A stretch of 33,170 bases of DNA from Deltaproteobacteria bacterium (GCA_016219115.1 JACRCH010000111.1:1-33170), one strand, 5' to 3'; shown: positions 1-33,170, numbered from the stretch's first letter. Notes: generated by a model not told the origin, from the sequence alone. Numbers and translations are program-made.

Positions 1-1071
1 CTGAGGGTCTCCACTCTCCCGACGCAGTACGGCGAGACCGTCGTGATGAGGATACTCGATCCCAAGGCGTCTTTGCTCGGGCTCGATGGCATAGGGTTTC
101 TGGATGAGGACTTTGACCGGGTCATGGACATGATAGACAGACCCCAGGGCGTTGTGCTTGTGACCGGGCCGACCGGGTCCGGCAAGACCTCCACCCTGTA
201 CGCCATGATAGGGCATATAAAGAAAGAGGCTATAAACATCATAACCATAGAAGACCCGATAGAGTACGAGCTGAAGGACGTGAACCAGGTCGCCGTAAGC
301 GACAAGACCGGCCTGACCTTCTCGTACACCCTGCGCTCCGTCTTGAGACAGGACCCTGACGTCATACTCGTCGGAGAGATGAGGGACTCGGAGACCGCCA
401 TAATAGCGCACCAGGCCTCGATGACGGGCCACCTCGTATTTTCGACGCTGCATACCAACGACGCCGTCTCTTCAATAATACGGCTTAAGAACATGGGGAT
501 CCCCCAGTACATGATAGCCTCGGCCCTGAACGGGATAGTGGCCCAGAGGCTGGTGAGAAAGATATGCGAGGGGTGCCGTGCAGAGTACGCGCCCGGGCAG
601 GACGAGCTTAAAAAGGCGGGGGTCAAATGGAGCGGCAAGAAGCTCTACCGCGGAGAGGGTTGCCAGGCTTGCTCAGGCAGCGGTTACTCCGGCAGGATAG
701 GCATCTTCGAGGTGCTCCCCGTAAACGGCAAGATAAAAAACCTTATAGCCAACGACGCCCCGGAAAGAGAGCTTATAAAGGCGGCCTCGGAGGCCGGGAT
801 GACGCCGATACACATTGACGGGCTCAAGAAGGTGGCCTCGGGCCTGACGACCCTTGAGGAACTCACCAGGGTGATCTATCTGTCAAAGGACGACAGCCAC
901 AGGGAGTGCGCCTCCTGCGGCAAGCCCGTCGTCGCGGATACGGAGTACTGCCCGGAGTGCGGCTCCCGGGTGACAAATATCTGCCCGTCGTGCGAGAGAC
1001 AGAGGCAGCCGGAATGGATAGCCTGCCCGTACTGTGCCCTACGGTTTGATGATAGCCCCGCAGCCGGGTAA
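1..1071 (+). CDS. GspE/PulE/PilB-family secretion or type IV pilus ATPase, 3' part, with C-terminal double zinc ribbon
   Basis: The reading frame is open from base 1 (LRVSTLPTQYGETVV precedes the ORF-track start), so the gene is cut by the window edge and its N-terminal domain is missing. Numbering from the track ORF, the sequence shows Walker A GPTGSGKTS near residue 42, the Asp box IEDPIEY, Walker B VILVGEMRD, the His box STLHTND, and the four-Cys metal site typical of GspE/PilB (CEGC...CQAC). This family hexamerises at the inner membrane and powers type II secretion or type IV pilus extension. After the usual end of the family (LTRVIYL) there is an unusual tail of about 55 residues with two CxxC-x10-CxxC zinc ribbons (CASC/CPEC and CPSC/CPYC). 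No pilin or secretin genes are visible, so pilus and secretion roles cannot be separated. Confidence 0.93.
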   Translation: MRVSTLPTQYGETVVMRILDPKASLLGLDGIGFLDEDFDRVMDMIDRPQGVVLVTGPTGSGKTSTLYAMIGHIKKEAINIITIEDPIEYELKDVNQVAVSDKTGLTFSYTLRSVLRQDPDVILVGEMRDSETAIIAHQASMTGHLVFSTLHTNDAVSSIIRLKNMGIPQYMIASALNGIVAQRLVRKICEGCRAEYAPGQDELKKAGVKWSGKKLYRGEGCQACSGSGYSGRIGIFEVLPVNGKIKNLIANDAPERELIKAASEAGMTPIHIDGLKKVASGLTTLEELTRVIYLSKDDSHRECASCGKPVVADTEYCPECGSRVTNICPSCERQRQPEWIACPYCALRFDDSPAAG

Positions 1072-1094
1072 ACCCCGGTTCCAGAAGTTATAGT

Positions 1095-1123
1095 TTGCCA
1101 AAGCCTGCCCGATATGCTAGTAT
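1095..1123 (+). promoter_or_regulatory. Candidate sigma70-type promoter for the tri-haem cytochrome gene
   Basis: TTGCCA (1095-1100) is followed after exactly 17 bp by TAGTAT (1118-1123). This would give a leader of about 70 nt before the ATG at 1201. It is inferred from spacing and hexamer match only. Confidence 0.4.
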
Positions 1124-1200
1124 ATGGCGCAAAATCCATTTGAACCGTAATAGAAAAGGTTTTGCCGCTCTTTTACGGCCGGCACTCGGGTTAAGCGACT

Positions 1201-1773
1201 ATGTCAAAGTCTCATTTGAAATACCTTCTTGTCCTCTTTGTCCTCTTATTTTCTCCCTCTTTTTCCACAGGTCAAAGCGATATGGACCCGGCCCCGGCCG
1301 ACTGGCCCAACTACAGGTATGAAAGGAAGCCCGGCGAGTTAAAGAAGGACAAGTACGGCATGATAGACCCCACTCCGGATGTCGTTTCGCTTACATTCCT
1401 GCCTGTGGACACATACGGTTTTGTCGACTGGGTCAAGTCGATAAACGAGGGGCTTGTGCGGCCCAAGGACACCTTGCCTGGACAGATTAACCACCTGAAG
1501 CCCGAAGACCTGGAGACGAACAACCAGGATATCCTCATAAGATCGAAGATGAAGTTCATGCCGGACGTCATATTCCCTCACGCCCAGCATAACGCCTGGC
1601 TCAAATGCAGTGTCTGCCACCCGAAGATATTCAAGAAAAAGGCGGGAGCGAACAACATCTCCATGGCGGCCATCTGGAAGGGCCAGTGGTGCGGAAGATG
1701 CCACGACAGGGTAGCCTTCCCGACCCGTAACTGCTTCAAGTGCCACTCGGCACCCGGAGACGCGAAGAAGTAA
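1201..1773 (+). CDS. Periplasmic tri-haem cytochrome c (c3/c7-like)
   Basis: A 190-residue protein with an N-terminal signal peptide (basic MSKSHLK, then a hydrophobic stretch to about residue 20). Three CxxCH haem-attachment motifs lie in the last third: CSVCH (136-140), CGRCH (164-168) and CFKCH (178-182). The FPHAQH segment before the first motif resembles the distal-His ligands of c7/c3-type cytochromes, which shuttle electrons in the periplasm. About 100 residues between the signal peptide and the haem region have no recognised motif. The start is set by the signal peptide, since no clear Shine-Dalgarno is present. The gene converges with the adenosine-specific kinase gene, with only 10 bp between stops. 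The redox partner cannot be told from the neighbours. Confidence 0.88.
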   Translation: MSKSHLKYLLVLFVLLFSPSFSTGQSDMDPAPADWPNYRYERKPGELKKDKYGMIDPTPDVVSLTFLPVDTYGFVDWVKSINEGLVRPKDTLPGQINHLKPEDLETNNQDILIRSKMKFMPDVIFPHAQHNAWLKCSVCHPKIFKKKAGANNISMAAIWKGQWCGRCHDRVAFPTRNCFKCHSAPGDAKK

Positions 1774-1783
1774 GGCCCCCCTT

Positions 1784-2266
1784 TTATAGCTTGTAGCCGA
1801 ACTTTCTCAGGAGCTCTTTTCTCGCCTTCCTGGCATCTTCGTCCTCGACCCCTTTCGGAGAATACCCGTCTATTGTGCCGATAATGCCTCTGCCCTGCGC
1901 GGTCTTCGCCACTATCACCTCAAGCGGGTTTGCCGTGGCGCACCATACCGTACAGACCTCCTGGCAGGACTTGACGGCGTTCAGGACATTTACGGGGTAG
2001 GCGTCTTTAAGGACTATGACGAAGCAGTGGCCGGCCCCTATGGCGGTAGAGTTCCTGACAGCGCATCTTTTCATCTCCTCGTCAGTGCCCTCTACTCTCA
2101 CGAGGCACGGCCCCGAGGCCTCCGAGAACGCTATCCCGAACCTTGCGCCCGGCACGCTCGATATTATTATCTCGTATAAGTCTTCCACCGTCTTTATGAA
2201 GTGCGCCGCGCCGATTATGATGTTTGTCCCTTCGGGGAACTCCGCCCTTACCGATTCCAATTCCAT
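1784..2266 (-). CDS. Adenosine-specific kinase (DUF355/PF04008 family)
   Basis: The 160-residue product matches the small adenosine-specific kinase family in length and conserved blocks: AHFIKTVEDLYE, FGIAFSEASGP, STAIGAGHCFVI, YPVNVLNAVK and CATANPLEVIVA. Family knowledge suggests phosphorylation of adenosine or a related nucleoside in purine salvage. Biochemical work on the family is sparse, so the exact substrate is uncertain. It lies 20 bp downstream of deoC on the same strand, which supports a nucleoside/deoxynucleoside salvage operon. Confidence 0.85.
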   Translation of the reverse strand: MELESVRAEFPEGTNIIIGAAHFIKTVEDLYEIIISSVPGARFGIAFSEASGPCLVRVEGTDEEMKRCAVRNSTAIGAGHCFVIVLKDAYPVNVLNAVKSCQEVCTVWCATANPLEVIVAKTAQGRGIIGTIDGYSPKGVEDEDARKARKELLRKFGYKL

Positions 2267-2286
2267 GATACCCTCCCGCCGGTCTT

Positions 2287-2946
2287 TTATGCCTTGAGGC
2301 CCTCTACGATGCCGACCCCGGAGCTTGTGCCGATCCTGTCGGCCCCGGCCCCGATCATCTTCAGGGCGTCCTCTGTAGTCTTTATCCCGCCCGAGGCCTT
2401 TATCAGTATCCTGCCCTTTGCCGCGCCGGATAATAGCCTTATGTCTTCGGCTTTGGCGCCGCCGGGGCCAAAGCCGGTAGAGGTCTTAACGAAGTGCGCC
2501 CCGGCGTTTATCGAGAGGTTGAGAGCGAGTTTTTTCTCCTCGTCCGTCAGGTAACAGGCCTCGATGATGACTTTTATTACGGCGCCGGAAAGAGTCTTTA
2601 CGATCTGCCTGATCTCCTTTTCCACGACAGACGCCCTGCCGGACCTCAGCAAAGAAATGTTGATGACCGTGTCTATTTCAGAGGCGCCGGCGCCGAAGGC
2701 CTCGACCGACTCAAAGAGCTTCGCGTTCGGGCTTGAAAAGCCGAGGGGAAAGCCCGTTACGGTCGTTATCTTGAGCGGATTTCCCCTGATGAGGCTTTTA
2801 GCGAAGGGCACATGGCACGGGGGCACGCACACCGATGCGAACGGGTACTTAAGCCCGTCGCTTACAAGGGCCTCGATCTCTTTTTCGCGGGCCTCCGGCC
2901 TCAAAAGAGTCAGGTCGATCTTTCCGGCTAGTTCTTCCTTTGTCAT
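2287..2946 (-). CDS. deoC: Deoxyribose-phosphate aldolase
   Basis: The 219-residue product has the DeoC TIM-barrel signatures: SVCVPPCHV, TVTGFPLG, EIDTVINIS, the Schiff-base lysine in HFVKTSTGFG (about residue 154) and the second conserved lysine in KASGGIKT. DeoC is a class I aldolase that splits 2-deoxyribose-5-phosphate into acetaldehyde and glyceraldehyde-3-phosphate, the last step of deoxynucleoside catabolism. It sits between the DUF1499 gene upstream (62 bp) and the adenosine-specific kinase gene downstream (20 bp), all on the minus strand. Its own Shine-Dalgarno is weak. Confidence 0.95.
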   Translation of the reverse strand: MTKEELAGKIDLTLLRPEAREKEIEALVSDGLKYPFASVCVPPCHVPFAKSLIRGNPLKITTVTGFPLGFSSPNAKLFESVEAFGAGASEIDTVINISLLRSGRASVVEKEIRQIVKTLSGAVIKVIIEACYLTDEEKKLALNLSINAGAHFVKTSTGFGPGGAKAEDIRLLSGAAKGRILIKASGGIKTTEDALKMIGAGADRIGTSSGVGIVEGLKA

Positions 2947-3008
2947 GGCCCGAACTTAACAGATAAAGTCATGGTTGGCAAGGCATTTGACCTGCCGCGG
3001 CGAGAGGT

Positions 3009-3782
3009 TTATCCCACGGAAGCCTTCCTGACGGCGTCGAAGTAACGGCGTATCCTTCTCGCGTTCGTGCCGATGTCGCTTATACCGACCCTGGAGACCG
3101 AGCGCACATCGATCCTGCTCCCGACGTCTCCCGCGGTGATCCTGACCGCGATATCGTCCTTGAAGCCGTACCACAGGGTAGTGTCCACCGCCTCGATGTG
3201 AAGAGACGGCCTGTCGGCGTCTATTATCTCCCAGCCGAGGCCCCTGGCCGCTTTAAGCGCGGCGTCGAAGGCCGCCTCCGGCGCGATATTCAATTCAAGG
3301 GGTTTTATCTCCGGATACCTGGCGCGCTGGATCCCGGCGACCTCCGCTCCGGCGTACTCGGCAGGCGTGGGACGGAGGGCCGGAAGGGCGCTGAAGACCG
3401 GAGGGTTTGCCGTGTCGGTCGTTATATCGTGGATACGGGGGACCCTGTTTGCCTCAAGCGACCACATAAGCGGTATGACGACCGCGGCGAGGCTTATGAC
3501 TAGACCGGCAAGCCCCGGTACAACCCCTTTTGTACTTTTGCGCCTTATGACGCAAACAATGACCCCGGCGAACGAAAGCGCAAAGGAGACAAAAGCGCCA
3601 TAGGCGCAAAACCTCATGATCGTGAAGCCGGTCCTGAAGTGCCAGAGCCCCCAGCGCGACCCGGGCCCCGAGAGGGCGGCGAGCGACAGGAGCACAAGGG
3701 CCGCTAAAAAACCGGCGTAGCACAGGCGCGAGCGCCTGCGCATCGGCCCGTAGCGTCCCTTAAAGTATATCTTTTCGGTCAT
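3009..3782 (-). CDS. DUF1499-domain membrane protein
   Basis: The 257-residue product has three hydrophobic segments in its first half (about residues 20-40, 55-78 and 88-108). A C-terminal DUF1499 domain follows, recognised from IHDITTD-NPP, TLWYGFKDDIAVR and DVRSVSRVGISDIGTNA. DUF1499 has no established biochemical function. The domain probably faces the periplasm. The chosen ATG has AAGGGG a few bases upstream. It is the first gene of a minus-strand run with deoC and the adenosine-specific kinase, but nothing in the sequence links it to their chemistry. Confidence 0.82.
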   Translation of the reverse strand: MTEKIYFKGRYGPMRRRSRLCYAGFLAALVLLSLAALSGPGSRWGLWHFRTGFTIMRFCAYGAFVSFALSFAGVIVCVIRRKSTKGVVPGLAGLVISLAAVVIPLMWSLEANRVPRIHDITTDTANPPVFSALPALRPTPAEYAGAEVAGIQRARYPEIKPLELNIAPEAAFDAALKAARGLGWEIIDADRPSLHIEAVDTTLWYGFKDDIAVRITAGDVGSRIDVRSVSRVGISDIGTNARRIRRYFDAVRKASVG

Positions 3783-3820
3783 AGGCCCCTTAACGGTAAA
3801 ATACGCGCAACTGGAATATT

Positions 3821-3985
3821 TTAATCACAAAATTCCCTGTCGCTTGCTCCGGGGTTTCCTTGTAAAACCCTCCCCCTCGATGGGGGAGGGAAGGGTGGGG
3901 GTGAAAAAATGTTTTCACCCTCCCCTCCCTTGATGGGAGGGGAGGCTTAAGTGATACCCCGGAGCAAGGCTAGCGGGGTGGTTCA
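3821..3985 (+). repeat. Interspersed repeat family A, copy A1 (composite hairpin element)
   Basis: This element of about 165 bp begins TTAATCACAAAATTCCCTGT and ends GCGGGGTGGTTCA. Its arms are partial inverted repeats (GCTCCGGGGT near the left end, ACCCCGGAGC near the right). The interior holds further hairpins: CCTCCCCC-TCGAT-GGGGGAGG, GGTGAAAA...TTTTCACC and CTCCCTTGATGGGAG. Copy A2 (15273-15490) has the same order of modules. The right-end module also occurs in A3 and A4. No coding potential is apparent. Confidence 0.8.
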
Positions 3986-4026
3986 GCGGGAGCTCCCGGT
4001 CTGTAAAGGCGGGTATCTATGCTTTC

Positions 4027-4431
4027 TTAGCCCGCGGGATATGATGAAAACTGATCAGCGACAGCCAACCACTTTCCGCCCTCCTTTACGAACACGAACA
4101 TGTCTCTCCCGCCGATATCGATCGTCTGGCTCCCCATATCGAAGGACATCTCAAAGTAATAGGTCACGACGGCTAAGTTGCCGCCGCCGTATATCTGGAC
4201 CTTCGGGTCAAACTCGTTCCATCTATGAATACTGGCGTTGTCGGAAAATGCCTTCCATGAGGAGATACAGGCTTCCCTCCCATCGAGGCGCGAACGGTCA
4301 GTGGCGGTGATCGCCACCATGTCTTTGTGGAAGTAGTCTTTGAGCGCGCCCGCGTTGCCCTCTTTGGTCCAGGCACGGTTCAACGCCAGAACGGTCTGCC
4401 AAACCTCTTCTTCCTGCGGAGATAATTTCAT
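4027..4431 (-). CDS. SnoaL-like / DUF4440 (NTF2-fold) protein
   Basis: The 134-residue product has the pattern of NTF2-like proteins: an N-terminal helix with NRAWTKEGN, then YFHKDMVAI, a central segment with WNEFDPKVQIYG, and a C-terminal strand pair (MFVFVKEGGKWLAVADQFSS). The family is a catalytic or ligand-binding scaffold with many uses, so no reaction can be assigned. A good Shine-Dalgarno (GGAGGCGG) precedes the ATG. It is transcribed divergently from the cytochrome b561 operon, and copy A1 of repeat A lies just downstream of it. Confidence 0.75.
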   Translation of the reverse strand: MKLSPQEEEVWQTVLALNRAWTKEGNAGALKDYFHKDMVAITATDRSRLDGREACISSWKAFSDNASIHRWNEFDPKVQIYGGGNLAVVTYYFEMSFDMGSQTIDIGGRDMFVFVKEGGKWLAVADQFSSYPAG

Positions 4432-4818
4432 TTTACACCGCCTCCTTCGAATATTATTGTTTTTTGCGAGATCATCAAAAGATGTTTAAACCGCTCCCCC
4501 ATGCCTTAGATTGTATCGTCTGCCGGCGTACTGTCAAATCCGCCGGTCAAAGACCCCGTAAAAGACCGTGAGCGCCCGCCGGGCGCGTTTTGATTCGTTC
4601 CTCCTTTTTCTAATCTTTTTTTAATCTTTTATCTTCTATAATATATAATAGTTATGTGCGGTTAAGACCGACCGTTTTGCCCTGCAAAGAAGCGTCCGGG
4701 ACAACGGGCTCCGGGGGCGCGTAAGAGGACAAAGCGTGTTGACTAACGCCGTTGAAGATGTTAAAAAAATTAAGAGAGTTCCTGCCCGTGGCTATCTCAA
4801 ACAAAAAAGGAAGAGAAT
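4432..4818. other. Divergent intergenic region with two-component promoter
   Basis: 387 bp separate the NTF2-like gene (-) from cytochrome b561 (+). It holds the 11-bp-spaced TAATCT box with TATAAT (4611-4642) and, downstream of it, a leader of about 170 nt. Within the leader is a possible 24-codon ORF (4758-4832) that overlaps the b561 start but lacks a Shine-Dalgarno. No repeat or RNA gene was recognised here. Confidence 0.6.
4611..4642 (+). promoter_or_regulatory. OmpR/PhoB-type direct-repeat box fused to a -10 element, upstream of the b561/two-component operon
   Basis: TAATCT at 4611-4616 is repeated at 4622-4627 (11-bp period). TATAAT follows at 4637-4642, 15 bp from the start of the second repeat. 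No TTGACA-like -35 is present at the normal distance. OmpR-family regulators bind 11-bp-spaced direct repeats, and Pho-box-type activators sit about this far from the -10. The same architecture recurs at 7872-7903. Binding by the regulator encoded at 5570 is inferred. Confidence 0.65.
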
Positions 4819-5490
4819 ATGGAACCCAATAACGAAAGAGTGAGAGTGATAGTGGACGTATGGGATTGGCCTATCAGGGTGCTTCACTGGGTAAACATGT
4901 CTTTGATCTTCACTCTGGCGCTCCTTGTGCTCGGGAACCTGGGCATGGAGTATCTTGGTGTGGGCGAGGATACGAGGGACCAGGTGGCAAAGCTCCACGC
5001 CACGGTCGGGTATGTGTTCATCGGTACTTTTTCATTAAGGCTGCTCTGGGGGTTCGTGGGCAACAAGTACGCCTCCTGGCGCGATATAATACCCTGCAAG
5101 AAAGAGCAGCGTGAAGCCATAGCGCACAACATAAAGTGGTATTTGAGCGGTTTCAGGGGCAAGGCGGCAAAGGTCGTCGGACACGACCCGCTGGCTTCCA
5201 TCTTCTACATGGCCCTTTTCATAGTGCTCTTAAGCCAGGCCGCAACCGGCCTTCTCCTCTCCGGCACCGAGTTTAAGATGTTCCCTGGTACGCTTTTCGT
5301 GGGCTCCTTGAGCGAATCCGCCTCAGAGACCATCGCCAAATCGCTCAAGGAGGTACACGAGTTAGGCTTCTGGTTCATAGTCTTTTTCATATGCGCCCAT
5401 CTCGGCGGCCTTGTCGTCCATGAGGTAAAGGAGAAGACCGGGCTCTTTTCATCGATGATACACGGCAAAAAATACCTGCCCAGAGAGTAG
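4819..5490 (+). CDS. Cytochrome b561-domain membrane protein
   Basis: The 223-residue product has four hydrophobic helices and the His pattern of bacterial b561/hydrogenase-type cytochromes b: RVLHWVN (H23), AKLHATVGY, and EVHELGFW plus CAHLGGLVVHE in the last helix region. These would ligate two b haems in the cytoplasmic membrane, passing electrons between quinones and a periplasmic or membrane partner. Shine-Dalgarno AAAGGAAGAG precedes the ATG. The gene leads an apparent operon with the regulator (79 bp downstream) and kinase genes, so it is probably both a target and a neighbour of that two-component system. No hydrogenase or dihaem cytochrome gene adjoins it, so its partner is unknown. 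Confidence 0.87.
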   Translation: MEPNNERVRVIVDVWDWPIRVLHWVNMSLIFTLALLVLGNLGMEYLGVGEDTRDQVAKLHATVGYVFIGTFSLRLLWGFVGNKYASWRDIIPCKKEQREAIAHNIKWYLSGFRGKAAKVVGHDPLASIFYMALFIVLLSQAATGLLLSGTEFKMFPGTLFVGSLSESASETIAKSLKEVHELGFWFIVFFICAHLGGLVVHEVKEKTGLFSSMIHGKKYLPRE

Positions 5491-5569
5491 CCTACGCTGA
5501 AAAACGGATTCCCGAGTAAAGGCCACCCATATCCCTTTCAGGGATTTGCAGTTCCAAAAGGACAAAGAG

Positions 5570-6241
5570 ATGAGAATACTCCTTGTTGAAGACGAAAAAG
5601 ACCTCGCGATGATAATCAAGCAGGGGCTTGAAGAGGAAGGCTATGTCGTGGACGTGGCGCACGACGGGGAGGAGGGCCTTTACATGGCCGAGAACTTCCC
5701 GGCGGACGCCGTCATCCTCGATATCATGCTGCCTCTTCTGGACGGGCTTTCCGTCCTGAGCGCGTTAAGGAAAAAGGGCAACATGACCCCGGTGATACTC
5801 CTGACGGCCAGGGACGCGCTTCTGGACAAGATAAAGGGCCTTGATACGGGGGCTGACGACTATCTGACCAAGCCCTTCGTCTTCGAGGAGCTCCTGGCCA
5901 GGGTCAGGTCGCTTTTAAGGAGAAAGGCTACCGTTAAGGAGGCCGTCATACGGATAGGCGACCTTGAGATCAACACCGCGAGCCACGAGGTCAAGCGCGG
6001 CGGCAAGGCGATAGCGCTCTCGGCCCGCGAGTACGCGCTCCTTGAGTACCTCGCCTACAGGAAGGACAATGTGGTGACGCGCAGCGAGATAGTCGAGCAC
6101 ATATACAGCGAGGAAACCGACATGGACTCCAATGTCGTCGACGTATACATCAATTATCTGCGCAACAAGGTCGACAAGGACTTCAAGAAAAAGCTCATCC
6201 ACACGGTCCGCGGCGCGGGCTACATGCTCAAGGAAGAGTAA
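5570..6241 (+). CDS. OmpR/PhoB-family response regulator
   Basis: A receiver domain (RILLVEDEKD acidic pocket; phosphoacceptor D51 in VILDIMLP; conserved Lys in DYLTKPF) is followed by a winged-helix DNA-binding domain (SAREYALLEYLA, IYSEETDMDSNVVDVYINYLRNK cut here to its flanks, and HTVRGAGYML). The track start at 5546 is a TTG eight codons upstream. ATG 5570 is preferred because AAAGGA lies 7 bp before it and MRILLVEDE is the family's normal N-terminus, giving 223 residues. The partner kinase starts 8 bp downstream. Regulators of this type bind 11-bp direct repeats, and such a box lies upstream of this operon and again before the HAD gene, suggesting autoregulation. Confidence 0.95.
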   Translation: MRILLVEDEKDLAMIIKQGLEEEGYVVDVAHDGEEGLYMAENFPADAVILDIMLPLLDGLSVLSALRKKGNMTPVILLTARDALLDKIKGLDTGADDYLTKPFVFEELLARVRSLLRRKATVKEAVIRIGDLEINTASHEVKRGGKAIALSAREYALLEYLAYRKDNVVTRSEIVEHIYSEETDMDSNVVDVYINYLRNKVDKDFKKKLIHTVRGAGYMLKEE

Positions 6242-6249
6242 CCCCCATT

Positions 6250-7671
6250 ATGTTCAACTCCATTAAATTAAAGCTCGTCATACTCTTCCTCGTAGTCTTC
6301 TCGTTCTTCTTCACGGGCCTCGAGATATTCCTTTACTACAAGCTCGAAGACCTCGTCATACACCTGGCCGACGAGCACCTGACAAGCGAGCTTGAGACGG
6401 TGTCGAACCTCATGACCGTGGAGGAGGCGCACGGGCAGCTCGATACAGAGCTCGCGGAGCTTTCGAGCGCGGTCACGGGCATGTACGCCGCTAAGCTCTC
6501 GGGCCATTACTACCAGATAGTCTCCGTGGACGGCCATGTGCTTGTAAGGTCCCCGTCGCTTGCCAGGGCTGACGCGACGATGCCTGTCATACAGCCCGAA
6601 GGCTCGGCCCAGGACTTCAGGTCCGTAACCGGCCCCAACGGGGTCCCGATGCGCATGATAAGCCGGACCTTCAACTTCTCCGTCGGCAGGCTTACCTTCC
6701 AGGCCGGGGACTCGCTCGAGGACACCTATGAGCTCTTAAGCTCGTTCAGGAACATCGTGCTGGCGATCTTTCCGGCGGTCTTCATCATCTGCGGCATAGG
6801 CGTTTTCGTCATGACCGGGTTCGCGTTGAGGTCGCTTAAGACATTCTCGGCCAAGGTCGGCCAGATCACCGAGGAGAACCTGAGCGAGAGGATCGAGGAG
6901 AGGGGCGCCCCGGCGGAACTCAAACCGCTGGCCACGAGCTTCAACACGATGCTCGGGCGCCTCGAGGAGTCGTTTGCCAAACAGAAGCAGTTCTTATCGG
7001 ACGCGTCCCACGAACTGCGTACCCCGACCTCCATCATAAAGAGCTTCTGCGACGTTACGCTTTCCAGGGACAGGCAGTCCGCCGACTACAGGGAGTCGAT
7101 AAAAAAGATAGGCGACACCGTCAACAGGATGTGCGACATCATCAACCGCATCCTCGTGATATCGAGGATGGACACCAAGACCATACTCTTCAAGCCCGTG
7201 AGGATGGACCTCCGTGACATAATGAGGGACGTATTGAAGCTCATCGAGCCTTCCGCCGTCAACAAGGGGGTCGTCATAAAGCTTAACGGCCCTTCGGTGA
7301 CGGTAAAGGGAGACCGCGAGGGGCTTACCGAGGTATTCACCAATATCGTCGAGAACGCGATAAAGTACAACAGGCCCCAGGGCAAGGTAGATATCGATAT
7401 CTCCGAGAGCCAGGGCGGGGCCGTCGTGGTGGTGGAAGACACCGGGATCGGCATACCGGAGGGAGAGACCGAAAAGATATTCGACCGGTTCTACCGCGTG
7501 GACGCCAGCCGCGGCGTTACCGTCGGAAGCGGTCTGGGGCTCTCGATAGTCCGGACTATAGTCGAGGCCCACGGCGGGCGGGTGGAGGTAAAAAGCGAGG
7601 TCGGCAAAGGCACCACCTTCACCGTGTATATCCCTGTGAACCCGGAGTTTAAAAACGGGCCGAAAGCATAG
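6250..7671 (+). CDS. HAMP-domain sensor histidine kinase
   Basis: The 473-residue kinase has two membrane helices (about 7-28 and 168-192) around a periplasmic sensor of roughly 135 residues with no recognised motif. A HAMP domain follows, then the H box SDASHELRTP (H254) and the ATPase domain with an N box (NIVENAIKYN), G1 DTGIGIP, F box FDRFYR and G2 GSGLGLS. The signal is not identifiable from sequence. Co-transcription with cytochrome b561 hints at a redox or envelope cue, which is inference. The gene ends just before a strong 14-bp perfect hairpin. Confidence 0.95.
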   Translation: MFNSIKLKLVILFLVVFSFFFTGLEIFLYYKLEDLVIHLADEHLTSELETVSNLMTVEEAHGQLDTELAELSSAVTGMYAAKLSGHYYQIVSVDGHVLVRSPSLARADATMPVIQPEGSAQDFRSVTGPNGVPMRMISRTFNFSVGRLTFQAGDSLEDTYELLSSFRNIVLAIFPAVFIICGIGVFVMTGFALRSLKTFSAKVGQITEENLSERIEERGAPAELKPLATSFNTMLGRLEESFAKQKQFLSDASHELRTPTSIIKSFCDVTLSRDRQSADYRESIKKIGDTVNRMCDIINRILVISRMDTKTILFKPVRMDLRDIMRDVLKLIEPSAVNKGVVIKLNGPSVTVKGDREGLTEVFTNIVENAIKYNRPQGKVDIDISESQGGAVVVVEDTGIGIPEGETEKIFDRFYRVDASRGVTVGSGLGLSIVRTIVEAHGGRVEVKSEVGKGTTFTVYIPVNPEFKNGPKA

Positions 7672-7704
7672 TCTGTCTCTGAAAAACCATCCGCAGATCG
7701 ATTG

Positions 7705-7745
7705 ACCGGGCCGGCGCGGGTCTCCTCGCGCCGGCCCGGTCTCGT
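7705..7745 (+). terminator. Hairpin terminator-like structure after the two-component operon
   Basis: ACCGGGCCGGCGCG (7705-7718) and CGCGCCGGCCCGGT (7727-7740) form a perfect 14-bp stem with an 8-nt loop. Only a weak T stretch (CTCGTTT) follows, so termination could be incomplete. Confidence 0.65.
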
Positions 7746-7871
7746 TTGACGGCAAACAGCCGGATATCCGCGAGTAACTCCCCTGAGAACCGCGTAAAAA
7801 ATGCCCCGCAGCATTAGCCTCCGCAAGATAAATATCCTTTAAAATCAAGGCTTCCGTCAGGGAGGCGTTCT

Positions 7872-7903
7872 TAATCTTCTTCTAATCTCACCTTTTGTAT
7901 AAT
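7872..7903 (+). promoter_or_regulatory. Second OmpR/PhoB-type box fused to a -10 element, upstream of the HAD-like gene
   Basis: TAATCT at 7872-7877, TAATCT at 7883-7888 (11-bp period) and TATAAT at 7898-7903 (15 bp from the second repeat) reproduce the spacing at 4611-4642 exactly, although the bases between the repeats differ. It lies 39 bp before the ATG at 7942. The downstream gene is therefore probably in the same regulon as the b561/two-component operon. Confidence 0.65.
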
Positions 7904-7941
7904 GGGGCTGTGGTTATTGGATTTACCGGGGTGTCGTAAGT

Positions 7942-8307
7942 ATGCGTATAATGTTTGATCTGATGGGTACTGTCTTCGGCGCGATCGACATGTCTCTGAG
8001 GCCGGGGATAAAGGAGACGATAAAAGCCCTGAGGGAAAACGGGTGTCAGGTGGGTTTCTGGACGAGCGGCCCGGTCGAGCAATACAGGGCCGTGTTAAAT
8101 GGGGCCGGTATCACCGGGGAAGTATACAGGAAAGGGGTTCATCTGCCGTTCGTTCCCGACATTTGCGTTGACGACAGCCCCGAGGAGTGGATGCCGGGAG
8201 AGCTCTTCGCCGTAAAACCCCATATCTCGGATGTAATGCCCGGAGTCTCCATACTTGTCGCTGAGCTGATGGGCTTCAACGAGAAGCGGAACTTTTTCCG
8301 GGATTGA
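7942..8307 (+). CDS. Small HAD-superfamily-like protein
   Basis: The 121-residue product has a compact HAD core. MIFD-type motif I is MFDLMGTV, with the nucleophile Asp present but the usual second Asp replaced by Met. Motif II is FWTSGP, a Lys lies in YRKG, and motif IV is CVDDSPEEW. HAD enzymes are mostly phosphatases; here substrate and even activity are uncertain because the general-acid Asp is absent and no cap domain is present. It follows the kinase gene but is separated from it by a hairpin and has its own promoter with the TAATCT repeat box. A GGGGTG lies upstream of the ATG. Confidence 0.7.
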   Translation: MRIMFDLMGTVFGAIDMSLRPGIKETIKALRENGCQVGFWTSGPVEQYRAVLNGAGITGEVYRKGVHLPFVPDICVDDSPEEWMPGELFAVKPHISDVMPGVSILVAELMGFNEKRNFFRD

Positions 8308-8326
8308 CGGGACGGCGCGCTGTGTT

Positions 8327-8428
8327 TGAACCACCCCGCAAGCCTTGCTGACAGGGTTTCCGTTGGGGATATCTGTTTTTATATACGCGGCAAGCCGCGC
8401 TTAATTGAACCCGAAGGAAATATTAAAA
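8327..8428 (+). repeat. Interspersed repeat family A, copy A3 (variant type)
   Basis: This stretch matches the reverse complement of 31803-31910 over about 100 bp with few mismatches. Shared blocks include GAACCACCCCGCAAGCCTTG, the hairpin CGCGGCAAGCCGCG and CCGAAGGAAATATTAAAA. Its first 30 bp are the inverted form of the right-end module of A1 and A2. It fills most of the gap between the HAD-like gene and the small Cys-rich gene. Confidence 0.85.
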
Positions 8429-8484
8429 CCCCGGGGCCTTAAGACGGTTTAAAGAACAGGATGGTATTGACAGGAGGTGTGATT

Positions 8485-8706
8485 ATGAAGAGCAGGGGTG
8501 TAGTCGTAATCGACCTGATGGGAGAAGCGGACGAGTTGGAAAAGGGTGAGATCAAAAGAGAGGACCACGCATGCAGGTGCGAAGTCTGTCACTGCGACAA
8601 CGGGGTCCCGAAGGGCTACGAGGGAAGGGCCGTAAAGTATGACGAATCGCTCATACTCCTTCCGCAGGCCTATGTCGAGCTCCGGGGCAGGTGGAACTCC
8701 AGGTAA
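8485..8706 (+). CDS. Small Cys-rich hypothetical protein
   Basis: The 73-residue product is not recognised. The track start at 8461 lacks a ribosome-binding site. ATG 8485 has a near-perfect AGGAGGT 6 bp upstream and is chosen. Midway it carries a dense cluster, HACRCEVCHCDNG (CxCxxCxC with flanking His), suggesting a metal-binding site. CEVCH formally matches a haem-c motif, but no signal peptide exists, so haem attachment is unlikely. The N-terminus (VVVIDLMGE) is hydrophobic and strand-like. It ends 24 bp before the stop of the opposing PD-(D/E)XK-like gene. Confidence 0.6.
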   Translation: MKSRGVVVIDLMGEADELEKGEIKREDHACRCEVCHCDNGVPKGYEGRAVKYDESLILLPQAYVELRGRWNSR

Positions 8707-8729
8707 GGAAACAAGGCGTCTTCCGCGGC

Positions 8730-9527
8730 CTACCAGAAGTCTTCGGGAGCAAGGTGGCGGCGTATGCACGCACCGATGTTGGAGATCATGTCCGGCTTGC
8801 TGTTTGTTATGAAGACCTTCTCCTCTATGGAGAAGGTCTCTTCCCGAACCCTTGCCACCGGCAGCCCGCGGCCTTTCAGAAGCCCTTCGAATATCGGTAC
8901 AATCTTGTCCTTCATCCTCAGGGTCGTGTCCTCGAGGAATATCGCAAGCGCGGGCTTGAGCCCCTCGGTCCTCTTTAAAAACGCGGCCACCTCGGCCTCT
9001 TCGATGTTTTTAGGAGGGGAGGACTTCACCTCGACGTACACAAGCTCGCCCTCTACCGAGGCCACGACGTCGTAGTCGCCCCCGGCCTCCACTCCCTTAA
9101 GCCGCACGCCCCAGAGCGCGCTTGAGATGAACTCCCTCTCAAAGATATTAGCCACAAACCACTCAAGCGTATCGCCGAAGCTGAATACCGCCTCGGACTT
9201 GAGGCGGTACCTGCCGGAGCCCAGCGCTTTTATTACCGACCTTTCAAGGAGGAACCCGATGTACCTTTCGACCCACTCCCGGGTCGAATACTTGAGGAGG
9301 TCTTTCGCCTCGAAGGACTTCCTGTTCTTTATCACATCCCTTATGAATATCCGGAAGGAGTACTTCTTGAGCATCTCGTAGAGCTCGTCCTCGAACGGCT
9401 CATCGAGGTCGGGCGGGAAAAAGAGGTACTCGGTCGGGTTTTTGAGGATGACCTCAAAGCCCCGTCTTTTGAGCATGGCGGCGACCTCGTCACCGCCGCC
9501 GTATGGATTCTTCAATGGTCCTCTCAT
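8730..9527 (-). CDS. PD-(D/E)XK nuclease-like hypothetical protein
   Basis: The track ORF (to 9833) runs into the next gene's start. The ATG at 9527 has GGGAGG a few bases upstream and is the likely start, giving 265 residues. The central segment GGDYDVVASVEGELVYVEVKSS fits the D...ExK core of the PD-(D/E)XK fold (shown here as one short motif region). The N-terminal half looks helical and could hold a winged-helix-like region (VIKALGSGRYRLKSEA). No methylase, helicase or specificity subunit is nearby, so a restriction role is not supported. DNA repair or an inactive relative is possible. Confidence 0.6.
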   Translation of the reverse strand: MRGPLKNPYGGGDEVAAMLKRRGFEVILKNPTEYLFFPPDLDEPFEDELYEMLKKYSFRIFIRDVIKNRKSFEAKDLLKYSTREWVERYIGFLLERSVIKALGSGRYRLKSEAVFSFGDTLEWFVANIFEREFISSALWGVRLKGVEAGGDYDVVASVEGELVYVEVKSSPPKNIEEAEVAAFLKRTEGLKPALAIFLEDTTLRMKDKIVPIFEGLLKGRGLPVARVREETFSIEEKVFITNSKPDMISNIGACIRRHLAPEDFW

Positions 9528-9806
9528 GCGTCCTCCCGGTCTCAAGAGCGAAACTTTAGAGCCTGTCAAAGCAATGGAGATGTCACGGCCGCGTATCCCT
9601 GACAATCGCCCCGCATGGCGGGAGATTCCTCCGCCCCTGGCCCCGCCCGCTACCCGATAAACTCGTAAAAGGCGCTTGCGGCAAGGCATATGCCGATATA
9701 GTAATATAACCGGCGCGGAAATTGAAGCCCCCTGCTGTTTTTCCGCGGGAGGCTTCAAAAAGAGGAGAGGCCGCCTGAGAAAAATCATGGACTCGGGGGA
9801 AAATAC

Positions 9807-9815
9807 TGGTATAAT
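9807..9815 (+). promoter_or_regulatory. Extended -10 promoter for the aldo/keto reductase gene, possibly leaderless
   Basis: TGGTATAAT is a full extended -10 (TGn plus TATAAT), with no good -35. The hexamer ends at 9815 and the ATG is at 9825, so transcription would start within about 3 nt of the start codon. No Shine-Dalgarno lies before the ATG. Confidence 0.5.
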
Positions 9816-9824
9816 CTTTGACTT

Positions 9825-10661
9825 ATGAGACATCCTAAATCCACGGAAATACCGAAGAGAAGGCTCGGGAAGACCGGGCTCGATGTGTCGATACTCGGCC
9901 TCGGAGGCGAGGGGGTCTTAAGGACCTTCGGCAATGAGAAGGCCGCCGACGAGCTGATAAATACCGCCATAGACGCCGGTATTAACTATCTCGAGTCGGC
10001 CCGCGCCTATGCCGGAAGCGAAAACTACTGCGGGGCGGCCCTCAAGGGCAGGAGGGACAGTATCTATCTGGCGAGCAAATCCCACGCCAGGGACAAGGCC
10101 GGGGCGCTTGGCCACCTGCATGAGACCCTGACGAACATGAAGACCGACCACCTCGATGTCTGGCAGATACACGATGTGAGGACTGAAGACGAGATAGAAG
10201 AGATCTTCAGTCCCACCGGGGCTATCGAGGCTTTCGTGGAGGCTAAAGAGAAGGGAAAGGCAAGGTTCCTGGGCGTCACCGGTCACCACGACCCGGCGGT
10301 CATCAAGAGGTGCCTGGAGCTCTTCGACTTCGATACGGTCCTGATACCCGTAAACCCGGCCGAGCCTGAGTACAAGTGCTTTCTCGAAGAGATCGTACAG
10401 GTGGCGGGGGCCAAGGACGTGGGTGTGGTGGGGATGAAGGCCTTTTTGAGGGGAAGGCTCAACGCCCCTAAGAAGCTGCTCTTCAGCTACGCGCTTTCTC
10501 AGCCCATAGCAACGGCAGTCATCGGGTGTGACACGGTAGAGCAACTCAAGGAGAACATCGAGAGCGCCATAGCGTATACGCCCCTTAAGTACAAGGAGGT
10601 CCAGAGGCTCCACCAGATAGTCGCCCCTTACGCCAAAGACCTCATGTACTACAAGCCCTGA
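9825..10661 (+). CDS. Aldo/keto reductase family oxidoreductase
   Basis: The 278-residue product is a TIM-barrel aldo/keto reductase: RRLGKTGLDVSILGLGG at the N-terminus, active-site region NYLESARAYAGSE (Tyr present), Lys in LASKSHARD, His in VWQIHDV, and the C-terminal NADP-binding segment TAVIGCDTVEQLKEN. The family reduces carbonyls with NAD(P)H; the substrate is not predictable. In the tetrad, the Asp usually found in the 'DTA..YG.SE' block is Glu here. The start has no Shine-Dalgarno but is fixed by the conserved N-terminus. A rho-independent terminator follows. Confidence 0.87.
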   Translation: MRHPKSTEIPKRRLGKTGLDVSILGLGGEGVLRTFGNEKAADELINTAIDAGINYLESARAYAGSENYCGAALKGRRDSIYLASKSHARDKAGALGHLHETLTNMKTDHLDVWQIHDVRTEDEIEEIFSPTGAIEAFVEAKEKGKARFLGVTGHHDPAVIKRCLELFDFDTVLIPVNPAEPEYKCFLEEIVQVAGAKDVGVVGMKAFLRGRLNAPKKLLFSYALSQPIATAVIGCDTVEQLKENIESAIAYTPLKYKEVQRLHQIVAPYAKDLMYYKP

Positions 10662-10686
10662 TCCGCGGCAACCTTTAAAAGACGGA

Positions 10687-10721
10687 AGCGGCCGGCGATA
10701 TACCGCCGTCCGCTTTTTTTT
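10687..10721 (+). terminator. Rho-independent terminator after the aldo/keto reductase gene
   Basis: AGCGG-C-CGGCG (10687-10697) pairs with CGCCG-T-CCGCT (10104-type arm at 10704-10714) with one mismatch and a 6-nt loop, followed by a run of eight T. It lies between convergent genes and a short T run on the other strand may also serve tpx. Confidence 0.8.
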
Positions 10722-10761
10722 GTATCTTCCATAACCGGATGCGGCCTTAAAAACCGGCCTC

Positions 10762-11283
10762 TTACCGGCGGGCGAAAAGCTTGTTCGTCTCTTCCAGAGC
10801 CTTTCCGTAGTTCACATTGGAGGTCATCTCGGGGACGACTTCCATGTATCTTATGACATTGTCCTTGTCGATGAGGAATATCGCGCGCGCAAGGAGCCTC
10901 AGCTCCTTTATAAGGACCCCGTAGTTGGCGCCGAATTCGGCGTCCCTGTGGTCCGAGTAAGTCCCTATCCTCTCGATCCCGGCTGTAGCGCAGAACCTCC
11001 CGATGGCAAAGGGCAGGTCCATGCTGATATTCAGCACTGCCACCTCTGGAGGAAGCTTCGCCGCCTCTTCGTTGAACCTTCTGGCCTGGGTGTCGCAGAC
11101 CGGGGTGTCGAGAGAGGGGGTGACGCTGATAAGCTTCGCCTTGCCGAGGAAGTCCCTGAGGGCTACGGGCTTTAAGTCCTTGCCGATGACGGTAAATTCC
11201 GGGGCCTTGTTCCCGGTCTTCTGCTCGTTTCCGGTAAGGGTCAGGGGGTTGCCATTGAATGTAACGGCGCCAATTCTGTCCAT
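10762..11283 (-). CDS. tpx: Thiol peroxidase (Tpx, atypical 2-Cys peroxiredoxin)
   Basis: The product matches Tpx throughout: VTFNGNPLTLTG at the N-terminus, peroxidatic Cys in PSLDTPVCDTQ (about residue 63), resolving Cys in IGRFCATAGI (about 98) and a C-terminal YMEVVPEMTSNVNY. It reduces hydrogen and lipid peroxides using thioredoxin. The track start is a GTG two codons upstream. ATG 11283 is preferred because AGAGAGGT precedes it at normal spacing, giving 173 residues. It is monocistronic and converges with the aldo/keto reductase gene. Confidence 0.95.
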   Translation of the reverse strand: MDRIGAVTFNGNPLTLTGNEQKTGNKAPEFTVIGKDLKPVALRDFLGKAKLISVTPSLDTPVCDTQARRFNEEAAKLPPEVAVLNISMDLPFAIGRFCATAGIERIGTYSDHRDAEFGANYGVLIKELRLLARAIFLIDKDNVIRYMEVVPEMTSNVNYGKALEETNKLFARR

Positions 11284-11665
11284 GTCCACCTCTCTTTTCT
11301 TTATGGTTTTTTAAACCGACATATATTGATATTAAATCATGACGATACTCCGTCTTTAATCCTTGAAAAGGTTTTATTGATAAAAGGTTATCATATAGTG
11401 CGGAGTTGTCAAATCCAGGCGCGCTTTTTCCGGTATGCTTTAAAAACCCTGTGCTTTAAAGCATTTATGTAAATGAACCCTCCCTGGGCTTAAAACCCCC
11501 AGGGTTTTCAGAACGTTAAAAAAATAATATCCTTAAAAGTACGAAAGGGGATGGCGGTTGACCCCCCTTTGCGTACAGGCAGGCGGTCTCTTAAGATAAT
11601 GCTTAAAACCCGATAATATGCTATCCTTGATGAAGCCTGAAAAATCCCTTTAACGGTCTTTACGG
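11284..11665. other. Divergent intergenic region between tpx and the rhomboid gene
   Basis: About 380 AT-richer bases. It contains a stem-loop CCCTGGG-n9-CCCAGGG plus TTTT (11482-11508), a TGCTTTAAA direct repeat (within 11437-11465) that ends in the palindrome TGCTTTAAAGCA, and a candidate promoter for the rhomboid gene. No ORF with support was found. Confidence 0.5.
11591..11619 (+). promoter_or_regulatory. Candidate promoter for the rhomboid-pncB pair
   Basis: TTAAGA (11591-11596), a 17-bp spacer and TAATAT (11614-11619) lie about 47 bp before the ATG at 11666. The hexamer match is moderate. Confidence 0.3.
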
Positions 11666-12328
11666 ATGATACCTCTTAAAGACGACGTCCCCTCATATAC
11701 CTTCCCATATGTAACTATCTCGATAATAATAATAAATATAGTCGTCTTCATCTACCAGATGACACTCGGCACGAGCGGCACGGAGAACTTTATCTACAGG
11801 ACGGCGGCGATTCCCTATGAGATAACGCATCTGGTAGATATAAAGCCGCGCTCGGTCGTTCCCCCGCCGTTTACCCTCTTTACGGCGATGTTCGTCCACG
11901 GCGGGCTCTTGCATCTGGCCGGGAACATGCTCTTTCTATGGATATTCGGCGACAACGTCGAGGACACTCTCGGGCACTTCAGGTTCGTTCTCTTTTATCT
12001 CGCCTCCGGCGTCATAGCGAGCCTCGCGCACATAGCGATGGAGCCATCTTCGACGCTGCCGATGATAGGCGCAAGCGGAGCGATAGCCGGGGTGCTGGGG
12101 GCGTATTTTATCCTTTTTCCGAGGGCGAAGATCCTGACGCTCGTCTTTCTGCTCTTTTTCGTAACTGTCGCGAGGATACCGGCTGTAGTCTTTTTAGGCA
12201 TCTGGTTCCTATTTCAGCTCTTAAGCTCCGGCTCCGGCGGAGGGATAGCCTGGTACGCCCACATAGGGGGCTTTGTGGCCGGGGCCGTGGCTATAATAAT
12301 ACTGAGACCTAAAAAGACAAGGGCATAG
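11666..12328 (+). CDS. Rhomboid-family intramembrane serine protease
   Basis: The 220-residue product has six or so membrane helices and the rhomboid signatures: HGGLLHLAGNMLFLWIFG after helix 1 with its loop, catalytic Ser in GASGAIAG (S137) and catalytic His in YAHIGGFVAG (H199). Rhomboids cleave membrane proteins within or near transmembrane helices; the substrate is unknown. The N-terminal MIPLKDDVPS is typical of a common bacterial subgroup. There is no clear Shine-Dalgarno. pncB follows 32 bp downstream, probably in the same transcript. Confidence 0.92.
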   Translation: MIPLKDDVPSYTFPYVTISIIIINIVVFIYQMTLGTSGTENFIYRTAAIPYEITHLVDIKPRSVVPPPFTLFTAMFVHGGLLHLAGNMLFLWIFGDNVEDTLGHFRFVLFYLASGVIASLAHIAMEPSSTLPMIGASGAIAGVLGAYFILFPRAKILTLVFLLFFVTVARIPAVVFLGIWFLFQLLSSGSGGGIAWYAHIGGFVAGAVAIIILRPKKTRA

Positions 12329-12360
12329 CCCGTACATCACGCATAAAAGCGGAGGCTAAA

Positions 12361-13518
12361 ATGTTCCATATCTCAGACCCGAAGGATATAAAAAACGGCA
12401 GGGTCACGGATGTTTATTTCGCGCGCACCCTGGAGATACTCAAGAAAAAGGGGATAGACAAAAGGGTCAGGGCCGAGTTCTTCGCCAAGACCCTTCCGGC
12501 GGAGTGGAAGTGGGCGGCCCTGGCCGGGATCGAAGAGGTGGCGCACCTGATGGAAGGCAAAGAGGTCAACATCAGGGCCTTCAGGGAGGGCGAAGTATTC
12601 ATGCCCTGGGAGCCGGTGATGGAGATAGAGGGGATGTACACCGGGTTCTGTGTCTTTGAGACGGCCCTGCTGGGCCTTATATGCCAGGCTTCGGGGATAG
12701 CGACAAAGGCCGCCCGCATAAGGCTTGCCGCAGGGGACCGGTTGGTCGCGAGCTTCGGCGCCCGGCGGATGCACCCTGCACTGGCCCCGATGATAGAGCG
12801 CTCCGCCTACATCGGAGGGTGCGACGGAGTGGCCGTCATCGTCAGCGCGGAGCTTCTGGAGACAGACCCCATGGGCACGATGCCGCATGCCCTGATACTC
12901 GTCCTCGGCGATACCGTTGAGGCGGTAAAGGCGTTCGACGAGGTGGTAGACAAAAAGGTCAGGAGAGTGGCCCTGATAGATACCTTCAACGACGAGAAGT
13001 TCGAGGCGATAAGGGTGGCCGAGGCCATGAAGGGGAAGCTCTACGCCGTGAGGCTCGACACCCCTTCCTCGAGGAGGGGGAATTTCTACCGGATATTCGA
13101 GGAGGTGAGGTGGGAGCTTGATCTGCGCGGTTTCAAGGACGTGAAGCTCTTCGCAAGCGGCGGGCTCGATGAGAAAGAGGTGATGGAGTTGAAGCCCGTG
13201 GTCGACGCCTTCGGAGTAGGCACATCCATCAGCGACGCCCCGGTGGTGGACTTCGCCATGGACATAATGGAGATAGACGGAGTGCCGCTGGCCAAGAGGG
13301 GCAAGTGGTCGGGAGCCAAAGACGTCCTCAAGTGCGGGAGCTGCTCCAACCGCAGGATTGTCCCGTTGGGGTCTGAAGTCGAGAGGTGCGCCTGCGGTGG
13401 AGAGTTCGGCAGCCTCTTTGTCCCGCTTATCTCCGGCGGCAAGGTCACCGCGAAGCTGCCCAAACCGGGTGAAATAAAGGAATTTCTCTCGAAAAGGCTT
13501 AAGGGGCTTGAGCTTTAA
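12361..13518 (+). CDS. pncB: Nicotinate phosphoribosyltransferase
   Basis: The 385-residue product has NAPRTase features: VYFARTLEIL near the N-terminus, ASFGARRMHPA, IGGCDGVAVI, VALIDTFNDEKFEA and the phosphate-binding ASGGLDEKEV with GVGTSISDAP. It makes nicotinate mononucleotide from nicotinate and PRPP in the Preiss-Handler NAD salvage route. A C-terminal CxxC...CxC cluster (CGSCSNRR, CACGGEFG) suggests a zinc site as in the shorter archaeal/bacterial subgroup. GGAGGC precedes the ATG. The window also holds pnt genes and a kinase with a possible NAD-binding domain, though not in the same operon. Confidence 0.92.
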   Translation: MFHISDPKDIKNGRVTDVYFARTLEILKKKGIDKRVRAEFFAKTLPAEWKWAALAGIEEVAHLMEGKEVNIRAFREGEVFMPWEPVMEIEGMYTGFCVFETALLGLICQASGIATKAARIRLAAGDRLVASFGARRMHPALAPMIERSAYIGGCDGVAVIVSAELLETDPMGTMPHALILVLGDTVEAVKAFDEVVDKKVRRVALIDTFNDEKFEAIRVAEAMKGKLYAVRLDTPSSRRGNFYRIFEEVRWELDLRGFKDVKLFASGGLDEKEVMELKPVVDAFGVGTSISDAPVVDFAMDIMEIDGVPLAKRGKWSGAKDVLKCGSCSNRRIVPLGSEVERCACGGEFGSLFVPLISGGKVTAKLPKPGEIKEFLSKRLKGLEL

Positions 13519-13638
13519 GCTGAAATAGCCTTGCGGGACAATACCTTCCATTGTTGACCTTTGGGCCTCTTTATGGTAAAAAAACCTTTAAGAAATGAAG
13601 GGTTTTTGCCGATTATCCTTGTGAAGGAGAACAGAGGG

Positions 13639-13725
13639 ATGCTCCTACGCAAGACAACAAGAGTTCTACTCTTCTTCCCTGACTTACATTCCCCGGAGCT
13701 TTGCGACTCAGCCCCAGACCCATAA
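13639..13725 (+). CDS. Possible 28-codon upstream ORF coupled to the methyltransferase/GT2 gene
   Basis: ATG 13639 is preceded by AAGGAG at 9-bp spacing. The frame (MLLRKTTRVLLFFPDL...) stops at 13725, 5 bp before the ATG of the next gene, which itself lacks a Shine-Dalgarno. This arrangement suits translational coupling. There is no homology or conservation evidence. Confidence 0.3.
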   Translation: MLLRKTTRVLLFFPDLHSPELCDSAPDP

Positions 13726-13730
13726 CCCCG

Positions 13731-15194
13731 ATGAATACCGAAAAGACAAAAACAGAGAGCAACTGGGCGCTTGAGTACCTCAAGTCCAGAAGGGCCTATG
13801 TCCGTGAATCCTACGAGAAGATCGCCCCTGTCAGGGAAAAATGGATCAAGAAAAATAGGTACTTCTACAATAAGCTCTCATCCTTCCTGAAGTTCATAAT
13901 AGAGCCGGGCAAAAGGGTGCTTCTCTTCAGGTCCGAGCTGGGCCAGATACTTGAGAACGTGGAGCCTTCAACGGGCGTGGGGGTAGAGGTCTGCCAGAAG
14001 ATGGTGGCGATGGCCAAAGAAAAGCGCCCGCAGTTCAGGTTCGAGTGCGCCGACCCTGAGTCATACTCGGACCCGGAAAAGTACGACTATGTGATCTTTT
14101 ACTCCCTCGGTGACATCATAGACATAGAAAAAGCGTTCCTGAACGCCCGTAACTTCTCTACCCCATCTACGCGCCTCATAGTCATAAACTACAACTACCT
14201 GTGGCGGCCCTTGAATGTGCTCGCCGAGAAGATCGGCTGGAAGGTCCCCCAGCCCACCCAGAACTGGCTCAATATCCCGGTCATCGAGAACATGCTCCAC
14301 CTGGCAGGCTACGAGGTGATAAAACAGTACCACCAGATACTCTTCCCTGTCGGCATCCCGGCGGTCTCGTGGTTCATGAACGGTGTCGTGGCGAGGCTGC
14401 CGTTCATAAAGAACCTCTGCTTTATCCAGATACTCGTTGCCGGGGAGATGACGAAAAAGCCCGAGGGCAAGGACTACGCGGTATCCGTGATAATCCCGTG
14501 CAAGAACGAGTTGGGCAATGTCGAGGGGGCGGTGGAGAGGATGCCCGGGATGGGCGCCGGTGTCGAGATAATATTCTGCGACGACAAGAGCACTGACGGA
14601 ACGGCCGACGAAGTAAGGCGCATGATGAAGAAGTACCCCGAAAAAAATATCCGGCTCGTCAACGGCCCCGGCATCTGCAAGGCAAAAAACGTCTGGACCG
14701 GCTTTGAGGCGGCCACCGGCGACATACTCATGATACTGGACGCCGACCTGACGGTAATACCAGAGGAGCTCCCGTACTTTTACGACGCGATAGCCGATGG
14801 CAGGGGCGAGTTCATAAACGGCTCCAGGATGATATACCCGATGCAGAAAGAGGCCATGCGGGCTCTTAACATCATAGGCAACAAGTTCTTCGGTCTCTCC
14901 TTCTCTTATCTTTTGGGGCAGAGGCTCACCGATACCCTCTGCGGCACAAAGGTCCTGTGGAGAAGGGACTGGCCCCGGGTAAAGGGGCTTCTTGGCTCAT
15001 GGGGGATAGAGGACAGGTGGGGTGATTACGAGCTCATATTCGGGGCGGCCAAGCTCCACTTGAAGATCGTCGAGGTGCCTGTGCATTACCTGGAGAGGGT
15101 CTACGGCGAGACCAAGATGACAAAGAGGCTCACGAACGGGCTTGTAATGCTCAGGATGTGCGTGGCCGCGTTTAAAAAGTTCAAATTCGTCTGA
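13731..15194 (+). CDS. Bifunctional protein: SAM-methyltransferase-like domain fused to family 2 glycosyltransferase
   Basis: 487 residues if started at ATG 13731; the track start at 13701 is a TTG. Residues about 20-235 resemble a class I methyltransferase (KRVLLFRSELGQIL, VGVEVCQKMVAMA, YDYVIFYSLGDI), though the glycine-rich SAM loop is degenerate. Residues about 250-475 are a GT2 domain of the dolichol-phosphate-mannose synthase type: VSVIIPCKNELGN, FCDDKSTDGTADEV, LMILDADLTVIPEE, NGSRMIYPM and RLTDTLCGTKVLWR. It probably transfers a sugar from a nucleotide sugar to a lipid carrier or glycan. It opens a block of glycan-related genes. Confidence 0.85.
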   Translation: MNTEKTKTESNWALEYLKSRRAYVRESYEKIAPVREKWIKKNRYFYNKLSSFLKFIIEPGKRVLLFRSELGQILENVEPSTGVGVEVCQKMVAMAKEKRPQFRFECADPESYSDPEKYDYVIFYSLGDIIDIEKAFLNARNFSTPSTRLIVINYNYLWRPLNVLAEKIGWKVPQPTQNWLNIPVIENMLHLAGYEVIKQYHQILFPVGIPAVSWFMNGVVARLPFIKNLCFIQILVAGEMTKKPEGKDYAVSVIIPCKNELGNVEGAVERMPGMGAGVEIIFCDDKSTDGTADEVRRMMKKYPEKNIRLVNGPGICKAKNVWTGFEAATGDILMILDADLTVIPEELPYFYDAIADGRGEFINGSRMIYPMQKEAMRALNIIGNKFFGLSFSYLLGQRLTDTLCGTKVLWRRDWPRVKGLLGSWGIEDRWGDYELIFGAAKLHLKIVEVPVHYLERVYGETKMTKRLTNGLVMLRMCVAAFKKFKFV

Positions 15195-15501
15195 TCGCCG
15201 CCCAAACGCCAGGAACCAATATCCCCTCTTGAAAAATCGGTACAACGGGTATTGAACTCGCGAGCCGTCTTTTTAATCACAAAATTCCCTGTAGCTTGCT
15301 AGCAGGGAATTTCCTTGTAAAAATCCTCCCCCTCGATGGGGGAGGGTAGGGTGGGGGTGACAACAGGTTTTCACCCTCCCCGCTTCCCGTTGCATCGGAA
15401 GAGCGCAACGGGAGCCCAGCCCTCGCAATCAAGGGAGGGGAGGATTAAGGAGATACCCCGATAGCCTTGCTATCGGGGTGGTTCATAGGACAGGTTCTTT
15501 T
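15195..15501. other. Intergenic region mostly occupied by repeat A2
   Basis: About 307 bp between the GT2 fusion and the frameshifted membrane protein. Repeat A2 takes up 15273-15490. The rest shows no gene, promoter or terminator that can be supported. Confidence 0.5.
15273..15490 (+). repeat. Interspersed repeat family A, copy A2 with an extra internal hairpin
   Basis: It has the same left end as A1 (TTAATCACAAAATTCCCTGT), the same interior CCTCCCCCTCGATGGGGGAGG hairpin, the same GGGTGGGGGTGA...TTTTCACCCTCCCC segment and the same right-end module (GATACCCCGATAG...GGGGTGGTTCATAGGA). Relative to A1 it carries about 45 extra bases within the last interior segment, including a hairpin (CCCGTTGC...GCAACGGG). 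The left end is a perfect TTCCCTG/CAGGGAA hairpin. Confidence 0.82.
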
Positions 15502-16349
15502 ATGCCAGACCGCAAAAAAAAGGAGAACCCGGCAAAGCCGCTTGAGCTTGTACTCGGGGCAGCGCTATTGATTGTCTGGTGCGCCGGGTCTGCGGAAAGC
15601 TTCAAGGCCGAGGCCCTGGCCCTGAAGGTCATCCCGGAGGCCGTAAGGCTCACCTACGAAGAGAAAAAGTCCCTTATGGACGGCCATATCTACAGGCTTT
15701 CCCAGGAGGCTTCGTCGGTGATCCCCTCCGGCTCAAGGGTCTATCTGTTCACCCCGACGGCGGCGGAAAACGCCTCGTATTATTTCCTGAAGTCACGCTA
15801 CTACCTCTATCCGCGGAAAGTCATAGACGGCGGCTCAACCGAGTTGAGGACGAAAGAGCTTCTGGAATGCGACTATCTGGTCGTCTATATCCCAAGGATG
15901 GCCGCATACGGCGGGGCCGTGGTTCGTCTATAAAACGGCCGTGCACATACCGCAGGAGAACAGAGGTGAGCTGACGCTTGCCAACGCCATGGCGCACCGT
16001 GACCTTATCCCTGAGATACTCAGGGGCTTCTACAGGGTGATGTTCATAAATATCCGGGCCTTTAACTTCACATGGTATCTGTACCCGCTGACGGCGGTCT
16101 TAAACCGGCGTTGCTTTTTCTCGAAGCCTTTGATATTTTTAAATATTATGCTTGCCGCCCAATTCGCGGTCTATATCCTGGTCTACGTAACGTCGTCTAT
16201 CGACCTCCGTCGAACGTGTCGTCATGCACCTGGTCCCCTTCGCGATGTTTATCTCGGCCGTGAACCTCGGCGGTTTTCTCAGCCGCACGGCCGAAACGCG
16301 TAGCGCCCCAAGCCTCAAGGGGGCCGGCTCCAACGCCGGGGAAGCTTAA
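15502..16349 (+). pseudogene. Membrane protein broken by two single-base frameshifts (GT-C-like?)
   Basis: Three consecutive frames read as one protein of about 280 residues. Frame 1 (ATG 15502) has one membrane helix then ASYYFLKSRYYLYPRKV and stops at 15933. Dropping one G from the GGGG near 15913-15916 gives AAYGGPWFVYKTAVHIP and continues in the next frame. Dropping one C near 16205 joins it to SVERVVMHLVPFAMF and a final helix, ending at TAA 16349. The parts suggest a membrane protein from a surface-glycan cluster, perhaps the remnant of a GT-C enzyme, which would normally be longer. Genuine decay and assembly error cannot be separated here. The gene starts 12 bp after repeat A2. Confidence 0.65.
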
Positions 16350-16444
16350 GGCCTCCGGGCAGTCAGCTCCGGGACGCCGACAGGCGGGTCCACCAAAAAC
16401 GGCACGAAAAGCTTCGGCTGATTAAGCGCTCCGGAAGAGAAGAT

Positions 16445-17182
16445 ATGTCAAAAGAGATACTCGACAGCCACAGAAGGATATGGGAGAAGAAAAAGGTCAC
16501 GAAGTATCTTTATACGAAGTGGTATAAGGATATCGGGCGGGAGCTGGCGGGTAAGGCCCCGGTGGTGGAGCTCGGAGCCGGCACCGGGAACTTCAAGGAG
16601 TTCATGCCGTCCGTGATATCGACCGACCTGGTCTTCTGCGAGTGGCTCGACTGCGTTCACGACGCGATGGCGCTTCCTTACAGGGACTCCTCCGTAGGGA
16701 GCTTTCTCCTGATAGACGCCATCCACCATGTCAAGAACCCCGCCGTTACGATAAAAGAGATGGTGCGCTGCCTCAAGCCGGGCGGGAGGATCGTGATACT
16801 CGATGTCTTCATCTCCCCGTTCTCATACCTCTACTATAATTTTTTGCACAAGGAGGATGTGGACCTCGCGGCGGATGTCTTCGGGGAGGCCGCAGACGCA
16901 AAGGAGAAGGCCCCGTTCGAGTCGAACCAGGCCGTGGCCACGCTCCTTTTTTTCAGGCGCTTCGGGGAATTCCGGTCGAGGTACCCTGACTTGAGGGTCG
17001 TAAAGAAAGAGGCGAGAGAGTTTCTCCTGTATCCTTTGAGCGGCGGGTTCGAGGGCAGGCAGCTCGTCCCGTACTTCTCGATAAGACTCTTCGAGTCCAT
17101 AGACAGGCTCGCGTTAAGATTGCTCGGCGACAGGATAGCCGCAAGATGCCTTGTCGTCCTTGAAAAAATCCCGGGTGGGTAG
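16445..17182 (+). CDS. Class I SAM-dependent methyltransferase
   Basis: The 245-residue product has the SAM-binding motif I VVELGAGTGNF, an acidic post-motif (STDLVF), the Methyltransf_11-type LPYRDSSVGSFLLIDAIHHV and the post-core CLKPGGRIVILD. The substrate is unknown. Its place between a membrane protein and a TMTC-like gene suggests modification of a glycan or lipid-linked sugar. GGAAGAGAAG precedes the ATG. The next gene begins 8 bp downstream, so the two are probably cotranscribed. Confidence 0.88.
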   Translation: MSKEILDSHRRIWEKKKVTKYLYTKWYKDIGRELAGKAPVVELGAGTGNFKEFMPSVISTDLVFCEWLDCVHDAMALPYRDSSVGSFLLIDAIHHVKNPAVTIKEMVRCLKPGGRIVILDVFISPFSYLYYNFLHKEDVDLAADVFGEAADAKEKAPFESNQAVATLLFFRRFGEFRSRYPDLRVVKKEAREFLLYPLSGGFEGRQLVPYFSIRLFESIDRLALRLLGDRIAARCLVVLEKIPGG

Positions 17183-17190
17183 AAAAGAAG

Positions 17191-19050
17191 ATGAAGAAGA
17201 TGACTAACGTCGTAAGGCTCTCGGACTACAAACCGAAAAAGGAGTATCCCAACAAATGGGCCCATATCATAGTGATAATCGCGGTCACCTTCGCCGTCTA
17301 CTACAACAGCATAAATAACGGCTTTGTCGGCGACGACATAGCGTTCGTTAAGGATAACGCGAGCATCAAGAGCCTTTCCAACATCCCGTCCTTCTTCTAC
17401 TTGCCGAGGACCCTGGCGGCGTACGATACCGACTGGGGCACCTACATATACAGGCCGCTGCGGACCATATCCTACGCTCTGGACTTCGCCGTCTTCGGCA
17501 ATAACGCGTGGGGGTTCCACATCACAAACCTCATCCTCCACATGGTCGTCTCGGTGACCGTCTACTTCGTCGCCTTGGGCCTCTTTGAGGTCCAGGCCGT
17601 GGCGCTTATCTCATCGCTCGCCTTCGCCGTACACCCGGTGCATGTCGAGGCGGTATCATGGATATCGAGCAGGGCGGACCTCATAGGGCTTATATTCCTG
17701 AACCTGTCGCTTCTATCGTACTTCCGCTTCAAGGGCTCAGGCTCCCGGGGCTATTTCGCGCTCTCGATAGTCTCTTCCCTTGTCTCTTATCTCGGGAAAG
17801 AGACGATGATACCGCTTCCGGGGTTCATCATCGCCTACGATTACGCGACGCGCAACAGGAGGCCGATGAAGGACCTTGTCAGGTCCAATGTCTTGAATTG
17901 GGTCCTCTTCTCCGCGGTCTGTTTCGGTTACCTGGTCTTAAGGTTCTACATGACCGGCAGGATGAGCTCAAGCCAGGGGTGGTGGGGAGGGAGCGCCTAC
18001 TCGAACTTCCTCATGATGACCAAGGCCGCGGCCACTTACCTGTGGCTCATGGTCGTTCCCTTCAAGCTGACGCTCCATTACCTCATAAAACCCGTGGCGA
18101 CGGTCTTCGACGGATGGGTATTGCTCTCCATGCTGGCGATACTCCTGTCGTTCGTCCTGACAGCGTATGCGCACCGGAAGGACAAGAGAGTCTTTTTCAC
18201 CCTTATCTGGTTCTACCTGGCGCTTGTGCCGATATCCAACATCGTCCCGATATCGTTCGCGATGATGGCCGAAAGGTATATCTACATGCCCTCGATGGGC
18301 CCGATCATCGCGCTTTCCTACGGCGTCTATATACTCTACAGGAAGGCCGAGGCCAGAGGGGTGCTTGAGACAAGGGCCGTTATAGTCGGCGTGGCGGCCA
18401 TGGCCATAGCCTACTCCGTCGTCTCGGCGAACAGGAACAAGGTCTACAGGGACGATTTCACCTTCTACGGGGAGGCGATAAGGAGCGCTCCGGATTCGGC
18501 CCCGAGCTACAACGGCCTCGGAGACCAGTACTTCGGGAAGAAGGACTACAAGAACGCGATAGCGAACTACGAAAAGGCCCTGGCCATAGACCCGAACTAC
18601 GCGGACGCCTACATGGGAGAGGCATACTCCTACATGGAGAGCCATGACCTCGCCGCGGCCATACTGAAAGGCGAGACGGCGGCGTCGCTCAAGCCCGGCA
18701 ACGCCCTTATAAGGTTCCAGCTGGGCAACATCTACAAGGAGGCTAACTTTCTGGAGAGGGCGGCTCTGGAGTGGCAGAAGGCCATCGAACTCAACCCGGC
18801 GTACTCTGAGGCGTACAATCACCTCGGCATCTACTATCAGCTCATAAACGACTACCCTAAGGCGCTTCGGATGTTCGAGAGCGCCTTGAAGTACAACCCG
18901 TACAATACCGAGACCTATTACAATGTCGGGGCCGTCTATGAGGCCCAGGGCAACTTGTCAGGGGCAAAGGAGTACTACGGCCGTTTCATGAAGATGGCCG
19001 GGCCGGACTACAAGGATACGGTCGGTGAACTCAGGAAGAGGGGGTTTTGA
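17191..19050 (+). CDS. TMTC-like polytopic membrane protein with C-terminal TPR repeats
   Basis: 619 residues. A GT-C-type membrane region (about residues 25-430, ten or more helices) has the hallmark loop GFVGDDIAFVKDN, TYIYRPLRTISYALD, the HVEAVSWISSRADL segment and a late AERYIYMPSMG motif. About four to five TPR repeats follow (about 437-605), such as AIANYEKALAIDPNYADAY and ALRMFESALKYNPYNTETYY. In eukaryotic TMTC proteins such a fold O-mannosylates cadherins. Bacterial members are inferred to be membrane glycosyltransferases with a protein-binding TPR tail. It converges with the deacetylase gene, with 2 bp between stops. Confidence 0.87.
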   Translation: MKKMTNVVRLSDYKPKKEYPNKWAHIIVIIAVTFAVYYNSINNGFVGDDIAFVKDNASIKSLSNIPSFFYLPRTLAAYDTDWGTYIYRPLRTISYALDFAVFGNNAWGFHITNLILHMVVSVTVYFVALGLFEVQAVALISSLAFAVHPVHVEAVSWISSRADLIGLIFLNLSLLSYFRFKGSGSRGYFALSIVSSLVSYLGKETMIPLPGFIIAYDYATRNRRPMKDLVRSNVLNWVLFSAVCFGYLVLRFYMTGRMSSSQGWWGGSAYSNFLMMTKAAATYLWLMVVPFKLTLHYLIKPVATVFDGWVLLSMLAILLSFVLTAYAHRKDKRVFFTLIWFYLALVPISNIVPISFAMMAERYIYMPSMGPIIALSYGVYILYRKAEARGVLETRAVIVGVAAMAIAYSVVSANRNKVYRDDFTFYGEAIRSAPDSAPSYNGLGDQYFGKKDYKNAIANYEKALAIDPNYADAYMGEAYSYMESHDLAAAILKGETAASLKPGNALIRFQLGNIYKEANFLERAALEWQKAIELNPAYSEAYNHLGIYYQLINDYPKALRMFESALKYNPYNTETYYNVGAVYEAQGNLSGAKEYYGRFMKMAGPDYKDTVGELRKRGF

Positions 19051-19052
19051 GG

Positions 19053-20264
19053 CTACCGCAGGAGGTCCCCGGAGGCGCCCTTGGAATCATCCGGCCTGGC
19101 GTTTAACTTCGCCATGCCCTTGACGGTGGGTATCTTCTTTGACTTAACGGCCTTCAGGAGCCCGGTCCCGTAGATCTGCTCCGAGACCGGTACGAACCTG
19201 TAGCCTTTTGCCATCAGGCCGTCGAGCATCTCTCCGAGCGCGTCCGAGGCCCTGTCGTCTTTTCTCATCGTCCCAAGGTGCATGAGTATTATCCCGCCCC
19301 TTATCCCCCCGGAGTCTTTCCCGAAGTTGAGGACCCGGTCCTTTATCTGCCAGGAGGTCCTGTAAAGCCTTGAGTTCCTGTCGTAGACCCAGTCAAGGGT
19401 ATCGAGACTTTCTCTCTTCTTCGCGTCGTATGTCCAGCCGACATGTATGTAGCCCGCCTCATACGCCCACCGGCGTATCTCTTTGTTTATCTCACCGTAC
19501 GGCGCCCTCCACAGCGGCGCCATTTCCGCGCCGGTGGCGGCCCTGAAGAGCTCGGCCGCGGAGTCAAGCTCCCTGGCGACGAAAGACCTGTCTACATTGC
19601 CGAGGGTGTTATGTCTGAGGGTCTGGTTGAAGTCCGTAAGGTGCGGGTGGTACATGGTGTGGTTGCCGATCTCGTGGCCGTCTTTGACCATCTCCCTTAC
19701 AATGGCGGGGTACTTCCTTATGAACATGCCGGTGAGAAAGATGGTGGTCTTTATCCCGCGCTCCCTCAGCGTGGCAAGTATGGCCTTTGCCTCGTCCCCG
19801 CTCTCGTATCCCCCGCCGTCAAAGGTTATCGAGGCGTTCATCCCGCCGGTGAAGCCGCGCGTTATCTCCGGGTCGTCGGGGGCGAACTCCGATTCGAAGT
19901 CTTCCGCCGTCTCCTGGGCTGCGACCTGCGGCAGGGACGCGGCCGGCTTTTTTTCAGAGACGGTATCTTCCAGGACCTTGATCGTAAGCAAGGGAGGCGT
20001 TATCTCATCGGGCTCAAGAAGACCGCTTTGGTACCGTTCGAGCGAGAGCGGGTCCGGGTCGTACGGGTCAAACGCGAGGGATGAGCCTTTGGAAAGAAAT
20101 ATTACGAGGGATAATATGAAAAGGGAACAGACGGACTTTAAGGACGGGAAGAGCTGCCGCTTGGCTACGGAGTGTTCGGGTTTAGTCAAAAAAATAGCTC
20201 CCCTTCGCTTTATAGAGCTGTTCAGAACAGTGGCAGAATTCTCCGTGTGTACGCAATCTAACAT
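19053..20264 (-). CDS. Polysaccharide deacetylase (NodB homology, CE4) with signal/anchor segment
   Basis: A hydrophobic segment (LFILSLVIFLSKGSSLAFD, about residues 45-65) precedes a linker and a NodB domain (about 135-350). The motifs are ASITFDGGGYES, HEIGNHTMYHPHL, WRAPYGEI and GGIILMHLGT. The HxxxH metal ligands and RxPY are intact, whereas motif 1 has FDGGG rather than FDDG. CE4 enzymes remove N-acetyl groups from peptidoglycan or exopolysaccharide outside the cytoplasm. ATG 20264 is preferred over GTG 20273 because GGGGGTGA then serves as Shine-Dalgarno. The hydrophobic segment lies far from the start, so a downstream start is possible. Confidence 0.85.
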   Translation of the reverse strand: MLDCVHTENSATVLNSSIKRRGAIFLTKPEHSVAKRQLFPSLKSVCSLFILSLVIFLSKGSSLAFDPYDPDPLSLERYQSGLLEPDEITPPLLTIKVLEDTVSEKKPAASLPQVAAQETAEDFESEFAPDDPEITRGFTGGMNASITFDGGGYESGDEAKAILATLRERGIKTTIFLTGMFIRKYPAIVREMVKDGHEIGNHTMYHPHLTDFNQTLRHNTLGNVDRSFVARELDSAAELFRAATGAEMAPLWRAPYGEINKEIRRWAYEAGYIHVGWTYDAKKRESLDTLDWVYDRNSRLYRTSWQIKDRVLNFGKDSGGIRGGIILMHLGTMRKDDRASDALGEMLDGLMAKGYRFVPVSEQIYGTGLLKAVKSKKIPTVKGMAKLNARPDDSKGASGDLLR

Positions 20265-20337
20265 TTTTATCACCCCCGGTCAACATTTAAAGTCATCGGT
20301 CAAAACCGGACCCTGCCGTTATAACGCCAGAATTGTA

Positions 20338-20367
20338 TTGAAAAAGGTGGTATCATTAATATATGAT
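20338..20367 (+). promoter_or_regulatory. Candidate promoter for the usp-tat operon
   Basis: TTGAAA (20338-20343) and TATGAT (20362-20367) are 18 bp apart. A TATATG at 16-bp spacing overlaps. The ATG at 20456 would follow a leader of about 80 nt. Confidence 0.35.
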
Positions 20368-20455
20368 TATTCGGCTGTTCCACGGTTTTTCTTGAGCGCA
20401 AAGACCCGCGCCCGTGCTTTAAATGCCTTCACACTAAAACCTTGAGGAGAATACG

Positions 20456-20920
20456 ATGGCGGCAAAGAACAACAATAAGACTATCAGTAAGATACTTCTC
20501 CCCACGGACTTTACCGGCGCTTCCGAGGAGGCGGCCGCGTACGCCCTGACGCTTGCGCGCCGGAACAGGGCAAAGCTCTACGTGCTCCATGTCGTCGATA
20601 CCAGCCACGAGGCGGCCGGCTTTTATCTGCCCCACCTCTCCTATGAGAAGCTCGACAAGGACCTGAAGGCCGTGGCCTCCGAGATGCTCGAGAGGTTTTG
20701 CGCGAGGACGTTCAAGGGCTACAAAAGCGTCGAGAGACACGTCCTCGCGGGAGAGCCTTACAAGGAGATACTCAAGGTGATAAAGGGCGGCCGTATAGAC
20801 CTCGTCGTCATGGGGACATACGGTAAAGAGGGGATAGACAGGTTTTTTTTCGGAAGCACCACCGAGAGGGTGATGAGGAAGGCCTCATGTCCGGTCCTCG
20901 TGATACCCCCCACAAAATGA
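20456..20920 (+). CDS. Universal stress protein (UspA family)
   Basis: The 154-residue single-domain product begins ILLPTDFTGASEEAAAYAL. It carries the ATP-binding signature G-2x-G-9x-GS/T near the C-terminus (MGTYGKEGIDRFFFGSTTE), followed by CPVLVIPP. USPs of this type bind ATP and modulate stress survival; the target is not predictable. GAGGAGA precedes the ATG. tatB follows 13 bp downstream, so the three genes probably form one transcript. Confidence 0.93.
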   Translation: MAAKNNNKTISKILLPTDFTGASEEAAAYALTLARRNRAKLYVLHVVDTSHEAAGFYLPHLSYEKLDKDLKAVASEMLERFCARTFKGYKSVERHVLAGEPYKEILKVIKGGRIDLVVMGTYGKEGIDRFFFGSTTERVMRKASCPVLVIPPTK

Positions 20921-20933
20921 CAGCGGGTAACGG

Positions 20934-21224
20934 ATGTTCGGCATAGGTTTTCCTGAGTTACTGCTCATATTGATCGCGGCGTTGATCATACTCGGCCCCG
21001 ATAAACTGCCGGACCTGGCCAAGGCCCTCGGGAGGGCCTATTCCGAGTTCAAGAGGGCCAGCGAGGAGCTGAAAAAGAACATAGACGAGGCCGCGGAGCC
21101 CGACGCGGCGCGTAAAGAAAAACAAGCCCCGCCAGAGTCCTCTTCAGAAAGGCCCGAAGACCCGCCTCCGGAGGCCGGCAGGAACGCAGCGGCCGGTAAA
21201 GAGACGGGTAAAAAGGCTCCCTGA
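20934..21224 (+). CDS. tatB: Twin-arginine translocase subunit TatA/TatB
   Basis: The 96-residue product has the N-terminal helix [19 protein letters not shown], the hinge GPDKLP, an amphipathic helix ([19 protein letters not shown]) and a charged Pro/Glu-rich tail. The conserved Glu and the LGP hinge favour TatB, while LPxLAxxLGxxxxEFK is TatA-like; such intermediate forms are common outside Enterobacteria. It forms the Tat protein export complex with TatC, which starts 2 bp downstream. No second TatA/B paralogue is in the window, so one subunit could serve both roles. Confidence 0.85.
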
Positions 21225-21226
21225 TT

Positions 21227-22018
21227 ATGACCGCTAACGACAATAGGATGGCTTTTACGGAGCACCTGCGGGAACTCAGGAAAAGGCTCATCATCTCCAC
21301 GATAGCCGCCGCCGTCGGTTTCGCGGTAGCCTACACCTACTCGGTGGAACTCTATCATCTGCTTGCCAGGCCCTTGCTCCCGGCCATGCCCCAGGGTCAG
21401 GACTACATGATCTTTACCGGTGTGGTGGAGCCGTTTTTCATCTATATGAAGGTCGGCTTTGTCGGAGGGTTGGTGCTGGCAAGCCCCGTCATACTCTTTG
21501 AGGTCTGGGGGTTTGTGGCCCCGGCGCTCTACAGAAGCGAAAAGGTCTGGTTTGTCTTCATAGTCTTTTTCTCCGTCATACTCTTTCTCGCCGGCGCCGC
21601 CTTCGCTTACCTCGTCGTCTTTCCGTTAGGGTTCAAGTACCTGATGAGCTACTCAAGCGCCGAGCTTAAACCGTTCATCTCCATGAGCGAGTACTTCTCG
21701 ATGATAACGAAGTTCCTTTTGGCCTTCGGGGTCATCTTCCAGCTGCCGCTTGCCATCCTGGTGCTCGCGCGCCTCGGGTTGGTCTCCGCCCGTAAGCTCA
21801 TCTCGTGGTGGAGATACGCGCTGGTAATAGACCTCATAGTCGCCGCGGTCTTAACCCCTACCCCTGATATCTTCAACCAGCTCTTGATGGCCGGGCCGAT
21901 AATGGTCCTATATATCATAGGCATAATAGTCGCCATGATATTCGGCAAGAAAAAGAAGGAGCCGGAAGCCGCGCAACCCTCGGAGGCTGCGGATGCCGGG
22001 GAGGGCGGGGAAGAATGA
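21227..22018 (+). CDS. tatC: Twin-arginine translocase subunit TatC
   Basis: The 263-residue product has six membrane helices and TatC hallmarks: MAFTEHLRELRKRL at the N-terminus, GFVGGLVLASPVILFEVWGFVAPALY, and the late segment LTPTPDIFNQLLMAGP. TatC is the signal-peptide receptor of the Tat export system in the inner membrane. The charged C-terminal tail (KKKKEPEAAQP...) is longer than needed but not unusual. A strong bidirectional terminator follows. Confidence 0.96.
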   Translation: MTANDNRMAFTEHLRELRKRLIISTIAAAVGFAVAYTYSVELYHLLARPLLPAMPQGQDYMIFTGVVEPFFIYMKVGFVGGLVLASPVILFEVWGFVAPALYRSEKVWFVFIVFFSVILFLAGAAFAYLVVFPLGFKYLMSYSSAELKPFISMSEYFSMITKFLLAFGVIFQLPLAILVLARLGLVSARKLISWWRYALVIDLIVAAVLTPTPDIFNQLLMAGPIMVLYIIGIIVAMIFGKKKKEPEAAQPSEAADAGEGGEE

Positions 22019-22048
22019 CATTGAATAAAAGGAAGAAAAGACAGGAAT

Positions 22049-22085
22049 AAAAGGGCGGGCCTGCAAGGCCCGCCCTTTTTATTTT
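22049..22085 (+). terminator. Bidirectional rho-independent terminator between tatC and the NYN gene
   Basis: GGGCGGGCC (22053-22061) and GGCCCGCCC (22067-22075) form a perfect 9-bp stem with a 5-nt loop, flanked by A and T runs on both sides. It suits the two convergent genes. Confidence 0.88.
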
Positions 22086-22149
22086 TAACGGTCTGAAAAA
22101 CCTGAAAGTATCTATGCCCAGGGCGGGTTCGTCATGGATGTACGGTGTC

Positions 22150-22971
22150 TTAGGGGAATATCTTTACGATGTTAGCCGCCTGAAGCCCTTTGTCGCCCTG
22201 GACGATGTCGAACTCGAAGACCATCTCCCTGCTCGGCAGCTGGTTTATTTCCGTGCCTGTGAAGGCCGACTCGTGAGCGAAGGCGGTGCCGTACGGGGAT
22301 TCGGTCCTCCGCGTGTCGGTTATCCAGAGACCTGGACCGATCCTTCCGAGGTAGCGCATGAAGCCGAAGTTCTTGGAGTGGTTGTAGGTGTAGCAGATGC
22401 CTCTCACCCTGGAGCCGACGTCTCCCCAGCTCTTCTTGGAGTCGGACCCTTCCAGGGGCAGGAGGTTGGGGATAAGGTAGCCCGACATGAAGAGGTCCAC
22501 CTCCCTTTTGAGGTTCGAACTGACGTTCTGGAACGCCACGACCTCGACCCTGCAACCCTTGTTCTGCAGGGCCCTGACGACCTGGATGAAGTCCCCGTCG
22601 CCGGTGGCCATGACGACCTTCTCGAGGTTTTCGGACTGCAGGAGCGCGTCCACGGCCATGTCAAGGTCGGCATTCGCTTTGCCGAACTTGTTTCCCGCCT
22701 CGTCCACGTACCAGGAGACTACTTTTTCGATGACCTTGAAGCCGTAGTCCCTGAGCGTTGAGTGGAAGTTGAAGGTCCTGTCCCTGTACTCCCGGTCGGT
22801 CCTGGCCCTCTCCTCGTCATAAGCGACATAGGCGTTAAGCCTTATCGGCTCCCCGCTGTCCCTGCAGGCGAAGTCCCTGAGCACGTCGAACCTCATGCCG
22901 TATCCGCCGTTACGGGTGATGTTGGCCACATCTATGTACAGGCCTATCCTCTGTGATTTTTGTTTTGTCAT
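22150..22971 (-). CDS. NYN-domain (DUF88) nuclease-like protein fused to a cold-shock-like domain
   Basis: 273 residues. The first about 170 are an NYN/PIN-like domain: IGLYIDVANITRN, NADLDMAVDALL, VVMATGDGDFIQVVRAL and GCRVEVVAF, with the acidic residues expected for metal-dependent RNA cleavage. Residues about 195-273 look like a cold-shock OB-fold: RVRGICYTYNHSKNFGFMRY, TAFAHESAF, and VFEFDIVQGDKGLQAANI. The pairing suggests an RNase with its own single-stranded nucleic-acid binding module; both activity and target are inferred. It is monocistronic between a terminator and a candidate promoter. Confidence 0.85.
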   Translation of the reverse strand: MTKQKSQRIGLYIDVANITRNGGYGMRFDVLRDFACRDSGEPIRLNAYVAYDEERARTDREYRDRTFNFHSTLRDYGFKVIEKVVSWYVDEAGNKFGKANADLDMAVDALLQSENLEKVVMATGDGDFIQVVRALQNKGCRVEVVAFQNVSSNLKREVDLFMSGYLIPNLLPLEGSDSKKSWGDVGSRVRGICYTYNHSKNFGFMRYLGRIGPGLWITDTRRTESPYGTAFAHESAFTGTEINQLPSREMVFEFDIVQGDKGLQAANIVKIFP

Positions 22972-22991
22972 TTTTAAATGTTCTCTCTTAT

Positions 22992-23020
22992 AAGGTAAGA
23001 TCGGTTTTACGCCTTTTCAA
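22992..23020 (-). promoter_or_regulatory. Candidate promoter for the NYN/cold-shock gene
   Basis: On the minus strand TTGAAA (23020-23015) is followed after 17 bp by TACCTT (22997-22992), about 20 nt before the ATG at 22971. Confidence 0.4.
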
Positions 23021-23149
23021 GGCGCTTGCGGCCGAAAATTTCCTTCAATATACAACAGAAGAAATTTTTAGGCAATGTTTATGCTCTCCTTCCCGCTCAG
23101 GAGGACGGGCCGGTATGCGGCAGGAAGAGTCTTTTCATCCTTGAAGCGG

Positions 23150-25102
23150 TCAGATTATGAAATATGCCAGATACGCGGATACGGCCCAGGAGGCTACGGA
23201 GCCGAAAACAAAAGCACGCGCGACGGACGACCCGGTCAGCACCTTAAAGCCTGCTGAGCACAAGACGGCGTAACACGGTATAAGCCCAAGCGTATAAGAG
23301 GCCTTTACCGTGCTGTAAATGGGCAACTTAAGGAATAGATAGAAAAGGGCGGCGAAGTATACGGCTACGCAGGAGAGGGCGAATAACTCGCCGTTCCTTA
23401 GAGACTTCTCCGGATGCAGGAGCGAGGCCGCGGCGCCTGTTATGATGCCTGCGCTCGGCACGAGCGCCAGCAGGGCAACCGATGTGAGGAAGTCGTAATT
23501 CCATGCGGGACGCCACGCGAAATCGTTAAGGGCGCTCAGGTACCCGTCCGTCCAGAAGCTCGAATAAAAAGCGTCCAAAAATCCCTTGTAAGAGGAGTGT
23601 ATCGGAAATAAAAGAGACCGGCCGAATGTGAAGAGCTGACTTAAAGTCCTGTAGCCGGGGTCCTGCCACCACTCCACCCCGCGAGAGATGTCCCACCCGC
23701 CTGCAAACGGCCTTCCTATCTCGATCCAGTTCCTTAAGTAATACCATCCCGATATGAAAAAGGCGATCGAGATAAAAAGCAGGACCCAGGCGCAAATGCG
23801 CGCAGGGCGAAAGCCTTTTAGGGACAGTGAGTAAGCCAGAATGAATACCAGAGGAGGTATAAGCAGAACGGGGGTGACCTTTGAGAGGAGCGCGAGGCCG
23901 AAGAAGATCCCGCAAAGCGCTATCCGGTTTGCGGGATCTTCACGGCCTTTGTTGATAATGCCGAAGATGACCGTCAGCGTGGCTGCCGTAAAAAAACCGG
24001 CCATGGGTTCATTGCCTGCGTATTGCGAGATATAGATGTTCATCGGCAGAAGCCCGCCTATCACCGTGCCGAGCGCCTGGAGGTCTTCTCTTTCGGGGTA
24101 GACGGACTTAAGCGTCCTGTAAGTCAGCTCGACCTGGGCTATGCCGAAAAAAAGAGGTATCACTCTCAGTATCTTTTCTACGGCCCACAAGCCGGAAAAA
24201 TGCCGGGAAAAAAGGTAGACCGGCGCTGACACGATATAATAAAGAGGCGACTGGAACATCTGCCAGCCTTCCGCCGGGAGAGGTATCCTCCAGTTTTGCG
24301 CAACATATCGTATGTACTCCAGGTGTTCGTCTATGTCAAAACCCGCATCCGCCTGAAGCTTCCCGATGTTGTTTACTGCGAGCGCTACCCATGCAAAAAG
24401 AACGATCCATCGTACCGTGGACGCGGACGGGGTGATCCGGTTCAGCCATTTGATGCCGCGGCCGGCATTTGCTAGCGTCCATACGAACACGATGAGGAAT
24501 ACCGGCATGATGTAGATAAGGACTGATGCCAGGGCCTTGTCGGAGCGGAGGAACATCGCGGCAAGGCGCGGCTGGCCCGGCTGTTCCGCATTTCGCGCAG
24601 AATACCAGTTGACCTTGTCACGGCTTGCCTGCCACTCCGGACCGGTGGAGATATTTAAAGGCTCGCAGTACGCCAGCAGAACGGCCGGGCCGTTTTTGTT
24701 TAAGACATTTATCCTTAGTTCATGCTCACCCGGGACGATGTACCCGTCTATGTTGAGCCGAAGAGGCTTCTTCCAGTCGTCAAGGGGATACCCGGGTTTG
24801 TTTATGAGGTTCCCGTCGATAAAGACAGCCGCGTTTTTCATTGCATAGACTGTCAGTACGGCGTCTTTCGGAGCCGAGGCGACGGTGAAGAGATAATTGA
24901 AACTTGTAACGACATCGCCCGGGTTTTTGGCTACTAAGTCAGCCGGCTCGTCGTAGAGTATCCATTGCGCCTTGTCTGACGATGTCAGGAAGGATGTGGA
25001 AGGGTCCTGAAAGGTTTTGAAAAGGATGGCGCCATATGCGATGCCGGCTAAAACAACTAAAGCTGCGGCTGCAAAGAGCCATCTTTGATCTTTAGAATAC
25101 AT
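23150..25102 (-). CDS. Large GT-C/GT39-like membrane protein with N-terminal extracytoplasmic domain
   Basis: 650 residues. One membrane helix (about 8-28) precedes an extracytoplasmic, strand-rich region (about 30-195, with VFIDGNLINKPGYPLDD and PGEHELRINVL) that resembles a carbohydrate-binding-like beta-sandwich. About eleven more helices follow. The loop GFDIDEHLEYIRYVAQ after the second membrane helix fits the acidic catalytic loop of GT-C enzymes, with FQSPLYYIVSAPVY and GNEPMAGFF next. It probably uses a polyprenyl-phosphate sugar, but the acceptor is unknown. No Shine-Dalgarno was seen before the ATG. It stands alone, away from the 13.7-20 kb glycan block. Confidence 0.75.
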   Translation of the reverse strand: MYSKDQRWLFAAAALVVLAGIAYGAILFKTFQDPSTSFLTSSDKAQWILYDEPADLVAKNPGDVVTSFNYLFTVASAPKDAVLTVYAMKNAAVFIDGNLINKPGYPLDDWKKPLRLNIDGYIVPGEHELRINVLNKNGPAVLLAYCEPLNISTGPEWQASRDKVNWYSARNAEQPGQPRLAAMFLRSDKALASVLIYIMPVFLIVFVWTLANAGRGIKWLNRITPSASTVRWIVLFAWVALAVNNIGKLQADAGFDIDEHLEYIRYVAQNWRIPLPAEGWQMFQSPLYYIVSAPVYLFSRHFSGLWAVEKILRVIPLFFGIAQVELTYRTLKSVYPEREDLQALGTVIGGLLPMNIYISQYAGNEPMAGFFTAATLTVIFGIINKGREDPANRIALCGIFFGLALLSKVTPVLLIPPLVFILAYSLSLKGFRPARICAWVLLFISIAFFISGWYYLRNWIEIGRPFAGGWDISRGVEWWQDPGYRTLSQLFTFGRSLLFPIHSSYKGFLDAFYSSFWTDGYLSALNDFAWRPAWNYDFLTSVALLALVPSAGIITGAAASLLHPEKSLRNGELFALSCVAVYFAALFYLFLKLPIYSTVKASYTLGLIPCYAVLCSAGFKVLTGSSVARAFVFGSVASWAVSAYLAYFII

Positions 25103-25544
25103 AATAAGCGTTTTGGCGGATACCTGAAAGGGATGCGAGGGAGAAATCGTTGACCATGTTAAAACACCGTTTTAATTTTCTGCGGCGCTTGATCCGCCGA
25201 AGCCTGGCTCTTGAGCAGTCTCTGATGAATGGGTGTGGCAAATATAAATGATTCTTCCTTACCATTAAAATTCACCGTCATTTATGGCGGAGAATTTTAA
25301 TGCGCACTATTTTCAAACAGATACACCCGTCCCGCACGCAGGGCAAGGCTTTTTAAATATATCGCGTGTGCGGAGCGGGGGGCCGACCGTATCCGTCTCT
25401 CATGAGCGGGTTGCGGAAAAACGCGATCTGCCAGGCAATCCATGGGAGGATTTCTTCAGCATCCCTTTGGTCCTAAAACCTGCGCACCGCGTTTATCCGT
25501 TACCGCACGCTGATACGGAGCATGTAAATTGTAGACAGGCGCCT
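25103..25544. other. Intergenic region with repeat B1, no supported gene
   Basis: 442 bp lie between gyrB (3' end) and the GT-C gene (5' end). They contain a TTAAAAC-ACC-GTTTTAA hairpin (25159-25175), repeat B1 (25224-25303), and about 240 bp with no recognisable element. The track ORF beginning at 25284 starts inside the repeat and then runs antisense to gyrB, so it is not accepted. Confidence 0.5.
25224..25303 (+). repeat. Interspersed repeat family B, copy B1
   Basis: GAATGGGTGTGGCAAATATA leads into ATTAAAATTCACCGTCATTTATGGCGGAGAATTTTAAT (quoted here as one hairpin of two arms, ATTAAAATTC and GAATTTTAAT). It aligns with the reverse complement of 28074-28191, about 90% identical apart from a 35-bp gap. 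Together with B2 it flanks gyrB in inverted orientation. Confidence 0.82.
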
Positions 25545-28040
<2,496 letters not shown>

Positions 28041-28071
28041 TTATGTAAGGAATTCAGTGTAGACCAAGGGG

Positions 28072-28193
28072 GAATATTAAAATTCTCCGCCATAAATGAC
28101 GGAGAATTTTGATGGTATGGAAGATCATTTGTATTTGCCAGCCTTGACCCTCCGCTAAAGCGACGGGATTGCGGCTGGCACACCCATTCAAAC
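28072..28193 (-). repeat. Interspersed repeat family B, copy B2 with an extra stem-loop
   Basis: Read on the minus strand it follows B1 from GAATGGGTGTG through the ATTTATGGCGGAGAATTTTAAT hairpin. A segment of about 35 bp is inserted after GGGTGTG; its ends GCCAGCC and GGCTGGC form a 7-bp stem, so it could be a gained or lost hairpin module. Confidence 0.82.
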
Positions 28194-28442
28194 AAACATG
28201 ATATCATGCCGGCGGTGTTTTTGCCACAAAAAATTGAGGCCGCCTCAGTTTCGGGAGCAGTTATCCGCACCCTCGCAAATGACGGTTTTTCGGCGGGATA
28301 AAGTGACGGCTGGTAAAAAATGCGTTTTCAGGGTCAAGCTTCTTGCAGCCGTATCGCGTGAAATACGTCGGGGTGAGGGTATTCGGGAGCAAGGTCAGTG
28401 TGATGAAAATTGGTCATTCCCAAGGCCCAAATTTCCTGCCGC

Positions 28443-28471
28443 TTGCTAATAATCACCCGATTCTGTAAAAT
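28443..28471 (+). promoter_or_regulatory. Sigma70-type promoter for the Rossmann-domain kinase, possibly leaderless
   Basis: TTGCTA (28443-28448), a 17-bp spacer and TAAAAT (28466-28471). The ATG is at 28481, only 9 nt after the -10, and no usable Shine-Dalgarno precedes it. Confidence 0.5.
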
Positions 28472-28480
28472 AGCGGGATT

Positions 28481-29575
28481 ATGAACCGTATAGCCATAAT
28501 CGGAGCCGGCAGGGGCGGCACGGCCCTTCTTCAGATACTTCGCAAGGACCCGCTCGTAAAGATCCTCAAGGTCGCGGACGAGAACCCGAAGGCTCAGGGG
28601 GTCAAGCTCGCCAGAGAGCTCGGGATACCCACGACAACGGACTTCAGGAAACTTTTGGGCCTCAAGGGGCTCGACACTCTCATCGATGTCACCAGAAGCC
28701 CCTTCGTCCGTGAAGAGCTTCAAAAACTGAAGTCCCCGGAGTTTTCCATCATAGGCGGCTTTGAGGCCAAGTTCATGTGGCAGTTGATCGAAGCCCAGTC
28801 GAGGAGCAACGAGGACCTCAAGAAGCACCTCGCCGAGTACCAGTCGCTCCTGAGGCTGTACATGAGGGACGCGCGCCACGCGGTCATCGAGGAGAGGACG
28901 CGCATAGCGCTCGACCTCCATGACGGGCTCGTGCAGACGCTCGTGGGCCTCAATTACAAGATGGATACGCTTGAGGAGAGGGCTACGCGCTGCCCTTCAA
29001 ACCCCACGCCTAAACTCAGAGAGATAAAGGGCCAGCTCAAGAAGGCCATAGAAGAGGCTCGATACATAGTCTTTAACCTCAAGCCCATCTACTTCGAGAA
29101 GATGGACCTCATGCCGGCAGTCAAGAGCTATCTCAAAAGCTACGAGAAGGAGTCCGGCATAGCCACGACGCTCAAGATCGTCGGTGAGGAGGGGCGGATC
29201 CCTGCGCGCACCAAGGTATTCCTCTTCAGGATAGTCCAGGAGTCCCTGTCGAACGTAAAAAGGCACGCGCGGGCCGCTCACGCTCACGTCGATATCCATG
29301 TAAAGGCCAAAGACCTCGTTGTGGAGATAAGCGACGACGGCGTGGGGTTCGACACAAAAAGAATCGGGAACGACCCCGAAAGATGGACCTCTTACGGAGT
29401 GCGCGGGATCGAAGAAAGGGCCAGGCTCCTTGGCGGCGAGGCGCATATAGAATCGGTTCCGGGGAAAGGGACCTCGGTAAAGGTCAGTCTGCCGCTTGAA
29501 GACAGGGAAGACGTGCTGTACAAGTTAAAACCGAAGAGGATTACAAAGATTAAGAAGAGCCTGGCCAATGGATAA
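28481..29575 (+). CDS. Soluble NarL-type histidine kinase with N-terminal Rossmann (NAD(P)-binding-like) domain
   Basis: 364 residues with no membrane helix. Residues about 1-105 have a Rossmann start (IAIIGAGRGGTALLQIL, GxGxxG), an acidic residue after the second strand (VADENPKAQG) and LDTLIDVTRSP, as in dehydrogenase or Rex-like NAD folds. A helical linker (about 106-135) leads to a HisKA_3 domain with the phosphoacceptor in ALDLHDGLVQT (H147), then an HATPase (ESLSNVKRHARA, SDDGVGFD, YGVRGIEERARLLGG, GKGTSVKVSLP). It could sense NAD(H), NADP(H) or another nucleotide in the cytoplasm, which is inference. Its stop overlaps the regulator's start by 8 bp. Confidence 0.9.
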   Translation: MNRIAIIGAGRGGTALLQILRKDPLVKILKVADENPKAQGVKLARELGIPTTTDFRKLLGLKGLDTLIDVTRSPFVREELQKLKSPEFSIIGGFEAKFMWQLIEAQSRSNEDLKKHLAEYQSLLRLYMRDARHAVIEERTRIALDLHDGLVQTLVGLNYKMDTLEERATRCPSNPTPKLREIKGQLKKAIEEARYIVFNLKPIYFEKMDLMPAVKSYLKSYEKESGIATTLKIVGEEGRIPARTKVFLFRIVQESLSNVKRHARAAHAHVDIHVKAKDLVVEISDDGVGFDTKRIGNDPERWTSYGVRGIEERARLLGGEAHIESVPGKGTSVKVSLPLEDREDVLYKLKPKRITKIKKSLANG

Positions 29576-30251
29576 TACCGTCTCGAAAAAGATACGCGTC
29601 CTGATAGCGGACGACCACCAGGTCGTGAGAGAGGGCCTCACCTCGATCCTTGAGAGTAAAGGAGATATAGCCGTCGTCGGGCTTGCCGCCGACGGAAGCG
29701 AGGCCGTGGCAATGGCCAGGGCTCTCTCCCCCGATGTGGTGTTGATGGACATCAGCATGCCGAAGATGAACGGGGTGGAGGCAACCCGGCAGATAAAAAA
29801 AGAAAATCCGCAGATCGGGGTCGTGATACTCACCATGTTCGCCGATGAGGAGTACATATTTGACCTTGTGAGGGCCGGGGCGGCCGGGTATCTCTTAAAA
29901 GACGCGGACTCGGCCCAGATCGCCAGGGCCATAAAGTCGGTCTCCAGGGGCGAGTCGATGATACATCCGACGATCGCCGCAAAGATACTGAGCGAGTTTA
30001 CCAACCTTTCGGGTAAGGGTGGCGCAAGGGAGAAGGTCGAACACGCCGAAGACGCGCTGTCGGAACGGGAGGTGACGGTTTTGAAGCTCATGGCCGAGGG
30101 GCAATCGAACAAAGAGATAGCTAACGAGCTTAAACTGAGCGATAAAACCGTTAAAAACCATATACATCACATCTTCCAGAAGCTCAAAGTGACCGACCGT
30201 ACAAAGGCTGTTATCGTGGCCGTCCGAAAGGGTCTTATAGACCTCGAATAG
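29568..30251 (+). CDS. NarL/FixJ-family response regulator
   Basis: The 227-residue product has a receiver domain (VLIADDHQVVREGL, phosphoacceptor D61 in VLMDISMPKMNG, Lys in YLLKDADS) and a LuxR-type helix-turn-helix (LSEREVTVLKLMAEGQSNKE, LSDKTVKNHIHHIF). The start ATG lies within the end of the kinase gene (ATGGATAA overlap), implying translational coupling and a cognate pair. Targets are unknown. A terminator follows, separating it from the pnt genes. Confidence 0.95.
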   Translation: MDNTVSKKIRVLIADDHQVVREGLTSILESKGDIAVVGLAADGSEAVAMARALSPDVVLMDISMPKMNGVEATRQIKKENPQIGVVILTMFADEEYIFDLVRAGAAGYLLKDADSAQIARAIKSVSRGESMIHPTIAAKILSEFTNLSGKGGAREKVEHAEDALSEREVTVLKLMAEGQSNKEIANELKLSDKTVKNHIHHIFQKLKVTDRTKAVIVAVRKGLIDLE

Positions 30252-30570
30252 TCCTTACGGACTATTCCAGAAACAAAGAGACTTACCCAAAGGGCCTATA
30301 CTCGATAGGCCCTTTTTTATGCCGTTTACCCCTTCCGGCTGCTTGATTCACCCCCCCCCGGGAATGTAAACTATCAGGAATTTCCCTCTACAATTCCGTC
30401 TTAGCTTCAGGTGTCTCGATCTTACGGGACTGTTGACCCGCCGAGGATCGATTCGCGCGGTCTTTGGAGTGCCGCCTCATGAGGTCAGCTTCATCAGGAG
30501 AGTTTACAGGCAGGGCTCTGTAAATGGCCATCACGGCCGGATGATTTTAACAACAAAAGGAGAGAAGAGA
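30252..30570. other. Intergenic region before the pnt operon
   Basis: About 319 bp. A small hairpin ATAGTCC-TTAC-GGACTAT (30248-30265) overlaps the regulator's stop and is followed by the terminator at 30289-30318. Further on are a run of nine C and a TTTACAG-n8-CTGTAAA stem-loop (about 30503-30524) in the pntAA leader. The track extends pntAA through part of this region, but without a family match. Confidence 0.5.
30289..30318 (+). terminator. Rho-independent terminator after the NarL-type regulator
   Basis: AAAGGGCCTAT (30289-30299) pairs with ATAGGCCCTTT (30305-30315) around a 5-nt loop and runs into six T. Confidence 0.88.
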
Positions 30571-31770
30571 ATGAAGGTCGGTATCCCGAAAGAAATTCTT
30601 GGCAACGAGACGAGGGTCGCCGCGGTCGCTGATACCGTCGGCAAAATGACCAAGGGCGGCATCGAGGTCCTTGTGGAAACCGGCGCCGGCGCCGCTTCAT
30701 TCGTGTCGGACGAAGAGTACGTCAAGGCCGGGGCGAAGATAGTGGACTCTCCGGAAGTCCTCTTCGCGGAATCGGACGTCGTACTGAAGGTACAAAGGCC
30801 GGTCCTGAACAGCAAGACCAAGAAACACGAGGCCGACATGATGAAAGAGGGGGCCGTGCTCATCACCTTCCTCCAGCCCCTGGCAAACCTTGACTCTGTG
30901 GTGAAGCTCGCCTCGAAGAAGATAACCTCATTTTCCATGGACGCGGTGCCGAGGATATCAAGGGCGCAGATGATGGACGCCTTGAGTTCCATGAGCACGG
31001 TGGCCGGCTACAAGGCCGTACTGCTTGCGGCCAACAGCCTCAAGCGGTTCATCCCGATGCTGTCTACCGCCGCCGGCACGGTCTATCCGGCAAAGGCCGT
31101 GGTGATAGGCGCGGGCGTGGCCGGGCTTCAGGCGATAGCTACGGCCAAGAGGCTCGGGGCCGTGGTCACGGGCTTTGACACAAGACCCGCAGCCGGCGAG
31201 CAGATAAGAAGCCTCGGCGGGGAGTTCGTGCCCATGAACGTAGACCACAGCCAGGCCGAGGACGCCGGCGGGTACGCCAGGGAGATGTCGTCGGACTTTT
31301 ACAGGCAGGAGCAGGAGATCATCCGCAAATACACGAAAGAGGCCGACATAATCATCACCACGGCCCTCATACCCGGACGCCCCGCCCCCACCCTCATCAC
31401 CGAGGAGATGGTAAAGGAGATGAAGGCTGGCTCCGTAATAGTCGACCTTGTCGTGGAGCAGGGCGGCAACTGCGCCCTTTCAGAACCGGGCAAAGAGGTG
31501 GTAAAGCACGATGTGTCCATAATCGGCACCCTCAACCTCCCCGGCACCATACCGGTGCACGCAAGCCAGCTCTACTCGAGAAACGTCCTTAACTTCCTCT
31601 ATCTCCTCGCTCCCGATAAGAAGGACCTTAAGATCGACTTCAACGACGAGATAGTAAAAGGCTCGGTTGTCACGCACAACGGGGAGATACTCAACGAGAA
31701 GGTGAAGGAGGCCGCAAGCAAGGGCGACACTGCCTTTCCGAGCGGGCCGACCAGCAGGAGCCACTGGTAA
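30571..31770 (+). CDS. pntAA: NAD(P) transhydrogenase subunit alpha part 1 (NAD(H)-binding)
   Basis: The 399-residue product starts at ATG 30571 (AGGAGA upstream, canonical MKVGIPKEI). The track start at 30433 is an unsupported extension. Signatures include ETRVAAVADTV, SMDAVPRISRAQMMDALSSM cut to its core, KAVVIGAGVAGLQAIATAKRLGA and TALIPGRPAPTLI. This is the soluble NAD(H)-binding domain I of the proton-translocating transhydrogenase, split from its membrane part as in Rhodospirillum-type enzymes. The complex reduces NADP+ with NADH using the proton gradient. A repeat copy separates it from pntAB. Confidence 0.95.
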   Translation: MKVGIPKEILGNETRVAAVADTVGKMTKGGIEVLVETGAGAASFVSDEEYVKAGAKIVDSPEVLFAESDVVLKVQRPVLNSKTKKHEADMMKEGAVLITFLQPLANLDSVVKLASKKITSFSMDAVPRISRAQMMDALSSMSTVAGYKAVLLAANSLKRFIPMLSTAAGTVYPAKAVVIGAGVAGLQAIATAKRLGAVVTGFDTRPAAGEQIRSLGGEFVPMNVDHSQAEDAGGYAREMSSDFYRQEQEIIRKYTKEADIIITTALIPGRPAPTLITEEMVKEMKAGSVIVDLVVEQGGNCALSEPGKEVVKHDVSIIGTLNLPGTIPVHASQLYSRNVLNFLYLLAPDKKDLKIDFNDEIVKGSVVTHNGEILNEKVKEAASKGDTAFPSGPTSRSHW

Positions 31771-31802
31771 GGCGTCTTGCCTTTGGCCCCGGCGCTTAAG
31801 GA

Positions 31803-31910
31803 ATTTTAATATTTCCTTCGGTTTGAATTAAGCGCGGCTTGCCGCGTATATAAAAACAGATATCCCTTCGGGAAACCCCGATAGCAAGGCTTGCGGGGTG
31901 GTTCATAGGA
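31803..31910 (-). repeat. Interspersed repeat family A, copy A4 inside the pnt operon
   Basis: It is the inverted counterpart of A3 (8327-8428) over its full length, including the CGCGGCAAGCCGCG hairpin, and its right end CCCCGATAGCAAGGCTTGCG matches the terminal module of A1 and A2. It fills most of the 160-bp gap between pntAA and pntAB and stops about 10 bp short of the pntAB ribosome-binding site. Confidence 0.87.
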
Positions 31911-31930
31911 TAAAAAGGAGGAAATATTAG

Positions 31931-32227
31931 ATGGAAACTTCGGTGTTGATAACAGGGCTGTACGTCTTCATACTCGCGGCCTTCGTCGGATACATGGTGA
32001 TAACACAGGTCCCGCCGCTTCTTCACACGCCGCTCATGTCGGCCACGAACGCCATCTCCGGCATCTCGCTTGTGGGCTCGCTCGTGGCCGCCGGCGCCGA
32101 CTATAACCCGGCAAGCACGATCCTCGGGTTCGTCGCCGTAATATGCGCCACCATAAACGTAGTCGGCGGCTTTTTGATAACCGACCGCATGCTCAAGATG
32201 TTCAGGATAGGAGGTAAAAAGAAATGA
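31931..32227 (+). CDS. pntAB: NAD(P) transhydrogenase subunit alpha part 2 (membrane)
   Basis: The 98-residue product has three to four membrane helices with the family's VITQVPPLLHTPLMSATNAISG and the end NVVGGFLITDRMLKMF. It is the small membrane piece of domain II of the transhydrogenase and contributes to the proton path. AAGGAGGAAAT precedes the ATG. Its stop overlaps the start of pntB by 4 bp (ATGA), showing tight coupling downstream, in contrast to the repeat-filled gap upstream. Confidence 0.95.
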   Translation: METSVLITGLYVFILAAFVGYMVITQVPPLLHTPLMSATNAISGISLVGSLVAAGADYNPASTILGFVAVICATINVVGGFLITDRMLKMFRIGGKKK

Positions 32228-33170
32228 GCCACATGATAGAGTTCGCTTACCTCCTGGCCTCGATAGCCTTTATACTGGGGCTGAAGTTTCTGGGCTCCCC
32301 GGAGACCGCCCGCAGAGGCATGTTCCTGGCCGAGATAGGGATGCTTCTTGCCATCCTCGGCACGCTCGTTCACCATGAGATAATAAGCTATACCTGGATC
32401 ATGGCCGGTCTTTTCATGGGTACCGCCATAGGAATACCGCTCGGGCTCTGGGTCCCGATGACGGCCATGCCCGAGCGAATCGCCCTGTCGCACGCCTTTG
32501 GAGCCCTTGCCGCGGCGCTTGTCGGCGTATCGGAGTATTACAGGCACCACGGCGAGATCGGCACTATCCTGATGATAGCCATAGGCGCCGAGGTCATGCT
32601 CGGCTGCCTGACCTTCACCGGCAGTCTCATAGCTTCCGCCAAGCTCCACGATATGATCAAAGGGAACTGGGTCTACAAGGGGGTCAACTTCATCAACCTC
32701 TCGCTCCTTGGCGGTATCGCCGCCATCGTCATTTACCTGGTATTCTTCCCGGCGACGGCATCGCTTTTTTACCTGATGATGCTTTTAGCCTTCGCCTTCG
32801 GAGTGATGCTGGTGATGCCGATAGGCGCGGCCGACATGCCCGTGGTCATATCGATCCTCAACTCGTACGCGGGTCTTGCCGGCTCGGCTACGGGGTTCGT
32901 CCTTAAGAACAACGTCCTTATCATCGCCGGAGCGCTCGACGGCGCCTCAGGCATAATACTGTCGCTCATCATGTGCAAGGCGATGAACCGCTCCGCGGCC
33001 AACGTCTTCTTCGGCGGGTTCGGCACCAAGCCGGCGCCCGTTCACGCGCCCGTTCACGCGGCAAAGGTTTCGGCCAAGCCGGCCGCCGCCGAAGGCCCGA
33101 CCGTAAAGAAGATAACCCCGGAAGAGTCCGCGCTTCTTTTCAGGGACTGCAAGAGGGTCATCGTGGTCCC
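32224..33170 (+). CDS. pntB: NAD(P) transhydrogenase subunit beta, 5' part
   Basis: The frame opens at ATG 32224 within the ATGA overlap and remains open to the window end (about 315 residues), so it is absent from the ORF track. It shows multiple membrane helices and family blocks IGIPLGLWVPMTAMPE, ALSHAFGALAAALVG, GADMPVVISILNSYAGLAGS and GFVLKNNVLIIAGALDGASG. An Ala/Pro/Lys-rich linker (KPAPVHAPVHAAKVSAKPAA) then leads to the start of the NADP(H)-binding domain III. It completes the transhydrogenase; domain III lies beyond the window. Confidence 0.95.
   Translation, partial: MSHMIEFAYLLASIAFILGLKFLGSPETARRGMFLAEIGMLLAILGTLVHHEIISYTWIMAGLFMGTAIGIPLGLWVPMTAMPERIALSHAFGALAAALVGVSEYYRHHGEIGTILMIAIGAEVMLGCLTFTGSLIASAKLHDMIKGNWVYKGVNFINLSLLGGIAAIVIYLVFFPATASLFYLMMLLAFAFGVMLVMPIGAADMPVVISILNSYAGLAGSATGFVLKNNVLIIAGALDGASGIILSLIMCKAMNRSAANVFFGGFGTKPAPVHAPVHAAKVSAKPAAAEGPTVKKITPEESALLFRDCKRVIVV

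Follow-up and report, generated by a model that had tools for sequence, protein, structure and literature searches.

A conserved TAATCT direct-repeat promoter element probably joins a cytochrome b561-linked two-component system to periplasmic electron-transfer genes

The window analyzed here, a stretch of 33,170 nucleotides from an uncultured groundwater Deltaproteobacteria bacterium (GCA_016219115.1), contains two promoters of the same layout, one ahead of an operon for a cytochrome b561, a response regulator and a sensor histidine kinase and the other ahead of a gene for a small HAD-like protein (Table 1). Does one regulator govern both, and if so, what else does it govern? An earlier note on this DNA had proposed a two-component regulon that includes these two transcripts, with the adjacent regulator as the natural candidate for their control. 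From the sequence comparisons described below, one two-component system probably induces its own operon together with a number of genes for periplasmic electron transfer.

Table 1. Positions of the promoter elements and genes under study, counted from the first letter of the window
Feature	Position	Strand	Remarks
Box 1, TAATCT-N5-TAATCT direct repeat	4611..4627	+	Exact match; stands where the -35 would be; kept before orthologous operons
-10 hexamer TATAAT, promoter 1	4637..4642	+	Fixed 9 nt past second TAATCT
Membrane cytochrome b561 (PF01292), first gene of the operon	4819..5490	+	Pfam E = 1.3e-27
OmpR/PhoB-family response regulator, receiver and winged helix	5570..6241	+	Pfam; best NCBIfam TIGR01387
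Membrane sensor histidine kinase, HAMP-HisKA-HATPase	6250..7671	+	Pfam; best NCBIfam TIGR01386
Strong GC-rich hairpin 3' of the kinase gene	7704..7741	+	-41.3 kcal/mol, z -5.8; weak T tract
Box 2, TAATCT-N5-TAATCT direct repeat	7872..7888	+	Exact match; kept before HAD orthologs
-10 hexamer TATAAT, promoter 2	7898..7903	+	Fixed 9 nt past second TAATCT
Small HAD-like protein	7942..8307	+	PF00702 E = 5.6e-5; 24.0 bits, just under the 26.4 cut-off

The regulator is a member of the OmpR/PhoB family, with PF00072 and PF00486 both above their cut-offs. The nearest protein families are CzcRS/SilRS/CopRS and HprRS/CusRS, but regulator and kinase both fall under the curated cut-offs: the regulator reaches 261.9 bits against TIGR01387 (CzcR/SilR/CopR heavy-metal regulators; cut-off, 279.2) and the kinase 277.4 bits against TIGR01386 (CzcS/SilS/CopS heavy-metal kinases; cut-off, 292.55). 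Against the curated PmrA model, the regulator scores 188.4 bits, under the cut-off of 330. Pfam and NCBIfam returned nothing definite for the HAD-like protein and nothing for a 73-aa protein. The strong hairpin between the kinase and HAD genes is consistent with two transcripts and is a possible transcript end, if it acts in termination. A second candidate terminator just before box 2 (7850 to 7866) was dropped; its stem is short and the scan lies near the shuffle background.

The sequence TAATCT-N5-TAATCT-N9-TATAAT is present at 4611 to 4642 and 7872 to 7903 without a single mismatch, with repeat starts at 4611/4622 in promoter 1 and 7872/7883 in promoter 2. The identical architecture described in the earlier note is therefore exact, and the intervening bases differ, as that note says; both N5 spacers (TTTTT and TCTTC), however, are pyrimidine-rich. 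The first half-site of each box fills the -35 position relative to the TATAAT at 4637 or 7898; neither promoter has a -35 hexamer, and a sigma-70 scan calls neither of them as a promoter. This is the layout of a class II operator, in which a direct repeat with a period of about 11 bp replaces the -35 at a fixed distance from a sigma-70 -10. With up to three mismatches allowed, the full pattern occurred on average 0.02 times in shuffled windows, and never twice, and the source genome (2.30 Mb in 143 contigs, 89% complete) has six matches, whereas the reversed control gives none. On its own and with two mismatches allowed, the half-site pair is not rare (about 1.6 expected per window); what carries the signal is therefore the exact pair together with its spacing to the -10. 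The exact pair occurs at only these two places in the whole genome. A pattern scan of 2.9 million viral contigs gave 34 matches, which were scattered.

The spacing was also determined in 1.06 Mb of sequence, both strands, that had been fetched by protein homology only. Here, TAATC-N(k)-TAATC occurred 36 times at k = 6 and 0 to 6 times at each other k between 0 and 25. A -10-like hexamer was found 31 times at the standard offset, 9 times one base shorter and 0 to 2 times elsewhere; it stands 9 or 8 nt beyond the second half-site. The box thus obeys the strict spacing of an operator whose repeats recur every 11 bp. Across relatives, the half-site consensus is YTTTAATCT, with the final T as the weakest base, and the TTTAATC repeats with their N6 peak have the head-to-tail TTAAN half-sites and 11-bp period of PmrA/BqsR-type operators.

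The named relatives are for the most part metagenome-assembled genomes from groundwater and sediment, titled Deltaproteobacteria. Orthologs of the regulator (70 to 93% identity) were found across the family, order and class, and the repeats are kept at the orthologous promoters, as the proposal of the earlier note requires. Box and -10 precede b561-regulator-kinase, or the regulator directly where b561 is absent, at 33 of 36 ortholog loci, where a site was accepted with 0 to 4 mismatches or with a matrix score of at least about 20. Many of the same sites had served to train the matrix, so that this total is not by itself independent evidence, in contrast to the exact-pattern counts. No box was seen at the other three loci (G044, G057 and G049, the last on a short contig), and most loci whose homolog is no more than 57% identical have none either. 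Between the box and b561, family f4 and some other families have additional sequence that probably represents another gene. The HAD gene is present in 11 of 59 genomes, always in family f1 and always adjoining the kinase gene, and the box precedes it in all 11; it is weakest in G008, whose HAD reading frame contains a stop. HAD is a lineage-restricted target of the regulon.

Furthermore, the box extends to other genes. A 17-position pattern with up to two mismatches gave 100 sites in 30 genomes of the family compared to 4 for the reversed control, and these recur upstream of the same gene sets rather than at random positions, an outcome on which the earlier proposal had depended. Among the genes behind recurrent sites are two operons, identified by Pfam and followed by protein homology, one for a cytochrome b/diheme-c chimera, a DUF1924 protein (SHP) and DHC, and one for a thioredoxin-like protein, DUF4266, DUF3570 and ApbE. 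At a matrix score of at least 19, the box precedes the SHP operon in 13 of 16 cases and the DUF4266 operon in 14 of 14, with none in 60 dinucleotide shuffles; these promoters were not in the training set of the matrix, although a few of these loci had prompted the search. In the source genome, contig C23 carries a probable SHP operon and the DUF4266 operon, with box scores of 25.6 and 25.2; the former has orthologs of CytB/mDHC (58% identity) and DHC on either side of a putative DUF1924 gene, and CytB/mDHC, DUF1924 and DHC were all three confirmed by Pfam in the SHP operon of G010. Other recurrent targets are a kinase/NtrC-type regulator pair (contig C53 of the source genome G000, G001, G002, G012 and G026), a CcdA/DsbD-like gene (G010 and G028) and a DEAD-box helicase region in several genera. 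At the level of order and class, the genome scan found fewer sites and more frequent matches to the reversed control, and we therefore restrict the claim of a wider regulon to the family. Of the earlier suggestion that b561 and HAD are paired under one regulator, the two conserved boxes hold up, but the pair is not the whole regulon; it is a corner of a larger set.

Which protein, then, reads the box? Five genomes of genus g5 without an ortholog of the regulator (G005, G014, G021, G024 and G027) have no model matches (E ≤0.5), and G029, which has the ortholog, has five. This co-occurrence favors the predicted assignment to the b561-linked regulator and disfavors an orphan regulator of the C42 type, because the site-less g5 genomes retain the latter. 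Genus g5 lacks the SHP and DUF4266 operons too, and its genomes may thus have no sites because targets have disappeared along with the regulator. The recognition helices of the adjacent regulator (DSNVVDVYINYLRNK), the C42 orphan (ETNVVDVYINHLRIK; 56% identity to the adjacent regulator overall) and the regulator encoded on contig C133 (DSNVIDVFINRIRNK; 63%) are nearly the same, so that paralogous regulators could share the box. A real, though less likely, alternative is that the paralogs bind it mainly or jointly, in which case several cross-talking regulators, and not the adjacent one alone, would own the regulon. The PepSY-ABC-regulator-kinase operon on contig C133 of the source genome lies behind its own 1-mismatch box, with a close counterpart in G057, and in Escherichia coli, CusR and HprR use one common box (PMC9302797). 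G010, without the adjacent regulator, retains seven sites, those of the SHP and DUF4266 operons included; the AKR gene that usually adjoins the regulator operon is missing from G010 as well, which makes an assembly gap or a recent loss of the block plausible. G007 has no ortholog and two model matches. Against a role for the orphan speaks, besides its presence in site-less g5 genomes, that no box is found near its own gene in the region fetched. In sum, the adjacent regulator is the likely reader of the box; of the earlier claim that it governs both promoters, the link between regulator and sites is backed by the g5 data, but the assignment is made less than certain by paralogs that could bind the same sequence.

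With the adjacent regulator as the predicted reader, we have good confidence in a model in which an autoregulated OmpR/PhoB-family system would act as class II activator of periplasmic redox genes. The adjacent kinase would phosphorylate the regulator, which would then dimerize and place its two winged helices on two YTTTAATCT half-sites, head to tail and, given the 11-bp period, on one face of the DNA. From the -35 position, it would recruit sigma-70 polymerase to the fixed TATAAT. At the first site, the b561-regulator-kinase operon would activate itself; at the second, the HAD gene would be driven as a separate transcript; and the same box elsewhere in the genome and the family would drive a periplasmic electron-transfer regulon comprising the SHP operon, the DUF4266 flavinylation operon, a CcdA/DsbD-like gene in some genera and the second kinase/NtrC-type pair. 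Binding of the regulator to the box and its dependence on phosphorylation are what would be expected from other members of its family, and activation rather than repression is assumed, as in BqsR. A box that overlaps the -35 position would suit a repressor too, with the bound protein excluding polymerase; we consider this quite unlikely, since the DNA under the box offers no usable -35, so that little transcription would be expected from these promoters unless an activator helps, and since BqsR activates via a similar layout. The operator is a predicted one and the element has a fixed place in the promoter, and one could therefore imagine that an alternative sigma factor, or some DNA-binding protein unrelated to response regulators, recognizes it. 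We give this very little weight, because an 11-bp direct repeat before a sigma-70-type -10 is the class II pattern of OmpR/PhoB regulators and because the box is most constant, across families, at the regulator's own operon. That both promoters are chance matches in pyrimidine-rich DNA, for which the expected number of half-site pairs with two mismatches could be cited, is practically negligible in view of the shuffles, the reversed controls, the motif-blind spacing peak and the conservation at orthologous positions, the last of which refutes it.

The box type and the class II layout of the activator model are ordinary; it is the target set that is interesting. PmrA binds CTTAAT-type repeats head to tail, and the PmrA (BasR) box of Klebsiella and other enterobacteria resembles the present one in its head-to-tail half-sites, its TTAAT/CTAAG core and the OmpR/PhoB fold of its regulator (PMC3973317). 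In contrast to PmrA, the half-site here extends to TTTAATCT, Tyr/Asn stand, in an alignment by eye, where PmrA has its specificity residues His193/His195, and the targets are redox genes instead of genes for lipid A modification. BqsR of the BqsRS/CarRS system of Pseudomonas aeruginosa recognizes TTAAG-N6-TTAAG, and in the bqs promoter, the second of these pentamers, the downstream one, covers part of the -35 (PMC4682146). The 11-bp period and a half-site overlapping the -35 of the system's own promoter are common to both, whereas the half-site is TAATC here and TTAAG for BqsR, and it is the upstream half that overlaps the -35 here. HprR and CusR control periplasmic redox repair by MsrPQ, with MsrQ as membrane partner (PMC9302797); their box, CATTACAAAATTGTAATG, is an inverted repeat, unlike the direct repeat found here.

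SHP operons often carry a linked sensor kinase/response regulator, and the operon described here, as seen in G010, is like them in combining a CytB/mDHC chimera, SHP (DUF1924) and DHC and in being associated with a two-component system (PMC2909971). However, kinase and regulator are encoded here at a separate locus with its own b561, and the box is what this locus has in common with the SHP operon. DUF3570, DUF4266, thioredoxin and ApbE form an extracytosolic flavinylation system that is often found with DsbD, and the gene set here is the same; the part of that work considered here describes the gene clusters and flavinylation but no regulator, whereas the box would link them to a two-component system (PMC8238504). 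As SHP occurs elsewhere with a kinase/regulator pair and the DUF3570 set often with DsbD, redox control of both modules is plausible. A literature search, with most subscription journals beyond its reach, found no description of the box or the regulon.

Judging by the targets, the signal may be redox or metal stress of the envelope. We lean, by a narrow balance, toward the broader idea that one two-component system with its own b561 co-ordinates the SHP chain and DUF3570/DUF4266 flavinylation in response to such a signal, with the DxMGT HAD protein as a lineage-specific extra. SHP, which binds oxygen, and DUF3570/DUF4266 are poorly understood modules of extracytoplasmic electron transfer, and one box over both yields the testable hypothesis of a common stress or redox response; the box sequence can also be used to look for further members of the regulon. 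Moreover, a promoter geometry seen by eye in one window held up when genomes of an uncultured lineage were compared. In the HAD-like protein itself, motif I reads DLMGT, with Met replacing the second Asp, and D[LV]MGT is found in the three orthologs examined.

The box (in the window the direct repeat TAATCT-N5-TAATCT, predicted operator of the OmpR/PhoB-family response regulator encoded at 5570-6241) also stands before other regulatory genes in the genome of the window (G000), and the kinase/NtrC-type regulator pair that follows tandem boxes on its contig C53 is likewise box-preceded in the relatives G001, G002, G012 and G026. Judged from sequence, the boxes before this pair suggest a regulatory cascade. 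The box on contig C133 has a near-identical counterpart at G057 C123:3011; the operon behind it adjoins an AcrB-type efflux gene. The target of the box on C77 is out of sight because the contig ends close by, and upstream of this box lies the end of a gene containing a c-type cytochrome.

Features in G000 (L, fetched loci with their own coordinates)
Feature	Position	Remark
Two tandem boxes	L080 5312 and 5632 (C53)	5' of 754-aa kinase and NtrC-type regulator
PepSY-ABC-RR-HK operon	L079 3716-8434 (C133)	preceded by box with 1 mismatch
Second-ranked hit of the box model	L081 9718 (C77)	~330 bp from contig end
73-aa protein	window 8485-8706	3' of HAD gene; cysteine cluster CxCxxCxCD

Across several genera, boxes, often two, were found several hundred bases 5' of a DEAD-box RNA helicase gene (L358, L359, L241, L225). 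Furthermore, a MAG titled Nitrospirae (L107) encodes a regulator 81% identical to that of the window with a box just 5' of it, reflecting either transfer or a mislabelled bin. The regulator of a Nitrospinota MAG (L111) is 74% identical, and a box (1208) lies 5' of it on the opposite strand.

In the HAD-like protein (7942-8307), motif I reads D[LV]MGT in the three orthologs read, with Met in place of the second Asp, and the T and DD motifs are retained; by its sequence, the catalytic set is atypical for HAD. The 73-aa protein had no match in Pfam or NCBIfam. A very stable GC hairpin with a poor T tract (7704-7741) lies 3' of the kinase gene.
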